Below are positions 1 to 64,000 of a stretch of 64,000 nucleotides of DNA, piece after piece. Each line of letters opens with the position of its first letter. Within the stretch, counting starts at the first letter, position 1. Made by a program: the position numbers and the translations under genes. The notes under the pieces were generated by a model, which worked only from the letters and a program-made list of their open reading frames with translations, was not told the DNA's origin and made no database searches. The DNA comes from Aquisphaera giovannonii. GTDB taxonomy: Bacteria > Planctomycetota > Planctomycetia > Isosphaerales > Isosphaeraceae. Location of the stretch: the NCBI RefSeq assembly GCF_008087625.1, contig NZ_CP042997.1, positions 1,860,001-1,924,000 on the forward strand, in the 5' to 3' direction.

Positions 1-281
1 CGGGGGGGGAGGTCGGCGTCCGCGCCGAGGCGGCGGTAACCGAACTCCTCGTGCTCGTAGGCGAGGCCTACGAAGGCCGTGGCGAGGCCGACGATCAGCG
101 CCGCCAGCAGCACGACGATGATCAGCATCATCGGCGTGTCGAGCTGGATGAAGCGGAGGTAGTTCACCTCCGCCGGCTGGCTCGTCGCCAGGTTCTGATA
201 GCGGGTGCCGAGGCCCAGGGCGGCCAGGCCGAGCCCGACCAGGGCCCCCGCGGTGATGATCGCCCCGGTCAACGCTCGCAT
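1..281 (-). CDS. Small two-helix membrane protein, 3' end beyond the window
   Basis: The reading frame begins at an ATG at 281 and runs off the left edge without a stop, so at least 93 residues are seen and the C-terminus is missing. Two hydrophobic segments are visible, at about residues 5-25 and 50-72, separated by a short polar loop, so an inner-membrane location is inferred. After the second helix come charged residues (YEHEEFGYRRLG). I do not recognise a family. It is followed upstream by another small minus-strand membrane protein (314-472), and the two may be co-transcribed. G+C-rich third positions support real coding. Confidence 0.6.
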   Translation of the reverse strand, partial: MRALTGAIITAGALVGLGLAALGLGTRYQNLATSQPAEVNYLRFIQLDTPMMLIIVVLLAALIVGLATAFVGLAYEHEEFGYRRLGADADLPP

Positions 282-313
282 GGCAGGGACCTCGTGGGGA
301 ATGGGTGCCTCGG

Positions 314-472
314 TCACATGTTGCAGCCGCGGAGCAGGCCGGCCATCACCAGGAGGATGCCCGCCATGATCATCAGGATCCCGCTGCAGCCGCAGCCGGG
401 ATAGGCGCCGTAGGGACCGCGGGGCTGATACCAGCCGCCGCCGCCCAGCAAACCACCCGGTCCCAAGCTCAT
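314..472 (-). CDS. Small Gly/Pro/Tyr-rich protein with one C-terminal membrane helix
   Basis: This 52-residue protein starts at the ATG at 472 (MSLGPGGLLGGGG). The first half is rich in Gly, Pro and Tyr; the second half is a hydrophobic segment rich in Met, Ile, Leu and Ala (about residues 30-48), with a CGCSG motif just before it and RGCNM at the end. An upstream in-frame start exists at 517, but the added residues are Arg/Ala-rich and look non-coding. It lies 32 bp upstream of the partial membrane gene on the same strand. No family assigned; small membrane proteins of this style are common in planctomycetes. Confidence 0.5.
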   Translation of the reverse strand: MSLGPGGLLGGGGWYQPRGPYGAYPGCGCSGILMIMAGILLVMAGLLRGCNM

Positions 473-646
473 GTCCGCACCCCTGTCGGATTCGCGTCGC
501 CCCGCCGCGGCCGCCACGGCCTTGGCTAATCTTCACGACCCAGCACATAGGCAAACGTAATGCCAAAGAGATTATTGCCCCGTCGATTCCGCGGGCCGGG
601 GGCGGCGAGGTCGGCGCCGTGGGCGCGGGCGACGGGGCGCGGCCGG

Positions 647-2212
647 TCACGAGGCCCGGGGGGCGGAGGACTTCCGGCGGGCGCGGATGTTGGCCCAGGC
701 GCTGCGCCCCTGCTCGCCGATCTGGCTCATCACGCGGCCGACGGCCGACCGCTCGGAGAGCGACTGGAGCTGGCGGACGAGGCCGGACCGCTCGGCGCGG
801 TGGAGCTGGGCGGCCAGCGCGGGCAGGACCGACTCGGAGACGCCGAACGCCGCCCCCTCGGGCAGGCCGGCCGCGGCGAGCGTGCCGAAGGCCGGCGGGA
901 GGGTCGATCGGATCGCGTCGAAGAGGGAGCGGACGGCCGCCTCGCGCGGGCCCTTGCCGCCCGCCCAGTCGTACGGGGGCGCCCACGGGGCGCCGACCTC
1001 CGCGCGGTCCACGTTCGTGACCACCACCAGGGCCGGCGGCGCCTCGCGGAGGGGGCGCTCCACGAAGTGCCGATCCCAGTCCTGCGCGAAGGCGACGTCG
1101 GCGGGCTGGAGCCCCTTGACCTCGTCCACCACGAGGATGACCAGGTCGGCCTCGAGCGCGGCCTCGAGCGCCTCCTTCCGATGCCGGCGATCGCGGCGGG
1201 ATTCGCGCTCCAGCGACCCGGGATAGGCCGGGGCCTCCGACCACCTCAGCTCCCGGAGCCGGTCGACGAGGCCCGGCTCCAGCCCCTGGCCTTCGAACCA
1301 GGCCCGCATGATGGCCGCGTCCCCGCCGACCGCCTGCTTGAGGGCGTCGATCAGGCGCGACTTCCCCACGCCCCGGGCGCCGACCACCGCGGCGACCAGC
1401 GGCTCCTCCGCGGCATCCGCGCGGCGACGCGAGCCGGCCTTCCGCGTCAGCCGGCGATAGCGATCGGCGCCGATCGCCAGCCGTCCGCTCATCAGCTCGA
1501 CGAGGTGCACCCCGATCCGGTTGACGTAGGCCTGGTAGAACCACCGCAGCACGTTCAGCTGCATGTCGCGCCAGGCCGGCTTGACGAGCATCTCCCGGGA
1601 GCCCAGGCGGGCCAGGCCGCCGAGGGGATTGAGCAGCGGCGAGAACATGGCGTAGATGTCGTTCGCCTTGGAGATGTAGTTGGAAATCTGGACGGCGCGC
1701 TGCCAGTGCGACAGCGTGATCACGTCGCCGCCCGGGACCTGGCGGGAGAGGTGCGTGAGGTCCTCGGCGGCCAGCTCGATCGCCGTGAGCAGCTCGACCA
1801 GGGGGACGCGCGCGAGCGGGTCGCTCGAGCCGGGGTGGTAGAAGGCGGCGAGCCGGGAGAGGAGTCGCCGGCCGGTCTCGATGTAGAGGTCGGCGTTCGT
1901 CAGGTCCTCCATGGAGAGCTCCTCGCCGGCCCTCGCCTCCTCCTCGACGAGGCCCCAGGCGTCGCGGTCCCGCGGCGAGAAGGTCTCCGGCGATTCCCAG
2001 TCCAGCGGGGGCATGATCGCGTGGGTGTGCTTCGTCCACCGCGCCGCCAGGACCGAGAAGGCGACGCCGGCGACGATCCAGAGGAGCGTGGCCAGCCACA
2101 GCCATCCCGCCTGCCAGAGCCAGATCGTCCCGAACCCCATGTAGGCCAGGACCGGCCCGGCCAGCAGGATCGCGAGCACCCAGACTCTCCACTGCCTCAG
2201 CAACGCGAGCAT
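647..2212 (-). CDS. Membrane-anchored P-loop GTPase-like protein
   Basis: The protein has 521 residues. Two hydrophobic helices lie at about residues 8-27 and 30-56, then a long helical region of about 200 residues, then a nucleotide-binding domain. The P-loop GARGVGKS is at about 278-285. A G4-like TNVD motif (canonical NKxD) is near 399-402, after a strand ending VVVTN. A clear G3 DxxG is not seen; the equivalent strand reads LVILVVDEVKGL, so hydrolysis could be atypical. The domain resembles Era/YcjX-type GTPases attached to membranes. Function unknown; roles in envelope or stress homeostasis are only inference. It is divergent from the kinase gene at 2705. Confidence 0.75.
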   Translation of the reverse strand: MLALLRQWRVWVLAILLAGPVLAYMGFGTIWLWQAGWLWLATLLWIVAGVAFSVLAARWTKHTHAIMPPLDWESPETFSPRDRDAWGLVEEEARAGEELSMEDLTNADLYIETGRRLLSRLAAFYHPGSSDPLARVPLVELLTAIELAAEDLTHLSRQVPGGDVITLSHWQRAVQISNYISKANDIYAMFSPLLNPLGGLARLGSREMLVKPAWRDMQLNVLRWFYQAYVNRIGVHLVELMSGRLAIGADRYRRLTRKAGSRRRADAAEEPLVAAVVGARGVGKSRLIDALKQAVGGDAAIMRAWFEGQGLEPGLVDRLRELRWSEAPAYPGSLERESRRDRRHRKEALEAALEADLVILVVDEVKGLQPADVAFAQDWDRHFVERPLREAPPALVVVTNVDRAEVGAPWAPPYDWAGGKGPREAAVRSLFDAIRSTLPPAFGTLAAAGLPEGAAFGVSESVLPALAAQLHRAERSGLVRQLQSLSERSAVGRVMSQIGEQGRSAWANIRARRKSSAPRAS

Positions 2213-2704
2213 TTCAGAGCCCCCGTCCGCGGGGCCGACCGCACGCGGTCGCGCCCCGATCCCGTCGCCGCTCCTCGCAGGCGGCCTCGAGCGGACCTGC
2301 TAGCAATTCACGCACCGAGCCGCCTCCGGGCCCGCCCCGCCGGCCCCCAGTCAGAAACGGACGCGCAACGTGCCGGGGTTCGTCTCCCCTCTCCCGGCGA
2401 TGTCCGATACAATAAGGTGAGACCATCCGTCCCGGACCGAGGGCCGAGTCGATCACAGCCCGATCTTCGCCCCAAAAGGCGAGCGTGCAAGCATCACCAC
2501 GGACATCAACGCCCCCGTTCGAATCGGGCCGTTGCGGCCCATGACGCAAAATCGCCCCAGGCCTGCCGTCGGGCCCGCGGATTGCACTGGCAGGGTCCTC
2601 GGGGCATGCACATGATGAATCGTCGAAGCATGTGACGCGGCGGCCTCGATCGTATCGAACTCGGCGCCCCGAGAGCGAGGGCGCGGGCATGGAGCCTCGT
2701 TGCG
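2213..2704. other. Divergent intergenic region between GTPase and kinase genes
   Basis: These 492 bp separate two divergently transcribed genes and should hold both promoters. A TACAAT hexamer near 2407-2412 is the most -10-like string, but I see no well-spaced -35 box, so no promoter is called. Open frames here on both strands have Arg/Pro-rich translations typical of non-coding G+C-rich DNA. No repeat or RNA structure was recognised. Confidence 0.4.
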
Positions 2705-4225
2705 GTGGCAGAGAGTGACTTCGAGGGTATGCCGTTCCGGAGGACGGTCGGCGATTTCCTGGCGACGCTGGAGTTGTCGGGGGTCATGGCCGATTCCGAG
2801 GTGCGCGCGCTGCGGAAGGGCGTCGGCCGAGGTGAGGACCAGGAGGCGGTGGCCCGGCGATTGATCGAGGAGGGATGCCTGACGGAGTTCCAGGCCGGCC
2901 GGCTGCTGCTCGGCAAGGCCACCGGGCTGGTCTTCAACCGCTACGTGCTCCTGGAACGGGTCGGGGTCGGGGCCATGGGACGCGTCTACAAGGCCCGCCA
3001 TCGGCTCATGGACCGCGTCGTCGCCCTGAAGGTCGTGGCGCCGGCCCGCGCCACCTCCTCGAACGCGGTCAATCGGTTCTTCCGCGAGATGAAGATCGTC
3101 GGCATGCTGGACCATCCGAACGTGGTCCGGGCCTTCGACGCCGACCAGTACGAGGGCTCCCCCTTCATCGTGATGGAATACCTCGAGGGGGAGGACCTCG
3201 AGAAGGCCCTCCGGGCCAGGGGCATCCTGCCGCCGGATGAGGTCGTCGGCTACATGGCGCAGGCGGCCTGGGGGCTCGCCCACGCCCACGAGAAGGGGAT
3301 CATCCACCGCGACATCAAGCCGACCAACCTGTTCCTGACGACCAGCGGCTTCGTCCGCGTCCTGGACCTGGGGCTGGGTGCCTTCGTGGGCGTCTCCAAC
3401 GCGAAGACCGCCCCGCTGGACACCGACGAGGGCTTCGTCGTGGGGACGACGGATTACATGTCGCCGGAGCAGCTCGGCGGCGAGGCCATGGATGCGCGGA
3501 CGGACCAGTTCAGCCTCGGCTGCGCGATGTACCGCCTGCTGACGGGGAAATACGCCTTCCCCGGGCCCACGAAGATGGACCGCATGCTGATGCGGATCAG
3601 CCAGCCGCACGTGCCGATCACGGAGATCCGCACGGACCTCTCGCTGCCGCTGGTGCGGATCCTCGACAAGCTCCTGGCCCTGAAGGCCGATGACCGGTTC
3701 GAATCGACCACGGAGGTCGCCGAGGCGCTCGAGTCCCTCCTCCCGTCCGCCGATCGCCCCAGCAGCCGCAGGGCCCTGGCCACGACCGTGGAGAAGCGTC
3801 CCCGAGGTCGCGTCGCGATCCACTCGGCCCCCGAGGCGCCGCTCGACTGGTCGCGGATCGAGTCCGCCCTGAGACGCGACCAGGGGCCGGGCCCCGAGGC
3901 CGAACCGACGCCCACCTTCTCGCCGGCCCCGCAGCCCGCGCCCGCCAATCGGGCGGCAGCCCGGGCGGCGGAGATCGACCGCGAGGAAGATGGCCTCTCG
4001 ACCCACCGGGACTACCGCAAGGAGGTCATCGAGCTCAAGCGGGCCATGGCCGACGGCAGCAAGGCGGCCGCCCGGGATGCCGAGCAGGCCGGCGAGAGCT
4101 GGCTGGAACGCCTCGGCGAGCACATCGGCGACTTCCTCGCCGAGCCGAGCGTCAGCCACATCATCTATATCGTCATCGGCATCACCCTCATCCTCGCCGC
4201 CGGGCTGGCCCTGGCGGTCGGCTGA
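2705..4225 (+). CDS. Ser/Thr protein kinase with C-terminal membrane anchor
   Basis: A Hanks-type kinase of 506 residues, starting at GTG 2705. Residues about 15-75 form the planctomycete kinase N-terminal domain (EEGCLTEFQAGRLLLGK). The kinase domain follows: glycine loop GVGAMGRVY (87-95), ATP lysine K109 in VALK, catalytic HRDIKPTN (201-208), metal motif DLG (221-223, in place of DFG) and the activation-segment end YMSPEQ. A low-complexity linker (about 365-430) leads to one C-terminal transmembrane helix (about 483-505). The catalytic residues are present, so an active kinase is likely; substrates are unknown. The DLG variant is common in planctomycete kinases. Confidence 0.93.
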   Translation: MAESDFEGMPFRRTVGDFLATLELSGVMADSEVRALRKGVGRGEDQEAVARRLIEEGCLTEFQAGRLLLGKATGLVFNRYVLLERVGVGAMGRVYKARHRLMDRVVALKVVAPARATSSNAVNRFFREMKIVGMLDHPNVVRAFDADQYEGSPFIVMEYLEGEDLEKALRARGILPPDEVVGYMAQAAWGLAHAHEKGIIHRDIKPTNLFLTTSGFVRVLDLGLGAFVGVSNAKTAPLDTDEGFVVGTTDYMSPEQLGGEAMDARTDQFSLGCAMYRLLTGKYAFPGPTKMDRMLMRISQPHVPITEIRTDLSLPLVRILDKLLALKADDRFESTTEVAEALESLLPSADRPSSRRALATTVEKRPRGRVAIHSAPEAPLDWSRIESALRRDQGPGPEAEPTPTFSPAPQPAPANRAAARAAEIDREEDGLSTHRDYRKEVIELKRAMADGSKAAARDAEQAGESWLERLGEHIGDFLAEPSVSHIIYIVIGITLILAAGLALAVG

Positions 4226-4280
4226 GGGGGGCGGCGGGGGAGGGGAGGGGCTTCGCCTCGCGGCCCCGCCTCCGCCTCGG

Positions 4281-6296
4281 TCACGTCCGGAGGACCGCGC
4301 CGAGGCGTCGTGCGCACGCGTCCGCGACCGACTTCACCGCCCGGTCGACCTCCTCGCCGGTCAGGGTCCGGGAGGGGTCGCGGAAGGTCAGGCCGAAGTG
4401 CACGCTCTGGCGGTCCTCCGGGAGGTTGCCGCCGCGGAAGGTATCCAGGTACTCGACCGAGATGAGCGACGGCCCCCCGGCCTCGACCGCCGCCGCCCGC
4501 AGGTCGGCCCAGCTCAGCGTCCGGTCCACGACGAGCGACAGGTCCCGCACGATCGCCGGGAAGGCGGGCAGGGGGCGATGCTGGCCGACGAGCACCGCAC
4601 GCTCGAGCAGGATCCCGAGCTCCAGCTCGGCCGCCGTGCAGGCCTCGCGCAGGTCGAACGCCTGGAGCCGGCCCTTTTCCAGCTCGCCCATGTAGCCGAG
4701 ATGCACGTCCCCGGCCCTCAGCTCCGCGGCCCGCCCCGGCGCGAAGAGCGGCAGGTCGGCGGGGAGCGCCTCCAGCGGGCCGGCGATGTGGAGGCGGTCC
4801 AGGAGCGCCTCCACGATGCCCTTCAGGCCGCGGAAGTCGCGGCCCGACACGAGGCCAAGGCGGGTCGGCTCGTCGGGGAGCTCGCCGGCCCCGCGCGGGA
4901 GGTAGACGTTGGCGATCTCGAACAGTTCGGCCCCGAGGTTGCCGCGGGACTCGTTGTAGGCCCGGGCGGCCAGCAGGCTGGGCAGCAGGCTCTGCCGGAG
5001 CGCGATCTCGAGCTTCCGGCTGGAGTGATCGATCCGCAGGGGAGGCGCGGCCGTCCCCGTCTGCACCGGGGCGGCGAGCGATTCCTCGACCAGGCTGAAG
5101 GTCACCGACTCGTCCATGCCGACGCCCGTCAGGGCCTCGCGGACGGCGGACTCGACCCTCTCGCGGAGTCCCCGCGGCGCGCTGGTCATGGGCACGGCCC
5201 GGTCCTCGGGGATGTGCTCGTAGCCGTGGATCCGCGCGACCTCCTCGATCAGGTCGATCTCGCGCTCCAGGTCGGGCCGCCACGTCGGGGGCCTTGCCGT
5301 GATCGTCGCCCCGTCCTGGGCGAGGACCTCCAGGCCGAGCGCGGCGAGGATGCGCCGGACCTCCTCGGCGCCGACCGCGATGCCCAGCACCCGCTCGATC
5401 TGGGCGTAGCGGAGCGTGATCGGCCCGCGCGGCACCGACGGCCCCCCCATGTCGATCAGCCCTTCGTGGAGCGTGCCGCCGGCGGTCGCCAGGATCAGCT
5501 CGGCGCAGCGGCGGCTCGCCCATTCGGTGATCTCGGGGTCGATCGGACGCTCGAAGCGGAAGCTGGACGGGCTGAACAGGCCGAGCGCCCTCGATGTCTT
5601 TCGGACCGACATGGCGTCGAACCGGGCGGCCTCGATCAGGATGTCCTGCGTCCCCTCGCCGATCTCGGTCTCGAGCCCCCCCATCACGCCGGCCAGGCCG
5701 ACGGGCCGCTCGGCGTCGGCGATGACGAGCATCTCCGGCTTCAGCTCGTAGGTCTTGCCGTTGATCGCCTTCAGAGACTCACCGGGCCTCGCCCGCCGGA
5801 CGACCAGCCGGCCCTCGCGGAGCAGGCCCAGGTCATAGGCGTGGAGCGGCTGGCCGCACTCGAACATCACGTAGTTCGTCACGTCCACGACGTTGCTGAT
5901 CGGCGTGACGCCGATCGTCTCGAGCCGCTTCCTGAGCCACCAGGGGCTCTCGCCCACGCGGGCGCCCGTGACGACGCGGGCCGTGAATCGCGAGCAGAGC
6001 TCGGGGCACTCGACGGCCACGGCCGCCCGCGACGAGGCCGCCGGAGCGGCCCCGCGGGGCCGAGGGTCGGGGACCTTCAGCGCCTTGCCGAAGACCACGC
6101 CGATCTCGCGGGCGATGCCGATGTGGCCCAGGCAGTCCGAGCGGTTGCTCGTGACCTCCAGGTCGATCGCCAGGTCCCCCCCGACGTCCTCGGTGGACTC
6201 GTGGTTCAGGCCCGTCAGCGCGAGCCGCTCCGCCAGGGCTTCCACCGGCATATCCAGCCGGACGTAGTCGGTCAGCCAGTTCCAGCTTACGATCAT
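4281..6296 (-). CDS. pheT: Phenylalanine-tRNA ligase beta subunit (compact form)
   Basis: Subunit of the heterotetrameric PheRS that charges tRNA-Phe. It has 671 residues, against about 790-800 for the usual bacterial PheT. It begins MIVSWNWLTDYV and passes almost directly into the B3/B4-type core (TSNRSDCLGHIGIAREI), so the N-terminal EMAP/OB tRNA-binding domain of about 110 residues is missing. The editing/B5 region and the C-terminal ferredoxin-fold anticodon-binding domain (FDX-ACB; ending DACARRLGAVLRT) are present. Its partner pheS is 2 kb upstream on the same strand but separated by a permease gene and a small gene. The start at 6296 matches the family N-terminus. Confidence 0.95.
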   Translation of the reverse strand: MIVSWNWLTDYVRLDMPVEALAERLALTGLNHESTEDVGGDLAIDLEVTSNRSDCLGHIGIAREIGVVFGKALKVPDPRPRGAAPAASSRAAVAVECPELCSRFTARVVTGARVGESPWWLRKRLETIGVTPISNVVDVTNYVMFECGQPLHAYDLGLLREGRLVVRRARPGESLKAINGKTYELKPEMLVIADAERPVGLAGVMGGLETEIGEGTQDILIEAARFDAMSVRKTSRALGLFSPSSFRFERPIDPEITEWASRRCAELILATAGGTLHEGLIDMGGPSVPRGPITLRYAQIERVLGIAVGAEEVRRILAALGLEVLAQDGATITARPPTWRPDLEREIDLIEEVARIHGYEHIPEDRAVPMTSAPRGLRERVESAVREALTGVGMDESVTFSLVEESLAAPVQTGTAAPPLRIDHSSRKLEIALRQSLLPSLLAARAYNESRGNLGAELFEIANVYLPRGAGELPDEPTRLGLVSGRDFRGLKGIVEALLDRLHIAGPLEALPADLPLFAPGRAAELRAGDVHLGYMGELEKGRLQAFDLREACTAAELELGILLERAVLVGQHRPLPAFPAIVRDLSLVVDRTLSWADLRAAAVEAGGPSLISVEYLDTFRGGNLPEDRQSVHFGLTFRDPSRTLTGEEVDRAVKSVADACARRLGAVLRT

Positions 6297-6317
6297 CGTA
6301 GGTCGGGTGCGTCCGCG

Positions 6318-7877
6318 TCACGTCGCCGGTTCGGGGTCCGCCTTGGGCCGCGGCGACGTCTGCCGACGGCCCTCGACGAGCCTCCAGATCGCGTACACCG
6401 GGATGCCCGTCAGCACGATCAGGAAGCCGATCCCCGAGGTCCGGAACTTGAGGTAGATGAAGTCGATCACGAGCAGCATGGCCAGGGTGATGTAGATCGC
6501 CGGGGTGACCGGGTAGCCGATCGCCCGGTACGGCCGGTTCAGGAACGGGGCCTTGATCCGCATCAGGATGACCGCGCCCACCATCAGCATGTAGAAGATC
6601 ACGTCCACCGGGATGATGTACTCGAGCAGGTCGCTGTAGGTGTTGCCGAACTTCGGCCGCTGCGTCGCCGGGTCGATCGTGACCGTCACGAGCAGGGCGA
6701 GCAGGCACGACCAGATCGCCTGGGCGGCGAGCGCGACGGCCGGGACGTGGTGGCGGTTCGTCGTGCCGACGGCCTTGAAGAACAGGTGGTCGCGGGCCAT
6801 CGCGTAATAGACGCGAGCCCCGGCGAGGACCAGGCCGTTCACGCAGCCGAACGTGGAGATCAGGATCGCCCCGGCCATCAGGTATCCGCCGGTGTCCCCG
6901 AGCGCCGCCTTCATGGCCGCCGTCCCGACGCGGTCATTCTCCGCGTGGGCGATGTCGCGGAACGAGAGCGAGGCCAGGTACGCGAGGTTCGCCAGCAGGT
7001 ACAGGCCGACGACGCTGATCGTCCCGAAGAAGAGGGCCCGCGGCAGCGTCTTGCCCGGGTCGCGGGTCTCGCCGCCGATGAATGTGACGTTGTTCCAGGC
7101 CGACTGGGAGAAGAGCGGCCCGATCATCGCCAGGCCCAGCAGCAGGACGATCGCGGCGTCGCCATCGACCGGGAGCGCCTCCTTGTACCCCTCGGTGGGC
7201 GTCCAGCCATTGGCCACGGAGTTCCACCACGAGGACGTCCACGCCGCGGCCGTCGGGCTGTAGCCCAGCGTCAGGCCGATGACGATCAGGCCGATGAGCG
7301 CGGCCGTCTTGGCGAACGTGAACGTGTTCTGGATCAGCGCGCCGAGCCTCAACCCGCGCGTGTTCGTGACCGTGAGGACGACGATCAACGCGACGGCGAC
7401 CATCTGCTGGCTCGACAGGCTGATGGCGTACCCGCCGACCCTCAACGGGGGGAAGATCGGGTGGACGTCGGCCGCGATCGCCGGGAAGAAGACGCCCAGG
7501 AACCGGGAGAAGGCCACGGCCACCGCCGCGATGGTCCCCGTCTGGACGACCATGAACAGGGACCAGCCGAAGAGGAAGCCGAACAGCGGGCCGTACGCGG
7601 TCCGGAGGAAGACGTACTGGCCCCCCGCCCTCGGCATCATCGCGGCGAGCTCCGCCGAGGTGACCGCGCCGGTGACGGTCATCACGCCCGCGAGGGCCCA
7701 GGCCAGCAGGAGCCAGCCCGGCGCGCCGACCAGCCGGGAGGACTCGGCCGAGGTGATGAAGATCCCCGAGCCGATCATCGCCCCCATCACGATCGTCGTG
7801 GCATCGATGACCCCGAGGTCGCGATGAAGCCCGCCCCTGGCGGCCTTCGGAGTCGGTGCGGTCTCGGCGGTGGTCAT
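6318..7877 (-). CDS. APC-superfamily amino acid permease
   Basis: The protein has 519 residues and about 12-13 hydrophobic helices. The N-terminal signature TTIVMGAMIGSGIFITSAE is the first helix of the amino acid-polyamine-organocation (APC) family, followed by typical helices and a C-terminal hydrophobic pair (FIYLKFRTSGIGFLIVLTG). It is predicted to carry amino acids across the inner membrane by proton symport or exchange; the substrate cannot be told from sequence. It lies 21 bp upstream of pheT on the same strand and 102 bp downstream of a small gene, so it sits inside the pheS-pheT interval, which is unusual. The start ATG at 7877 leaves a short cytoplasmic N-terminus. Confidence 0.92.
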   Translation of the reverse strand: MTTAETAPTPKAARGGLHRDLGVIDATTIVMGAMIGSGIFITSAESSRLVGAPGWLLLAWALAGVMTVTGAVTSAELAAMMPRAGGQYVFLRTAYGPLFGFLFGWSLFMVVQTGTIAAVAVAFSRFLGVFFPAIAADVHPIFPPLRVGGYAISLSSQQMVAVALIVVLTVTNTRGLRLGALIQNTFTFAKTAALIGLIVIGLTLGYSPTAAAWTSSWWNSVANGWTPTEGYKEALPVDGDAAIVLLLGLAMIGPLFSQSAWNNVTFIGGETRDPGKTLPRALFFGTISVVGLYLLANLAYLASLSFRDIAHAENDRVGTAAMKAALGDTGGYLMAGAILISTFGCVNGLVLAGARVYYAMARDHLFFKAVGTTNRHHVPAVALAAQAIWSCLLALLVTVTIDPATQRPKFGNTYSDLLEYIIPVDVIFYMLMVGAVILMRIKAPFLNRPYRAIGYPVTPAIYITLAMLLVIDFIYLKFRTSGIGFLIVLTGIPVYAIWRLVEGRRQTSPRPKADPEPAT

Positions 7878-7979
7878 GGGGCGGGGGACCTCGGCGCGGG
7901 GGATCGGCGACGGCGTGGCGAGAGGGGGGAGTCGGAGTGGGCCCGAGAGAGTCGAGGGGCGGGGCGAGCCGCGCGGGCC

Positions 7980-8216
7980 TCAGGCCTGGGACTTGACGAA
8001 CGCCTCGACGTCGGCGATGGCCTGGGTCATCGTCTCTCGCCGCCATTCGGTCAGGGCGGTGTCCATCGCCAGCTTCAGCCGGTTGACGAGGAGCGTCGCG
8101 GCTTCCTTGCCGGAGTGGCCGTCGGCCCGGATCTCCGGGAAGTCGTGGTGGTAGGCCTGGCTGGTATTCCCGGTCGCACCCTCGGTGACGACCACTTTCG
8201 TCGGATCGGTAGCCAT
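7980..8216 (-). CDS. Small conserved-looking hypothetical protein
   Basis: A 78-residue soluble protein, MATDPTKVVVTEG at the N-terminus and a C-terminal amphipathic helical half (RLKLAMDTALTEWRRETM then IADVEAFVKSQ). The start ATG at 8216 is preceded by GGAGATCCTTCC on the coding strand, giving a reasonable ribosome-binding site. No cysteine, membrane helix or known motif is visible. It lies between pheS (upstream, 160 bp away) and the APC permease (downstream, 102 bp) on the same strand. Function unknown; co-transcription with the pheS-permease-pheT block is possible. Confidence 0.65.
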   Translation of the reverse strand: MATDPTKVVVTEGATGNTSQAYHHDFPEIRADGHSGKEAATLLVNRLKLAMDTALTEWRRETMTQAIADVEAFVKSQA

Positions 8217-8376
8217 GGAAGGATCTCCGGATGCGGAGCGTCGGGCCGGCTCGCTCCGCGGTGATCGACCGTTGACGGGCTCGGCGGGGCAGGGGGGTCT
8301 GGGTCGGATGGCGTCGGGTGGCCGCCCCGAGGACCGGGGACGCCATCCGCGACCGATCCCGACCGCCCCGCGGCGG

Positions 8377-9384
8377 TCAGAACTGCTCGAGGAACCGGAC
8401 GTCGCCCTGGTAGAGGAGGCGGATGTCGTCGATCCCGTGCCGACGCATGCAGAGCCGCTCGATCCCGAGGCCGAAGGCGAAGCCGGTCACCTCCTCCGGA
8501 TCGTAGCCGACGGCGCGCAGGACATTGGGATCGACCATCCCCGCGCCCCCCATTTCAACCCAACGGTCGCCCCCGTGCCAGAGCATATCGACCTCGACGC
8601 TCGGTTCCGTGAACGGGAAGAACGAGGGCCGGAAGCGGATCTTCACGTCCTGGCCGAGGTAGCTGCGGGCGAAGAGGCGCAGGACGGTCTTCAGGTCCGC
8701 CATCGTGACGCCGCGATCGACCATCAGGCCCTCGACCTGGTGGAACATGAACGAGTGGGTCGCGTCCACGGTGTCCGGGCGATAGACGCGGCCGATGGCG
8801 ATCACCCGGACCGGCGGGGGCTGGGCCTCCATCACGCGGATCTGCACCGTGCTCGTCTGGCTGCGGAGCATGGTGGATTCCGACAGGTAGAAGTTGTCCA
8901 GCGGGTCGCGGGCGGGGTGGACCGGCGGGATGTTCAGGGCGTCGAAGTTGTGCCGCGTGTCCTCCACCTCCGGCCCTCGCGCCACCGAGAAGCCGAACCG
9001 ACCGAAGAGGTCGATGAGCTCGTCGGCGGTCTGGGTGAGGGGGTGCCGATGGCCCAGGCGGGGCCTGCTGCCCGGGAGCGTGACGTCCAGCGCGTCGGCC
9101 GCGACGGCCCGGCGCTCGAGCCGCGTGCGGGCTTCCTCGAGCGCGGCCTCCAGCGCCTGCTTCACGCCGTTGAAGCGCTGGCCGTAGGCTCGCTTGCCCG
9201 AGGGCTCGAGCGTCCGGAGCCGCTCCTGGGCGGCCTTCAGCCGGCCGGACTTCTGGCCGAGGTACTCGATCCGCGCCGCCTCGACGGCCTCAGGCGAGTC
9301 CGCCGCGCCCAGCGCCGCGAGGCCCTCGGATTCGAGCCGTTCCAGGTCGCCGAGCGCGGATTCCAGGGTGTCTTGGGAGCTCAT
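8377..9384 (-). CDS. pheS: Phenylalanine-tRNA ligase alpha subunit
   Basis: Catalytic subunit of PheRS, 335 residues, the usual length. It has an N-terminal coiled-coil tRNA-binding region (about 1-85) and a class II synthetase core: [15 protein letters not shown] opens the core, motif 2 lies around [17 protein letters not shown], and motif 3 is [16 protein letters not shown] near the C-terminus. It ends DVRFLEQF, typical of the family. It is 54 bp downstream of rplT, so rpmI-rplT-pheS probably forms one transcription unit. pheT is not next to it but 2 kb further downstream. The start at ATG 9384 fits the family N-terminus. Confidence 0.96.
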
Positions 9385-9438
9385 CGTGGCCGCTTCGGGG
9401 TCATTCCGACCCCGCCCGATCGATCCGGTCCGTGGTCA

Positions 9439-9864
9439 TCAACGGGAGGCGGCCGCGACGGGCTGCCGGGCCTTCTTGGCGTCTTCCCTGGCCTTCACGG
9501 CCTTGTCGTGGCTGTCCAGCTCGCCGCGGACCTTCGCCACGATGGCGTCGAAGGTCTCCGGGTCGTGGATCGCCAGCTCGGAGAGGCTCTTGCGGTCGAG
9601 CCCGACCTTGGCCAGCTTCAGGCCGTGGATGAGGCGGCTGTAGCGGAGCCCGCGCATCTCGGCGGCGGCGCTCAGCCGGGTGATGAACAGCTTCCGGAAT
9701 TCCCGCTTCTTGGCGCGACGGTCGCGGAAGGCGAACATGCCGGCCCGCAGCAGGGTCTCCTTGGCCGACTTGAGGAGCCGGCGGCGGCCGCCGACGAAGC
9801 CCTTGACCGCCTTGAAGAGCCGCTTCTTCGCCTGGTTGCGGGCGGCACCACTCTTGGAACGCAT
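9439..9864 (-). CDS. rplT: 50S ribosomal protein L20
   Basis: L20 binds 23S rRNA early in large-subunit assembly. The 141 residues include the basic N-terminal extension ([22 protein letters not shown]) and the globular domain ([24 protein letters not shown] and [13 protein letters not shown]). Normal L20 is about 117-120 residues; the extra length is mainly a charged, Ala-rich C-terminal tail (residues about 118-141) not needed for the fold. It lies 156 bp downstream of rpmI and 54 bp upstream of pheS. In many bacteria L20 represses its own operon by binding the leader; no such structure can be proved here. Confidence 0.96.
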
Positions 9865-10020
9865 CGTTCGGTTCTCGTCTCGTCTTCGATTCGTCTCGGG
9901 CTCGGGGGGCGCCTCCCGTGACGCCCCGATGTCCGGAAATCAGCGCGCTGCTGGCGGGCGGGCGCCGCGGCCGGTCCCGCCCTGGCCGAGCGATCGCCCG
10001 GCGACCGGGCCTCGCCGCGG

Positions 10021-10329
10021 TCAGTTGTTCTCGGCCGGCGGGGCCTCGGCGGCCTTCGGGGCCTCGCCCTCGGCCTGGACGGCCTGCGCGGCGAGCCGTT
10101 CGGCCTCCACGGCCAGCGGGTTGACCGACGGCTTGTGCCGCAGGGCGGTGCGCACGCGTCGGTTCTCGGCGGAGACGTTCAGCTTGGACTTCTTCCTCAG
10201 CTTCCGGATCTGCTTGCCGCTCTTGTGGCTGTTCAGGTGGGAGGAGCCGCACCGCTTGTGCGACACCTTGCCGGTGGCCGACACCTTGAACCGCTTCTTC
10301 ATCCCCTTGTGGGTCTTCATCTTGGGCAT
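10021..10329 (-). CDS. rpmI: 50S ribosomal protein L35 with Ala/Glu-rich C-terminal extension
   Basis: The first 65 residues are L35: MPKMKTHKGMKKRFKVS followed by the conserved core KVSHKRCGSSHLNSHKSGK and a basic tail, including LRHK. The remaining 37 residues, after NPLAVEAERLAAQ, are rich in Ala, Glu and Pro and are absent from typical L35. The start is fixed at the ATG at 10329 by the family N-terminus; the frame stays open further upstream, but that part is not L35-like. It is first gene of the rpmI-rplT-pheS block. infC, which normally precedes rpmI, is 16 kb away. Confidence 0.95.
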   Translation of the reverse strand: MPKMKTHKGMKKRFKVSATGKVSHKRCGSSHLNSHKSGKQIRKLRKKSKLNVSAENRRVRTALRHKPSVNPLAVEAERLAAQAVQAEGEAPKAAEAPPAENN

Positions 10330-11391
10330 GATCGTCTGATCCTGTCTACGTCGGACTCGCGATCGGGGCGGGGGGCCGTCGCGCCGCGGGGCGACGGTTG
10401 CCGCTCTCTCCTCAACCCGAACCCCGATGTCTTCTCGGTTCGATTCCTGGAACGCGTTGCGTCCCCGCCAGGCCGACGCGGGGGGAGTCGGCGGCTCGTC
10501 GGCGATGCCGGTGCACGGCACGCCCCGTCGAACCCCACCCCGACCCGAGAGAATGCCGCATCGGGAGCCCCTCCCGTCGGCTCGAGGAGCGACGCAGGAG
10601 GGGGGATGGACCGGCTCGATCTCGGAATGTTCCGCTGGCCGCAACCGGGCAAGTCAAGCAATCTAACACACCGCCGCCTCCGGCGTCCAGCCTTGGACGA
10701 GCCGGATCCTCGCGAACGGTCGGGACCGGGGGGCCCCCCTGAATCGCCCTGGGGAGGCCATCCCCGGCGATAAGGGGTGACTCAGGAAGAGAGGTGTCGG
10801 CCGGGCGACTGAGCCCGGGGCCACTCGTCGGTATCCACCGGGAGGGGCCCGGTCCGCATTTCGTCGCGAGGCCTGGCCGACCCTTACCGCGGATTGCGAG
10901 GGGGATCGGAGACCAGCGGGAGGGGCCAGGCGGGTGGAGCAATCTCGCGGATCGGCTGAGGATGCATGGTCCAGCCCTCTCTGAGACGGGGATATCGGAT
11001 GCACCGCCGGCCCGCCGCGGAAATCCACCCGTCGAGGGCGTCCGCGGCTGCACGCCGGCCAATCTGTAAAACACGGGCACAGCAAACAGCGCGCCACAAG
11101 CCATATTGCAACGCAAAATCCATTGGCAAAGGGACTTGCCACGGACGACAGGGATGGACCAGGTTCCGCCGTTCGGGCCGGCCGCCGCCGGGCCGTGCGT
11201 CGGTGCCCAGGTTCCGCCCATTCGCGTGCCGTCGAGCAGCGGCAACGGCGCCGGGGACGTCTGCTCTGGCCGGGATTCGGGCTCTCTGGTAGGGTTCGCG
11301 GACGGTCCGCGTGGGCCGCGGGAGGTTCCCGGACGCGCGGTTCCTCGTGGGCCTTGACGGCTCGGGCAAGGTGCAGGGAGGTCGGTTGCCC
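10330..11391. other. Long intergenic region upstream of rpmI, no supported gene
   Basis: About 1.06 kb between two divergent genes. Open frames exist on both strands, but they are Arg/Pro/Ser-rich, overlap each other and resemble no family. A 7-bp stem with an 8-nt loop (10376-10397) lies about 50 nt upstream of rpmI; it has no U-run and could be part of a leader structure. A weak promoter-like pair on the minus strand (TTGACT at 10652-10657, AACATT at 10626-10631) has a 20-bp spacer, too long for confidence. G+C falls locally at 11090-11130, where a promoter for the 11392 gene is plausible. Confidence 0.4.
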
Positions 11392-12363
11392 ATGCGACGG
11401 CGAAGCACATTTCATCTGGCCCATGTCCTGGCGTCCTGGGCGGCACTCGCCGGAGCCGCCCCTGCGGTGATCGGCCAGGAGGCCGAGCAGGCCCCCGCGG
11501 CGGCCGAGGGCGCGGCGAGGCCCGCTCCCGGCGGCGAGGCCGCGGCGGCCGAGCCTCAGCCCGGCGACCCCGTCATGATGGAGAAGCTCCTCAGGCAGTG
11601 GGAGAAGCAGAGCTCGCTCCTCAAGACGCTCGACGTCGCCATGTTCCGCAAGGACACCACGCCCGCCTGGGGCACGGTCGAGTATTACGAGGGCCGCGCC
11701 CTCTTCCAGAGCCCCAATCTCGCGTTCATCGACTTCAGCAAGATCCAGCTCGACGACAACAAGAAGCCCATGAAGGACGCCAAGGGGAAGTGGGTGTCCA
11801 CCCACGACGAACGGATCGTCTGCACCGGCACGGAGGTCTGGCAGTACAAGACCGACACCAAGCAGATCTTCGTGTTCCCGCTGCAGGGCAACGCCCAGCA
11901 GAAGGCCGTGGAGGAGGGCCCGCTGCCCTTCCTCTTCAACATGAAGGCCGACGACGCCCGCCGGCGCTACAAGATGTCGTACGTCAAGAAGGATGTGAAG
12001 GCGAACGCCTACCTCGTGCGGATCGAGCCCAGGCTGGCGGAGGACAAGGAGACCTTCAGCATCGCCTTCGTCAACCTCGACTGCAAGTTCCTCCTGCCGG
12101 TCCGGATCCACATGACCTCCCCGGACGGCAAGAGCACCAAGGACTATACCCTCGGGCCGATGTACCCCAACAAGAAGGTGAGCGAGTCGAACTTCAAGGG
12201 CAAGGTGCTCCCCAGCCCGTGGAAGCTCGTCAAGAACCCGATGGGCCAGGACAACCCTCGGGGCCCGGGGGCCGCGCCCGGGGCCGCCGGGCCACGCCGC
12301 GAGGCGCCCGCCGCACGGCCCGCCGCGGCCCGGCGAGGGGCCGAGGGGATGCAGCGGGAATGA
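11392..12363 (+). CDS. Planctomycete-specific exported LolA-like protein
   Basis: The protein has 323 residues from ATG 11392, preceded by GGGAGG. A signal peptide (MRRRSTFHLAHVLASWAALAGAAPAVIG) is followed by an Ala/Glu/Pro-rich linker and then a domain with MMEKLLRQWEKQSSLLKTLDV, YYEGRALFQSP and GTEVWQYKTDTKQIFVFPL. This pattern matches a planctomycete-restricted family (TIGR03009-like) whose beta fold resembles LolA/outer-membrane lipoprotein-sorting proteins. An exported, possibly envelope-lipid-related role is inference. The C-terminus is a Pro/Ala/Arg-rich low-complexity tail. It is monocistronic as far as can be seen; the NfeD-like gene starts 281 bp later. Confidence 0.8.
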   Translation: MRRRSTFHLAHVLASWAALAGAAPAVIGQEAEQAPAAAEGAARPAPGGEAAAAEPQPGDPVMMEKLLRQWEKQSSLLKTLDVAMFRKDTTPAWGTVEYYEGRALFQSPNLAFIDFSKIQLDDNKKPMKDAKGKWVSTHDERIVCTGTEVWQYKTDTKQIFVFPLQGNAQQKAVEEGPLPFLFNMKADDARRRYKMSYVKKDVKANAYLVRIEPRLAEDKETFSIAFVNLDCKFLLPVRIHMTSPDGKSTKDYTLGPMYPNKKVSESNFKGKVLPSPWKLVKNPMGQDNPRGPGAAPGAAGPRREAPAARPAAARRGAEGMQRE

Positions 12364-12644
12364 GCCGCTGAGCCCCCGGCCGGGTTTGTGCCGCGGCCGC
12401 CCGTCGGGCCTCCGATCCATGGGCGTCGGCCGGCCCTTCCCCCGTCGCGGCGCGGTTTGACGGTCCCTCCAGGCCCGCCTATAATCAGCGGGTTAGCGAC
12501 CTCGCTCAACCCGTCCGCCGCCCCATGGCTCGACCTCAGATTGCACGGACCGACTCGGCCTCGCTCGAGGGGAGTCGGCCCGGCCTCCGGCCCCGGGGAG
12601 GCGGACCACGCGCCGCGTCCGACTCTCGGAGGGGTCCGACTCCC

Positions 12645-14846
12645 ATGATCTGCCTCACTCCCGCGCGTCACGGACTGGCCATCGGGGCGATCGCCATCGC
12701 CGTCGCGGCCTCCTCCGCACCCCGGGCCGCCCGGGCGGATGCCCCGGCCGCCGAGGCCACGCCCGGCCAGTTCTTCACCATCACCGAGCCGATCACCGAC
12801 GAGACCATCCAGCACATCCGCGCCGCGACCCGCCAGCTCGTCGACCGCAACGCGGGGGCACCCAAGGGCAAGGCCCCGATCCTGGTCTTCGAATTCCTCC
12901 CCGGCGAGACGGCTCCGGGGACCAGCCAGTTCGGCAGCTCGTACGACCTCGCCAACCTGATCGCCAAGGAGCTCGGCGGCGCCAAGATGACGGTGGCGTT
13001 CGTGCCCCAGCCGCTGAAGGGGTACGCGGTGCTGCCGGCGATGGCCTGCACCGAGATCGTGATGTCCGAGGGGGCGTCGCTCGGCCCGATCACCCCGGAG
13101 AACGCGACGCCCGACCCGGCCTTCCGCGACCCGATCCGGTTCCTCGCCCTCCGCAAGACGCGCGACCCCGACCTGCTGCTGGGCCTCTTCGACCGCGACG
13201 CCGACCTCCGCCTGGTCCGCACGCTCGACAACGCGCTCCATTACGTGCTGCCCGAACGGCTCGAGGAGTTCCGGCGGTCGCATCAGGTGAAGTCCGAGGA
13301 ATCGGCCTGGGAGGGCGGCCAGCGCGGGGTGCTCACCGCCGAGAGGGCGCGGGCCGAGGGCTTCAGCAAGGCCACCGTGGCCCACCCCGCGGACGTCGCG
13401 CGGATCTACCAGATCGCCGGCCAGTCATCGGTGGAGGACCCGACGCTCGGCCAGGCGATCCGGCCGGTCTGGATCCGGATCCACGGCCCGCTCGACTCGG
13501 TCAAGGTCGGCTACCTCTCGAGGCGGATCGAGCAGGCGCGCCAGGAGAAGGTGAACCTCGTCTTCTTCCAGATCGACAGCCCCGGCGGGCTCGACACCGC
13601 GGCCGACGGCCTGGCCGACCAGATCGCCGCGATCACGGATATGAAGACGGTCGCGTACGTGGACGACCGGGCGCTCGGCGTCGCCGCGCTGCTGCCCCTG
13701 GCCTGCCGCGACATCGTCCTCAAGAAGACGGCCCGCATGGGGGACGTGCGCCAGATCCTCTCGTCCCGGAGCAGCCGGCTGGAGAACCTGACCGAGGCCC
13801 AGGTCCAGATCCTGGCTCGCAAGGCCGCCTTCCTCGCCGGCAAGAAGGGCCACCCGGAGGCCGTCGCCCGCGCCATGGTGGACCCGTCCCTGGAGGTGGT
13901 CGAGGCGAAGGACACGAAGACGGGCGCCGTGGTGCTGCTGTCCCGCGAGGAGGCCGAGGCGAGCAAGGGGCGGTTGCAGGGGATCCGGACCCGCAAGGAT
14001 CCCGGGCGGGTCCTCACCCTCACGGCGGAGGACGCCGCGTCCTATGGGCTGGGCCAGGCCGTGGGCAACGACGAGGAGCTCAAGGGGCTCTACGGGCTCC
14101 AGGGCAAGAACATCCGCGTGGACGGCCCGAGCTGGGTGGACACGCTCGTCAGCGTGCTGACCGACCCCTACGTGAGCTGGCTGCTGCTGTTCGTCGGGCT
14201 CTTCATGCTGGTGATCGAGCTCAAGCTCCCGGGCATCGGCCTGCCGGCGATCACCTCCGCGTTGGCGTTCCTCCTCTTCTTCTGGAGCCACTACCTCAGC
14301 GGCACCGCCGACCAGCTCGAGATCATCCTGTTCCTCGTCGGCCTCGTCTGCCTGGGCATCGAGCTCTTCGTCTTCCCCGGCTTCGGCATCTTCGGGATGC
14401 CCGGCATCCTGCTCATGCTCGCGAGCATCGTGATGGCGAGCCACACCTTCGTCTGGCCGACCCAGGACTACGAGTTCCGCGAGATGGGCTTCACCCTCGT
14501 GCAGATCATCCTCGCCCTCGTCGCCGTCGGCGGCGGCGCGATGGCCGTGGCGAGGTACCTGCCGTCCATCCCGTTCCTCAACCGCCTGGTCCTCAAGCCC
14601 GAGCCCTGGACGGGCTTCGAGGCCGAGGACCCGGCGGCCAAGCCGCCGATGGAGGGGTACGAGTCGCTCACCTTCCTGATCGGCGAGACCGGCCGCACCA
14701 CGTCGCCCCTCCGGCCGACGGGGAAGGCCCGCTTCGGCAACCTGCTGGTGGACGTCACGGCCGACGGCTTCTACGTCGACTCCGACTCGCTCGTGGAGGT
14801 CGTGGACGTCCAGGGCCCGAAGGTCATCGTCAAGCAGATGCTGTAG
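12645..14846 (+). CDS. Long NfeD-family membrane protein with two degenerate ClpP/SppA-like domains
   Basis: The protein has 733 residues. After a signal peptide (about 1-31) come two crotonase/ClpP-like halves: about 78-240 (PILVFEFLPGE; GYAVLPAMACTEIVMSEGASLGPI) and about 275-490 (LVFFQIDSPGGLDTAADGLA; VAYVDDRALGVAALLPLACRDIVL). Then four to five hydrophobic helices (about 515-640) and a C-terminal OB-like NfeD domain ending VDVQGPKVIVKQML. In active NfeD1/SppA enzymes the nucleophile sits in a SAG-type motif at the point where these domains read GYAVL and LGVAAL, so both appear to lack the serine. The SD GGAGGGG precedes ATG 12645. Its 3' end overlaps the convergent acyltransferase gene by 17 bp. 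Confidence 0.85.
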   Translation: MICLTPARHGLAIGAIAIAVAASSAPRAARADAPAAEATPGQFFTITEPITDETIQHIRAATRQLVDRNAGAPKGKAPILVFEFLPGETAPGTSQFGSSYDLANLIAKELGGAKMTVAFVPQPLKGYAVLPAMACTEIVMSEGASLGPITPENATPDPAFRDPIRFLALRKTRDPDLLLGLFDRDADLRLVRTLDNALHYVLPERLEEFRRSHQVKSEESAWEGGQRGVLTAERARAEGFSKATVAHPADVARIYQIAGQSSVEDPTLGQAIRPVWIRIHGPLDSVKVGYLSRRIEQARQEKVNLVFFQIDSPGGLDTAADGLADQIAAITDMKTVAYVDDRALGVAALLPLACRDIVLKKTARMGDVRQILSSRSSRLENLTEAQVQILARKAAFLAGKKGHPEAVARAMVDPSLEVVEAKDTKTGAVVLLSREEAEASKGRLQGIRTRKDPGRVLTLTAEDAASYGLGQAVGNDEELKGLYGLQGKNIRVDGPSWVDTLVSVLTDPYVSWLLLFVGLFMLVIELKLPGIGLPAITSALAFLLFFWSHYLSGTADQLEIILFLVGLVCLGIELFVFPGFGIFGMPGILLMLASIVMASHTFVWPTQDYEFREMGFTLVQIILALVAVGGGAMAVARYLPSIPFLNRLVLKPEPWTGFEAEDPAAKPPMEGYESLTFLIGETGRTTSPLRPTGKARFGNLLVDVTADGFYVDSDSLVEVVDVQGPKVIVKQML

Positions 14847-16566
14847 CCGCCGGCGCCTCGGCCTCGGGGGCGGGGGCGGGGCGGTGCCGCGTGCCGTTGA
14901 GCAGCCAGCCGATCCATGTGTGGCGGACGAGCAGTTGATACGCCAGCAGCAGCGGCGCCACGGTCCCCGCGAAGACGATCCCGAACTTCAGGGTCGCGGG
15001 CAGGGACCAGCCCTGGACGAGCACCTGCGCGGTCATCACCACGGCCAGGTGCGTCAGGTAGAGCCAGTACGACGAGTCCGAGAGATAGCGGACGGCCCGG
15101 TTCTCCTCCGGGTGGATCTTCCGGAACAGTCCCAGCAGGCCGAAGCACATCAGCCAGACGTAGGCGGCCTGGATCAGGGCGGTCAGCGGCCTGCTGCCCG
15201 CCATCGTCGCGATCCCCGCGGGGATGAGGACCAGGAGGGCGACGGGGAGCGACACCCGCCAGTTCCGGCCGAGCCGGTCCTCGGGGTCGCCCGTGAAGTA
15301 GTACAGCGCCCCGAATCCGAAGAAGATCCCGTAGTAGAGGAGCAGGTGGGGCGGCAGGACCAGGCCTTCCGCCGTGTCCGGCCCCAGGAGCGGGTATTTG
15401 ATCCCCATGAAGTATTGCGGGACGAACGTCAGGGGGATCAGCCAGAGGAGGTTGGCCGGCGAGACGACGAGCCGCCGGGACGGCCGGGGCAGCCCGATCG
15501 TCGTCGCCACCGCCATGAACAGGACGAAGAGCGGGGCGAGCCAGCAGAGGAACCAGAGGAACCACAGGTGCGCGAAGACGGAGCTCTTCACCAGGTGGAA
15601 CCGCTGGCCCCCGAGCTTGTAGGCCAGGCGTTCCGAGCCCATCGCCGCCTCGTAGGCGTCGAGCACGCCCATGAACGGCCCGGTCGCCCGGGGCGTCTCG
15701 GTCGAGGCCACGGCCGCGGAGCCCGGCGAGACGGGCTCGAGGATCCGGATGACCTCGGCGCGGCGTCGCTCGAACTCCTCGCGATCGCCGACCGGGATGT
15801 GGATGTAATCCGCGATCCCCTTGACCAGCTCCCAGTCGGCCCGGGCGGCTTCCAGCGGGCGGGAGCCGTCCTTGCCCCGCACGCCGGGGTCGGCCCCTTT
15901 CTCCAGGAAGAGGCGGACGAGGTCCGGCCTCGCCGTGAACGCGGCCGCGTGGAGGGGCGTGGACAGGTCCTCGTTCAGCCCCTTCAGGTCCGCCCCCCGC
16001 TCGAGGAGGAGCCGTGCGATGTCGAGGTCCCCCCGCAGGGCCGCCCACGAGAGCGGCCGGGCCTGGATGGCGGGGTCGGGCGCCTCGATCTCCGCGCCCT
16101 CGTCGAGCCGGGCCCTCACGGCGGCCGCGTCGCCGAACCGGATCGCGCCGATGAGCGAGCCGTCGTCGGCCGCGGAGACGACCAGCGACCGCCCGGTCGC
16201 CAGGGCGGGGAGCACCGAGATGGCCGGGACGACCGTGACCAGGCCCAGGAGGCAGGGGACCAGGATGCGGAGCGTCCGATTCCGGATCAGCCCCCCCGGG
16301 CCTCGGCGTTGCCAGAGCAGGGCGGTGAAGAAGCCGCTCACCAGGAAGAAGAGCGGCATGCGAAAGCCGTGGATGGCCAGGAACAGGACCATGAACCAGC
16401 CGGCCTGCTGCGTGTCCTGCACCGGCCAGGGCAGGCCCGGGATGAAGGACATCGACGCGTGCAGGGCGATGCCCAGCAGCATGGCGAACGCCCTCAGGGC
16501 GTCCAGGTCGTGACGCCGCTGCGCCTTGGTCGGCTCGAGCTCGATGGGGGCGGGGACCGTGGACAT
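14830..16566 (-). CDS. Acyltransferase-3 family membrane protein with inserted ankyrin repeats
   Basis: The protein has 578 residues from ATG 16566. The N-terminus RRHDLDALRAFAMLLGIALH is the hallmark first helix of acyltransferase-3/OpgC-like membrane proteins; further helices lie at about 56-84, 99-120 and 330-560. Between helix 3 and the rest (about 136-245) are ankyrin repeats: IGAIRFGDAAAVRARLDEGA, LSWAALRGDLDIARLLLERGA and PLHAAAFTARPDLVRLFLEKG. Family members transfer acyl groups to cell-surface glycans or periplasmic glucans; here the substrate is unknown. The ankyrin block presumably forms a soluble protein-binding domain on one membrane face. I found no family member known to me with this insertion. 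Confidence 0.85.
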   Translation of the reverse strand: MSTVPAPIELEPTKAQRRHDLDALRAFAMLLGIALHASMSFIPGLPWPVQDTQQAGWFMVLFLAIHGFRMPLFFLVSGFFTALLWQRRGPGGLIRNRTLRILVPCLLGLVTVVPAISVLPALATGRSLVVSAADDGSLIGAIRFGDAAAVRARLDEGAEIEAPDPAIQARPLSWAALRGDLDIARLLLERGADLKGLNEDLSTPLHAAAFTARPDLVRLFLEKGADPGVRGKDGSRPLEAARADWELVKGIADYIHIPVGDREEFERRRAEVIRILEPVSPGSAAVASTETPRATGPFMGVLDAYEAAMGSERLAYKLGGQRFHLVKSSVFAHLWFLWFLCWLAPLFVLFMAVATTIGLPRPSRRLVVSPANLLWLIPLTFVPQYFMGIKYPLLGPDTAEGLVLPPHLLLYYGIFFGFGALYYFTGDPEDRLGRNWRVSLPVALLVLIPAGIATMAGSRPLTALIQAAYVWLMCFGLLGLFRKIHPEENRAVRYLSDSSYWLYLTHLAVVMTAQVLVQGWSLPATLKFGIVFAGTVAPLLLAYQLLVRHTWIGWLLNGTRHRPAPAPEAEAPAATASA

Positions 16567-16914
16567 GGGCTCTTCCCGGGTGGGCGCGAGGGGGCGGGCC
16601 GTGCGCGATCCGGGCCGCGGACGCCGGCGGGCACTCGCTAGGATGGGACTCGGTACGACCGCGGGCCCGCGGAGGGCCCCGGAACTCCGCACGTGGTCGA
16701 GGATTCGTCGGCCGCGGCCGGAGATTGGATCGCGGGCGCGACCGGACGGCCACGCCGGTCGCGAAAGATTGGCGGGCGGCAAGAGGGATCGATTACACTG
16801 GATGGGGCGGCGGAGGGCACGGGGCAGGCCCTCGGGCCGCCGGACGCGGCCGGCGACTCGGTGCCTCGCACCGCGGCCGGGGCGGCCTATCGGGCCGCCG
16901 GGGGGATCGAGCGG
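16567..16914. other. Divergent promoter region, acyltransferase / nfeD-floA operon
   Basis: These 348 bp separate divergently transcribed genes. On the plus strand a weak pair, TTGGCG near 16771-16776 and TACACT near 16796-16801 with a 19-bp spacer, could drive the nfeD-floA operon. In-frame codons extend upstream of 16915 to an ATG at 16693, but the added residues are Ala/Gly/Arg-rich without a motif and I treat them as untranslated. Confidence 0.35.
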
Positions 16915-17538
16915 ATGGGCGTCATCTTCTGGCCGTCGGTCTTCCTGATCTGCGGGCTGCTGCTGATCCTCCTGGAGGTCCTCATCCCCTCCGGCGGCGT
17001 CATCGGCATCTGCTCGCTCGCCTGCCTCGCGCTCTGCCTCTGGTACGCCTTCTCCACGTCGCTCGGCCTGGGCGCGACGTTCCTCGTCGTGGACCTGGTG
17101 GCGATCCCCCTGACCGTGTCGCTGGCGTTCTCGCTCTGGACGCGGACGCCGCTGGGCCGGAAGATCCTCCTGAAGCCCCCCGAGCCCGAGGAGATCGAGG
17201 ACTCGCACGCCGATTCGAGACTGGAAGGCCTCGCGGGTCGCGAGGGCCGCGCCCTGACGCCCCTGCGGCCCAGCGGGCACGTCGAGGTCGACGGCAGGCG
17301 TCTGGGGGCGCTCGCCGAGGGCGGCTTCCTGCCGGCGGGCACCCTCGTCCGGGTCCTCCGGGTGCGGTCCGGCGAGGCCATCGTCCGGGAGGTCGCTGGA
17401 CTTGGCGCCCCCCCGCGGGAAGAATGGCGACAGCCGATCGTCGAGCCGGAACGCCCCGACGTCCGCGACGTGGCCGGGCCGATCCCGACGACTCCAAGGA
17501 CCGCCGAGGCGGTCTCCACCCTTGAGGAGGCTCCATGA
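16915..17538 (+). CDS. Short NfeD-like membrane protein (flotillin partner)
   Basis: The protein has 207 residues from ATG 16915, preceded by a GGGGGG tract. Two or three hydrophobic helices fill residues about 5-75 ([20 protein letters not shown], a typical NfeD start), followed by a cytosolic OB-like domain (about 105-165) with [20 protein letters not shown], the NfeD C-terminal signature. It lacks the ClpP-like protease domain, so it is the short form that co-occurs with flotillins. Its stop overlaps the floA start by 4 bp (ATGA at 17535-17538), which indicates translational coupling. Role: assists the flotillin scaffold in membrane organisation. Confidence 0.9.
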
Positions 17539-18608
17539 GCGCCCCGCTCTTCGCGCAGGTGAACGCGCCGTCCACGGCACCAACCCTGTTCTACCTGTTG
17601 ATCATCCTGATCGGCGTCATCGTCCTGCTGCTGTGCATCTTCCTGGCCAAGTACTTCAACCTCTGGATCCAGGCCAAGATGACGCAGGCGAACGTGAGCA
17701 TCTGGGACCTCGTGGGCATGACCTTCCGGAAGGTGAACCCCAACATCATCGTCCGTTCCAAGATCATGGCCTACCAGTCGGGCCTGACCGAGAAGGACGG
17801 CGTGACGACCCGGGCGCTGGAGGCGCACTTCCTGGCCGGCGGCAACGTGCCCAACGTCGTCCGCGCGCTGATCGCGGCCAACCGGGCGGACATCCCGCTC
17901 TCGTACAAGCGGGCCGCGGCCATCGACCTGGCGGGCCGGAACGTGCTCGAGGCCGTGCAGACGAGCGTGAACCCCAAGGTCATCCCGTGCCCGGATCCGA
18001 CCCAGGGCCGGCAGACGATCGACGGCGTCGCCAAGAATGGCATCCAGCTCAAGGTGAAGGCCAAGGTCACGGTCCGCACGAACCTCGACCGGCTGGTCGG
18101 CGGCGCGACCGACGAAACCATCATCGCCCGGGTCGGCGAGGGCATCGTCAACGCGATCGGCTCGGCGGACACGCACGAGATGGTCCTCGAGCGGCCCGAC
18201 TCGATCTCCAAGCGCGTGCTGGAGAAGGGGCTGGACGCCGGCACGGCCTACGAGATCCTCTCCATCGACATCGCGGACATCGACGTCGGCGACAACATCG
18301 GCGCGAACCTCCAGGCCCTGCGGGCCGAGGCCGACACCCGCGTCGCCCGCGCCAAGGCCGAGGAGCGGAGGGCCTTCGGCGCGGCCAAGGAGCAGGAGAT
18401 GCTCGCCCACGTCCAGGAGAACCGGGCGAAGGTCGTGGCGGCGGAGGCCGAGGTGCCGATGGCGATCGCCGAGGCCTTCCGGAAGGGGAACCTCGGGATC
18501 AACGACTACTACCAGCTCCGGAACATCCAGGCGGACACCGAGATGAGGAGCTCGATCGCGGGGACCGGCAATGCGGTCCGTCGCGAGGTGGCCCCCTCGC
18601 CGCAGTGA
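17535..18608 (+). CDS. floA: Flotillin-like protein FloA
   Basis: FloA assembles membrane microdomain scaffolds. The 357 residues include an N-terminal membrane segment (about 18-40), the SPFH-type core with [30 protein letters not shown], and [19 protein letters not shown], and a C-terminal Ala/Glu-rich coiled coil ([18 protein letters not shown] and [20 protein letters not shown]). Length and motifs match the bacterial FloA (YqfA) family throughout. It overlaps the upstream short nfeD gene by 4 bp, and a Pro-rich membrane-anchored gene starts 110 bp downstream on the same strand, so a three-gene operon is likely. Confidence 0.96.
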
Positions 18609-18718
18609 GGCCTTCCAAGGCGTTCGAACGGGCCGGCGATGCCGGCGGTTGAGGCGGCGGACCGGACCATGCCCGGGGCCCCGCCGGGGGGCGGCTCGCG
18701 AGAGGGGAGGGCGGTCGC

Positions 18719-19537
18719 ATGCGGCTCGAGATCCTGATCCAGTTCATCGTCCCGCTCACCTTCCTGGCCATCTGGGCTCTGACGACCCTCCTGAACCGCG
18801 ACGCCCAGCCCCTCCCCCCCCGCCCGGCCCGGCCCGGCGGCCCGCGGCCTGCGCCCGGCCCGGGGCAGCGACCGGCGCCCGCGATGGGGCCGCCCCGCCC
18901 CTTCGGACCGGCGGAGCCCGCCCGCCAGGGCGGCGGCCTCGCCCGCCCGCTCGAGGACGCCGGCGGCTGGAAGACCGTCGATGCCGACCCGCGGGCCCTC
19001 GCCCCGCGTCGGCTCCCCCCGAGGACGGCGCCGGGCGGCCTGGACGATGCGATCGTCTACATCGAGAACGACCCGTCGGGCTCGCGGACGACATCCCGAC
19101 CCCTCTCCGCCGGCACGGGCGGCCTCCCCGCAACCTCCCCGTCCCGGGGCGCCCGCGGGGGCCAGGCCCGCCGCGGGGCCCGGACGCGATCGGCCGGGGG
19201 CAACCTCGACCCGAGGCGGGCGGCCGCACCGGAAACCCAGCGTCCGCTGACCGACCAGGTCCAGCAATCGCTCGCCCGGAAGAAGGCCCGCCCCCTGGAG
19301 ATCGTCCCCCTCAGCACTCCCCTCACCCCCCTGTCCCAGCCCCTGACCGAGCAGTCGTCCGAGAACGTCCCCCGGTCCCCGCTGGCCGTGGGCGTCTCCC
19401 CCTCGTCGGATCCAATGTTCACGGGGGCGCAGGTCCTCGCCATGCTCGCCGGCCCGGCCCGGCTCCGCGAGGCCGTCCTCCTCGCCGAGATCCTCCAGCC
19501 GCCGTTGGCACTCCGACCGAGGCGGCCGCGCGGCTGA
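18719..19537 (+). CDS. Membrane-anchored Pro-rich protein downstream of floA
   Basis: The protein has 272 residues; GGGAGGG lies 8 nt upstream of ATG 18719. One N-terminal helix (LIQFIVPLTFLAIWALTTLL) anchors it, then a Pro/Arg/Gly-rich disordered region of about 200 residues, and a compact C-terminal segment (QVLAMLAGPARLREAVLLAE then ILQPPLALR). The conserved-looking end suggests a short docking motif. It follows floA by 110 bp and could be a microdomain cargo or partner, but that is inferred from position only. No known domain recognised. Confidence 0.7.
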   Translation: MRLEILIQFIVPLTFLAIWALTTLLNRDAQPLPPRPARPGGPRPAPGPGQRPAPAMGPPRPFGPAEPARQGGGLARPLEDAGGWKTVDADPRALAPRRLPPRTAPGGLDDAIVYIENDPSGSRTTSRPLSAGTGGLPATSPSRGARGGQARRGARTRSAGGNLDPRRAAAPETQRPLTDQVQQSLARKKARPLEIVPLSTPLTPLSQPLTEQSSENVPRSPLAVGVSPSSDPMFTGAQVLAMLAGPARLREAVLLAEILQPPLALRPRRPRG

Positions 19538-19855
19538 GGCCCCGCCGCGGCAAGCCGGCGCGGCGGCCCGACCCCGCCTCGACGCCGCGATCGACGCGCC
19601 CGACCGGTCCGGCCGGTCGTAGGCGTTGCATGGCCGCGACGGCGATCGAGGCCCCGAACCGCCCCGCCGGCCGCTGAAGTTGCGCGAGCCCCGCGCCGAT
19701 ACCTGGGTTGGACCATACGGTCCGGCTCGCTCGCCAATGGCTTGGCACCGCTCGACCTGGCAGGTTGGCATCTCCACGGAAGGAGTGCATCCGGTCCTCG
19801 GGTGCACGCTCACTCAAACACCACGTGCATGCTTGCGATTGATGGAGATGCACTT
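19538..19855. other. Intergenic region upstream of the thioredoxin-YHS gene
   Basis: These 318 bp contain no convincing gene. A small perfect inverted repeat (GGACC-4 nt-GGTCC, 19710-19723) lies 130 bp upstream of the next start and could be an operator. No terminator with a U-run follows the upstream gene. Confidence 0.3.
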
Positions 19856-20947
19856 ATGGCATACCGATCCCGCGCGCACGGGGCCGGCGTCGGCCTCGCC
19901 GCAATCTTCCTCGTCATCGGCGGCCCGGCTTACGCCCCCTCCTGCGCCCGCGCCGGAGAGGCGGAAGAGACCTCGGAGATCGCCTGGCGAGGCGACTACT
20001 CGCGGGCGTTCGACGAAGCCCGCGCGCGTGAACAGCTCCTCTGGATCCAGTTCACCGGCCCGTGGTGCCCGAACTGCACGCGGATGGAGCAGGACACCTT
20101 CCCCGACCCGGCGGTGAAGGAGCGAGCCCGGTCCTCGTTCGTCGCGGTCCGCCTCCGCGCCGACGTCGACGAGCAGCTCGCGCTCGGTTTCGGGCTGACC
20201 GGCCTCCCCGCCACCGTGGTCGTCTCCCCCTCGCGGGACGTGCTCGCGGTCCGGCAGGGCTACCTCGGGCCCCGCGAGCTGGACGCCCTCCTGGCCGACG
20301 CCCTGGAACGGCGACGGGCGAAGCTCGAGGCCGCCCGGCGGCTCGTCTCGAACGACCCCCGGACGCAGTCGTCGGCCGGGGCGAAGCCCGCGGCCGGCCG
20401 TTCGGAGGGCCCCTCGAGGCCGCGCGACTCCGCGCCGAAGAACGACGAGCGGCTCGCCCTCTCCGGCTATTGCCCGGTCAGCCTCGTCTCCGACAAGAAG
20501 CTGATCACCGGCCAGACCGAGTACGCGGTGGTCCACGAGGGTCGTCTCTACCGGTTCGCCAACCTCCTGACGTTCAACCTCTTCCGCCGCGACCCGGGGC
20601 GGTACATCCCGGTCAACGGCGGCAATTGTCCGGTCTCGGAGCTGGACCGCCACGCGACGCAGCCGGGCAGCCCGCGGCATGGCGTCCTCTTCCAGGGCCG
20701 CCTCTTCCTCTGCTCGTCCGAGGCCGATCGCCGGGCCTTCCTCGCCCAGCCGGAGAAATACGCGGCGATCGACGTGGCCGAGCGCGGGTACTGCCCGCAC
20801 TGCCTCTCGCAGCAGGGCCTCCTCGTCCGCGGCGACCCGCGGGTCGAGCTGAACCGCGAGGGCAAGCGCTACTGGTTCCCCGACGCGTCCCACCGCGAGG
20901 CCTTCGTGGCCACCGCGTCCGCCTCCTCGGGAACCGAGCGGCGCTGA
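19856..20947 (+). CDS. Secreted thioredoxin-fold protein with YHS-like Cys modules
   Basis: The protein has 363 residues from ATG 19856, with TGGAG upstream. A signal peptide (about 1-33) leads to a thioredoxin-like domain: QFTGPWCPNCTRMEQDTF, with the CxxC cysteines at 71 and 74, and LTGLPATVVVSPS containing the cis-Pro region. The C-terminal half holds YHS-like modules (GYCPVSLVSD, LYRFANLLTFNLFRRDPGRY, GGNCPVSELD, LFLCSSEADRRAFLAQPEKY, GYCPHCLSQQG), a pattern associated with metal binding. A periplasmic thiol-redox or metal-handling role is inferred. It is followed by a DtxR-family metal regulator 135 bp downstream. Confidence 0.85.
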   Translation: MAYRSRAHGAGVGLAAIFLVIGGPAYAPSCARAGEAEETSEIAWRGDYSRAFDEARAREQLLWIQFTGPWCPNCTRMEQDTFPDPAVKERARSSFVAVRLRADVDEQLALGFGLTGLPATVVVSPSRDVLAVRQGYLGPRELDALLADALERRRAKLEAARRLVSNDPRTQSSAGAKPAAGRSEGPSRPRDSAPKNDERLALSGYCPVSLVSDKKLITGQTEYAVVHEGRLYRFANLLTFNLFRRDPGRYIPVNGGNCPVSELDRHATQPGSPRHGVLFQGRLFLCSSEADRRAFLAQPEKYAAIDVAERGYCPHCLSQQGLLVRGDPRVELNREGKRYWFPDASHREAFVATASASSGTERR

Positions 20948-21082
20948 GGCGACCTCCCGGGCGTCCCGACGACCGGCCCGCGACCTCCGGGCGACAAACC
21001 TGTCCGGCCGCGGGGCTCGACGGTACGATGGACGGCCCGCGCCCCGGGGAGGGCGCGGGCCCGCTTCCGCCGAGGGCGTGCC

Positions 21083-21751
21083 GTGGCCAGCCTGACCGTC
21101 GAGAACTACGTCAAGACGATCGCCCTGATCGCCACCCGAAGGCCCGCCGACCAGGCCGTCTCCACGGGCGAGCTCGCGCAGGCGATGCGGGTTTCGCCCG
21201 GCACGGTCACGGGCATGCTCAAGACCCTCTCCGAGGCGAGCCTCGCGACCTACACCCCCTACGAGGGGGCCCGCCTGACGCCCGCCGGCGAACGCCTCGC
21301 GCTGAAGGTCATCCGCCGCCATCGGCTCCTCGAACTCTTCCTCGTGCACACGCTGGAGATGTCCTGGGACGAGGTGCACGAGGAGGCCGAGCACATGGAG
21401 CACGCCGCGTCGGAGCGTCTGATCGACCGGATCGACGCCTTCCTCGGCTATCCCGCGGTGGACCCGCACGGCGACCCCATCCCCCGCGCCGACGGCTCGC
21501 TGACGGAGCCGGAAGGGACGCCCCTGGCCCAGTGCCCGCCGCGGCGGACCTTCCGCGTGGTCCGCGTCATGGACCAGGATCCGGCCTTCCTCCGGTACCT
21601 CTCGGAGTGCGGGCTCGACCTCCACGCGGCGGGCGTCCTGGAGGAGAACCGGCCGGAGTCCGGCGCGGTCGTCTGCCGGATGGGGGAGGAGGGGCGGGCC
21701 GTGGCGCTGGGCCTCGGCGCCGCGGCGAAGGTCCTCGTGCGGATCGATTGA
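21083..21751 (+). CDS. DtxR/MntR-family metal-dependent transcriptional regulator
   Basis: The protein has 222 residues from GTG 21083. The N-terminal winged helix (VENYVKTIALIATRR to TPYEGARLTPAGERLALKVI) includes recognition-helix residues VSPGTVTGMLKTLSEASL. The dimerisation/metal domain has RRHRLLELFLVHTLEMSWDEVHEEAEHMEHAAS, with the expected His, Glu and Met ligand positions, and PRADGSL. A C-terminal SH3/FeoA-like domain follows. Family members repress Mn or Fe uptake genes when metal is bound. The NRAMP transporter gene in this window (27.8-29.7 kb) is a plausible target. Its stop is 7 bp from the convergent thiO stop. Confidence 0.93.
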   Translation: MASLTVENYVKTIALIATRRPADQAVSTGELAQAMRVSPGTVTGMLKTLSEASLATYTPYEGARLTPAGERLALKVIRRHRLLELFLVHTLEMSWDEVHEEAEHMEHAASERLIDRIDAFLGYPAVDPHGDPIPRADGSLTEPEGTPLAQCPPRRTFRVVRVMDQDPAFLRYLSECGLDLHAAGVLEENRPESGAVVCRMGEEGRAVALGLGAAAKVLVRID

Positions 21752-21758
21752 GGCGGCA

Positions 21759-22919
21759 TCAGGACCGGAACGCATCCTCCGACGCGTCCGCCTCGCGATC
21801 CGCCCGGAAGGCGGAGATGTCCAGGGCCGTCGGCCGGCCCAGGATCTGCGCCGCGACCAGCTCGGCCGTGGCCGGCGAGAGCTGGAGGCCGGCGCGCTTG
21901 TGTCCGGTCGCGAGGACGAGGTTGGGCAGGCCGGGAGCGGGGCCGATGTAGGGCTTCGAGTCCATGCTGCCGGGCCGAAGCCCCGCCCACGTCCGCTCGA
22001 CTTCCGCCCGCCCCAGGCAGGGGCAGAGGCGGAGGGCCTCGTCCAGCAGCGCCCGGGCCCCCTCCGCGGTCGGCCGGGTGTCGAAGCCGGCGTGCTCCTC
22101 CGTCGCGCCGACGAGGATACGCCCGTCGTCCCGGGGGACGAGGTAGAGCCGGCCGTGCTCCACGATCCGCCGCAGCAGCGGCCGGTCGTCGCGGAGGAGC
22201 ACGATCTGGCCCTTCACCGGCGGCGTCGGGGCGCGGATCCCGGCCCCTTCGAGGAGCCCCCCGGACCACGCCCCGGCCGCCATCACGACCCACGAGCAGG
22301 CGATCGACCCGCCGCCGGCCCGCACGGCGACGACCTGGCCGCCCCGGATGTCGAACCCCTCGAACGCCCGCCACGGGCGCAAGTCCACGCCGCGCCGGCC
22401 CGCCGCGGTCGCCAGCGCGGCGAGGTGCCGCGGGTTGCGGATCTGGGCGCGATCGGGCAGGTAATAGGCCGCCCGCAACGCCGGCCCGAGCGCCGGCTCG
22501 ACGCGGGCGCAATCGGCCGCCTCGAGCCGCTCGTGGACGATCCGCTCGGCCCGCCACCGGCCGGCGGTCGCCCGCAGGGACTGCTCCTCGGCCTCGTCGC
22601 AGGCCACGTCCACGCCCCCGCAACGCCGGTAGCCGTTGTCGATCCCCGTCTCCTCGCGGAGCGCCTCCGACCACGCCGGATGGAGCGTGGCGCTCCACGA
22701 CCGCAACGCCGACAGCGGCGGCAAGGGCTTCGCCCCCGGCCGATCCGGCGGCTCGCTCGGCGGCGGCAGCATCCCGGCCCCGGCCCACGACGCCTCCCGG
22801 CCGAGCTCCCTGCGATCCAGGACGACGCAGCCGACCCCCTCCCTCGCCAGCGCATAGGCGACCGACAGGCCGATCACCCCGCCACCGACCACGACCACGT
22901 CTCGACCGTCCGCGGACAT
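21759..22919 (-). CDS. thiO: Glycine oxidase (FAD-dependent), thiamine thiazole branch
   Basis: ThiO oxidises glycine to iminoglycine for the thiazole moiety of thiamine. The 386 residues begin MSADGRDVVVVGGGVIGLSV, a Rossmann FAD motif (GGGVIG), followed by LDRRELGREASWAGAGMLPP, the family's second FAD contact. WAGLRPGSMDSKPYIGPAPG and LATGHKRAGLQLSPATAE near the C-terminus match the glycine oxidase/DAAO FAD-binding end. A GTG 15 nt upstream (22934) is an alternative start. No other thi gene is adjacent, so assignment among DAO-family oxidases rests on the motifs. Confidence 0.88.
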   Translation of the reverse strand: MSADGRDVVVVGGGVIGLSVAYALAREGVGCVVLDRRELGREASWAGAGMLPPPSEPPDRPGAKPLPPLSALRSWSATLHPAWSEALREETGIDNGYRRCGGVDVACDEAEEQSLRATAGRWRAERIVHERLEAADCARVEPALGPALRAAYYLPDRAQIRNPRHLAALATAAGRRGVDLRPWRAFEGFDIRGGQVVAVRAGGGSIACSWVVMAAGAWSGGLLEGAGIRAPTPPVKGQIVLLRDDRPLLRRIVEHGRLYLVPRDDGRILVGATEEHAGFDTRPTAEGARALLDEALRLCPCLGRAEVERTWAGLRPGSMDSKPYIGPAPGLPNLVLATGHKRAGLQLSPATAELVAAQILGRPTALDISAFRADREADASEDAFRS

Positions 22920-22949
22920 TGAGGGCCCTGCCACAAGTCAAGACAAAGG

Positions 22950-23134
22950 CATTTAACCACGGAAAGCACGGAAAACACGGAAGGAAAGACAATCATGGAG
23001 ATCGTTCAACATGATCCCCAATCGGCGAGACCTACCCCGACCCAATTCCGATACAGCATCGAATCAATAGGATTGCCGCTCCGATCGCCGGCATCCTCCC
23101 CTTCCGTGCTTTCCGTGTTTTCCGTGGTTAAATG
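22950..23134. repeat. 185-bp element bounded by 35-bp inverted repeats of CACGGAAA units
   Basis: The left arm (22950-22984) and the reverse complement of the right arm (23100-23134) agree at 33 of 35 positions. Each arm is built of three 9-nt units of the form CACGGAAAR. The arms enclose 115 bp with no gene. The element lies between the 3' end of the beta-propeller gene and the 5' end of thiO, both on the minus strand. It is A-rich relative to its surroundings. It looks like a small palindromic mobile repeat (MITE- or REP-like) rather than a terminator, because the arms are long and no U-run follows a compact loop. Confidence 0.8.
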
Positions 23135-23158
23135 TTTTTGTATTTCTGCTTGCATTGT

Positions 23159-23989
23159 TCAGTGGATCCCGCGGCGCCAGGTGGACGCGGCGATGCGGTC
23201 GATGCCGCGGCCTTCGCTGACGAGGAGGAGGTCGTCGCCGTCCCAGGTGACGCCCTCGATGGGGGCGGGCGGGTAGGGGACCTCGGCGAGCAGGGCCCAG
23301 GCCTCGCCGGAACGACGATAGACGCGGGTGACGGTCTCGGAGCAGACGGCCAGGCGGGCCTGGTCGGCGTCCAGGTCCGCCCCCGTGGCGGGCTCGACGA
23401 ACCCCGGCAGCGTGCCCAGGCGTCCAGGGCTCGCCGGTCGGAGCAGCGGGGCGGCGGGGCGGAAGGGGATGGCGTACAGCTCCGCCTCCTTGCCGTCGAA
23501 CCGCTTCGAGACGACGACCGCCGAGCCGGACGGGGCGTCCAGGAAGATCCCCTCGGCGTCGAATCGGCCGCCCTGGGGGAAGGTGTAGAAGCTCGCGGCC
23601 GTCGGCCGCAGCGGGGCCTCGGGCGCCTTCCCCGGGTCGGGCTCGTCGAGCCTGTAGACGACCCGGACGGGGAGGCGGCCGCCGTTGTTCCCAATGTCGC
23701 CGAGGTAGAGGTGACCGTCCCCGTCCGCGGCGATGTCCTCCCAGTCCACGTTCGGGACGGCGACCCGGAACGAGGACACGACCGAGCCGTCGCGGCGGAC
23801 CGCGAAGAGCAGGGGGGCGTTCCCGGAGTCGTTGTGGACCCAGTAGATCCCGGGGTGCCTGCGGCTCCGGACGATCCCGGAGCACTCCGGGAGGAGCTTC
23901 GCGTCGAACCGGCCGAGCGGCTCCAGCGGCCGGTCGTCGCCCGGGAGGAGGGCCAGCGACATCAGGAGGACGGCTCGGGCGGGATTCAT
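23159..23989 (-). CDS. Secreted beta-propeller-like protein
   Basis: The protein has 276 residues starting at ATG 23989 with a short signal peptide (MNPARAVLLMSLALLPG). The body carries repeated propeller-like strands: LLPECSGIVRSRRHPGIYWV, NDSGNAPLLFAVRRDG, DIAADGDGHLYLGDIGNNGG, GIFLDAPSGSAVVVSKR, and IEGVTWDGDDLLLVSEGRG. The NDSGN and GDIGNN motifs match a widespread family of secreted propeller proteins (esterase-like/SdiA-regulated-like). Ligand or enzyme activity is unknown. The palindromic repeat element begins 24 bp after the stop. Confidence 0.7.
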   Translation of the reverse strand: MNPARAVLLMSLALLPGDDRPLEPLGRFDAKLLPECSGIVRSRRHPGIYWVHNDSGNAPLLFAVRRDGSVVSSFRVAVPNVDWEDIAADGDGHLYLGDIGNNGGRLPVRVVYRLDEPDPGKAPEAPLRPTAASFYTFPQGGRFDAEGIFLDAPSGSAVVVSKRFDGKEAELYAIPFRPAAPLLRPASPGRLGTLPGFVEPATGADLDADQARLAVCSETVTRVYRRSGEAWALLAEVPYPPAPIEGVTWDGDDLLLVSEGRGIDRIAASTWRRGIH

Positions 23990-24089
23990 GGGCTGGCGGA
24001 TCGCTCGCTCCGGCGGGATGGCCGGACGTCGATCGTACCAGAAACGCGGGCGGGCGACAGCACGCGGGGCCGTTGCGGGCTCCGCCGGC

Positions 24090-25394
24090 TCACTCCTCCA
24101 CGACGGGCGGGACCGGGTCGCCGACGCGGAGCCAGGCGGCCTTCAGGTACGCCCCCTCGGGCGCGTCGAGGGCGACCGGGTGATCGGCCGCGGCCCCGGT
24201 CATCGCCAGGAGCTGGACCGAGCGGCCGGCCTTGCGGGCCGCCGCGCGGAGGAGGTACTGGAAATCGGCGGCGGGCAGCAGCCCGGAGCACGAGCAGGTC
24301 AGGAGCAGCCCGCCGGGCTCCACCAGGCCGATGCCCAGGACGTTCAGGTCGAAGTACTTCCGCTTGCCGGCCGAGACCTCCTCGCGGTCCAGGATCAGCT
24401 TGGGCGGGTCGAGGACGACGACCCCGTAATTCTTCCCGTTGGCGGCCATCTGCCGCATGTAGCCGAAGGCATCGGCGTGGATGGCGTTGAGCCTCACGTT
24501 GTTGGCGTTGCCGTTCTCCCGGGCCAGCGCCACGGCCTTCTCGTCCAGGTCCACGCAGGTGACCTCGCTCGCGCCGCCCCGGAGGAGCGCATTGAGGCCG
24601 AAGCCGCCGGTATAGCAGCAGGCGTCGAGGACCGCCTTGCCGCCGCAGAAGCGGGCGAGCTCGCGGCGGTTGTCCCGCTGGTCGCAGAAGAAGCCGGTCT
24701 TGTGCCCCTCGTCGAAGTGGATCCGGTACTTCACCCCATGCTCGACGATGGTCACCCGCGGCGGCAGCGAGGGGCTGGCCAGCGGGCGGCCCGGGAAATC
24801 CTCCTGCATGGCCACCCGGTCGTCGACGCGGACGCGGAAGTGGGTCGTCCCCAGGCGTTCGGCGCAGAGGTCCAGGATGGGGCCGATCCGCTGGTACATC
24901 CCGAGGCTGAAGACCTCGACCGAGAGGACGTCGTCGAAGCGGTCGATGATCAGGCCGGACAGGCCGTCCCCCTCGGCATGGAGGACCCGATACGCGTTGC
25001 CCTGCTCGTCGAGCTTCAGCAGGTCCCGCCTCAGCGAGACGGCGCGGTCGATGCGGCCGGCCCAGAAGGCCGGCCCGGGAGGCTCGGCCTCGCGCCAGAG
25101 CATCCGCAGGGAGATCTGCGAGCGCGGATTCCAGAGCCCGTAGCCGATGGCGCGGCCCTCGCGGTCGACGACGCGGACCAGGTCCCCCTGGTTGGGCACC
25201 CCCGCGCCGACGGGGCCGGCGATCATCTTCCGGAAGACGAACGGGTGCGCCCCGGTGGCCCGGATGGCGACCGTCGGCAGCGCGGCCTCGGGCTCGAGGC
25301 TGCGGTCCGGGATCGCCGTCGGCGGCGGCTCCTCGCCCCGCGACGGGGGGCGTGGGCGGGGATTCGGGCGGGGGTGCGGGCTGCGGGGGGGCAT
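24090..25394 (-). CDS. Class I SAM-dependent rRNA methyltransferase, RlmI-like (m5C, PUA domain)
   Basis: The protein has 434 residues from ATG 25394. A Pro-rich N-terminal 35 residues precede a PUA domain (about 40-125; HPFVFRKMI, NQGDLVRVVDREGRAIGYG), then the methyltransferase: SAM motif DACCYTGGFGLNALLRGG, CVDLDEKAVALARENGNANN, and the catalytic strand VVVLDPPKL. LLTCSCSGLL supplies the cysteine expected for cytosine-C5 methylation in this family. It matches RlmI/COG1092 enzymes acting on 23S rRNA; the exact target is inferred. The upstream small helical gene ends 49 bp before its start. Confidence 0.9.
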   Translation of the reverse strand: MPPRSPHPRPNPRPRPPSRGEEPPPTAIPDRSLEPEAALPTVAIRATGAHPFVFRKMIAGPVGAGVPNQGDLVRVVDREGRAIGYGLWNPRSQISLRMLWREAEPPGPAFWAGRIDRAVSLRRDLLKLDEQGNAYRVLHAEGDGLSGLIIDRFDDVLSVEVFSLGMYQRIGPILDLCAERLGTTHFRVRVDDRVAMQEDFPGRPLASPSLPPRVTIVEHGVKYRIHFDEGHKTGFFCDQRDNRRELARFCGGKAVLDACCYTGGFGLNALLRGGASEVTCVDLDEKAVALARENGNANNVRLNAIHADAFGYMRQMAANGKNYGVVVLDPPKLILDREEVSAGKRKYFDLNVLGIGLVEPGGLLLTCSCSGLLPAADFQYLLRAAARKAGRSVQLLAMTGAAADHPVALDAPEGAYLKAAWLRVGDPVPPVVEE

Positions 25395-25443
25395 CGGCGT
25401 GCGAGGGGCTCGAGGGGCGTGGGGGCGGAGGGGAGGAGGCGAA

Positions 25444-25770
25444 TCAGGCCTCGTCGTCGCCGCCGAAATCGTCCGGGTCATCCGGGCCGAGCTCCCCGCG
25501 GCGGATCAGGCGGCGGAGCCGGACCAGGAGGGCGGTGGCGTATCGCTGGACGGCGAGCTGCTGGGTCAGCACGGCCTCGTCCGCGGCGGCCAGGGGAATC
25601 TCGGCCATCAGCCGGTGGGCCTGAACCAGGCTCTCCCAGCCGATGTCAAGGACCCTGGGGACGAGCCGCGGGTCCTGCCGGGCCTGGGCCATGAACTGCC
25701 GCGCCTTCTTCAGCCCGGCCTGGGCTTGCTTGAGCTGCCTGAGGGCCGTGCCTGCACTCATCTCCGCCAT
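25444..25770 (-). CDS. Small helical hypothetical protein
   Basis: The protein has 108 residues and is predicted all-helical (LRQLKQAQAGLKKARQFMAQ at the N-terminus; AVQRYATALLVRLRRLIRRG further on) with an acidic tail (DDPDDFGGDDEA). No cysteine, signal or membrane segment is present. It lies 49 bp upstream of the RlmI-like gene on the same strand and is divergent from clpS, 116 bp away. Function unknown; an in-frame ATG 9 nt downstream of 25770 is an alternative start. Confidence 0.65.
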   Translation of the reverse strand: MAEMSAGTALRQLKQAQAGLKKARQFMAQARQDPRLVPRVLDIGWESLVQAHRLMAEIPLAAADEAVLTQQLAVQRYATALLVRLRRLIRRGELGPDDPDDFGGDDEA

Positions 25771-25886
25771 GATCCGACGCGTCTCCGCTCGCCCGAAATC
25801 GGGTTTTCTATTCGTTCGCCGCGACCCGACGATATTAGACTAATGGGGATGGACGCGCGGGCACAACGCCTTCCGGGAGCGTATGC

Positions 25887-26225
25887 ATGTCGACAGACCT
25901 TGAGACCAGCACCGTCGTCGAGCCCGAGGTCGAGCAGGAGACCCGCACCAAACGCCTGCCCCCGTACAACGTGATCCTGGTCAACGACGAGGACCATACC
26001 TTCGAGTATGTGATCGAGCTCCTGATCAAGCTCTTCGGGCACACGCTCCCGCGGGCCAAGGACCTGACCTGGCAGGTCCATTCGCGGGGCCGCGCCATCG
26101 CCCTGACCACCCACAAGGAGAAGGCCGAGCTCAAGCGCGATCAGGTCCTCGCCTACGGCCCCGACCCGAGGCTCGCGCGCTCCAAGAGCTCGCTCCGCTG
26201 CTACATCGAGCCGGCGGAAGGATGA
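25887..26225 (+). CDS. clpS: ClpS, adaptor for ClpAP N-degron proteolysis
   Basis: ClpS delivers N-end-rule substrates to the ClpA/ClpC unfoldase. The 112 residues comprise a flexible N-terminal tail (about 1-25) and the ClpS fold: PPYNVILVNDEDHTFEYVIE is the signature strand-helix with the N-degron pocket residues N and D (VNDEDHT), followed by HSRGRAIALTTHKEKAELKR and a C-terminal strand. The start ATG 25887 gives the common tail length. It is divergent from a small helical gene and no clpA is adjacent. Confidence 0.93.
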   Translation: MSTDLETSTVVEPEVEQETRTKRLPPYNVILVNDEDHTFEYVIELLIKLFGHTLPRAKDLTWQVHSRGRAIALTTHKEKAELKRDQVLAYGPDPRLARSKSSLRCYIEPAEG

Positions 26226-26396
26226 GCCCGGGGGATGGGACGCCCTCGCCGGCCCTGGCCGATTCGGGCCCGGCCGACGACGAGGGCGAGCCGGGCTCGC
26301 CGCCGGTCGGGCGAGGGTCGCATGGGTCGGGAGACCGCGATCGACGCCGGGGGCCGGAACGCGGCCCGGTCCCCGACGCGAACGGGACCGATGGGC

Positions 26397-26909
26397 TCAT
26401 GCCTTGGGGGCGAGGATCGCGGTCATCCGGCGCCCTTCCATCGAGGGGTTCTTCTCGAGCTTGCCGACGTCCTCGAGGGACTTCAGCACCTCCTCCATGA
26501 CCCGCCGGCCTTCATCGATGTGGGCCAGCTCGCGGCCTCGGAAGAGGACGTTGACGAGGACCTTGTCCTTCTGCTCGAGGAACTCGCGGGCGCGCTTGAC
26601 CTTGACCTCGATGTCGTGCTCGCCGGTCTTGGGCCGCACGCGGATTTCCTTGACCTGGATCTGGTGCTGCTTCTGCTTCGACAGCTTCTTCTTCTGGGTG
26701 TACTTGAACTTCCCGTAGTCGATGATCTTGCACACCGGCGGCCGCTCATTGGCGGCCACCTCGACCAGATCCATGCCCGCCTCGCGGGCATGCTCGAGGG
26801 CCTTGCTGGTCGGCATCACGCCGAGCATGGCGCCCTCGGCATTGATGACCCGCACGGGGGAGATGCGGATCTGCTCGTTCACCCTCAACCCACGCTCAAT
26901 CGGTCCGAT
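26397..26909 (-). CDS. infC: Translation initiation factor IF-3, probable AUC start
   Basis: IF-3 prevents subunit association and proofreads start codons. The N-domain ([20 protein letters not shown]), basic linker ([19 protein letters not shown]) and C-domain ([35 protein letters not shown]) are complete, ending ILAPKA. No ATG or GTG start fits the N-terminus. A TTG at 26888 would start directly at RVNEQ with no good SD. In the same frame ATC at 26909 lies 7 nt after a perfect GGAGG, and ATT at 26900 lies 16 nt after it. I therefore choose AUC 26909 (170 residues). Non-AUG infC starts are a known autoregulation device. infC stands alone, not with rpmI-rplT. Confidence 0.9.
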
Positions 26910-26916
26910 GACACGT

Positions 26917-26921
26917 CCTCC
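26917..26921 (-). promoter_or_regulatory. Shine-Dalgarno GGAGG that selects the infC AUC start
   Basis: On the coding (minus) strand GGAGG occupies 26921-26917, with a 7-nt spacer before ATC at 26909. It is the only strong ribosome-binding site in the infC 5' region and argues against the TTG at 26888 (28 nt downstream). Confidence 0.7.
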
Positions 26922-27146
26922 TCAAGGACGAAAACAGGGAATCCTCGGCCAAACGGGGCGAATCTCCGCCCGACCCGGGGCGAACATTCCCCGACACGAC
27001 CGCAAGCGGCCACCACAGCCGGCCTTCCAGTCGCCGCGAGGCAATCTAGAGATTTACTTGCCGCGCACCGAACTGTCAAGATCTGGCGAAGGCTCTTGGG
27101 GATGATTGGCATCATCCGACGCCCGGCGATCGCCATGCCCCGCGGC

Positions 27147-27677
27147 TCATCCATCGACGGCCTTGTACAGGGTCTTGGCCCTGCGGAAGCCCAGGCTGCG
27201 ATAGAGCATCAGGGCGGAGCGGTTCTCGGCCGTCACCTCGAGGTACGCCCGCCTCAGCCCCGCGGCCTGGAAGCCGGCCAGGGCACGCAGGGCCAGGGCC
27301 CGCCCCAGCCCGAGGCCCCGGTACTTGGGGAGCACCCCGAGGTTCTGGATCGCGCCGATGGGGCCGTAGTCGAGCACGCCCTGCACCGTCCCGACGTAGC
27401 CGCCCGGGCCGCCGATGAGCCAGGTCGCCCCCGCCAGGAAGCCCGGCTTGCGGCGGATCTCGCGCATCAGGCGCTGGCAGCCGTAGCGGTCCCCCAGGCA
27501 GGGGAAGACGCAGGCGTCGATCTCGCCCCGGAAGCTCTGGTACTTTACCTCGGCGTGCTCGCCGATCAGGGACTCGTCCCAGGGGATCCAGGCGTAGGGG
27601 TCGGGCAGGGCGACCGGGCCGATCGGCTCGTCCAGGTCCACTTCCATCCGCAGCCGCTTGTAATAGGTGATCGCCAT
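27147..27677 (-). CDS. GNAT-family N-acetyltransferase
   Basis: The protein has 176 residues from ATG 27677. The acetyl-CoA motif A is seen as IGAIQNLGVLPKYRGLGLGR (about 106-126), with the RxxGxG pyrophosphate loop YRGLGLGR, followed by the typical helix ALALRALAGFQAAG and motif B (RRAYLEVTAENRSALMLYRS then LGFRRAKTLYK). The N-terminal 90 residues carry two cysteines and GDRYGCQRLM. The substrate cannot be predicted. It is upstream of infC on the same strand, with a 237-bp gap, and divergence in function suggests separate transcription. Confidence 0.88.
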   Translation of the reverse strand: MAITYYKRLRMEVDLDEPIGPVALPDPYAWIPWDESLIGEHAEVKYQSFRGEIDACVFPCLGDRYGCQRLMREIRRKPGFLAGATWLIGGPGGYVGTVQGVLDYGPIGAIQNLGVLPKYRGLGLGRALALRALAGFQAAGLRRAYLEVTAENRSALMLYRSLGFRRAKTLYKAVDG

Positions 27678-27777
27678 GGGACGTGTGGCGTGGAGCGTCG
27701 AAGGATGTCACCCGGCCGCCCTCGCGACGATCCTCGGGCCGCGAGGCATTCTAAGGCCGCCCGCGAACGTAGGTCAA

Positions 27778-29736
27778 TCAATGCGGCCGCGTTTGCTCCT
27801 CGGCCCCCGGCCGCGTCACGAGCATGGGGATGTCCAGGCTGTGCCGGACGCGATCCACGGTCTGGCCCAGCAGCAGGTCCCGGACCATGCCGTGGCCGTG
27901 CGAGCCGACGACCAGGAGGTCCACCGGATCCTGCCGCAGGTGGCCGACGAGCTGGCCCGCCGCGTTCGGCCCGTGGAGCAGGACCGACCTGGCCGCGTAG
28001 CCCCGCTCCCGGAGCGTCTGGACGAGCTCGCCGAGATACAACGCGTCGGCGCCGGTCTCGCGGTCGGCCGTCTCCGTGCCCAGGACGACCGTCAGGGGCG
28101 TGTCCACCACGTGCAGCAGGACGAGCTCGGTCGGGGCCGGCTGCTCGCCGACGAGGGCGAGGGCCCGGCCGAGGATCTCCGCGTCCCCCTCGCCGTGCTC
28201 CAGCGCCACCCCGATCCGGCCGAGGTGACGCGGGCGGAGCGCCGCGGCCCAGTCCATGGCGACGCTCGTCGGCGGGGACCAGGCCGCCGCCTTGTGCACG
28301 AGCGGCCAGAGGGCCACCCAGGCCAGCAGCCCGCCCACGACGCTCGTGACCGCCGCCAGCGCGGCGGCCACCGCCCAGCTCAGCGGGACCGGCCCCAGCA
28401 TGACCCCGGATCGCGCCGCCGCCTCGATCCAGCCCATCTCCTGGTCGAAGACGAGCTTGGCGTTGAGGGACACGATCACCGCCGCGGCCGCCCACGCCAG
28501 GGCCTTCCCCCAGAGCGGAGTGGCGAACACCCCCATGTTCCGCCTGGTGGACGTGAAGTGGATCAGGGGGATCACCGCGAACGGCAGCTGCAGGCTGAGG
28601 ATCACCTGGCTGAGGACCAGCAGGTTCTGCGTCGATTGGTCGCCGGCCAGCCAGATCACGAGGACCGCCGGCACCAGGGCGAGCGCCCGGGTGATCAGCC
28701 TCCGGAGCCAGGGGGCGATCCGCAGCTCCAGGAACCCTTCCATGACGATCTGCCCGGCGAGCGTCCCCGTCAGGGTCGAGCTCTGGCCCGCGCACAGCAG
28801 CGCCACGCCGAAGAGGATGGGCGCGGCCTTGCCCAGGAAGCCGGGCAGGAGCTTGTGGGCCTCCTGGATCGAGACGACCTCCACCCCGTTGCGGTGGAAG
28901 ACCGCGGCGCTCAGGACCAGGATCGCCGCGTTCACGAAGAAGGCCGCGTTGAGGGCGATCGTCGAGTCGATCAGGAAGTACTTGCAGGCCGACTGGCGGC
29001 TCGCGTTGTCGGTGCCGATCCGCCTCGTCTGGACGAGGGCCGAGTGCAGGTACAGGTTGTGGGGCATCACCGTCGCCCCCAGGATCCCGATCGCCACGAA
29101 GAGCGCCCCCGGCGGCAGGGTCGGGCGCAGGCCGGAGATCATCCCCGCCACCTCCGGCCGGGCCTGGAAGAGCTGGATCAGGAAGCACCCGCCGATGACC
29201 CCCACCAGGACGAGGATCACCGCCTCCATCTGCCGCATCCCCCAGCGCTGGAGGTAGAGCAGGGCGAAGGTGTCGAACGCCGTGATCAGGCATCCCCAGA
29301 GGAGGTCGATGCCGAAGAGCAAGTTGAGGGCGATGATCGTCCCGACGATCTCCGCAAGGTCCGTCGCCGCGATCGCCACCTCCGCCAGGAGCCACAGGAA
29401 GCCCCGCACGCGGGGCGTGTACTCCGCGCGGCACGCCTGCGCCAGGTCATGCCCGGTCACCACCCCGAGCCGGGCCGCCAGAGTCTGCAGCAGCACCGCC
29501 ATCAGGTTCGACATCAGCAGGACCCAGATCAGGCTGTAGCCGAATCGGGCCCCGCCCTCCAGGTCCGTCGCCCAGTTCCCCGGGTCCATGTAGCCGACGC
29601 TGACCAGGTAGGCCGGGCCCAGGAACGTGAACAACCGGCGCAGCCTTTGCCACCTCCCGGATGCCTGGGGCACCTCGATCGTCCCGTGGACCTCGTCGAG
29701 CGAATGCCGCGATGATCCCGACTCCACGACTGCCAT
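27778..29736 (-). CDS. NRAMP-type Mn/Fe transporter fused to a universal stress (UspA) domain
   Basis: The protein has 652 residues from ATG 29736, with GAGG 6 nt upstream. Residues about 30-470 are an NRAMP/MntH transporter: TM1 metal motif VGYMDPGNWATDLEGG (DPGN) and TM6 motif GATVMPHNLYLHSALVQ (MPHN) are intact, so divalent-metal/proton symport is expected. The last ~150 residues are a UspA fold (IGVALEHGEGDAEILGRALA; LLVVGSHGHGMVRDLLLGQT, the ATP-binding GxxG-x9-G(S/T) type loop). The Usp domain may sense nucleotide or stress and tune transport (inference). A 16-bp palindrome lies 118 bp upstream of the start. Confidence 0.92.
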   Translation of the reverse strand: MAVVESGSSRHSLDEVHGTIEVPQASGRWQRLRRLFTFLGPAYLVSVGYMDPGNWATDLEGGARFGYSLIWVLLMSNLMAVLLQTLAARLGVVTGHDLAQACRAEYTPRVRGFLWLLAEVAIAATDLAEIVGTIIALNLLFGIDLLWGCLITAFDTFALLYLQRWGMRQMEAVILVLVGVIGGCFLIQLFQARPEVAGMISGLRPTLPPGALFVAIGILGATVMPHNLYLHSALVQTRRIGTDNASRQSACKYFLIDSTIALNAAFFVNAAILVLSAAVFHRNGVEVVSIQEAHKLLPGFLGKAAPILFGVALLCAGQSSTLTGTLAGQIVMEGFLELRIAPWLRRLITRALALVPAVLVIWLAGDQSTQNLLVLSQVILSLQLPFAVIPLIHFTSTRRNMGVFATPLWGKALAWAAAAVIVSLNAKLVFDQEMGWIEAAARSGVMLGPVPLSWAVAAALAAVTSVVGGLLAWVALWPLVHKAAAWSPPTSVAMDWAAALRPRHLGRIGVALEHGEGDAEILGRALALVGEQPAPTELVLLHVVDTPLTVVLGTETADRETGADALYLGELVQTLRERGYAARSVLLHGPNAAGQLVGHLRQDPVDLLVVGSHGHGMVRDLLLGQTVDRVRHSLDIPMLVTRPGAEEQTRPH

Positions 29737-29853
29737 CCGCATCCTCTTCCCCGGCCGTCCCACCGGTGCCCTCGAATCGACCTGAGCCTTCCCTTGACAT
29801 CTAACCGATGTTTCGACCGCTCGCAACCCGATCCGGAAGAAACCAAAAAAGAT

Positions 29854-29869
29854 TTTTGGCTGGCCAAAA
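29854..29869. promoter_or_regulatory. Palindromic candidate metal-regulator operator upstream of the NRAMP gene
   Basis: The site is TTTTGGCTGGCCAAAA, a 7-bp perfect inverted repeat around TG. Its A/T-flanked GGC/GCC form is like operators of DtxR/MntR-family repressors, and a DtxR-family gene is at 21083. It is in an A+T-rich gap between the NRAMP gene (minus) and the secreted-protein gene at 29984 (plus), so it could serve either. Binding is inference. Confidence 0.4.
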
Positions 29870-29983
29870 TTCGAGACCATCATTCGGACGTAACTGCGAC
29901 GAGGGTATACTTGCAGGGAGATGTCGTCTCAACGAGGCGAAATCCCCTCGGGCACCTAGGACATGACACCCGGAGATCATGCG

Positions 29984-30475
29984 ATGCGTCCCTTCTTGCG
30001 CGGGTTGCTCGGCTTCGGCTGCCTGCTCGCCTCGTCGAGCCTGGGGTACGGTCAGGTCGTCGACTATCCCCCGGCCGATGGCCAGATGACGTTCGTCCCG
30101 CCGATCTTCCCCGCGGCGGGCGCCGTCGGGGCCCATTCGGTGGAGACCTTCCCCGCCTTCGCAGGCGTTTACGAGGTCTTGCCCCGCGAGGCCCAGCCGC
30201 TGGCCTCGACCGAGGCGCCGGCCGCCAGGGCACGCGCGAAAGTCCGCGGGCGGCAGGCCCGCGTCGCGAGGAACTATGCTCGCGGCTACAGCCAGGGCCC
30301 CGCGCCCTACGACATGCAGCTGCCGATGGGGCAACTGCCGGGGCAGGGGGGGGTACCTACCATCGACTACGCCCCTTCGAGTCGATTCCAGACGTTCGGC
30401 CAGGGCTACGACGTCAGCCCTTACGGCTCCAATTTCTTCGGCGGCTACTTCCGCGGCTTCCCGCTGGCGTGGTGA
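29984..30475 (+). CDS. Small secreted protein, Pro/Tyr/Gly-rich
   Basis: The protein has 163 residues from ATG 29984, with GGAG 8 nt upstream; an ATG 21 nt earlier is possible. A signal peptide (MRPFLRGLLGFGCLLASSSL then GYGQ) is followed by a mature part with VETFPAFAGVYEVLPREAQP, a basic central stretch (ARAKVRGRQARVARNYARGY) and a Tyr/Gly/Phe-rich C-terminus (NFFGGYFRGFPLAW). No domain recognised. A second small secreted Tyr/Gly-rich gene follows 126 bp downstream on the same strand; the two may be a pair of envelope or extracellular matrix proteins. Confidence 0.6.
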   Translation: MRPFLRGLLGFGCLLASSSLGYGQVVDYPPADGQMTFVPPIFPAAGAVGAHSVETFPAFAGVYEVLPREAQPLASTEAPAARARAKVRGRQARVARNYARGYSQGPAPYDMQLPMGQLPGQGGVPTIDYAPSSRFQTFGQGYDVSPYGSNFFGGYFRGFPLAW

Positions 30476-30601
30476 CGAGCCGGCCCCGATTCGCCGGGCG
30501 ACGCAGCATCCCGCGGTTTGCGCAGTAGAATTCCACCGACGATCCGCAGCCTCCGGCGATCGACGATCGGGACTCCTCAGCGACCTCCTCATCGAGGGTT
30601 G

Positions 30602-31048
30602 ATGGCCATGCCAAGACGACTGCACCTCGCGATCCTCGGCCTAAGCCTGCTCGCCGCCCCTCGATACGCGTCGGCCCAGACGGGCTACAGCCCGTCGTAC
30701 CGGGTCAGCGACTACTTCGCCGCCCCCGGGCTTTACGGCACGAGCTACGGATACGCGAGCTATGGGGTGCCGCGGACGTACACCACCTTCTCCGCCTATC
30801 CGGGCCCGGCGTACGGATCGAACCTTCCGCCCTACGGCTTCCTCCCCGGCCGGTACGGCGTTGGCCTCTGGCGGCCGGGCTTCACGGCGCCCGGCTACGT
30901 CTTCGGCGAGCCGGCCGCGGGCTATTCCTACCGCACGTTCCCGGTCGTCTCCGGCACGACCGTGACCGCGGACCAGATCGCGCAGCGCCCCTCGATCGGG
31001 GTGTATGCGCCCGCACTCGGTCCGGGCATCGGCCTGTACGGGCGCTGA
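30602..31048 (+). CDS. Small secreted Gly/Tyr/Pro-rich protein
   Basis: The protein has 148 residues from ATG 30602 (GAGGG just upstream; ATG 30608 is also possible). A signal peptide (MPRRLHLAILGLSLLAAPRY then ASAQ) precedes a low-complexity mature region with many GY, YG and PGY steps (GYASYGVPRTYTTFSAYPGP; GYVFGEPAAGYSYRTFPVVS). The C-terminus DQIAQRPSIGVYAPALGPGI resembles no family known to me. It sits beside a similar gene at 29984; both look like aromatic/glycine-rich envelope proteins. Confidence 0.6.
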   Translation: MAMPRRLHLAILGLSLLAAPRYASAQTGYSPSYRVSDYFAAPGLYGTSYGYASYGVPRTYTTFSAYPGPAYGSNLPPYGFLPGRYGVGLWRPGFTAPGYVFGEPAAGYSYRTFPVVSGTTVTADQIAQRPSIGVYAPALGPGIGLYGR

Positions 31049-31079
31049 TGCCGCCGAGCCGTCGTCGGGCGGCCTCGGC

Positions 31080-32399
31080 CTAGCACCAGGGCTCGCGGGC
31101 CGCCCGCGATCGCATCCGATTCGCCTCGTCGTCGCGGAGGAATTCCTCGGTCACCGGGTCGAGGGTCAGCTTGCGGCCCAGGATCCACGACAGGGCCGCG
31201 GCGTGGCAGGCGATGTGGGAGCGTCGCATCACCCGGGAGTTGGCCGCGGTCTCGCCCCGCGTCCTCATGCAATCGAAGAAATTCCGGGCGTGGGCGCCGA
31301 CGTCGAGGCCGGAGCCGGCCTGGTCGGCGGCGTAGGCCTTGAGCTCCTCGGCGATCGACGGCGAGGAGACCTCGATCTCCCCGCTGTCCCCCGTCTCGAC
31401 CCAGCCCTCTTCCCCGACGAAGCGGACGGGGCAGGTGCCGAGGTGCTGGATCCAGCCGGTGCGTTGGCCGAAAGGCGTATCCAGGAAGTCGAGCACGAGC
31501 TTGACCCCGTTGGCGTAGCGGGCCTCGATGCTGCGGGGCTTCGGGATGTATTCGACGGGCATGGTGTCGTCGGCCTGGTTGGCCCACTGGCAGAGGTCCA
31601 GGGTGTGGGCTGCCCAGTCGAGCAGGCGGGCGCCGGAGTCGAAGTCGTGGTGTCCTCGCCAGCCGCCCCGGACGTATTCCTCATTGTAGGGCCGCCAGGG
31701 GGCGGGGCCGAGCCAGAGGTCCCAGTCCACCACGTCCCGCGGCGGGAGGGGCTGTTCGGGGAGCCAGTCGAACCGCTCCGAGGGCATGTAGACCGAGGCG
31801 TAGAGCGTGTGCAGGCGGCCGAGCTTCCCCTCGTGGGCGAGCCGGACGGCGGCCTGGAAGTTGGGGACGCTCCGCCTCTGCGTCCCCGCCTGGAAGACGC
31901 GGGCGTAGCGCCGCATGGTGTCGTCGAGGGCCTGGCAGTCGGCGATGGTGATCCCGCAGGGCTTCTCGCTGTAGACGTCCTTCCCGGCCCGGGCGGCCAG
32001 GATGGAGGCGGGGGCGTGCCAGCGGTCCCCCGTGGCGATGAGGACGGCGTCGATGTCCGGGCGGGCCAGCAGCTCGCGGAAGTCGCGGTAGAGCTTCAGG
32101 TCCCCGTTCCCGTAATGGCCGTCGACCAGGGCCTTGCCCGCGTCTCGGCGGCTGGCCTGCACGTCGGCGATCGCGACGCAACGGACGTCCTTCATGCCGA
32201 GGATGCTCTTGAGGTCGTAAGTGCACCTCGGCCCGATGCCGATGACGCCGAGCGCGATCCGCTCGCCGGCGGCCGCGCCCTCCCGCCCGAGGGCGCGGGC
32301 CGGGACGATGGCCGGGAAGGCCGCCGCGCCGCCGGCCCCGAGGGCGCCGGAAAGGAACGCTCGCCGCGAAGCTCCGGGACCGCCGATCGATCGCGCCAT
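31080..32399 (-). CDS. Tat-exported Gfo/Idh/MocA-family oxidoreductase
   Basis: The protein has 439 residues from ATG 32399, preceded by GGAGGAG. The N-terminus SRRAFLSGALGAGGAAAFPA is a twin-arginine signal. The NAD(P)-binding Rossmann domain (ALGVIGIGPRCTYDLKSILG) includes the family motif SEKPCGITIADC, and the C-terminal alpha/beta domain has HDFDSGARLLDWAAHTLDLC. Planctomycetes carry many such exported dehydrogenase-like proteins, probably acting on sugars or inositols; the substrate is unknown. It is divergent from the CARDB protein gene, and a large number of paralogues in the genome would be expected. Confidence 0.93.
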   Translation of the reverse strand: MARSIGGPGASRRAFLSGALGAGGAAAFPAIVPARALGREGAAAGERIALGVIGIGPRCTYDLKSILGMKDVRCVAIADVQASRRDAGKALVDGHYGNGDLKLYRDFRELLARPDIDAVLIATGDRWHAPASILAARAGKDVYSEKPCGITIADCQALDDTMRRYARVFQAGTQRRSVPNFQAAVRLAHEGKLGRLHTLYASVYMPSERFDWLPEQPLPPRDVVDWDLWLGPAPWRPYNEEYVRGGWRGHHDFDSGARLLDWAAHTLDLCQWANQADDTMPVEYIPKPRSIEARYANGVKLVLDFLDTPFGQRTGWIQHLGTCPVRFVGEEGWVETGDSGEIEVSSPSIAEELKAYAADQAGSGLDVGAHARNFFDCMRTRGETAANSRVMRRSHIACHAAALSWILGRKLTLDPVTEEFLRDDEANRMRSRAAREPWC

Positions 32400-32792
32400 G
32401 GTGCTCTCCTCCGGGGGGTTGCCGACGGCCGATGCCATCCCGGAGTATATGGGCGGGGTGCGGCCCACGCCATGGCCCGCCGACCCTCCCGGCGCGACTG
32501 GCGCAGGCGGCCCATCCCGGTTGTTTGCTGCCGTCGCCAAGTCATTTACATCGCGACCTGCGGCGCCCGGGAATGGGGAAATCGCCCCAACCCCCGGGCC
32601 CGCCTCGGACGAAACCTAGACCAGGGTTCGCAGCCCCCGCCGCAATCCCCGAGCACGGCCGGCTGGGGCGCGGGCCGACGGTTCATTCGTCAATATGTCG
32701 AGACCTTCCCGCCATCGTCGATGGCGGTGGCTCCGGACGGCTTCCCCCGACGGGCATCGAAGCCGAGAGACCTTTACGCAGGGAGGTGTTCG
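32400..32792. other. Divergent intergenic region, oxidoreductase / CARDB protein
   Basis: These 393 bp hold no supported gene. In-frame codons continue upstream of the GTG at 32793 to an ATG at 32721, but the good SD (GGGAGG, 6-nt spacer) selects the GTG. No repeat or clear promoter hexamers recognised. Confidence 0.35.
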
Positions 32793-33941
32793 GTGTTGCC
32801 TTGGGAATCCCTCATCGCCCGTGACGCGCGCCGCCCCCGACGCCAGGCCGGCCTCCACCCGCTCGAAGCCCTCGAGGGGCGGCAATTGCTCGCCTACTCG
32901 TCCCTCGGCTACTCGCTCGCCGACCTCCGCGTGCGCGGGCAGGCCGGCTCGATCGCGACCTGGGGCGGCACCGCGAACGTGACCATCACGCTCCAGAACA
33001 TCGGCGCCAGCACGATCAACGAGCCCCAGTCCCTGGCGCCGCCGAGCGAGGTCACCTCCGGGCCGGACGGCAACGTCGTGCCCCCGGGCTACGTGACGAG
33101 CTCGGCCGACGGCGGGCCCAGCCAGGTCGGCATCTACCTGTCGACCTCCCGCCGCAGCCTCGCCGGGGCGCTGAAGATCGGCACGGCCACGTTCGCCTCG
33201 ATCCCGCAGAACGACGTGACCCAGTCGACCGTGTCGATCACGCTCCCCCAGCATCCCGTCGGCTTCCCGACGACCGGCGTGCTCTACCTCCGGCTCGTCG
33301 CCAACGAGGGCGGCACCGTCGTCGAGTCGAACACCGCGAACAACGTGAGCGGCGCCATCCCGATCCGCTTCATCTACCGCAATGCCCCCGCGCTGCGGGC
33401 CACGTCGCTGGGCCTGCCCAGCACGCTGAGCCCGGGCGACACGGTCGCGCCGACGATCCAGATCACCAACATCGGCTCGGCGGCGGCCGCGGCCGGCACC
33501 GTGCAGGTGGCGCTCGTGGCCTCCACGACGCCCGACTTCAACCTCGGCAGCTCGATCGTCGGCCTGTACACGGTCTCGTCGTCCATCCCCGGGGCGTACG
33601 GCAACGCCTCGTCGGTGGCCGGCTTCAAGCACCGCCGCCTCTTCGGCTCGACGCTCTCCTCCCAGAACGTCAACGGCAGCGCCAACACCGTCACGATCAG
33701 CGGGGCCGCGGTGACCCTGCCGACGAGCCCGGCGACGTATTACCTGGGCGTCGTGATCGACCCGAACAACCAGCTGAACCAGCTCTCCCTGCCGACCAAT
33801 CGGCTCGAGCAGATCGTGCGGGTCGGGCCCTCGACGTCCGGGCTCCCGCCCGCGGGCGTGGTCGGCTCGGCGTCGACGACGTCCTTCCCCAACCCGCCGG
33901 ACGGGGAACTGATCGGGCTCGTGAACACGGCCGCACTCTGA
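32793..33941 (+). CDS. LEPR-motif extracellular protein with CARDB-like domains
   Basis: The protein has 382 residues from GTG 32793 (GGGAGG, spacer 6). Near the N-terminus, HPLEALEGRQLLAYSSLGYS is the planctomycete LEPR-type export motif (LExLExRxLL). Two CARDB-like beta domains follow: about 40-170 (ATWGGTANVTITLQNIGAST; VGIYLSTSRRSLAG; VESNTANNVSGAI) and about 200-350 (LSPGDTVAPTIQITNIGSAA; YYLGVVIDPNNQLNQLSL). Such domains occur in cell-surface adhesion and enzyme-accessory proteins. Extracellular location is inferred from the motif; no catalytic domain is present. Confidence 0.88.
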   Translation: MLPWESLIARDARRPRRQAGLHPLEALEGRQLLAYSSLGYSLADLRVRGQAGSIATWGGTANVTITLQNIGASTINEPQSLAPPSEVTSGPDGNVVPPGYVTSSADGGPSQVGIYLSTSRRSLAGALKIGTATFASIPQNDVTQSTVSITLPQHPVGFPTTGVLYLRLVANEGGTVVESNTANNVSGAIPIRFIYRNAPALRATSLGLPSTLSPGDTVAPTIQITNIGSAAAAAGTVQVALVASTTPDFNLGSSIVGLYTVSSSIPGAYGNASSVAGFKHRRLFGSTLSSQNVNGSANTVTISGAAVTLPTSPATYYLGVVIDPNNQLNQLSLPTNRLEQIVRVGPSTSGLPPAGVVGSASTTSFPNPPDGELIGLVNTAAL

Positions 33942-34106
33942 CGGACGGATGCGAGGGGGGCGGGGCGTCGCGTCGCGCCGGCCTCGCCCCCCGGGGAGGG
34001 ACAGGTCGATTGACCCCGGCCGCGGGGCGCCCCTACAATCGACCCTCTCGGCGGGCCGCAGGGCCCGGCCCCTCCCCGATTTCTCGTGACCGAGTCGATC
34101 CGCCGC

Positions 34107-35105
34107 ATGAGCCGCCGCTTCGTCAATCAGCTCTCGCACGGGGACTCGATCGATGAGTCCTACCTGGTCGCCGACAAGCAGCTCCGGGCCAATCGCCAGG
34201 GCAACCTGTATCTGCAGCTCGAGCTCCGGGACAAGACCGGCAGCGTCGGCGCCCGCCTCTGGAACGCCACGGAGGAGCTGGCGAGGACCTTCGAGCCCGG
34301 CGACTTCCTCCGCGTCCGGGGGAAGACCCAGATCTTCCAGGGCTCGCTCCAGATCATCCTGACCCACGTCGACGTGCTCGATCGCAACCGCGTCGAGCCG
34401 GAGGACTTCCTCCCGCAGGGCTCGCAGAACGTCGCCCGGCTGATGGCGAGGCTCCGCGAGATCCTCCTGGCGATGCACAATCCCCACCTCAGGGCGCTCG
34501 TCGAGTGCTTCCTGATCGACGAGGAATTCGTCCGCAAGTTCACGTCGGCGCCCGCGGGCATCAAGAACCACCACGCCTACCAGGGGGGCCTCCTGGAGCA
34601 CGTGGTGACGATCCTCGACGTCGCCGACAGGATCCTGGGCCTCTACCCGGAGGTCGACCGCGACCTGCTCCTGACGGGGATCTTCCTGCACGACGTGGGC
34701 AAGATCGAGGAGCTCTCCTACGACCGCGCGTTCGCGTACACCGACGAGGGCCAGCTCGTCGGCCACCTGGTGATGGGCGTGGAGATCCTGGCCGAACGCG
34801 TCCGGGCGACCCGGGACCTCACCGGCGAGCCGTTCCCCCCCGAGCTGCTGCTGCGGCTGAAGCACATGATCGTCAGCCACCACGGCGCGTACGAGTTCGG
34901 CAGCCCGAAGCTGCCCATGACGCTCGAGGCGATCGCGCTCCACTACCTGGACAACCTGGACGCCAAGCTCCACGCCTTCGGCCGCGAGATCCGGGATGAC
35001 CCGAGCCGCGACTCGACGTGGACCCCCTTCCAGCAGAGCATCGGCCGCCGCCTGTACAAGGGCACGCCGGCGGCCGCGACCTCGGACCTGGAAGCCGACT
35101 CCTGA
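34107..35105 (+). CDS. YhaM-type 3'-5' exoribonuclease (OB-fold + HD domain)
   Basis: The protein has 332 residues from ATG 34107 (MSRRFVNQL); a GTG 21 nt upstream is an alternative. An OB-fold nucleic-acid-binding domain (about 15-100; LYLQLELRDKTGSVGARLWN) precedes an HD phosphohydrolase domain with HHAYQGGLLEHVVTILDVAD, LTGIFLHDVGK (HD) and MIVSHHGAYEFGSPKLPMTL, the metal ligands. This matches YhaM/CBF1-type nucleases, which trim RNA and single-stranded DNA 3' ends. The C-terminal SIGRRLYKG is also typical. It is convergent with the antitoxin-like gene. Confidence 0.9.
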   Translation: MSRRFVNQLSHGDSIDESYLVADKQLRANRQGNLYLQLELRDKTGSVGARLWNATEELARTFEPGDFLRVRGKTQIFQGSLQIILTHVDVLDRNRVEPEDFLPQGSQNVARLMARLREILLAMHNPHLRALVECFLIDEEFVRKFTSAPAGIKNHHAYQGGLLEHVVTILDVADRILGLYPEVDRDLLLTGIFLHDVGKIEELSYDRAFAYTDEGQLVGHLVMGVEILAERVRATRDLTGEPFPPELLLRLKHMIVSHHGAYEFGSPKLPMTLEAIALHYLDNLDAKLHAFGREIRDDPSRDSTWTPFQQSIGRRLYKGTPAAATSDLEADS

Positions 35106-35186
35106 TCGGCCCCCCGGGACCCTTTCGCGGCCCGGCCGCCCCGCTCGCGGGATCGGCCGGCGGGCCGCGGCCGGGAGACTGCGCGG

Positions 35187-35468
35187 TCAGACCTCCAGCA
35201 AGGCCTCGTCCTCATTCTCGCTGTCGGCGACGGCCGCGGGCTCATGCCCCTGCACCAGCGCGCTGAGCTGGAGGGCGAGCAGCCGATCCTCCGGGCTGGC
35301 GCCCCGGAGCAGCGAGAGGAACGCCTCCGCGCCGATCATGACCGCCTTCGGCCGGTTGTGGATCGTCAGGACGCAGCGGGCGGACGGATCTTCCAGGTTC
35401 TCTAGCACTTTAGGCAGGTCGCGATGCAGTTCACGGCTTCCAATGAATCGGACGCGAGGCGCGGACAT
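35187..35468 (-). CDS. Phd/YefM-like antitoxin-type protein (orphan)
   Basis: The protein has 93 residues from ATG 35468 (GAGG 6 nt upstream; the TTG at 35480 is less likely). The N-terminal half VRFIGSRELHRDLPKVLENL, followed by CVLTIHNRPKAVMIGAEAFLSLL, matches Phd/YefM-type antitoxins, which bind operator DNA. No toxin-like gene (RelE/ParE, Doc or PIN) is adjacent: the downstream gap is 81 bp to YhaM (opposite strand), and upstream is non-coding. It may be a solitary regulator or a relic of a toxin-antitoxin pair. The acidic C-terminus (DSENEDEALLEV) is where a toxin-binding segment would lie. Confidence 0.75.
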   Translation of the reverse strand: MSAPRVRFIGSRELHRDLPKVLENLEDPSARCVLTIHNRPKAVMIGAEAFLSLLRGASPEDRLLALQLSALVQGHEPAAVADSENEDEALLEV

Positions 35469-35733
35469 CAATAACCTCAAGGCCTGGTCGGCCGCAACGG
35501 GATGATGCGAGGCGATCCGAGCGGATCGTCCCCGACTTCGACGGGTTCAGGAGCGACGAACGAATTCGGCGAGCGGACGCCAAGCGAAGTCTGCTCATCC
35601 AATATGTACGGAGGTCGTCAAACGAACGTTGGACATTCCCGGCACGATTCGCAATCACGGCATCGCGACGGGATCATGCGTTCATGCGGGAAAGCAACCG
35701 TGTCCTCGCGGGCCCGGCCCGGGCATCCGGCCA

Positions 35734-37512
35734 TCAGCCCGGCGGCCCGGGCGGGACCGACGGCGGCGTGGCCGGGGAGGGCTCGCCGGCGCCGCGGTGA
35801 CGGTCGTCCTCCGGCCGGGCCGCCGGAGCGGCCGGGGCACCATGCCCGGCGCCCAGGAGGTCGGCCAGGTCGGCGTAGCGCCCGTACTCCTTCCGGAGCA
35901 TCTCCCGGATCGTCTCGGCCTCCCCGCCGTTGCCGCTCTGGAAGGCATGCTCGGCCCTCGAGAGCTGGTCGAGGACGAACGCCCTCCGCTTCTCCATGCG
36001 GGCCTCGACCTCCTCGGCCCGATGCAGGGCCAGGACGTACCACGGCCGCTCCTCCGGGTCGTCGGGCTTCATCAGGCGAGCCATCTCCCTCCAGTAGGCC
36101 GCCGCCTGGGGGTCGTTGCCTTCGGCCGTCGCCTTCTCCACCAGCGCGCTGAAGGCGACGTATTGCCGCTCCGCGTTCGAGTGGGGCTCGGAGAAGGCCG
36201 TCTTGACCGGGCTGCTCAGGTTCCTGGCCCGATTCTCGGCATCCTCCAGGAAGATCCTGTCGCGCCACTTGCGGACCTGATCCCCGTAGGGATGGCCCGG
36301 ATGCTTGGAGTCGAGGGGGTCCAGGTACTCGTCCCGGGCGGTGATCCAGTCCGAGCGCCGGGACGACTGCATCAGCGCCTCGGCCTTGCGATAGAGGGTC
36401 TCCGCGCTGGGCGGCCAGAGGACGTAGGCCATGCCCCCGGCGATGGCGAGGAGGGCGAGGACCAGCCCCATGGTCTCGAGCCGGGCGCGGGCGAGCCATC
36501 CGGCCTCCTCGTCCTCGCCGGAGGGGACGCCCCCCGCGATCGCGGATGAGGCGAGCGAGGGCTTCCGCCCCTTCTTGCGTGCCCGGGTCGGGGATTTCGC
36601 GACCGGCGCGCGGCCGGGATGGACGGCGTCCGGGGCGTCGGGCTCGGCCCAGACCATGGGGATGGACTTCCCCTGCTCGGCCCTGTCGCGGAGTTCGGTC
36701 AGCATGTGCTCGACGGCCGCGGCGTCCCAGGGGCGGTCGGAGGGCGCCTTGGCCATCAGCTTGACCACCAGCTCGTCCAGCTCCTTGGGGATCGTCGCCA
36801 CCTTGTCCGACGGCCGCGGCGGGGCCTGGTTGAGGTGGTTGTGCATCAGGACCACGGCCGAGGCCCCCTCGAACGGGGTCGCCCCGGTGAGCATCTGGTA
36901 GAAGAGGATCCCCAGGGCGTACAGGTCGGTCTTGTGGCTGACGGCCGGCGTCCCCCGGATCTGCTCCGGCGCCATGTACGCGGCGGTCCCCAGCGTCCGG
37001 CCCGGCGCGGTGAGCTGCGTCGTGCGGTCCAGGTCCTTGGCGATCCCGAAGTCGGTCAGCTTGAGCTTGCCCTCCTTCGTGATCATGATGTTGGACGGCT
37101 TCAGGTCCCGGTGGATCACGTTCTTCTCGTGCGCGTAGGAGAGCGCCGAGCAGAGCTGGATCCCCAGGTCCACCACCTCACGCCAGGGCAGGGGGCCGCG
37201 ATCCTGGAGGAGCTTCTCCGCCGTGATCCCGTCGGCGTACTCCATCGCGAAGTACGAGGTCCCCTTGTAGCGGCCGACGGCGAGCCAGCGGACGATGTTG
37301 GGGTGGCGGAACTGCTTGAGGATGTCCGCCTCGCGCTCGAACCGCTCGAAGACCCGGCCCTTCTGGCCGAGGTCCTCGTGGACGATCTTCACGGCGGCGG
37401 GCCGGCCGCTCCCCTCGTGGACGGCGCGGAAGACCACCCCCATCGCCCCGGATCCGAGGACCTCCTCGAGGCGGAAGGAGCCGAGCCTCTCCCCGATCAA
37501 CCCCTGGCTCAT
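35734..37512 (-). CDS. Ser/Thr protein kinase, membrane-anchored
   Basis: The protein has 592 residues from ATG 37512. The kinase domain opens FRLEEVLGSGAMGVVFRAVH (glycine loop), with K42 in AVKIV, HRDLKPSN (134-141), DFG (154-156) and YMAPEQ, so it is canonical and likely active. A basic linker (TRARKKGRKPSL) precedes one transmembrane helix (about 349-366). The C-terminal ~220 residues are helical with TPR-like character (LYRKAEALMQSSRRSDWITA; YWREMARLMKPDDPEERPWY) and end in a Pro-rich tail. It begins 23 bp after the glgP stop, so a glgP-kinase operon is likely; a link to glycogen control is speculation. Confidence 0.93.
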   Translation of the reverse strand: MSQGLIGERLGSFRLEEVLGSGAMGVVFRAVHEGSGRPAAVKIVHEDLGQKGRVFERFEREADILKQFRHPNIVRWLAVGRYKGTSYFAMEYADGITAEKLLQDRGPLPWREVVDLGIQLCSALSYAHEKNVIHRDLKPSNIMITKEGKLKLTDFGIAKDLDRTTQLTAPGRTLGTAAYMAPEQIRGTPAVSHKTDLYALGILFYQMLTGATPFEGASAVVLMHNHLNQAPPRPSDKVATIPKELDELVVKLMAKAPSDRPWDAAAVEHMLTELRDRAEQGKSIPMVWAEPDAPDAVHPGRAPVAKSPTRARKKGRKPSLASSAIAGGVPSGEDEEAGWLARARLETMGLVLALLAIAGGMAYVLWPPSAETLYRKAEALMQSSRRSDWITARDEYLDPLDSKHPGHPYGDQVRKWRDRIFLEDAENRARNLSSPVKTAFSEPHSNAERQYVAFSALVEKATAEGNDPQAAAYWREMARLMKPDDPEERPWYVLALHRAEEVEARMEKRRAFVLDQLSRAEHAFQSGNGGEAETIREMLRKEYGRYADLADLLGAGHGAPAAPAARPEDDRHRGAGEPSPATPPSVPPGPPG

Positions 37513-37535
37513 GGTCGCTACCCGTCGCTTTCACC

Positions 37536-39680
37536 TCAGTTGTGCGGCATCGAGCTGGACAGCCCCCCCGCCGCGGCGAGATAGCATCGCTGGGCGTAGT
37601 CCATGACCATGCGGTCCGCGTTGAAGCGCCAGGCCATCGTCCGGAACGCGTTCTTCTGGCGCGCGATCCACCCCCGGGGCAGGCCGGTCGTGTCGCGATC
37701 ATAGTAGAGCGGCACGACCTGATTCGCCAGGGTCTCGATGAGCGACTCGTAGTCGCGGCGGTCCTGGATCGACGGCTCCGCGTGGGTCCAGCCCGAGCCG
37801 ATGGCGAACCCGTTGGTCCCGTCGTAGCCCTCCGCCCACCAGCCGTCGAGGACCGAGAAGTTGAGGGCGCCGTTGAGCACCGCCTTCTGGCCCGACGTGC
37901 CGCTGGCCTCCTGGGGCCGACGCGGGTTGTTGAGCCACACGTCCACGCCCTGCACGAGGGAACGCGCGACGTTCATGTCGTAGTCCTCGACGAAGACGAT
38001 CTTGCCGGCGAACTTCCCCTGCCGGGTGATCCGCGCGATGCCCTGGATCAGCTCCTTGCCGAAGCGGTCCTCCGGGTGCGCCTTGCCGGCGAAGACGAAC
38101 TGGATCGGCCTCCCGGCGGCCTCGATCATCTCGCCGAGCCGCTCCGCGTCCTGGAGGACCAGGCCGGCCCGCTTGTAGGTCGCGAACCGCCGGGCGAACC
38201 CGATCGTCAGGGCGTTGAGGTCCAGGGCCTCCATGGCCTGCCTCTGGGCCGACTCCGGCTCCCCGCGGCGGCGGGCCTGGGCCACCAGGCGGCTCCGCAC
38301 GAAGTTGATCAGCCTCGCCTTGAGGACCTGCTGGGTCTCCCAGAGCTCGGCGTCGTCGACCGTGTCGATCCCCTCCCACGTCTCGGGGTACCGCTGCCGG
38401 ACCGACCAGCCCACCCCCATGTGCCGGTCCAGCAGCAGCGTCATCTGCGGGGCCACCCACGTCTCGACGTGGACGCCGTTGGTGATGTGGCCGATCGGGA
38501 TGTTCTCCTCGGCGACGCCCGGGAAGAGCGGCTTCCACATCCTCCGGGAGACGACGCCGTGCAGCGAGCTCACGCCGTTGGCATGCCGGGACAGCTTGAG
38601 CGCCAGCACGGTCATGCAGAAGAGCTCGTTGTGGTCGTGCGTGTTGACGCGGCCCAGGCCCATGAAGTCGTCGAAGGACAGGTGCAGCCCCTCGCGGACC
38701 TTCCCCAGGTTCTCCTCCACGAGCCCCGCGGGGAAGCGGTCGTGGCCGGCCGCCACCGGGGTGTGGGTGGTGAAGACCGTCATGTTGGCCACGTCGTGCA
38801 TGACCTCGCCGAAGGGGAGGCCCGTGTATTCCATCGTCTCGCGGATCAGCTCGAGCGTCGCGAAGGCGCTGTGGCCCTCGTTCAGGTGGAGCACCGCGGG
38901 CGTGATGCCGAGGGCCTTCAGGGCCCGGACTCCGCCCACGCCCAGCAGCAGCTCCTGGCGGATCCGCACCCGGGCGTCGCCGCCGTAGAGCCTGGCCGTC
39001 AAGGCGCGGTCGGACTCGCTGTTCTCCGGCAGGTTCGAGTCCAGCAGCAAGAGGGTCGTGCGCCCGACCTCGACCCGCCAGATCCGGGCGTGCAGGACGC
39101 CGCTGGCGGACTCCACGGAGATCTTGAGCGGCTGGCCGTCCGGGCCGGTCACGGCCTCGATCGGCAGCAGGTCCAGGTCGCTGTTGAGGTACGACTCCTG
39201 CTGCCACCCGTCCTTGTCGAGCGACTGGCGGAAGTAGCCCTGCGCGTACAGGATGCCGATCCCGATCAGGGGGATGCCCAGGTCGCTGGAGCTCTTCAGG
39301 TGGTCGCCGGCCAGGACCCCCAGGCCGCCCGAATAGATCGGCAGGCTCTCATGCAGCCCGAACTCCATCGAGAAATACGCGACGGGCCGCGCCCTGAGGA
39401 TGGAGGCGTTGATGGCCCCCCAGGACTTCGTGTCCTTCAGGTACTCGGCCTGGCGGCGGAAGGCATAGTCGATCCGCGAGTCCAGGGCCATCTCCGCGGA
39501 CCGGCGCTCGAGCTGCTCGGGCGGGAGGCGCTTCAGGAACTCGACCGGGTTGTGATCCACCTCGCGCCAGAGCGTCGGGTCGAGCTCGCGGAAGAGGGCG
39601 ATGACGTTCGGCTGCCAGACCCACCACAGGTTGCGGGCCAGTTCACGAAGCTTGTCCACGATCCGAGTCTGACCCACCAT
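37536..39680 (-). CDS. glgP: Alpha-glucan (glycogen) phosphorylase
   Basis: The enzyme releases glucose-1-phosphate from alpha-1,4-glucans using pyridoxal phosphate. It has 714 residues, the length of the shorter TIGR02094-type GT35 family. Motifs: ELARNLWWVWQPNVIALFRE (N-terminus), VAYFSMEFGLHESLPIYSGG, GGLGVLAGDHLKSSSDLGIP, and the PLP-binding region EASGTSGQKAVLNGALNFSV containing the Schiff-base lysine. LVQGVDVWLNNPRRPQEASG confirms the family. The start ATG 39680 fits homologues. It is followed after 23 bp by the kinase gene on the same strand. No glgB/C/A gene is adjacent. Confidence 0.95.
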   Translation of the reverse strand: MVGQTRIVDKLRELARNLWWVWQPNVIALFRELDPTLWREVDHNPVEFLKRLPPEQLERRSAEMALDSRIDYAFRRQAEYLKDTKSWGAINASILRARPVAYFSMEFGLHESLPIYSGGLGVLAGDHLKSSSDLGIPLIGIGILYAQGYFRQSLDKDGWQQESYLNSDLDLLPIEAVTGPDGQPLKISVESASGVLHARIWRVEVGRTTLLLLDSNLPENSESDRALTARLYGGDARVRIRQELLLGVGGVRALKALGITPAVLHLNEGHSAFATLELIRETMEYTGLPFGEVMHDVANMTVFTTHTPVAAGHDRFPAGLVEENLGKVREGLHLSFDDFMGLGRVNTHDHNELFCMTVLALKLSRHANGVSSLHGVVSRRMWKPLFPGVAEENIPIGHITNGVHVETWVAPQMTLLLDRHMGVGWSVRQRYPETWEGIDTVDDAELWETQQVLKARLINFVRSRLVAQARRRGEPESAQRQAMEALDLNALTIGFARRFATYKRAGLVLQDAERLGEMIEAAGRPIQFVFAGKAHPEDRFGKELIQGIARITRQGKFAGKIVFVEDYDMNVARSLVQGVDVWLNNPRRPQEASGTSGQKAVLNGALNFSVLDGWWAEGYDGTNGFAIGSGWTHAEPSIQDRRDYESLIETLANQVVPLYYDRDTTGLPRGWIARQKNAFRTMAWRFNADRMVMDYAQRCYLAAAGGLSSSMPHN

Positions 39681-39940
39681 GGGCTAACCCCTTGCGCATC
39701 GGTACGGAGTCGAAGGTCGCCGGCATCGAATCGCCGGAGCAGGGCCACGGACTGGCGTGGCCGCACGGGATTCCCGCGGAGAGGCCCGTCGGAAGGGACA
39801 TAGTATGACGCGGCAAGGGCCGAAAGCCAAGCCCGGGGCCGAGCGGCCCGTCCACGCACCCGGCCCCTCCGGCCTCTGCCCTATCCTAGGACATGGCCGG
39901 CGCGGGCGGGCCCGCCGCCCCTAAGGCCTCGCCGATCGGA

Positions 39941-40765
39941 TCAACGATGCGACGAGGCCCCGGCGCCCGATGCGGCCGGCCGCGTCGTCGCGGCCCCGGG
40001 ACCGGAGGCGTGGCCCGCGGCGGCGTGCCCCCCCGGCTGCCTGTTCTCGGCGCGGAGCGTCGGGGCGACGCGCCGCCCCCCGGCGTGATTGAAGGAAGCT
40101 GCCCGTCCCCCGGAGCCCGGCGAGCCCCCGCCCGTCGCCCCCAACCCCGGCCCGGCCGCGCCCCCGGCCCCGCGGTTGCCTCCCGCCGAGCCCTGCAGCG
40201 CGTTGAACGAGGTGGCCCGCTGGTTGAGCGGGTTGTTATTCCTCAGGGAGGAGTTGTTGTACAGCCCCCCCTGATTCACCGGGTTGTTATTCCTCAGGGC
40301 GGAGTTGTTATACAGCCCCCCCTGGTTCACCGGGTTGTTGTACCGGAGCCCCCGACTTCGGTTGTACAGCCCCCCCTGATTCAGGGGATTATTGTACCGG
40401 AGCCCCGGGCTGCGGTTGTACATGCCCGCCTGGTTGAGCGGGTTGTTGTAGTACAGGACCGGATCATTCAGGTACATGCCCGCCTGGTTGAGCGGGTTGT
40501 TGAAATAGAGGCCGGGGCTGAAGTCGTACATCCCGACCTGGTTGAGCGGGTTGTTGAAGAAGAGGCCCGCGCTCTGATTGTACACGCCCGCCTGGTTGAC
40601 GGCGTTGTTGTGCATCAATGCCGCATTATTATTATACATGCCCGACTGGAGGGCCGGGTTCAGCGTCGGGGCCGGACCCGCGGCGTGGTGCTGCGCGAAT
40701 GCGGCCGACGGTACCAGCGAGCCGGCCAAGATCGCCGCGAAGCTCAAGGCGTGCAGGTTACGCAT
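39941..40765 (-). CDS. Secreted protein with NNPLNQ tandem repeats
   Basis: The protein has 274 residues from ATG 40765 (G-run 8 nt upstream; ATG 40771 possible). A signal peptide (MRNLHALSFAAILAGSLVPS then AAFAQ) is followed, at about residues 36-182, by about nine tandem repeats of the form NNPLNQaGmYnrspGLry, period 18 residues (17 in the last two copies). The rest is Gly/Ser/Ala-rich and disordered. No known domain matches; Asn/Gln/Tyr-rich repeats of this kind suggest a fibrous or amyloid-like surface protein (inference). It lies 227 bp downstream of nuoM and appears monocistronic. Confidence 0.8.
   Translation of the reverse strand: MRNLHALSFAAILAGSLVPSAAFAQHHAAGPAPTLNPALQSGMYNNNAALMHNNAVNQAGVYNQSAGLFFNNPLNQVGMYDFSPGLYFNNPLNQAGMYLNDPVLYYNNPLNQAGMYNRSPGLRYNNPLNQGGLYNRSRGLRYNNPVNQGGLYNNSALRNNNPVNQGGLYNNSSLRNNNPLNQRATSFNALQGSAGGNRGAGGAAGPGLGATGGGSPGSGGRAASFNHAGGRRVAPTLRAENRQPGGHAAAGHASGPGAATTRPAASGAGASSHR
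40220..40660 (-). repeat. 54-bp (and 51-bp) tandem repeats encoding the NNPLNQ units
   Basis: The DNA repeats show themselves in the recurrent string 'gggttgtt' / 'cctgrttsa' and the peptide NNPLNQ in register every 54 nt, then every 51 nt at the low-coordinate end. Conservation is at both protein and DNA level, consistent with expansion by slippage or unequal crossing-over. About nine copies. Confidence 0.8.
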
Positions 40766-40992
40766 GGACATGCCCCCCCGCGGCCCGCGATCGTCGAGAC
40801 GCTCGATCCGGGCGTGAGCCGCATGCATCCAAACGCATTTTACCACCGATCACGCCGACGGACCAGCCCCTCCAGGCGAATCGACGTGCCGTCATGACGG
40901 ACCGCTTCGCGAACGGGCCCGCCTCTCGCCTCCCGCCGACGGGGGCGGTCGCGTCGCCGAGCGGCCCCGTCGTCAGGGCGGCCCCCCGGCGA

Positions 40993-42732
40993 TCATCGCC
41001 CGCGGGAGTCGACGATCGCCGTCCGCTGGGCGGGGGGAGGGGCGTGTTCGGCCGTCCGCGGCACCTGCACGTTGAGCTCGCGGGCGTGGACGACGGAATC
41101 GACCATCTGGTCGACCGAGGGGCTCATCCACCGCAGCACGAGGGCGTTGGGGAAGACGCCCATCGCGATCGTCAGCACGACCAGCGGCACGGCGATGGCG
41201 ACCTCCCGCAGGTCCATGTCGGGCAGGCCCTTCCAGGCCTCGCTCCGGCCGAGGAACACGCGCTGGATCGTCCAGAGGATGTACCCGGCCGTCAGGATCA
41301 CGGCCATGGCGGCCAGGACCGCCAGGGGGATGCTGTAATTGAACGAGGCCAGGACGACGAAGACCTCCGCCACGAAGCCGCAGAGGCCGGGCAGCCCCAT
41401 CGACCCGAAGAAGATGACGTACGAGATCGCCCCGTAGAGCGGCATGATGTTGTTCAGGCCGCCGAGCTTGTCCAGGTCGCGCGTGTGGGCCCGGTCGTAG
41501 ATGACGCCGACCAGGAAGAACATGCCGGCCGAGGTGATGCCGTGCGCGAGCATCATGAACATCGCGCCGTTGACCCCGTACGCGTAATACTGCGGGTCGT
41601 TCTGCAGGTTCATCACCGCCAGGCCCAGCGTGACGTAGCCCATGTGGCTGACGGAGCTGTAGGCCACCAGCTTCTTGAAGTCGGTCTGGGCCATCGCGAC
41701 GAGCGCGCCGTAGAGGATGCTGAAGACGCCCAGGGCCGCGACGAAGTAGGACCAGTCGTACGCCCCGGCCGGGGCCAGCGGCCACGCCAGCCGGATCATG
41801 CCGTAGCCGCCGATCTTCAGGAGGATGCCGGCGAGGATCATGCTGATCGGCGTGGGGGCCTGGACGTGGGCGTCCGGGAGCCACGTGTGGAAGGGGAACG
41901 AGGGCAGCTTGACCATGAAGCCGACCAGGAACAGGATGAAGACCCAGGCCTGGATGTCCCGCCCGTAGTAGCTCGTGGTGGAGGCGATGTTCGTCAGCTC
42001 GACGATGTCGAACGAGTGCCCCCGGAACTGCACCGAGCCCCCGGTGGCGTTGATCGTGCTGATCGTCGTCAGGTCGGTCTGCCAGAAGTACAGGATGAGC
42101 ACGCTGACCAGGATGAAGACCGACCCGAAGAGCGTGTACAGCAGGAACTTGATCGCCGCGTACTCCCGGTTGTCGCCGCCCCAGATGGCGATCAGGAAGT
42201 ACATCGGCAGCAGCATCACCTCGAAGAAGACGTAGAAGAGGAACAGGTCGAGCGAGAGGAAGACCCCCATCATGCTGGCGACGAGCAGCATGTAGAGGGC
42301 GTAGTACCCCTTGACCTGCTTGGTGATGTTCCACGACGCGAGGCACGCCAGGAGGCTGATCAGGCCGGTCAGCACGACCAGGCTGAGGCTGATGCCGTCC
42401 AGCCCGAGGTAATACTGGATGTTGAAGTAGGGGATCCAGGCGCGTCGGACCACCAGGTCGCCGCCGCCCGTGCTCTCGTCGGCGATCGTGAGGAGGCCGC
42501 CGCTCTCCGCCTGGAGCGTGTTCTGGACGACGCGCTGGGCCAGCGGGCGCCGGGCATTGCCGTCGCCGAGGTAGACCCCCAGGGCCACCACGCTGAGCAC
42601 GAACGTCGCGCCGGTGAAGCCGAGGGCGACGTACTTCGTCGCCGCCTCCTGCCGCCTCGGCACGAGCAGGGTCGCGATCACGCCGAGCAGGGGGACGAGC
42701 CAGAGGGAGGTCAGAAGCAGGTTGTCGCTCAT
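40993..42732 (-). CDS. nuoM: NADH-quinone oxidoreductase subunit M
   Basis: A proton-pumping antiporter-like subunit of complex I in the inner membrane. The 579 residues form about 14 helices, with the family core FPFHTWLPDAHVQAPTPISM and ILAGILLKIGGYGMIRLAWP, and YSSVSHMGYVTLGLAVMNLQ, which carry the conserved Lys and His of the channel. The N-terminus MSDNLLLTSLWLVPLLGVI fits NuoM. A longer central loop (about 195-240; TISTINATGGSVQFRGHSFD) is an insertion. It lies 141 bp downstream of nuoL on the same strand. The other nuo genes are not adjacent. Confidence 0.95.
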   Translation of the reverse strand: MSDNLLLTSLWLVPLLGVIATLLVPRRQEAATKYVALGFTGATFVLSVVALGVYLGDGNARRPLAQRVVQNTLQAESGGLLTIADESTGGGDLVVRRAWIPYFNIQYYLGLDGISLSLVVLTGLISLLACLASWNITKQVKGYYALYMLLVASMMGVFLSLDLFLFYVFFEVMLLPMYFLIAIWGGDNREYAAIKFLLYTLFGSVFILVSVLILYFWQTDLTTISTINATGGSVQFRGHSFDIVELTNIASTTSYYGRDIQAWVFILFLVGFMVKLPSFPFHTWLPDAHVQAPTPISMILAGILLKIGGYGMIRLAWPLAPAGAYDWSYFVAALGVFSILYGALVAMAQTDFKKLVAYSSVSHMGYVTLGLAVMNLQNDPQYYAYGVNGAMFMMLAHGITSAGMFFLVGVIYDRAHTRDLDKLGGLNNIMPLYGAISYVIFFGSMGLPGLCGFVAEVFVVLASFNYSIPLAVLAAMAVILTAGYILWTIQRVFLGRSEAWKGLPDMDLREVAIAVPLVVLTIAMGVFPNALVLRWMSPSVDQMVDSVVHARELNVQVPRTAEHAPPPAQRTAIVDSRGR

Positions 42733-42873
42733 GGCGAGGTCACCGGTTCCGGTTTTCGGGGTCGGACGGGGCCGGGGACCTTTCCCGGCCCCCGGCTCAG
42801 GTGTGTCGGTCTCGGGGCATAGGAATGAGTCGCGAGGGGCGGTGCGAGGCGCGTCGCGATCGCGACGGCCCGG

Positions 42874-45213
42874 TCAGGTCGAGACCCAGGCGAAGACGGT
42901 CGCGAAGAGCCCCACGAGGGCGGCCGCCAGGAACATCAGGTAGTTGCGCAGCTTGCCCGTCTGGAGCATGCGCCCGCGGTCGCCCAGGAGATAGGTCACC
43001 TGGCCGACGAGGTTGACGAGGCCGTCCACGCCGACCCTGTCGAAGAACCCGTCGAAGCGGCTGAGCTGCGCCGTCAGGGCCGCGAGGCCGTTCACCACGC
43101 CGTCGATGAGGAACCGGTCCAGCCTGCCGCAGAATCGGGCGAGGCCGAGGCAGGGTTGCACCAGGGCGACGCGGTAGATCTCGTCGAAGTACCACTTGTT
43201 CCGGAAGAGCGTGTACAGGCCGTGGAACCGGCGGGCGGCCGCCGCCGGGCTGAGCCGCAGCGGGACGAAATACGGGAGGCCCGGCGGGGCGTAGTAGAGG
43301 AAGCCCAGCCCGATGCCCGTGGCGGCGATGGCCAGCGAGGACAGCAGGGCGAGGCCGTGCGCCCAGTGGCCGTTGATGACGCCGGCCGGCTCGCCGTACG
43401 CGAGCATCTGCTCGAGGACCGGCGTGCCGATCGGCAGCCCGAGCCACACCGTCCAGCCGACGAAGATGCTGCAGGCCGCCAGCGCGATGAGCGGCCGCGT
43501 CATGATCGGCCCGCTCTCGTGGGCGTGCGCGACGGGGTTCAGGTCGTCGTGGCCGGCGCCGTGGCCGTGGGCCTCGTCCTCCCGGGCCAGCTCGTGCTCC
43601 TCGTCCAGCGTGTCGTGGACGGCGCGGGCCTCCGCCGGGGCGGCGAACCCGCGCGGCTCGCCGGCGAAGGTGAGCAGCCACATCCGGAACATGTAGAAGG
43701 CCGTGATCGTCGCACCCAGGGCCGGGAGCACGAAGAGCAGGAAGTGGCCCGGGCTGAGGGCGACGCGTGCGAGCGCCGCCGCGAGGATCGCGTCCTTGGA
43801 ATAGAAGCCGCTGAAGAACGGAACCCCGCAGATGGCCAGCGTGCCCACCAGCATCGTGCCCGCCGTGATGGGCATCTTGCGGGAGAGCCCGCCCAGCGCG
43901 GGCATGTCGTAGGTATGCACGCTGTGATAGACGCTGCCGGCCCCCAGGAAGAGCAGGGCCTTGAAGAAGGCGTGGGTGATCAGGTGGAAGAGCCCCGCGG
44001 CTCGGCCCCCGACCCCCAGGGCCAGCATCATGAACCCGAGCTGGCTGACGGTCGAATACGCGAGCACCTTCTTGTAGTCGGTCTGCACGACCGCGATCGT
44101 GGCGGCGATGAACAGCGTGATGCCGCCGGTGTAGGCGATCACCAGCAGCGCGTCGGGCGTGAACAGCGGGAAGAACCGCCCGACCAGGTAGACGCCCGCG
44201 GCGACCATCGTGGCGGCGTGGATCAGGGCGGAGACGGGCGTCGGGCCCGCCATGGCGTCGGGGAGCCAGACGTGCAGCGGGAACTGGGCGCTCTTGCCGC
44301 AGCAGCCGGCGAAGATCCCGAGCCCCGCCACCGTCAGGAGCCAGGTCGGGATCCGGACCGGGGCGGCGGGCTCCCCGTCCGCCGCGGCCGGGCGATACTC
44401 GACGACACCCTCGCCCGAGGAGGCCGACTGGTGGAACGAGCCGTCCGGCGCCCGCAGCCCCGTGTTCAGGTCGTTGATGTTGAAGGTGCCCAGCTGCGTC
44501 CAGAGGATGCCCAGGCCGATGAGCATCCCCACGTCGCCGACGCGGTTGACGATGAACGCCTTGTTCGCCGCGTCGCAGTTCGCCTTCTCCTCGTACCAGA
44601 AGCCGATCAAGAGGTAGGAGCAGACCCCGACCAGCTCCCAGAAGATGAAGATCATGAACACGTTCGCGGACGCGACCAGGCCGAGCATCGAGAAGCAGAA
44701 CAGGGAGAGGTACGCGAAGAACCGCGGGTACCGCGCGTCGTCGTGCATGTACCCCATGGAATAGACGTGGATCAGGGTGGCGATGAACGTCACCATCAGG
44801 AACATGATCGCCGACAGGTTGTCGATGCGGACGCCCAGCGGGAAGCTCAGTGCGGCCGGCCGGGACCCCTCGGCGCCCTTGCCCACGCCGTCGAGGACCA
44901 CCCAGTCGTAGCTCGCCGCCCAGGCATGCGGCCCGTGGACGGCCTCCCCGGCGGCCTCGTGGCCCCCCGCGTCGGCGTGCTCCTCGCCAGCCGCCTCCGC
45001 GGTCGCGGCGTGGTGCTCGGCGAAGACGCCGCTGGCCTCCACCAGGTAGTACTCGATGAAGCCCGCGAGGCTGAGCACGAAGGAGAGCGCGATCGCCCCC
45101 GTCGCCACGTACGCGTTGAGGCGTTTGAGCTGGCGGATGAAGAGGACCTCGATGGCGAACGCGGCCAGCGGGATGAGCACGGCAGCTACATAGAGTCCGA
45201 CCTGCCAGTTCAT
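42874..45213 (-). CDS. nuoL: NADH-quinone oxidoreductase subunit L
   Basis: The distal proton-pumping subunit of complex I, 779 residues from ATG 45213 (AGGGA upstream). About 16 hydrophobic helices; the antiporter core includes SAQFPLHVWLPDAMAGPTPV followed by SALIHAATMVAAGVYLVGRF, and YSTVSQLGFMMLALGVGGRA. The long C-terminal lateral helix region is present (NKWYFDEIYRVALVQPCLGL then ARFCGRLDRFLID). A His/Glu-rich loop (about 83-113) lies early in the protein, and HGHGAGHDDLNPVAHAHESG later on. It precedes nuoM by 141 bp. No nuoK or nuoN is adjacent, and the upstream gene is a divergent ferredoxin. Confidence 0.95.
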   Translation of the reverse strand: MNWQVGLYVAAVLIPLAAFAIEVLFIRQLKRLNAYVATGAIALSFVLSLAGFIEYYLVEASGVFAEHHAATAEAAGEEHADAGGHEAAGEAVHGPHAWAASYDWVVLDGVGKGAEGSRPAALSFPLGVRIDNLSAIMFLMVTFIATLIHVYSMGYMHDDARYPRFFAYLSLFCFSMLGLVASANVFMIFIFWELVGVCSYLLIGFWYEEKANCDAANKAFIVNRVGDVGMLIGLGILWTQLGTFNINDLNTGLRAPDGSFHQSASSGEGVVEYRPAAADGEPAAPVRIPTWLLTVAGLGIFAGCCGKSAQFPLHVWLPDAMAGPTPVSALIHAATMVAAGVYLVGRFFPLFTPDALLVIAYTGGITLFIAATIAVVQTDYKKVLAYSTVSQLGFMMLALGVGGRAAGLFHLITHAFFKALLFLGAGSVYHSVHTYDMPALGGLSRKMPITAGTMLVGTLAICGVPFFSGFYSKDAILAAALARVALSPGHFLLFVLPALGATITAFYMFRMWLLTFAGEPRGFAAPAEARAVHDTLDEEHELAREDEAHGHGAGHDDLNPVAHAHESGPIMTRPLIALAACSIFVGWTVWLGLPIGTPVLEQMLAYGEPAGVINGHWAHGLALLSSLAIAATGIGLGFLYYAPPGLPYFVPLRLSPAAAARRFHGLYTLFRNKWYFDEIYRVALVQPCLGLARFCGRLDRFLIDGVVNGLAALTAQLSRFDGFFDRVGVDGLVNLVGQVTYLLGDRGRMLQTGKLRNYLMFLAAALVGLFATVFAWVST

Positions 45214-45566
45214 GTTGTCAATTCCCTGCGGCGGTTCGGGAGCGTGTTCCCGGGTGCTCGCGCGTCGGCCCGCGGCTCGCATGACGCGGGTGCGAATTGA
45301 GGGGGAGAATCGGCCCGACCTTCCGCCGTGACGCTCTCAGTCCCCCGGACGCGGCCGGACCTTGGACGCGATCGCCGGGAGATCGTCGAATATTGGCACA
45401 GCCCGGAAGCCAATGCAAGTCCCCGCCGGCGCGGCCCGCGCGTCGACCGTCCGCCCTGCCACGCCTTGCCACGAGGATGCGATGCGCCTACCCTTGCTGG
45501 GGAATTCGCGTCCGGCCGCCCACCGGCCGCGGGGCCGTTCACAAGGGATATTGAAGGGGATTGACC
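45214..45566. other. Divergent intergenic region, nuoL / ferredoxin
   Basis: These 353 bp must hold the promoters of nuoL and the ferredoxin gene. An A+T-rich patch with a weak inverted repeat (TTGGC / GCCAA) is at about 45395-45416. It does not fit a sigma-54 element and no strong sigma-70 pair is visible. Confidence 0.35.
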
Positions 45567-45890
45567 ATGCCGACCGTGACCGTCGACGGCGAGAAGTCTT
45601 TCGAGGTGGAGTCGGGGAAGAAGCTGGTCCTCGCCATCGAGGACGCGGGGATCGACATCCTCCACAAGTGCGGGGGCAACGCCAAATGCACGACCTGCCG
45701 GGTCGAGATCCTCGGGGGCGACCTGGAGCCGCCGGTCCCCGCCGAGAGCGCGAGGCTGGCCAGGGAGGCCGACCTCCCCTCGAACGTCCGCCTCTCCTGC
45801 CAGGTCCGGGTCAACGGCGACCTCTGGGTCGCGGTCAAGAACCGCGCCTCGCAGCAGGGGATCGACGCCGGCCCCCGGCCCATGGACTGA
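45567..45890 (+). CDS. [2Fe-2S] ferredoxin
   Basis: A small electron carrier, 107 residues from ATG 45567 with GAAGGGG 7 nt upstream. The plant/adrenodoxin-type cluster motif CGGNAKCTTC supplies C35, C41 and C44, and the fourth ligand is C78 in RLSCQVRV. The fold strands are clear (PTVTVDGEKSFEVESGKKL). The partner reductase or oxygenase is unknown. It is divergent from nuoL and its stop is 86 bp from the convergent surface-protein gene. Confidence 0.92.
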   Translation: MPTVTVDGEKSFEVESGKKLVLAIEDAGIDILHKCGGNAKCTTCRVEILGGDLEPPVPAESARLAREADLPSNVRLSCQVRVNGDLWVAVKNRASQQGIDAGPRPMD

Positions 45891-45976
45891 TCGTTGCCGT
45901 TACCCAATCCGAGGCGGCGCGCCGGATGGCCCGGCGCGCCGCCCGAGAATGACGAGGTGCGATCCCGGGCGGAGGC

Positions 45977-47170
45977 TCACTGCGTGACCGACCCGATGTT
46001 GATGATCGCGGTCGGCACGTTGTTGATGATCGCGTTGGGGCCGGTGGCGGGGATGACCAGCCGGCTGGCCCCCGTCACGTTGCCGATCACGTACATCGGC
46101 GTGTCCACCTGCCGTCCGATGACGAAGGCGCTGCCCGGGCCGATGTTGATCCCGCCCTGAATGAACGCCCCCACGGACGGCTCCTGGACCGTGGACGTGG
46201 TGCCGACCAGCGACTGATTCAGGGACAGGACGTTGCTGCCGGAGCCCGTCCCCTTGGGCGGCTGGAGGATGGCGCCGAGGTCCCGGCCGATGAGGAACTG
46301 GGACCCGTTGGACAGGTTGATGTCGCCGCCGACGTTCAGCAGGTTCAGGTCGCGGCCGATGCTGAGGCTCGACCCCGTGTTCAGGTTGATCCCCTGGAGG
46401 ACGTCCAGGGTGTTCAGCGTCCCGCCCATGTTGATGGACGCGCCCGGCTGGATCGAGTTGAACGCGATGCGGTCCACGGTGGAAGTCCCGCCGATCGTGA
46501 TCGGGCCGGAGAGGTCCGCGGAGTGGAAGCCCTCGATCGTCCCGATCTGGCCGCTGTTCACGGTGATCTGGCCGACGTTCATGAGGTGGCCCTGGTTGGC
46601 CTGCCCGTAGGCATAGCTGTGGGCATACCCCTTGCGCTGGGCCGCCGGCAGCGGATTGATGGTCAGCTCGGTGTTGGCCGTCGAGCCGTCGACGATGATC
46701 CCCACCTTGCCGTCGGGCATCGCGTACGCCCGCACCACGCCGACGGGCTGGGGGTAGCTCGAAGGCTGGATGATCGACGCGGCGGACGTCGTCGTCTGGG
46801 TGTAGGTGCCGCCCGCCTGGTCGTTCTGCGAGGTCGCGATCGTGTTCGCGATGTAGCCGAGCTGCACCCGATAACGCGTCCCGTCCACCGTGACGACGTT
46901 CACGGCCTTGCCGCCCCGGAGGGTCTGGGTGACCGCGGCGTGGATGGTCCGGAATTCCCGGTTCCACCTCGGTGCGTCCTTGGCGAACGGGGGCAGGTTG
47001 ACGTTGCGGGCCAGGCGGGCGGAGGGGTTCCGGAGCAGCGCGACGGACGTGCCCACGTACTGGCGCAGGCTCATCGTCGACATGACGACGCGCTCTTCCA
47101 GCCCGCCCTCGATCCCCGGTCGGAACGCGCGAGGGGGAGTCCGGCGGACCTTCCTGCGGAAGTGGAACAT
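45977..47170 (-). CDS. LEPR-like exported protein with beta-helix-type repeats
   Basis: The protein has 397 residues from ATG 47170 (AGGAAGGA 8 nt upstream). The N-terminus MFHFRRKVRRTPPRAFRPG and GGLEERVVMS form a variant of the planctomycete LEPR-type export motif. The C-terminal two thirds shows short degenerate beta-strand repeats (GQITVNSGQIGTIEGFHSAD; GGTLNTLDVLQGINLNTGSS; LSIGRDLNLLNVGGDINLSN), suggesting a right-handed beta-helix or similar solenoid. There are no catalytic motifs. A surface or adhesion role is inferred. It follows the metallopeptidase gene by 301 bp on the same strand. Confidence 0.75.
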   Translation of the reverse strand: MFHFRRKVRRTPPRAFRPGIEGGLEERVVMSTMSLRQYVGTSVALLRNPSARLARNVNLPPFAKDAPRWNREFRTIHAAVTQTLRGGKAVNVVTVDGTRYRVQLGYIANTIATSQNDQAGGTYTQTTTSAASIIQPSSYPQPVGVVRAYAMPDGKVGIIVDGSTANTELTINPLPAAQRKGYAHSYAYGQANQGHLMNVGQITVNSGQIGTIEGFHSADLSGPITIGGTSTVDRIAFNSIQPGASINMGGTLNTLDVLQGINLNTGSSLSIGRDLNLLNVGGDINLSNGSQFLIGRDLGAILQPPKGTGSGSNVLSLNQSLVGTTSTVQEPSVGAFIQGGINIGPGSAFVIGRQVDTPMYVIGNVTGASRLVIPATGPNAIINNVPTAIINIGSVTQ

Positions 47171-47471
47171 GCGACGATCCTTCCTGATCGCGGCGAAGAG
47201 CGCGCTCGTGCATCCTTGCCCGGGCGGGACGAACGTCGGGGCGGCACGCCCCGGTCGCGCCGGGATCAAGCGCGGGGGCGGCCGGCCGCTCTCCTCCGCC
47301 GGCTCCCCAGTCTGGTGGGATTATCGGCGGCGAACCGCGACCATCGCGCCGAAACCCGGGGCCGGTCGGCGGCCCGGGTTCGGCGCGGGGGGGTTGGCGC
47401 GGAGCAGGCAGTCGCGACAACCGGCGCGGTTGTGCGGGTGGTCGGGGACGTCCGGCGATCGTCGCCCGGGA
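47171..47471. other. Intergenic region between ypfJ-like and LEPR-like genes
   Basis: These 301 bp lie between two minus-strand genes. Open frames on both strands continue through it but carry no motif. It should contain the promoter of the LEPR-like gene. No terminator with a U-run is seen. Confidence 0.3.
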
Positions 47472-48338
47472 TCAGAGGTCGCTCGCGTTGAACGTGTCGC
47501 CGCCGTCCATGTCCCCGGACTGGAGGCCCTTGCGGAACCAGCGCACCCGCTGGGCCGACGAGCCGTGCGTGAACGTATCCGGGTTGGCGTAGCCCTGGGT
47601 CTGCTTCTGGAGCGTGTCGTCCCCGATCCGGGAGGCGGCATTCAGGCCGGACTCGATGTCCCCCTGCTCCAGGATGTTCTTCATCTCGTGCGCGTGGTGC
47701 GCCCAGACGCCGGCGAAGTAGTCCGCCTGGAGCTCCAGCCTCACCGAGAGGGCGTTCGCCTCCTCCTTGCCGGCCTGCTGCTGCAGCCGCTGGACCTTCT
47801 CGCTGATGCCCAGCAGGTCCTGCACGTGGTGGCCGACCTCGTGGGCGATCACGTACGCCTGGGCGAACTGCCCGGGGGCCTTGAAGCGGCGGGCGAGCTC
47901 GTCGTAGAAGGCGAGGTCGATGTAGACCTTCTTGTCCATCGGGCAGTAGAACGGCCCCATGCCGCTGCTGGCGTTGCCGCAGCCCGACTGGACCTGGTCG
48001 CGGAAGAGCACCATCGTGGTCGGCTCGTATCGCGCCCCTTTCTTGGCGAACAGCTCGGTCCAGACGTCCTCCGTCAGGGCCAGCGTCTTCGTGGCGAGGA
48101 TCCGGTTCGCCTTCTCCTCGGCCGTCTCCTCGACCTTGCCGTCCTTGGCGGGGGCCTGCTGCTGTTGCTGCTGACGCTGGCCGATCTGCTGGAGGAGGGC
48201 CCGGGGGTCGGCACCGGTGATGAAGCTGGCCAGGAGGACCAGGATGATGGTGCCCAGCCCGCCCCCGATGACCATCGGGCCCGACAAGGCACGACGGTCC
48301 TCGACATTCTCGCTCTCGCGCTCTTCGTCCAGACGCAT
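47472..48338 (-). CDS. YpfJ-family neutral zinc metallopeptidase
   Basis: The protein has 288 residues from ATG 48338. One membrane helix (about 23-41) anchors it, then a Gln-rich stretch (QRQQQQQQ). The peptidase domain has QSGCGNASSGMGPFYCPMDK with two cysteines, and the zinc motif HEVGHH (HExxH at 166-170), plus ALSVRLELQADYFAGVWAHH, whose Glu is the probable third ligand. This matches the YpfJ/PF04228 family, whose substrates are unknown. The catalytic face is probably periplasmic. HtrA lies 125 bp upstream on the same strand, so a proteolysis-themed pair is possible. Confidence 0.93.
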   Translation of the reverse strand: MRLDEERESENVEDRRALSGPMVIGGGLGTIILVLLASFITGADPRALLQQIGQRQQQQQQAPAKDGKVEETAEEKANRILATKTLALTEDVWTELFAKKGARYEPTTMVLFRDQVQSGCGNASSGMGPFYCPMDKKVYIDLAFYDELARRFKAPGQFAQAYVIAHEVGHHVQDLLGISEKVQRLQQQAGKEEANALSVRLELQADYFAGVWAHHAHEMKNILEQGDIESGLNAASRIGDDTLQKQTQGYANPDTFTHGSSAQRVRWFRKGLQSGDMDGGDTFNASDL

Positions 48339-48463
48339 GTGGTGTCCCCCTGGGTAGGCCGACTCGTGGTGCCCGATCGCGGCGAAGCGAGGTCGCGCCG
48401 TCCGGCCGCAGTATGCAACCCTCGCGCCGCCTTGGTCGCGTCAAGAGATAAGTAGGCGCGAGG

Positions 48464-49711
48464 TCACGATTCGCCAAGCGTGACCGAGATGTCCATGGGC
48501 TTCCCGTCCCGGACGACGGTGACCCGCACCGCCGTCCCGGGCCGATTCTTCTCCACCTCGTTGAGGAGCTCGTCCACCGTCCTCACCCGCCGGTGCTCGA
48601 TGGCGACGATCAGGTCGGCGGAGTCCGTGTCCAGGTAGCGCCGGACGAAGCCCATCCCGAGGCGTTCCTGCCGGACCTGGGCCGGCTGGATGCCCGCCTC
48701 CTCCGCCGGCCCCCCCTGGACGAGCTGCATGACCAGGAGGCCCTCCCCCGTCGCGTAGACCCGGGCGATCCCCAGGTCGCCGCGGATCACCCGGCCGTCC
48801 TCAATCAGGGCCTTGAGGATCCTCGTGATCGCGTTGATGGGCACGGCGAAGCTGATCCCCGCCGACTGCCCGACCTGGCTGACGATCGCCGTGTTCATGC
48901 CGATGACCTGCCCGCGAGCGTTGAGCAGGGGCCCGCCCGAGTTCCCGGGGTTGATCGCCGCGTCGGTCTGGATGATCCCCTTGATCATGCGGCCGTTCTT
49001 GGCCTTCAGCGACCGGTCCAGGCTGCTGACGATCCCCGTCGTCAGCGTCCGCTCCAGGCCGAACGGGTTGCCCAGGGCCATGATCTTCTGCCCGACCAAA
49101 ACCCGGGACGAGTCGCCGAACGTCACGGGGAAGAGCTTGTCCTTGGGCACGTTGACCAGCAGGATCGCGACGTCGTTGGACGCGTCCTGGCCGATGACCT
49201 TCGCGGGGTGCGTCGAGCCGTCGAAGAGGGTCACGCGGACCGCCCCGGCGCCCTGGATCACGTGGAAATTGGTCATCACGTGCCCCTGCCGGTCGATCAC
49301 GAACCCGGACCCGGAGCCCGACGACGTCTCGTCCCCGAAGAAGCCCACGCCCTCGGACTCGGTCGTGATGTTCACCACGCTCTTGTTGACCGTGGCGTAG
49401 ACCTGGACGTTGTTCCGCTCCTCCGGATCCAGCTCCTTGAGGATGTCCTCCGGCTTGCCCGGGGGCTGGGCGTTCGCCTCCGGGATGGGCAGGGGGGGGA
49501 CGTCCCGCGACGACCCGCGATCGTCGGGGCCCGCCCCCGGGAACTGCGCGTAGGACACCTCCGGCACCGGCTCCGTCCGGGCCGACTTCGTCGCCTGCCC
49601 GCGGAGCGCCAGCCGCGGGCCGAAGAAGGCGGCCACCAAACCGAGCGTGACGGCCGCCGTGAGCGCGTGGGCCGCGACCGTCCTCAAGACCGAACCATTC
49701 CTGTCGTCCAT
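48464..49711 (-). CDS. HtrA/Deg-type serine protease with one PDZ domain
   Basis: The protein has 415 residues from ATG 49711. An N-terminal membrane anchor (about 13-31) is followed by a linker and the trypsin-like domain with catalytic triad H150 (TNFHV), D180 (DASNDVAIL) and S258 (NPGNSGGPL), then a single PDZ domain (about 310-410) ending SVTLGES. Predicted role: periplasmic quality control of misfolded envelope proteins. Domain order and residues are complete, so it is likely active. It lies 125 bp upstream of the YpfJ-like gene and 80 bp downstream of rsmD on the same strand. Confidence 0.95.
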   Translation of the reverse strand: MDDRNGSVLRTVAAHALTAAVTLGLVAAFFGPRLALRGQATKSARTEPVPEVSYAQFPGAGPDDRGSSRDVPPLPIPEANAQPPGKPEDILKELDPEERNNVQVYATVNKSVVNITTESEGVGFFGDETSSGSGSGFVIDRQGHVMTNFHVIQGAGAVRVTLFDGSTHPAKVIGQDASNDVAILLVNVPKDKLFPVTFGDSSRVLVGQKIMALGNPFGLERTLTTGIVSSLDRSLKAKNGRMIKGIIQTDAAINPGNSGGPLLNARGQVIGMNTAIVSQVGQSAGISFAVPINAITRILKALIEDGRVIRGDLGIARVYATGEGLLVMQLVQGGPAEEAGIQPAQVRQERLGMGFVRRYLDTDSADLIVAIEHRRVRTVDELLNEVEKNRPGTAVRVTVVRDGKPMDISVTLGES

Positions 49712-49791
49712 CCCGATATGCCCCCCTCGCGCGGAACCTCATCCAGCCAGAGGCATTGTAGGGATCGCGCGGGGCGGGAACCAACCCTTTT

Positions 49792-50424
49792 TCAGCGCGG
49801 GCCCGCCTCGCCCTCGTCGGGCCGGGCCGCCTCGCCTCCGGGCCAATCCGGAGCGGGCTCGTAGAAGATCAGGAGGGTGTTCCCGTAGCGCTTCTGGCGG
49901 GTCTCCCGGAGCGGGCCGGGCCCCAGCTCGCGGTACTCCTTGGGGTGGATCTGGACGACGACCAGCCCCCCGGCGAACTCGTCCTCCGGGGCGTCGTCGC
50001 GGCGGCGGAGCAGGCCCGGGCGGCCGGCGAGGATGGCCATCGTCTCCACCCACATGTCGCGATACTGGGGCGGGGCCACGTAGATCAGGTCGAAGGACTG
50101 CGGGGTCGTCCTCAGGAACCTCAGCGCGTCGAACTGGTGCACGCTCGCCCGGCCGGCCAGGCCCGTCGCCGCCAGGTTCTTGCGGATGACGGCGACGGCC
50201 TTCGGCTCCAGGTCCAGGAACGTGCAATGCGCGGCGCCCTGGCTGAGCGCCTCGATCCCGACGCCCCCGCTGCCGGCGAACACGTCGAGCACGTCCACCC
50301 CCTCGATGCGGGGCCGGAGGATGTCGAAGAGGGACGCCTTGACCCGGTCCATGATCGGGCGGGTCGTCCGCCCCGGCACCATCGCCAGCTCCCTGCCTTT
50401 CGCGCTCCCCGCCACCACCCGCAT
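49792..50424 (-). CDS. rsmD: 16S rRNA (guanine966-N2)-methyltransferase RsmD
   Basis: RsmD methylates G966 of 16S rRNA. The 210 residues include MRVVAGSAKGRELAMVPGRT (family N-terminus), TRPIMDRVKASLFDIL, SAM motif VLDVFAGSGGVGIEALSQGA and the substrate strand IYVAPPQY. The usual catalytic motif is DPPY/DPPF, so the Asp is replaced by Ala here, which is worth noting although planctomycete members often differ. The C-terminal extension is Gly/Pro/Glu-rich. It lies between htrA and the EIIA-like gene on the same strand. Confidence 0.9.
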   Translation of the reverse strand: MRVVAGSAKGRELAMVPGRTTRPIMDRVKASLFDILRPRIEGVDVLDVFAGSGGVGIEALSQGAAHCTFLDLEPKAVAVIRKNLAATGLAGRASVHQFDALRFLRTTPQSFDLIYVAPPQYRDMWVETMAILAGRPGLLRRRDDAPEDEFAGGLVVVQIHPKEYRELGPGPLRETRQKRYGNTLLIFYEPAPDWPGGEAARPDEGEAGPR

Positions 50425-50461
50425 CCCGTCGCCCCTCCCCTCGATCCGAGCCTCCGGCCCG

Positions 50462-50941
50462 TCAGGACGCCGCGTCCGCGTCGCGGAGGCGTCGCCGGAC
50501 GTCGTCCGCCGTGCCCGAGAGCCGGACCGCCTCCCGGAACGCCGGGTCGCGGAGCCGCCCGAGCCACGCGTCGAAGAGCGCCTGCTTCGCGGCCTCCGCG
50601 GACCGCTCCGGCGGAGTCAGGATCGCCAGCACCAGGTGCACGGGCTCCCCGTCGAGGCTCTCATATCCGCCCAGCCCCTTCCGGGAGACCCCGAGCGCCG
50701 CGACGGTCCGCTCGAGGCCGCGGCACCAGGCGTGGGGGATCGCCACCCCCTCGCCGATGGCCGTCGGCCCCAGCTCGGCCCGGTCGATCATCGCCTCGAC
50801 CGCCCGGCCCGCGAGGGCAGGGGGGATGGCCCCGGCGGCCGCCATCGCGTCCACGATCGCGGCGAAGGCCGAGTCCCGATCGGCGACGCCCCGGTCGTCG
50901 AGCAGGACCACGGCTTGGAGGCTCTCGGCCAGTCGGGTCAC
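50462..50941 (-). CDS. PTS EIIA type-2 (PtsN/FruA-like) domain protein
   Basis: The protein has 159 residues from GTG 50941 (VTRLAESLQAV). The single EIIA domain has the phosphorylatable His in GEGVAIPHAWC (H70) and the pattern EPVHLVLAILTPPERSAEAA, typical of EIIA-Fru/Ntr. It accepts phosphate from HPr (or NPr) and regulates rather than transports when solitary. No EIIB/EIIC or HPr is adjacent. Frames extend to 50977, but the extra N-terminus is Pro/Arg-rich and would approach the tRNA remnant, so I use the GTG. Confidence 0.8.
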   Translation of the reverse strand: MTRLAESLQAVVLLDDRGVADRDSAFAAIVDAMAAAGAIPPALAGRAVEAMIDRAELGPTAIGEGVAIPHAWCRGLERTVAALGVSRKGLGGYESLDGEPVHLVLAILTPPERSAEAAKQALFDAWLGRLRDPAFREAVRLSGTADDVRRRLRDADAAS

Positions 50942-50983
50942 GGAACGGCACCAAGGGGGCCGGCGGGGGCAAGCCATCCGGGA

Positions 50984-51068
50984 TGCGAGAGGAGGGAATC
51001 AAACCCTCACCCCTTGCGGGACAGGATCCTAAGTCCTGCGGCGGCAGCGACGCAAGCCATTACCCCGC
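50984..51068 (-). tRNA. tRNA-Leu(TAG), degenerate 5' third: possible attachment-site remnant
   Basis: Read on the minus strand, the 3' two thirds is a good tRNA-Leu: anticodon stem CAGGA/TCCTG with loop CTTAGGA (anticodon TAG, U33 and G37 present), a class II variable arm, T-stem GAGGG/CCCTC and acceptor CTCTCGC-A. The 5' third pairs only partly with the acceptor (6 of 7, with wobbles), and the D-arm lacks U8, A14 and G18-G19. The T-loop has T in place of the conserved C56. No CCA is encoded. So it is probably a decayed or partial copy, not a functional tRNA. Confidence 0.55.
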
Positions 51069-51325
51069 AGATTCTTCGCATCTCATAAACGGACGCCAAT
51101 CCCTTTCCTTGCCCTACGGGATCGAGATTCCCCCCGACCTGGCTTTCATCGCGGCCGTCTGGGTGGATCTCCCGGAGGCGGTCCGCACCTGGGTCTCCAG
51201 CACGGTGAAGTCCGTCGTGATCGCCGGGGGTGCCAGGCCGGCCAAGGCGGACGGAGCTCAGCAGAACCGTCCAGGCGGCGGCAGTGAACCGATACGCCCA
51301 GAGTCTCAACTGGAGGCATGACACC

Positions 51326-51493
51326 ATGCTGCGGAAAGTCGGGTTCGCCTCTCTCGCCGGGCTGGTCCTCCTCGGAGCCGGTGCCCTGATAGCGGTGCCG
51401 ATTCGCGAGGGCAAGACGTCGAGCGTAGCTGATGCCGAGAGGGGGCCGGCGGGCTGGCCGAGGCCTCAGACTCCGAGCTGTGATCAAGTCTAG
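51326..51493 (+). CDS. Small membrane-anchored peptide, possibly a truncated gene
   Basis: The protein has 55 residues from ATG 51326, with TGGAGG 9 nt upstream. One hydrophobic helix (VGFASLAGLVLLGAGALIAV) is followed by a short polar tail ending PSCDQV. A full domain would be expected after the anchor, so it may be the 5' remnant of a larger gene cut at the island edge. No family recognised. Confidence 0.35.
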   Translation: MLRKVGFASLAGLVLLGAGALIAVPIREGKTSSVADAERGPAGWPRPQTPSCDQV

Positions 51494-51510
51494 GAGTAGA
51501 GCAGGCGGGC

Positions 51511-51540
51511 TAGACGCCGCATACTGTACTTGTGTACAAT
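51511..51540 (+). promoter_or_regulatory. Candidate sigma-70 promoter for the ImmA/IrrE-PIN pair
   Basis: TAGACG (51511-51516) and TACAAT (51535-51540) are separated by 18 bp. The -10 box is embedded in TGTAC repeats (TGTACTTGTGTACA), a possible binding site for an autoregulator. The next gene starts 155 bp downstream. Confidence 0.35.
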
Positions 51541-51694
51541 AAGTCTGGTTGTAGGGTTGACAAGCAAGTTCCGAAGAGGTAGCCCCTCCCGTTCCCTTGC
51601 CCCCAACGAATATACTGTCGATGGAGGGAGGCTCCAGCTGCGTTACCCGAACGGAGAAACCACTACCGTCGCAACCAAGAAAAGAGCCCCAGTC

Positions 51695-52726
51695 ATGACC
51701 GTCAGCGCCACCAACCCGATGGCCGACCTTTACCGCCGGCTGAAGTCTGTCGGCCTGACGAAGAGGAAGGTCCGCGATTTCATACTGCCGGACTGGTGGG
51801 ATGACCAGATTGCGGTGAATCCGGCCGCGTTCGCCGAGGGCATCAGCTACATCTCGCGGCATTTGGGACTCGATCTGGCTTCGTTACGCGATCCTTCCGG
51901 CGCCTTGCGGTTCCGCGACACGGGCGTCTGCAAATTCAAGAAGTCTAAAGGGACTTCTGAAGACCAGTTGCAGTTGACGCGATCGCTGGCCACCCGTGTT
52001 GCCGGGCTAGTGAACGCTGCGACTATGGAGCCGTGCTGCCCCCTCCCGAAAACCGCCGCCCAGATGCGTAGCGAAATCCTCGGCCAGGGCCAGCCGTGGG
52101 TGAGCCTGTCCAATCTGCTGGATTATTGCTGGTCGCTCGGCGTGCCGGTCGTCCATCTCTCTTCGTTTCTAACGACCCGGCAGCCCGACGGCATGGCCGT
52201 CAAGGTCCGCGGACGTCCTGTGGTCGTTCTCTGCAAGAAGGTCAAGGCCTCGGCGTGGCTGCTGTTCATTCTTGCGCACGAGTTGGGCCATATCGCCCTC
52301 GGGCACATTCCCGACAACGGCGTTCTGATCGACGAAAATGTCGATACCAATGAGAACGATGACGAGGAGGCAGCGGCAAATGCATTTGCGATCGAGTTGC
52401 TGGCCGGAGCCAAAGAAGCGAAGTTTCGCGCCGGCGGGCGATGGCCGAATGCCGAAATGCTGTCGCAGCGTGCGAGGGAACTGGGGCGGGAACTTCAGAT
52501 TGATCCCGGCCATATCATCCTGAATTACGCTCATACAATGGGCAAGGAATTCTTCCCGGTCGCGAATGCGGCGATCGGCAAACTTGGGGGGCCAGACGCG
52601 ATTGGGATTGTGCGGAGGAAACTAGCGCAACATCTCGATTGGTCTCGCCTGCCTGAAGACAGCAGCGAATTTCTGATGCGAGTCAGCCAGGCCGAGAATA
52701 CGAGTGATTTACCTCTCGGACAATGA
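51695..52726 (+). CDS. ImmA/IrrE-family zinc metallopeptidase
   Basis: The protein has 343 residues from ATG 51695 (start not certain; the frame is open further upstream). The N-terminal 80 residues (LTKRKVRDFILPDWWDDQIA; SRHLGLDLASLRDPSGALRF) replace the XRE helix-turn-helix often fused to this family. The peptidase core has HELGHIALGH (HExxH at 195-199) and EEAAANAFAIELLAGA, whose Glu is the third zinc ligand. Relatives cleave repressors or antitoxins (ImmA on ImmR, IrrE on DdrO). Codon use and G+C are clearly lower than in the left part of the window. It overlaps the PIN-like gene by 23 bp, so the two are translationally coupled. Confidence 0.85.
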   Translation: MTVSATNPMADLYRRLKSVGLTKRKVRDFILPDWWDDQIAVNPAAFAEGISYISRHLGLDLASLRDPSGALRFRDTGVCKFKKSKGTSEDQLQLTRSLATRVAGLVNAATMEPCCPLPKTAAQMRSEILGQGQPWVSLSNLLDYCWSLGVPVVHLSSFLTTRQPDGMAVKVRGRPVVVLCKKVKASAWLLFILAHELGHIALGHIPDNGVLIDENVDTNENDDEEAAANAFAIELLAGAKEAKFRAGGRWPNAEMLSQRARELGRELQIDPGHIILNYAHTMGKEFFPVANAAIGKLGGPDAIGIVRRKLAQHLDWSRLPEDSSEFLMRVSQAENTSDLPLGQ

Positions 52727-53345
52727 CATCGTCGAGAAGCTGGCAATTTGTGATCTGTTAGATGACGCGCTACGCGCATTCGACGCCACCAGGGCCGACG
52801 TGCTAGTCGTCCCCACGCTCAAGAATCGCATCGGAATCGGGATGGCCCGGCCGAAAGTGATCAGGCGTCTTGGTGCGGAGGTCGCTGATCGACTAATGGA
52901 GTTTCTCGGCACGGTCAGGGAAGTCAACGATTATTCCTATCAAGACCATGATCTGCTCGAAAGCCTGGATGACAGCGTCGAGATTGACGCAGGCGAGATA
53001 GTCCTGCTCTCGGCTACTGCGAAATTGGGAGATTATCTTCTCCTGACCGGGGACAAGCGTTGCCTTAAGGCGGTGGCGAGTTGCCCGGAATGCGAGCACA
53101 TCGCCAAGCGGATTAGGGGCCGGGTAGTGTGCTTCGAGCAGATCATACTCCGAATAATCGACGTTGACGGCTATGACGCCGTAAAGGCGAAAGTAATCCC
53201 CGTGCTGCACGCGTGCGACACCGCGCTGCGGGCGGCATTTGGCTCCGGTATGCATGCGACGCAGTCCAACACATGCGATTGCCTCCAGAGTTACATCGCG
53301 GAGATCCGCGCTTTTCCCATTGATCTTCTGATGGACGGGCATTGA
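52704..53345 (+). CDS. PIN-domain-like protein, partner of the ImmA/IrrE peptidase
   Basis: The protein has 213 residues from GTG 52704, overlapping the upstream gene by 23 bp. The N-terminus MIYLSDNDIVEKLAICDLL has the early Asp residues of PIN nucleases; EIDAGEIVLLSATA and DYLLLTGDKRCLKAV provide the mid-chain acidic cluster and the TGD motif. The C-terminal third (about 140-213) has Cys residues but no domain I know. PIN toxins cleave RNA. The pairing with an ImmA/IrrE protease, in place of a classical antitoxin, suggests a toxin/regulator or anti-phage module. Assignment as PIN is from motifs and is moderate. Confidence 0.65.
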   Translation: MIYLSDNDIVEKLAICDLLDDALRAFDATRADVLVVPTLKNRIGIGMARPKVIRRLGAEVADRLMEFLGTVREVNDYSYQDHDLLESLDDSVEIDAGEIVLLSATAKLGDYLLLTGDKRCLKAVASCPECEHIAKRIRGRVVCFEQIILRIIDVDGYDAVKAKVIPVLHACDTALRAAFGSGMHATQSNTCDCLQSYIAEIRAFPIDLLMDGH

Positions 53346-53611
53346 GCGGCACCGTGGACAGAATGATCGGTTGTCTCGACTGAGTCCAGCACGGTACGTC
53401 TGAGGACGTCGTCCACAAGGCTGGGCGGTCTTTCCCCATCCGACGCTTGCCTTTCTACTTGGTTTCGTTGAGAACCGCGTCGTCTCCGCGAGTACGGCCT
53501 CCGCATCGGCATCAGGCTGCTCGCCAGCCCGCGATTGTCACCGAACTCCAGGAAGGTAGGCGCCGCACTCATTCGAATCTCTTTGTCCAACCGGAGAATG
53601 CGCAAGCAACC

Positions 53612-54277
53612 ATGCTTTGCCCGTATTGTTTGAAGGTGATTCACTTCAGGCCGTATGACCTACTCCCTGTCAACCCTCCTGTGCCTGAGGTCAAGGGCCT
53701 CGGGGCTTTCGGGGTCGGGGCTTGCCCTTCGTGCGGCGGGACGATCTTGATCACGTCGCATCTATTGCCGGCTAAACGGGGCGTTGAGCCCACCGACGAG
53801 GAATACTCCGGTGCGATAATTTGGCCGCGCAGGAGGGCGCGAAAACCGATCCCCCCGGAAGTGCCTCATGGTTTTGCCGGGGAGTATTCACAAGCAGTCG
53901 CGATCCTCGAAGACAGTCCGATGGCGAGCGCGGCGCTGAGCAGACGGATCATCCAACGCGTTCTCCGCGAAGTTCACGGCGTTTCAATGCCGAATCTTCA
54001 ACAAGAGATCGACGAATTCATCCGATCCAAGAGACCACCCGCTTATCTCGAGAACGCGTTGCATGCCGCACGCCAGGTTGGCAACCTGGCCGCACATCCC
54101 ACGAGGGAAATTGCCACGGGCGAGATCATGGAGGTCGAGCCCGGCGAGGCGGAATGGCTCATCGAGGTGGTGGAGTTGCTGTTTGACTTCTCGTTCGTTC
54201 AGCCGGAGCAGCTCACGCAACGCAAGGCCGCCCTCAACGCCAGGCTAGCAGCCGCCGGGAAAAACCCCATCCCCTGA
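53612..54277 (+). CDS. DUF4145-type protein with N-terminal zinc ribbon
   Basis: The protein has 221 residues from ATG 53612 (weak SD; start uncertain). CPYC and CPSC (residues 3-6 and about 44-47) form a zinc-ribbon pair. The C-terminal domain has SRRIIQRVLREVHGVSMPNL, followed by LQQEIDEFIRS and ARQVGNLAAHPTREIATGEI, the DUF4145 pattern (helical, often appended to restriction-modification or defence proteins). The function of DUF4145 is unknown. It follows the PIN-like gene by 266 bp; codon use is also less G+C-biased than the core. Confidence 0.75.
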   Translation: MLCPYCLKVIHFRPYDLLPVNPPVPEVKGLGAFGVGACPSCGGTILITSHLLPAKRGVEPTDEEYSGAIIWPRRRARKPIPPEVPHGFAGEYSQAVAILEDSPMASAALSRRIIQRVLREVHGVSMPNLQQEIDEFIRSKRPPAYLENALHAARQVGNLAAHPTREIATGEIMEVEPGEAEWLIEVVELLFDFSFVQPEQLTQRKAALNARLAAAGKNPIP

Positions 54278-54321
54278 GCTGCGAACCGCTTTAGCTCCGT
54301 GCAAGCCGTCAGAGGAAAATG

Positions 54322-54347
54322 AAAAACCCCGGCCGCTTGGACCGGGG
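54322..54347 (-). terminator. Rho-independent terminator
   Basis: On the minus strand, CCCCGG and CCGGGG (54347-54342 and 54332-54327) enclose a 9-nt loop and are followed directly by TTTTT (54326-54322). It sits 35 bp after the stop of the minus-strand gene at 54382, in the right orientation. Confidence 0.8.
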
Positions 54348-54381
54348 CTGGCTTGGGGATGTTGATCGGGACGTCCGGCCG

Positions 54382-54801
54382 TCACTCCCTCGAGAGCGTG
54401 ACGATGTACCCAGGGCCATGGCACTTCGGGCAGTACGAAGCGTCGGGCTCCTTGCCGGTCCCGCTGCACCTCGGGCAGATCGCCCACCGCTCGGGGTACT
54501 GAATCCTCAGTGCCTCCCAGAGTTTCAACGCGAGCGGGCCGCCCAGTCCGAGATCGCGGGTCCGCCTCACGGACTCCTCGCGGCCGCCCTTGAGCCTGGC
54601 GAGATGCTCACGGACGGCGTAGTAGAGCCTGGCGTCGCCGTCGAACGCGACGTGATTCCCGACCTTGACCGGCGTCGGGCGCGGCCCTTCGAGCTGATCG
54701 AGCCATGCCTGCGCGGTCTGACTGTTGGCGAGCTCCGGCCGAAGGCGGACGCCCGGGATGCCCGGCGGGGACTCAATATGCTTGCTCGTTGTGATGAGCA
54801 C
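54382..54801 (-). CDS. Hypothetical protein with DnaJ-like zinc ribbon
   Basis: The protein has 139 residues from ATG 54801. The body is helical (AQAWLDQLEGPRPTPVKVGN; YYAVREHLARLKGG). The C-terminal CPRCSGTGKEPDASYCPKCH and GPGYI motif is a CxxCxGxG-type ribbon as in DnaJ zinc fingers, which could bind zinc and unfolded protein or nucleic acid. Its start overlaps the upstream gene's end by 29 bp, so the two are probably an operon ended by the terminator at 54322-54347. No known family beyond the ribbon. Confidence 0.65.
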   Translation of the reverse strand: MLITTSKHIESPPGIPGVRLRPELANSQTAQAWLDQLEGPRPTPVKVGNHVAFDGDARLYYAVREHLARLKGGREESVRRTRDLGLGGPLALKLWEALRIQYPERWAICPRCSGTGKEPDASYCPKCHGPGYIVTLSRE

Positions 54802-55105
54802 GGCGCCTGGTCGGCGCGTCTAACGTCTGTGGAGGGCGATCCCCCGGGTCGGAGTCGTCGGACTTGGTCGATTCGGCCAGGAGCAGGAACCCGTCCAAGG
54901 CCTCGGCAGCCAGCCGAAGCTGCCGCTCGCGACGCCCTTCGACCGGCCCGCGCTCGCCGGCGGGTCCGAATAGGTGCTTGAAGACCGCGGCGGCCCCCCG
55001 ATCGTTCGGGCCTTCAGGGGTCTCCACCTCCCAGGTGCCGTCGTCGTACAGCTGGGCCGTGATATCCACGGATGATACCGTCCCGACAAGTTTCTTCATC
55101 GACAT
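54773..55105 (-). CDS. Hypothetical protein, first gene of a two-gene unit
   Basis: The protein has 110 residues from ATG 55105 (ATG 55099 also possible, both after a G-run). The N-terminal half MKKLVGTVSSVDITAQLYDD then TWEVETPEGP looks like a small beta domain, followed by RERQLRLAAEALDGFLLLAE, a helix, and a charged tail. It overlaps the next gene (54382-54801) by 29 bp. Function unknown. The pair is convergent with the DUF4145 gene. Confidence 0.55.
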   Translation of the reverse strand: MSMKKLVGTVSSVDITAQLYDDGTWEVETPEGPNDRGAAAVFKHLFGPAGERGPVEGRRERQLRLAAEALDGFLLLAESTKSDDSDPGDRPPQTLDAPTRRRAHHNEQAY

Positions 55106-55541
55106 GGCCCCCTGCGGAATCCTATGCCGCGTCGTGGATACGCGGGATTAGATGCACCGAGTTTCGGCCCCGAACAGGAAGTCGCGGTGCCGCCGGGTAT
55201 CGCGACACAACGGAGTAGCCGGCACCGATACCTTGAGCGCATTCGAGAGCCTAATTCGGCCGACATACCCATCATTAAAAAACTTCAATCCTGATCAAGG
55301 CTACAACCTGGGCTTGCATTGCCTTATTGGGCTGTCAAAGATTTAGACCAAGGACGCCATCATAGTTGATGCCTTGCCTGCATGCAAGGTGACATGGTTT
55401 GCGAGGCCTGAAGTAGTCCGTCTCTGGAGTTCCCTCTATTCCCAGCCAGCCAAATCAAGAGACGCGACGCCGCCCCGAAGGTCCTGCCGCCTCGAGATCG
55501 CGATGCCGCACCGCCAGATTGACACCATCCGGAGTACGCCG
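55106..55541. other. A+T-richer intergenic region upstream of the broken sigma gene
   Basis: The 436 bp between divergent genes have lower G+C than the neighbours, especially 55260-55350. A near-perfect palindrome (CCTTGC-6 nt-GCAAGG, 55372-55389) lies 150 bp upstream of the sigma gene start and could be an operator. In-frame codons extend the sigma frame upstream but without motifs. Confidence 0.4.
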
Positions 55542-56414
55542 ATGTACCGCCTAGGGACGAAGACCGTCGTCGATCCAGGACGCATCTACGGCCGCGACAT
55601 GAGGCGGCACGAACTCCTGTCCGCCGAGGAGGAACGCCGGCTCGCCCAGGCCGCCCGCCGCGGCGACCGGGCAGCGAGGGCGCGGCTGATCCAGGCCAAC
55701 ATCCGGCTGGTGGCCAAGATCGCAGGCGAGTTCCGCGGCCGGGGCATGGACTACGATGACCTCGTCTGCGAGGGCAACGTCGGGCTGACGCGGGCCGCGG
55801 ACCGCTTCGACTCCGACCGGGGATGCCGTTTCGCCACCTACGCCAAGCACTGGATCACGGAAGCCATCCGGGCCGCGCTCAGGAACACGGCGACTACGAT
55901 TCGATTGCCCGTCCACATCTACGGCCTGCTCGCGAAGTGTCGGAGAGTCGAGCGGTCCCTCTTCCGCGATCGCGGCCGGATGCCGGGCCTCGACGAGGTG
56001 GCCACGCACCTCGGGCTCAGCGAGACCCAGGTAGGCATGGTGGAGGCGGCGCGGCGGGCAAGACGGATAAAGCTCGAGAGCGGCCTCGGCGATGACGGCG
56101 GCCCCTGGTCGCCCGAGGAAGCGGTGGACGGCACAGGGGCCCCTGAAAGCGACCTGGAGCGGGCCGACGAGCGGGAAGAGGTCCTGCGGCGGATGGGCCT
56201 CCTGAACGACCGGGAGCGAATGGTGGTGACGCTGAGGTTCGGGCTGGAGGGCCACGCCCCGCAGACGCTCGCGGAGATCGGCCGGCGGATGTGAGTGACC
56301 CGGGACTGGGTCCGCAAGATCGAGGCCCGCGCCGTCCGCAAGCTGGTGCTCGCCACGTCGGTGACCGGCCCGGAACGCCCGCCGGTGTCGCTGGCCGGTA
56401 GCCACTCCGCCTGA
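55542..56414 (+). pseudogene. Sigma-70 family sigma factor broken by an in-frame TGA in region 4.2
   Basis: From ATG 55542 (GGAG 7 nt upstream; ATG 55503 is an alternative) the frame encodes 250 residues. They include region 1.2/2 (RIYGRDMRRHELLSAEEERR; ARLIQANIRLVAKIAGEFRG; FATYAKHWITEAIRAAL), region 3 and the start of region 4 (NDRERMVVTLRFGLEGHAPQ; AEIGRRM). A TGA at 56292-56294 then interrupts the DNA-recognition helix; in the same frame the sequence continues VTRDWVRKIEARAVRKL, the expected remainder, to a TGA at 56412-56414. One G-to-T change (GGA to TGA) explains it. A product ending at 250 residues would lack -35 recognition. Confidence 0.85.
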
Positions 56415-56586
56415 CCGCCCGGGGCCACCCAGGTCGGCGTGGCGTCCCTACGGTGGCTCGTCGCTACCGTCCGTGCCGACCTCATCGTCCGAGTCGAGGC
56501 GCCGGGCCCGCCGACGGGCATCGCGGGGGGAGTGGCGACAGGACGGCCGATAGACCCACCACTACATGAGGGCCGGAGGAGAGCGC

Positions 56587-56859
56587 ATGGCTCCGAAGCT
56601 GCGCCAGATCATCGGGCTCGCTGTCCGTATCGCAGCGTCTCGTGCCTCGGGCCTGCCCACCGATGGCACCGCCCCGGGCTGGCCGGGGTTCCGCGAGGAG
56701 GAGTGGACCCGGCTGTCGAAGGCCGGCAGCCAGCCCGGCTCGGCGGATGCGATATTCGTCGAGGCCTTGGCACGCCACGCTTACGAGGTACGCGTAGGCA
56801 GGGGGCGAACCGGAGAAAGCGTCGCCCGTAATGCTCGTCTCGCCGGGACTCTTACATGA
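56587..56859 (+). CDS. Small hypothetical protein
   Basis: The protein has 90 residues from ATG 56587, preceded by a strong GGAGGAGA. It has an N-terminal segment MAPKLRQIIGLAVRIAASRA, then PGWPGFREEEWTRLSKAGSQ with two tryptophans, and DAIFVEALARHAYEVRVGRG. It is probably soluble, basic and helical. It is the first of four small plus-strand genes (56.6-58.3 kb), each with its own strong SD. Function unknown; likely cargo of the accessory region. Confidence 0.55.
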   Translation: MAPKLRQIIGLAVRIAASRASGLPTDGTAPGWPGFREEEWTRLSKAGSQPGSADAIFVEALARHAYEVRVGRGRTGESVARNARLAGTLT

Positions 56860-57058
56860 GTGCGGCATTTAATTCATGCATGATTGATCGCAGGCAGAAT
56901 TTCTGACAATCAACCTGCAATTGCACCATGGTGACCTATGGTGCTCTCATCGGGCCATGGAGCAGGGGCCCGGAGAGGCCATGTGCCCGGGAGCATCATC
57001 CCGTCAGGCCTCGACCATGACACCGCCGTCGACCACACCGCCGTAGAGAGGAAGCCTC

Positions 57059-57397
57059 ATGCCACCTTTCCTCGCCCCCGCGCGCGATGCCGCCGAAGGC
57101 CGAGAGCTCGCCCCCGCCCCTTCCGCCGGAGAGACCGACCAGATGCCCCCCTCGGCCTTCCACGACCAGCTTGCCCGCGACCAAGCCAATCGCGCCGGCC
57201 GGGCCCGCGACGCCGGCGCCCGCAGGAGGTCCATCGATCCGACCACCTGCGATAGCGACTACTCGGCCGCCGAGACGGAGTTCATGCAGGCCATGGCGGA
57301 ATACAAGGAGCGGAGCGGCCGGATGTTCCCGACCTGGAGCGAGGTGCTGGAGGTCCTCCAGGGCCTGGGATACGCGAAGGTCGAGCTGCCGGCGTGA
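57059..57397 (+). CDS. Small planctomycete-type hypothetical protein
   Basis: The protein has 112 residues from ATG 57059 with GAGG upstream. The first half is disordered and Ala/Arg-rich; the C-terminal part [20 protein letters not shown] continuing [20 protein letters not shown] looks conserved: an acidic/aromatic helix followed by a TWSEVLEVL segment. I have seen this kind of tail in planctomycete genes near sigma factors and other small proteins, but no function is known. Confidence 0.6.
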
Positions 57398-57474
57398 ATC
57401 AGTCCCCCGATCCACACACATCTCGAGGACTGCCGAGGCCGTGACGTAGCGGCCTCGGTTGCAGGAGGAAGCCG

Positions 57475-57708
57475 ATGTCGGCGAAGTCGCAAGTCGAAGT
57501 GGTCCTGTCCGACGATCTTTGGAAGTCCCTTGGCCGCCGGGCCCGGGAGCTGGGGGTGCCGCTGGAGCTGCTGGCTGCCGGCCTGGTCTGCGACACGATC
57601 CAGGCGGCCGCGGAGCCCAGCCCCGGCCGGCGGAGGGGTGATGCTCCGTCGCGCGTCCGACGGCCCCGTACCGAATCGCATCGCCCCGCCAGGACGGTCC
57701 GGCACTGA
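57475..57708 (+). CDS. Small protein with ribbon-helix-helix-like N-terminus
   Basis: The protein has 77 residues from ATG 57475 with AGGAGG 7 nt upstream. The first 40 residues (QVEVVLSDDLWKSLGRRARE then LGVPLELLAAGLV) are strand-helix-helix like small DNA-binding CopG/Arc-type folds, but no family match is claimed. The rest is Arg/Pro-rich. It lies 77 bp after the previous small gene. Confidence 0.5.
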   Translation: MSAKSQVEVVLSDDLWKSLGRRARELGVPLELLAAGLVCDTIQAAAEPSPGRRRGDAPSRVRRPRTESHRPARTVRH

Positions 57709-57858
57709 CCCGCGGAGTCCGGTCTCGCGGCAGCCGGCGGCCTCGTGATCATCGTCGGAGTCGACGGGGCCCCGCATGGTGACCTGCTGGCCGTTATTCT
57801 CCTCATGAGTCGGGCCAGCCGATCCGACGTCCTATGTTCTACGTGGAGATACGCCACC

Positions 57859-58263
57859 ATGACCCAGGCCACCAAGGAGGCCCCCATGACCGAGGGACAG
57901 GCGCCCGCCGCGAATCCCCAGCCCGAAGTCGTCGTCGACGACTCCGCCGCCACGCCGAGCTACGCGAACTTCTGCCGCGTCACGGCGACGCCCGAGGAGG
58001 TCGTCCTCGACTTCGGGCTCAACCCCCAGCCCTATGCCACCGGCCGGCAGGACGTGAAGGCCGCCCAGCGGATCGTGATGAGCTACTTCACCGTCAAGCG
58101 GCTCGCCATGGTCCTCGGCGCGTCGTTGCAGCAGCATGAGAAGGCGTTCGGCGTCCTCGAGCTGGACATCAACCGTCGCGCAAGTGCTACCGTCCCGCCG
58201 GTGCCCCCGGCCGGGCCCGTGGTCCACTCGTCCCCGCCGGAGGTCATCAAGCTGGACCGCTGA
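57859..58263 (+). CDS. DUF3467-family protein
   Basis: The protein has 134 residues from ATG 57859 (GGAG upstream; ATG 57886 with AGGAGG is an alternative). The DUF3467 core is seen as SYANFCRVTATPEEVVLDFG, NPQPYATGRQDVKAAQRIVM, YFTVKRLAMVLGASLQQHEK and AFGVLELDINRRA. Function of the family is unknown; members are small and widespread in bacteria, often near regulators. It is followed by a strong terminator at 58289-58317 and closes the run of small plus-strand genes. Confidence 0.85.
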   Translation: MTQATKEAPMTEGQAPAANPQPEVVVDDSAATPSYANFCRVTATPEEVVLDFGLNPQPYATGRQDVKAAQRIVMSYFTVKRLAMVLGASLQQHEKAFGVLELDINRRASATVPPVPPAGPVVHSSPPEVIKLDR

Positions 58264-58288
58264 GCCCGCCCGTATCCGTCGGTATGAC

Positions 58289-58317
58289 AACCCCGGCCGA
58301 ACAAGCCGGGGTTTTTT
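58289..58317 (+). terminator. Rho-independent terminator after the DUF3467 gene
   Basis: CCCCGGC (58291-58297), a 7-nt loop and GCCGGGG (58305-58311), followed by TTTTTT (58312-58317). It lies 28 bp after the stop of the DUF3467 gene and is one of the clearest terminators in the window. Confidence 0.9.
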
Positions 58318-58478
58318 CGTGCAGCCGGATGCTCCCCCGGTTGACCGACGTGCTGCCCGCGGGACGACCGGGGCCGGGATTGCAGCTCGATGGACGAATC
58401 GCCCCGATGCGGGGCAGCCTCGCCAAGTGATCTCGTCGTGGAGTAGGATCGGGCCGCCCCGGAGGTCACGGCTCGTCG

Positions 58479-58673
58479 TCACCGGAACGCGGCAAACCAG
58501 CCTGGGGAACACGACTCGCACCGCCACGGGTCGACGTCCAGGAGGATGGCCCGGATGAGTGGGCTCCGCGACAGCATCCGGAGCAGCCACGGGGAACGCG
58601 GATGCTCCCAGCGGCCGTCGCGTCGATGCCATGTGCTCCTTCCGCACGAGGCGCAATTGAGGTAGCTAAGCAT
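58479..58673 (-). CDS. Small zinc-ribbon-like protein
   Basis: The protein has 64 residues from ATG 58673. Two CxxC pairs are present (NCASCGR near residue 8 and CESCSPGW near residue 53), suggesting zinc binding, with a helical middle (WLLRMLSRSPLIRAILLDVD). An AGGAG lies about 13 nt upstream of the start, a little far. It may be a small regulatory or nucleic-acid-binding protein. Function unknown. Confidence 0.45.
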   Translation of the reverse strand: MLSYLNCASCGRSTWHRRDGRWEHPRSPWLLRMLSRSPLIRAILLDVDPWRCESCSPGWFAAFR

Positions 58674-58983
58674 TGTTGGTTGGTTCTCCTGTCAGCGAAC
58701 TGCTGCGTCCGCGGCAAGGCTCCCGGGCTCGGCTCCTTCGGCGGGCCACGGGGAGTTGTCGGGCTAGAGATCCATTCGGGGCAGTGCCCCAAGACAACGA
58801 TAGCTCGCACTCAATCGTTCGTCGAAGCATCACTGCAAGTGCTGCTGGTACGTCGAGCGGAGTGCGGTCTGGATTTTCGCCGTCCTCTACGTCCACCACC
58901 TGTACGCGACCGAGCCGGGCTCCGGCAACCTGCACGCGGTCGTCCGCCGGCTGGCGTCGTGGTGGCCATCCTGAAGGACGCGG
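58674..58983. other. Gap without a supported gene
   Basis: These 310 bp have short open frames on both strands with no motif, likely non-coding or decayed sequence between the DUF3467 cluster and the insertion-sequence nest. Confidence 0.3.
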
Positions 58984-59298
58984 TCACCACCGGGGCCTGC
59001 GTCCCGCCACTGCGTGCTCGACGGCGAGCCGGACGAGCTCCAGGTCGTACCCGCGGCCTGGGCGGATGAGCTTGCGGGCGACGGCCTCCACGATCTCCTC
59101 GGCCTGGCCCTCGACGTAGCGGGCGAAGTCCCGCCCCCAGGCTGACGTGTCCGTCGCACTTCGAGCGGACGACTCGCTGGTGCGTACGACGCTGCGATGG
59201 TGGGCGAGCGGGGTGGACGTCGTCGCGAGGGAGGCCTGGCCGAGGGTGGCGCCGTAGCTGCTAGCGGCCGGCGTCCCCCGCCGCGACGGGACGTCCAA
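58984..59298 (-). CDS. Uncertain small hypothetical protein
   Basis: A frame of 104 residues beginning with TTG; the second half is the most protein-like part (WGRDFARYVEGQAEEIVEAV then RKLIRPGRGYDLELVRLAVE). The real start may be internal. It is directly downstream (minus strand) of a short gene fragment at 59309-59406 cut by the IS701 element. No domain known. Confidence 0.35.
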   Translation of the reverse strand: MDVPSRRGTPAASSYGATLGQASLATTSTPLAHHRSVVRTSESSARSATDTSAWGRDFARYVEGQAEEIVEAVARKLIRPGRGYDLELVRLAVEHAVAGRRPRW

Positions 59299-59308
59299 CC
59301 GCGACTCG

Positions 59309-59406
59309 CTAGTATCGCTCTATCGGCCTGGAAAGGAGTTTCCGCCTCTGTCGTGGGCTCGTCTTCTCGGGGTCCTCGGGGGTGATGAGGCGGCACAGCC
59401 CCTTGC
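59309..59406 (-). pseudogene. C-terminal gene fragment interrupted by the IS701 element
   Basis: From 59406 to a TAG at 59309-59311, one minus-strand frame reads KGLCRLITPEDPEKTSPRQR followed by RKLLSRPIERY, with protein-like composition. Its 5' continuation is replaced by the IS701 element at 59411. It appears to be the tail of a gene split by the insertion; the other part would lie beyond the IS nest. Confidence 0.35.
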
Positions 59407-59495
59407 TTAGTACTACTCCGTTTGAACTTCCAACATTCGATTCCAGCGGTGAGCACACGGGTTGCAATATGTACAGTCCGGTCGGGCCCGCGGCC

Positions 59496-60830
59496 TCAGC
59501 AACCGCTGCAAGGCGCGACGGATCGCTGGGAGGGTGATCGTCGGCTCGGTATCCCCTTTTTTCCCGGCTTTGCCGGGTCCCGCTTCGCTCGCAACTGTTC
59601 CAGCGCCAGGAACCCGTAGGCCAGCATCACCAGGCAGACGTGGTGGTGGAATCCACGCCACGAGCGGCCCTCGAATTGGTCCAGGCCCAGCTCTTCCTTC
59701 ATCTGTTGATAACCCTGCTCCACCGGCCAGCGGCTCTTCCACAGCCGCACGGCCCGCAGCCGCGTCGTCCCCGGCGGCAGGTTGCTGAAGGCGTATCTCA
59801 GCTTGCCGTCGGCCTGGCGCTCGATCAACAACCAGATCGGCTCGTCCCCGGCGCACGCGCCCCTGGCCCAGCCACCGCCGGGCCAGATTCGCAGCCAGGC
59901 GAAGTGGCCCGACAACTTCCCCTTCGTCCCCTCGCGCCAGGTCACCTTCCGCAGGCGCGTCTGGGCGGCCAACACTTTCAGGCTCACCGGCCGAGCCGCG
60001 CCCTCCGCCAGCCGGGGCCGCGTGCGCGGCCGGCCGCCGGCCCCTGCGGGCCTCTCGTCCGGCCCCGGGACTTCCCACTTCGGCTCTTCGGTGAAGACGA
60101 CCATCTCGTCGGTCACCCCGACGATGTACTTCAGTCCGCGCGCGGCCAGCCCCGTACGGAACTCCTCCGAGACCCCATAGCCGGCGTCGGCGAACGCGAG
60201 CCACCCCGGCAGCCCCTCGCCGCGCACCGTGTCGAGCAACTCCAGGGCGATCGAGCCCTTGGCCTTCGCCTGGCGGAAGGCCAAGGGCACGCCCGCCTCG
60301 TCCAACCGCTTCTTGTCTTCGACCCACCGCTCGGGCAGGAACAGCCGCATCGCCAGCGGGTAATGGCCCGTGGGGCTGACGTAGTGCACCGACGGGGCGA
60401 CCTGGCAGTTGGCTTTCTTGCCCAGGGCGCCGCAGTACTGCCGCTGGACGCCGGCCGAATGTTTCCCCTGCTTGAGGAAGCTGGTGTCGTCGAACACGAA
60501 GATCCCTTCGGGGCTGGCGAAGGTCTCGGCCATGTGCCGGCGGTACCGGCTGGCCAGCGCCTGGTCGTCCCAGGGGCTCTGGTTGATGAACTGCTGCAGC
60601 GCCTGCTCGGGGTCCCTGGAGTTCAGGCCGTGAGGGAGTTGGACGCGCCCGGAGAGGGGCTCGATGCTCTTGCGCTCGCCGTCGTGGAGCAACCCCTGGA
60701 GGTAGACGCCGCTCCAGAGGGCCTGCTTCTTGTGGGAGAAGTCGTCGCGGAAGACGGCGGCATAATCCTCGAGCCGGTCGAGGACTTCCGGCGTCAGTTC
60801 GGGGGTGTAGGTCTTGGTCATAATGATCAT
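59496..60830 (-). CDS. IS701-family transposase
   Basis: The protein has 444 residues from ATG 60830. IS701-type features: FVFDDTSFLKQGKHSAGVQR (DDE Asp region), WLAFADAGYGVSEEFRTGLA (second Asp), and LWKSRWPVEQGYQQMKEELG (catalytic Glu). The ends of the reading frame do not fit the family: after PGKKG the frame reads IPSRRSPSQRSVAPCSGC, but the -1 frame encodes PTITLPAIRRALQRLLRPRA, followed by RPDCTYC, the expected C-terminus. A slippery heptamer A_AAA_AAG lies at the crossover (59556-59562). The fused product would have about 472 residues and stop at 59413. Confidence 0.93.
   Translation of the reverse strand: MIIMTKTYTPELTPEVLDRLEDYAAVFRDDFSHKKQALWSGVYLQGLLHDGERKSIEPLSGRVQLPHGLNSRDPEQALQQFINQSPWDDQALASRYRRHMAETFASPEGIFVFDDTSFLKQGKHSAGVQRQYCGALGKKANCQVAPSVHYVSPTGHYPLAMRLFLPERWVEDKKRLDEAGVPLAFRQAKAKGSIALELLDTVRGEGLPGWLAFADAGYGVSEEFRTGLAARGLKYIVGVTDEMVVFTEEPKWEVPGPDERPAGAGGRPRTRPRLAEGAARPVSLKVLAAQTRLRKVTWREGTKGKLSGHFAWLRIWPGGGWARGACAGDEPIWLLIERQADGKLRYAFSNLPPGTTRLRAVRLWKSRWPVEQGYQQMKEELGLDQFEGRSWRGFHHHVCLVMLAYGFLALEQLRAKRDPAKPGKKGIPSRRSPSQRSVAPCSGC
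59556..59562 (-). other. Slippery heptamer A_AAA_AAG, candidate -1 frameshift site
   Basis: On the minus strand, frame 0 reads GGA AAA AAG GGG; a -1 slip gives AAA AAA GGG GAT ACC. A CCCGGC-AAA-GCCGGG stem-loop lies just upstream. Transcript slippage on the six A's would give the same product, so this site may work at either level. Confidence 0.6.
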
Positions 60831-60879
60831 ACGAACAATGCCGCCCGGCGGTTCGTAGGATTCAACGGAGTAGTATTAG

Positions 60880-62190
60880 GAGGCTCGTCAGAATAACTTG
60901 CCTGGGTTTTGTTGATCTGGTTCAATGCCTGCACTATGCAGGATTCGACCACCAAGCAACGGATTGCAGTGAAGTTCCATGACCTCGCGGGGCTCATGGA
61001 CGAGCGGATGTCTCGACAGTGGGCCGCCGCGGAAGCGTCGGCGTACGGCTGGGGTGGCGTTCGTGCGGTGAGCGAGGCGATCGGCATGTCGCCGCACACC
61101 ATCCGCAAAGGGTCGACCGAGTTGGCGGGGCGCGAAGCGAATCCCGACATCCCGATCCCGCCCCGGATTCGCCGACCGGGAGGCGGTCGGAAGCGCTGTA
61201 CGGAGTCGGACCCCGAGCTGTCCGCGGCGCTGGAACTGGTGGTCGACCCAGTGACGCGCGGCGACCCGATGTCGCCGTTGCGCTGGACCTGCAAGAGCAC
61301 AACCCGGTTGGCCGAGGAGTTGACGCGGCAGGGCCACCCCGCCAGCCCGAGTACCGTCGGGCGATTGCTGAAGGCCGCCGGGTACAGCTTGCAAAGCAAC
61401 CGGAAGACGAAGGAGGGGGGCGGTCACCCGGACCGGAACGCCCAGTTCGAGCACATCAACGCGATGGTGAAGGCGTTCCAGGAGAACGGCCAGCCAGTGA
61501 TCTCGGTCGACACGAAGAAGAAGGAACTGGTCGGAGAGTTCAAGAACGGCGGACGGGAATGGCAACCGAGCGGCCATCCCCAGGAGGTGCTCGTCCACGA
61601 CTTCATGGACAAGGAGCTCGGCAAAGCGATCCCCTACGGCGTCTACGACGTGACGGGGAACCAGGGCTGGGTCAGCGTGGGCATCGATCATGACACGGCA
61701 CGGTTCGCGGCGGAGGCGATCCGTCGTTGGTGGAAGAAGATGGGGTCGAGGCGCTACCGCGGGGCGGACCGGTTGCTGATCACCGCGGATGGTGGCGGGA
61801 GCAACGGTAGCCGGTGCCGCCTGTGGAAGGTGGCCCTGCAGGAATTGGCCAGGGGACTGGGGATACCCCTACACGTGTGCCACTTCCCGCCGGGCACCAG
61901 CAAGTGGAACAAGATCGAGCACCGGATGTTCTGCCATATCACACAGAACTGGCGCGGACGTCCCTTGGTCAGCCACGAGGTGATCATCAACCTGATCGCC
62001 AACACCGCGACCGACCGAGGCCTCACCATCCAGGCAGAACTCGATCCGGGCAGCTATCCGACCGGGATCAAGGTGACTGACGAACAACTGGCCGCGGTGA
62101 ACATTACACCCAATGCATTCCACGGCGAATGGAACTACTCCATCCTGCCTGGTAAGCGAGAAAAATAGGCAACTTATTCTGACGAGGCTC
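60880..62190 (+). mobile_element. Complete ISAzo13-family insertion sequence, about 1311 bp
   Basis: Terminal inverted repeats: positions 60880-60903 match the reverse complement of 62167-62190 at 22 of 24 bases, beginning GAGGCTCGTCAGAATAACTT on the left. The boundary is certain to within a base or two. The internal gene (60936-62168) is intact. The right end lies in the 3' end of the IS1380 transposase gene and supplies its final codons. Target duplication is not obvious. Confidence 0.85.
60936..62168 (+). CDS. ISAzo13-family transposase
   Basis: The protein has 410 residues from ATG 60936 (MQDSTTKQRIAVKFHDLAGL). An N-terminal helix-turn-helix region (YGWGGVRAVSEAIGMSPHTI) precedes the DDE core: ISVDTKKKELVGEFKNGG (Asp), LLITADGGGSNGSRCRLWK (Asp) and FPPGTSKWNKIEHRMFCHIT (Glu). 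These match the ISAzo13/IS630-superfamily pattern. It is intact, without stops, and lies centrally between good inverted repeats, so the element may be active. Confidence 0.93.
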   Translation: MQDSTTKQRIAVKFHDLAGLMDERMSRQWAAAEASAYGWGGVRAVSEAIGMSPHTIRKGSTELAGREANPDIPIPPRIRRPGGGRKRCTESDPELSAALELVVDPVTRGDPMSPLRWTCKSTTRLAEELTRQGHPASPSTVGRLLKAAGYSLQSNRKTKEGGGHPDRNAQFEHINAMVKAFQENGQPVISVDTKKKELVGEFKNGGREWQPSGHPQEVLVHDFMDKELGKAIPYGVYDVTGNQGWVSVGIDHDTARFAAEAIRRWWKKMGSRRYRGADRLLITADGGGSNGSRCRLWKVALQELARGLGIPLHVCHFPPGTSKWNKIEHRMFCHITQNWRGRPLVSHEVIINLIANTATDRGLTIQAELDPGSYPTGIKVTDEQLAAVNITPNAFHGEWNYSILPGKREK

Positions 62191-63700
62191 CCAGCCTCAT
62201 CAGGAAGGCGCCACGCCACGGGTTCCACGACAGGATCCGGTAGATCAACCTCCTGCCACCTCGGATGATCTGGCAGGGCATCTCGATCATCGCCGCTCGG
62301 AACGTCCGGAACTCCATCGCCAGCAGGGCCCGCTTCTGGGCCTCGTGACGCTCGGCGTGCCGCGGCGAGATCGGCAGCAGCAGCGCCGACCACGCCTTCA
62401 GGCTCCAGGCCAGGCTCGCCATCACCATGTACGCCCAGTTGCTCACCAGGTCGTCCACCGGCGTCGCGAGCGCGTGCACCCCGCCCTTCAGCTGCGCGAC
62501 CAGGTTCTCCTGATTGCACCGCCGGTTCGCATCCAGGACGACCGCCTCGGCGGGCCGCTCGCGGTCGTTGGTGATGAAGAAGAAGTATCGGTACTCCTCG
62601 AACAGGCGCATCTGGCCCTTGTCCCTCGCCAGCCGCTTGCGGAGCACCACGACCCGATACGCGCGGTCGCAGGCCGTGGGCCGATAGTCGAACTCCGCGA
62701 CCATCTCCTCGAGCGTCCCGATCGTCTCGAATTCGCGGGCCTCGACGACCTTCGCCTTGTGCCGCTCGGGCCGCTCGCGGGGCACGGTCCCGATGGGCGG
62801 CTCGGGCCGCTCCAGGTAGCCGTAGGCGCCCTCGGGCAGGGCGACCAGGTTGGGCATCGCGTCGAGGCCGAAGATGAAGCGGACGTGGCCGGCGTCGTCC
62901 CAGCGATCCAGCCGCCTCGTCTGCGAGAAGTCGGTGTCGCCGCGCAGCAGGACCTCGCGGAAGCCGGCTCGGCGGCACAGCGCGATGGCCTTCTCCTCGT
63001 AGACCCACGCCTCGTCGTGCGACGGCCGGTTGCCGGGGCGGTCGGCCAGGAACGGCGGCTCGGAGGTGTTGGCCAGCGAGACGACCAGCGGGTGATAGCC
63101 CCAGGTGCCGTCGTAGGCGATGTCGATGCCCGCCTTGCACTCGGCGCCGGTGCCGACGAGGGTGCCGTCGATGTCGATGATCGCCCGCTCGAAGAAGCCG
63201 GCGGGCTGCTGCCGCCAGACGCGGAGCCGGGCCGCGTTGAAGGCGTCCATGAGGTCCAGGACGTCGGGCCCCTCGAAGCGGCGGCAGAAGTCGCCCCCGG
63301 TGGTGGGGTCGGGGATCCGCCCGGCGCCAAGGGCGTCGAGGAAGGCCTCGTCGTTGCGTCGCAGCTCGATGTGCTCGATGCGGCTGCCGCCGGCGGCGAT
63401 GTTCAGGGCGACGTTGAGGACGTGGTCGGACTCGTGATAGGGGAGGTGCCGCCTCAGGAGCTTGAGTCGGGAGTCGATGTCGCCGATCAGGCCGGAGGCG
63501 CGGGCGACCATCATCAGGGCGCCGACGCCGCCGCAGGCGATGCCGCGGGCTCGGGAGGAGAGCTCGTAGTGGACGTCGGTGGCCGTGAACATGGGGGACT
63601 CGCGTTCCTCCCCGGGACGATTCTCCAGCCGTCTCTCGAGTCTCCTCTTGCTCCGCCGCAGCTTCTCGCGGACAGTGGTCCTCACTCGAAAACCCTCCAT
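62174..63700 (-). CDS. IS1380-family transposase, 3' end altered by ISAzo13 insertion
   Basis: The protein has 508 residues from ATG 63700 (a GTG at 63685 is an alternative). Typical features: HLPYHESDHVLNVALNIAAG, IPDPTTGGDFCRRFEG, IIDIDGTLVGTGAECKAGID (first Asp), LLRGDTDFSQTRRLDRW (second Asp), FFFITNDRERPAEAVVLDAN and SNWAYMVMASLAWSLKAWSA. The last residues (GASSE) are encoded by the ISAzo13 right end, so the native terminus of perhaps 10-20 residues was lost when ISAzo13 inserted. Activity is uncertain. Confidence 0.9.
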   Translation of the reverse strand: MEGFRVRTTVREKLRRSKRRLERRLENRPGEERESPMFTATDVHYELSSRARGIACGGVGALMMVARASGLIGDIDSRLKLLRRHLPYHESDHVLNVALNIAAGGSRIEHIELRRNDEAFLDALGAGRIPDPTTGGDFCRRFEGPDVLDLMDAFNAARLRVWRQQPAGFFERAIIDIDGTLVGTGAECKAGIDIAYDGTWGYHPLVVSLANTSEPPFLADRPGNRPSHDEAWVYEEKAIALCRRAGFREVLLRGDTDFSQTRRLDRWDDAGHVRFIFGLDAMPNLVALPEGAYGYLERPEPPIGTVPRERPERHKAKVVEAREFETIGTLEEMVAEFDYRPTACDRAYRVVVLRKRLARDKGQMRLFEEYRYFFFITNDRERPAEAVVLDANRRCNQENLVAQLKGGVHALATPVDDLVSNWAYMVMASLAWSLKAWSALLLPISPRHAERHEAQKRALLAMEFRTFRAAMIEMPCQIIRGGRRLIYRILSWNPWRGAFLMRLGASSE

Positions 63701-63766
63701 TGCTGGAATAGTGAGAACGTGTAGACACCTCCATTATTCCAGGAATGCCGAGGGTTTTCGAGCTTT
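62191..63766 (-). mobile_element. IS1380-family element, truncated at its transposase 3' end
   Basis: The right boundary is placed near the inverted repeat at 63735-63762; the left boundary is the ISAzo13 insertion point. No matching left inverted repeat is found in 59300-59406, so the left end of this element is either elsewhere or deleted. Confidence 0.6.
63685..63762. repeat. Inverted repeat at the IS1380 end, arms of about 27 bp
   Basis: Arms 63685-63710 and 63735-63762 share CTCGAAAACCCTC and a CATTsCTGGAATA core in opposite orientation, with a 2-nt length difference and one mismatch, around a 24-nt loop. The transposase start codon lies inside the left arm, so a hairpin at this end could limit read-through transposase expression. 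Confidence 0.6.
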
Positions 63767-63771
63767 GTCCT

Positions 63772-63960
63772 TCAGCCGACCCAATTCGAGGTATATATCA
63801 CGCTTGGTTCAGGCCTAGAGTCGCTCGAGGAGACGCTCCCGCCGTGGGCGGCGGCCTTGGCTCCTGGGTCGCCATGCTTCTCCTCGGCAGCAGCGAGCCC
63901 ATGTCTTTCTTGAGCGTGCTTGGTGGTTTCGGGAGGGGTCGAGTCAGCCCGACGTACCAT
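63772..63960 (-). CDS. Uncertain small protein, possibly a gene fragment beside the IS
   Basis: A frame of 62 residues from ATG 63960 (GGAGG-like CTCCG upstream on the sense strand is some 30 nt away). It is polar, Glu/His/Lys-rich (TPPETTKHAQERHGLAAAEE) and ends just outside the IS1380 end (SVIYTSNWVG). It may be the 5' part of a gene cut by the insertion. No domain. Confidence 0.3.
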   Translation of the reverse strand: MVRRADSTPPETTKHAQERHGLAAAEEKHGDPGAKAAAHGGSVSSSDSRPEPSVIYTSNWVG

Positions 63961-64000
63961 CTTGAGGGGATCTCTTTACTCGGAGGAATCCATGGGCGGA

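Follow-up and report, generated by a model that had tools for sequence, protein, structure and literature searches.

The sequence at positions 50984–51040 of the window, by which we mean the whole 64,000-nucleotide stretch that was analyzed (C1:1860001–1924000 of the 10.5-Mb Aquisphaera giovannonii genome), is, judging from sequence comparison, the attachment site at the distal end of an integrative element of 21.1 kb that occupies tRNA-Leu(TAG) (Table 1). The explanation that we consider probable is that, in the family of integrases to which this element belongs, the entire attachment site, comprising arm, core, and arm, lies inside the integrase gene, and that the distal end of the integrated element holds the C-terminal tail that integration has cut off from the integrase.

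Table 1. Coordinates of features at and near the distal end of the element (window positions).
Feature	Position	Strand	Basis or remark
Gene of the left chromosomal flank, next after the original tRNA in the downstream direction	50462..50977	-	PTS EIIA-like by eye only
Distal attachment core	50984..51040	-	57-bp copy of the tRNA-Leu(TAG) 3' part, anticodon arm to 3' end
Putative C-terminal tail region of the integrase, apart from the integrase gene when integrated	51040..51321	+	in-frame, open computed join
Right arm-like repeat	51101..51119	+	60 bp past the core, within coding sequence
Conserved integrase tail, predicted helical hairpin	51118..51222	+	tail profile E 9.2e-15
ImmA/IrrE-like metallopeptidase (Pfam Peptidase_M78), cargo	51530..52726	+	PF06114 25.4 bits, cut-off 22
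DUF4145 protein, cargo	53447..54277	+	PF13643 50.9 bits; PD-T7-4 defence model 43.7 bits
Sigma-70 family factor, cargo	55374..56294	+	PF04542 60 bits
IS transposase (DDE_5)	59496..60830	-	PF13546 239 bits
ISAzo13-type transposase	60909..62168	+	PF07592 490 bits
Transposase, DDE group 1	62174..63700	-	PF13701 70.6 bits

A genome search matched the core to C1:1932106–1932162 in the same orientation with 56 of 57 positions identical (98%, E 2.2e-21), which excludes a chance repeat as its origin. The second copy is contained in an intact tRNA-Leu(TAG) gene at C1:1932105–1932187 (58.2 bits), which, given the window's coordinates, lies about 8.1 kb beyond its right end; the two 57-bp copies are 21,122 bp apart. 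The similarity breaks off abruptly at both edges, 50984 and 51040. Beside the intact tRNA lies an open reading frame with a phage integrase domain (C1:1930764–1932242, plus strand; PF00589, 47.7 bits). Two properties expected of an island integrated at a tRNA gene are present: the identity block from the 3' part of the tRNA recurs at the distal end, and an integrase gene lies inside the element next to the tRNA. ARAGORN called no tRNA anywhere in the window, and Rfam gave no match there at the gathering score; at a lax threshold, a tRNA-Sec match appeared at 50984–51069 (minus strand) with 26.2 bits against a gathering score of 47, and in a whole-genome scan with a tRNA model the distal copy reached 22.3 bits, under the cut-off of 29.

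The preliminary description, made from the letters alone, had recognized a tRNA-Leu(TAG)-like stretch here, taken it for the distal attachment site of an island, and predicted an intact tRNA-Leu(TAG) with a common 3' repeat to the right of the window; the repeat and the intact gene were found, 21 kb away, and the tyrosine integrase for which a search had been advised adjoins that gene. The outcome that would have refuted it, a functional full-length tRNA without a second copy nearby, did not occur, since the score stays below the cut-off and the second copy exists. The loss of C56 from the T-loop, which it had noticed, is indeed the sole mismatch in the core (C56 to U in the distal copy). Its extent of 50984–51068 is correct for the tRNA-derived part only as far as 51040, and the remainder is element DNA. 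The supposedly degenerate 5' third, said to have lost U8, A14, and G18–G19, never contained them because the identity ends at 51040; a degenerate tRNA with a decayed 5' third is excluded by this sharp stop and by the element DNA that follows it.

The integrase frame passes through the core in antisense (VREEGIEPSPLAGQDPKSC) and terminates in host-side sequence. The distal copy of the core lies in the same reading frame, which remains open beyond it until a stop at 51319–51321. When the integrase end was joined computationally to the distal end, as in excision, a single frame of 559 codons resulted, the conserved part of its tail being IPPDLAFIAAVWVDLPEAVRTWVSSTVKSVV. Read from the excised circle, the "missing" 5' third of the tRNA would thus code for the final stretch of the integrase, and we regard this as the main finding, not decay. 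It follows from the computed join that integration would cut the C-terminal tail off the integrase and leave it at the distal end of the element, and that excision would restore it; no excised circle has been observed, and the connection of integrase, core, and tail is a computed one only. R216, K245, H308, R311, H334, and Y344 are invariant across 16 aligned integrases, as required of a tyrosine recombinase; the catalytic roles of the R, K, HxxR, H, and Y residues are those we presume for such enzymes.

In the circle, the integrase frame would cross the tRNA-derived core into the conserved C-terminal tail. Upon integration, the enzyme would lose this tail and gain a variable end that depends on the host; the stop for the integrated integrase is often found within or near the tRNA. 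The integrated, tail-less enzyme would keep its catalytic domain and might be silent, or it might excise the element together with a partner. We see about an even chance that the tail is a protein module active only in the circle-borne integrase, likeliest for integration or one-way commitment, a function that is inferred without any experiment. The wider proposal that a widespread family of bacterial tyrosine integrases carries an entire attachment site, core and both arms, in its own gene, with recombination switching an integrating form to a silent or excising one, might equally well prove right or wrong.

We surveyed 198 genomes of the same class, which named relatives indicate, by inference, to be Planctomycetia. 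A 50-residue tail query matched 46 of the 198 (own genome included) at E 0.1 or better, and some weak matches of this first search are due to chance; two of its matches that were inspected (L117 and L120) lie within long unrelated frames. In the first eight pairs, the tail was on the strand of the integrase, about 5–22 kb upstream of it, and a direct repeat of 47–100 bp was found between the two; these pairs and the own element were all in frame and open (9/9). Across 37 distinct islands from 27 planctomycete genomes, the tail was in frame with the integrase over the attachment repeat in every case (37/37), and the frame was open in 33. These 37 comprise G101 and 36 distinct elements from a set of 38 pairs, in which L129 gave no tail match and L164 and G016C20 are one locus counted once. 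Pairs were selected mostly because both parts had already been seen on one contig, and the frame was not a criterion. Of the four exceptions to an open frame, three (G005C272, own2, and G002C244) are interrupted by a stop inside or close to the core, and the fourth, G022_6.1M, is decayed. Three weak repeats were nevertheless counted (G040C1, 19 bp; G109C1, 27 bp; own2, 27 bp), and G022C1 was first joined at a 23-bp arm repeat, its true attachment result coming from the earlier nine-element set. Leaving G101 aside, 30 of the 36 distinct elements had a tRNA call at one end or at both. The order of integrase, attachment site, and tail was constant whether the intact tRNA stood on the integrase side or on the tail side, and, by eye, no tail and integrase within 50 kb of each other were on opposite strands among the matches listed. 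With profiles, the tail was matched in 109 and the integrase in 124 of the 198 genomes, own included. No relative of the integrase was detected in plasmid and phage collections at E 1e-5, and one viral contig (L173) carried the integrase with no tail within the 11.5 kb searched of its 30.8 kb.

The tail itself is short and conserved. Three positions, occupied by L, W, and P, do not vary in any of the 37 tails, and AlphaFold2, applied to the 93-residue piece from the window and five relatives, predicted helices at residues 32–41 and 46–64, with a block pLDDT of 84–93 over residues 31–60 and low confidence elsewhere (mean 67, pTM 0.38). No Pfam family was found for the tail in 15 members searched, except one weak DUF7940 match (E 0.051); the tail profile was built from 15 tails, one of which is the own tail that it matches in Table 1. 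The tail might alternatively be an instability tag on the circle-borne integrase, in which case integration would yield a stabler enzyme, as for the repressor of mycobacteriophage BPs. According to the accessible text on that phage (PMC4557955), attP lies inside the repressor gene, the prophage repressor is 33 residues shorter, and an ssrA-like tag degrades the viral form, so that integration-dependent immunity in BPs and the planctomycete integrase share an attP in a coding gene and a C-terminus shortened on integration. The gene split in BPs, as far as that text goes, is the repressor, whose tail carries the degradation tag, whereas in the planctomycete island it is the integrase, and the defining feature of the BPs type, an attP inside a repressor gene, is not met. 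The conserved part here is a 26-residue predicted helical hairpin with the invariant L, W, and P, the ends after it are variable, and no common ssrA-like terminus could be recognized by eye. A degradation tag thus remains possible, yet it fits poorly because the hairpin is structured and conserved and the ends vary, and we consider it unlikely without setting it aside.

Improbable, in our estimate, is an ordinary tRNA island in which the piece past the core does not belong to the integrase and is either a small gene by itself or a frame open by chance. G+C-rich DNA tends to keep frames open, and four of the 37 joins are not open, but chance would place only one third of the tails in frame against the 37 of 37 observed, and from core to tail the linker differs freely among elements, its frame remaining that of the integrase. 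Support for the split-integrase reading comes from a less biased test, in which the attachment repeat was sought before any tail. The first set of 20 loci gave seven long repeats (47–174 bp) and none in the other 13. Two of the seven have an in-frame tail, four have an integrase that stops before the repeat, and in one (L129) the integrase frame enters the core and the tail is absent, which speaks against that reading; L129 having no tail match, no join was made, and the genomes of L125, L128, L129, and L139 gave no match to the tail profile. The second set used 30 of 33 loci, with L169, L170, and L172 excluded as partial matches and seven of the 30 lacking upstream DNA; several of its loci are on the same contigs as genomes used elsewhere in the survey. 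The 23 loci with upstream DNA yielded three repeats of 45–49 bp, all three with an in-frame tail and including Candidatus Kuenenia and Singulisphaera records. Altogether, ten loci had a long repeat, and six integrase frames entered it, five of them with an in-frame tail. Closed integrases without a tail also exist, given the four that stop before the repeat.

In a quick tree, some branches of which are long, 9 changes account for the 32 tail-bearing rows, vs 12.9 in shuffles, 5 of 500 of which were as low. One of the four closed rows is placed within the main tail-rich clade, and the other three are not. The own genome contains a third integrase (L122, G000:C1:3349257–3350405), beside tRNA-Gln(CTG) and with a 53-bp repeat about 15 kb away, which is of the closed kind without a tail; neither of the genome's two tails is near it.

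The piece past the core could also be conserved as DNA, as an attP arm or as host-factor sites, instead of as protein, a suggestion to which we give slightly less credence still. Its support comes from arm-like repeats, which are present in the linker directly before the tail. In the own element, 51101–51119 is identical at 18 of 19 positions to the co-oriented C1:1931956–1931974, which ends 131 bp before the core in the integrase gene, and 0 of 300 shuffles reached the score of this pair; the shuffle control was made for the own element only. In 33 pairs we sought the best repeat between the integrase sequence before the core and the tail-side sequence after it. The repeats were 17–26 bp long and co-oriented in 28 pairs, often as a doubled motif such as TTGCCCACCATTTGCCCACC, and only 8–14 bp, possibly by chance, in the other five. 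The second arm begins 43–72 bp past the core in 28 elements; in G009C15, G012C31, G016C20, own2, and G002C244, it begins 127–145 bp past the core, the first arm ending 55–89 bp before it, and four of these five have the intact tRNA on the tail side. The arm geometry seems, from these spacings, to follow the tRNA rather than the gene. Because the arm-like repeats flank the core inside coding sequence, the whole attachment site appears to lie in coding DNA. The attP of helper-embedded PICIs, in the accessible text on these elements (PMC10111431), likewise has one doubled motif before the core and one after it, the two co-oriented and each at a fixed distance; the arm sequences and distances differ, and arms inside the integrase gene are not stated in that text.

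Against conservation as DNA stands, besides the variation of the arm sequences from element to element, the pattern of codon positions, of which the first and second are conserved in the tail and the third much less. In 37 tails, with 26 codons taken from each, sequence pairs differed at codon positions 1/2/3 at rates of.386/.260/.616, compared with.700/.680/.713 for the 26 codons of the preceding linker, and the mean pairwise identity was 52% in the tail vs 11% in the linker. The conservation of positions 1 and 2 is partly built in because most tails came from a protein search, and only the five tails from the repeat-first test are free of this selection bias; these gave the same pattern,.465/.292/.704 against.673/.681/.796 for their linkers. 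As far as such rates can tell, selection on the tail codons is of the coding type. Only the circle unites tail and integrase, so that selection acting on the tail would imply, by inference, that the elements circulate as circles. A chance open frame and conservation as DNA only are both disfavoured by the frame counts and the codon-position rates taken together.

A decaying tRNA gene with no island involved would agree with a score under the tRNA cut-off and has next to nothing else to recommend it, the sharp 57-bp repeat shared with an intact gene 21 kb off beside an integrase, and already the second copy by itself, refuting it.

How does an integrase split by its own attachment site compare with known systems? 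According to the accessible part of a 2021 review (PMC8371274), only archaea have integrases that disrupt their own gene; a bacterial self-splitting integrase would be unusual, the kind having been described so far, in that source, as an archaeal peculiarity. In the archaeal suicidal integrases of the SSV1, pTN3, and pT26-2 types, attP likewise lies inside the integrase gene, which is split by integration; the split puts the catalytic part in int(C), apart from the N-terminal part, and these enzymes are linked to PF16795 (PMC8371274, as accessible). In the planctomycete integrase, by contrast, the catalytic domain stays whole in the main open reading frame, only the C-terminal tail is lost, and the hosts are bacteria. 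Of three properties of the SSV type, only an attP inside the integrase coding sequence is present, in the computed joins. At E 0.001 or better, the integrase matches PF00589 alone and not Phage_integr_3 (PF16795), and integration leaves the catalytic domain together with the N-terminal part. On the evidence of its sequence, the planctomycete integrase with attP in its gene is not an archaeal suicidal integrase. The 3' ends of Streptomyces pSAM2-like integrases reportedly touch or overlap attP next to a tRNA, and we know of no conserved protein module beyond the core in them. Among the matches listed in a literature search that covered titles and the beginnings of abstracts, with subscription literature mostly uncovered, no bacterial integrase with attP inside its own gene was found. 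If the split-integrase reading is true, the control of recombination direction could be tested by comparing the enzyme with and without the tail, and the tRNA-like sequence at the end of many integrase frames in planctomycetes would be accounted for. The tail also provides a motif for locating distal island ends in large planctomycete genomes.

The preliminary description had placed its tRNA at the edge of a composition shift, beside a region with IS elements and accessory genes, and both observations hold. The G+C content falls from 70.4% in the left 5 kb to 61.8% over the island's first 5 kb (whole island, 67.1%; right 5 kb, 72.8%), and Pfam identified transposases and cargo genes between the ends (Table 1). 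A fourth transposase, past the window, and a partial DUF3987 protein also belong to the island. At 51530–54277, directly within the distal end, the Peptidase_M78 gene, an unassigned gene, and the DUF4145 gene have weak to moderate likeness to phage-defence models, the Peptidase_M78 protein (51530–52726) being weakly similar to RmrA and PD-Lambda-2_B. Going by these matches, the genes are possibly defence cargo. A 70-residue open reading frame at L039:4635–4844 is a candidate directionality factor, with an excisionase/AlpA-type HTH recognized by eye only and no Pfam match.

In a congener (G002), the tRNA-Leu(TAG) is enclosed by the same genes as here, at 61% and 83% identity, the former being the homolog of the left flank gene beside the same tRNA site. 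The congener's site holds a distal copy of 55 bp and a tail; its insert, about 4 kb long, is a different one, and no integrase was detected in it. The tRNA-Leu(TAG) site seems to have been used independently because a different insert lies between the same flanks in G002. No clean empty site was found at 23 relatives' loci, 21 of which may represent another gene, being only 27–36% identical. Among the 23, the left flank has close homologs only in G001 and G002, and in G001 the tRNA is missing from that place.

The own genome contains a second island of this kind, with the split integrase tail, at G000:C1:3785190–3810549 (L185 and L186), located at tRNA-Leu(CAA); it is about 25 kb long, and its tail is in frame with a stop adjoining the core, like its sister element G002C244. 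At L160:8520–8592, the repeated core is the 5' part of a tRNA-Arg (plus strand), not the 3' part. Among the fetched loci there are five places where an integrase or its remnant is followed by a tail on the same strand at less than 0.4 kb, none of which is now one frame (0/5), a point against the split-integrase reading; these five contiguous arrangements of integrase remnant, attachment site, and tail look like old tandem junctions. G012 has a second tail directly after its integrase, in a tandem-like manner. In one of the five (G022, L072), the integrase linker, an attachment-like stretch, and the tail share one open frame, with the break near the end of the catalytic part. At L101:1687–2479 (G022), a decayed integrase remnant, an attachment-like stretch, and a tail follow each other, with an open frame of 179 residues through linker, attachment-like stretch, and tail, like what an unsplit copy or an old tandem junction might look like.
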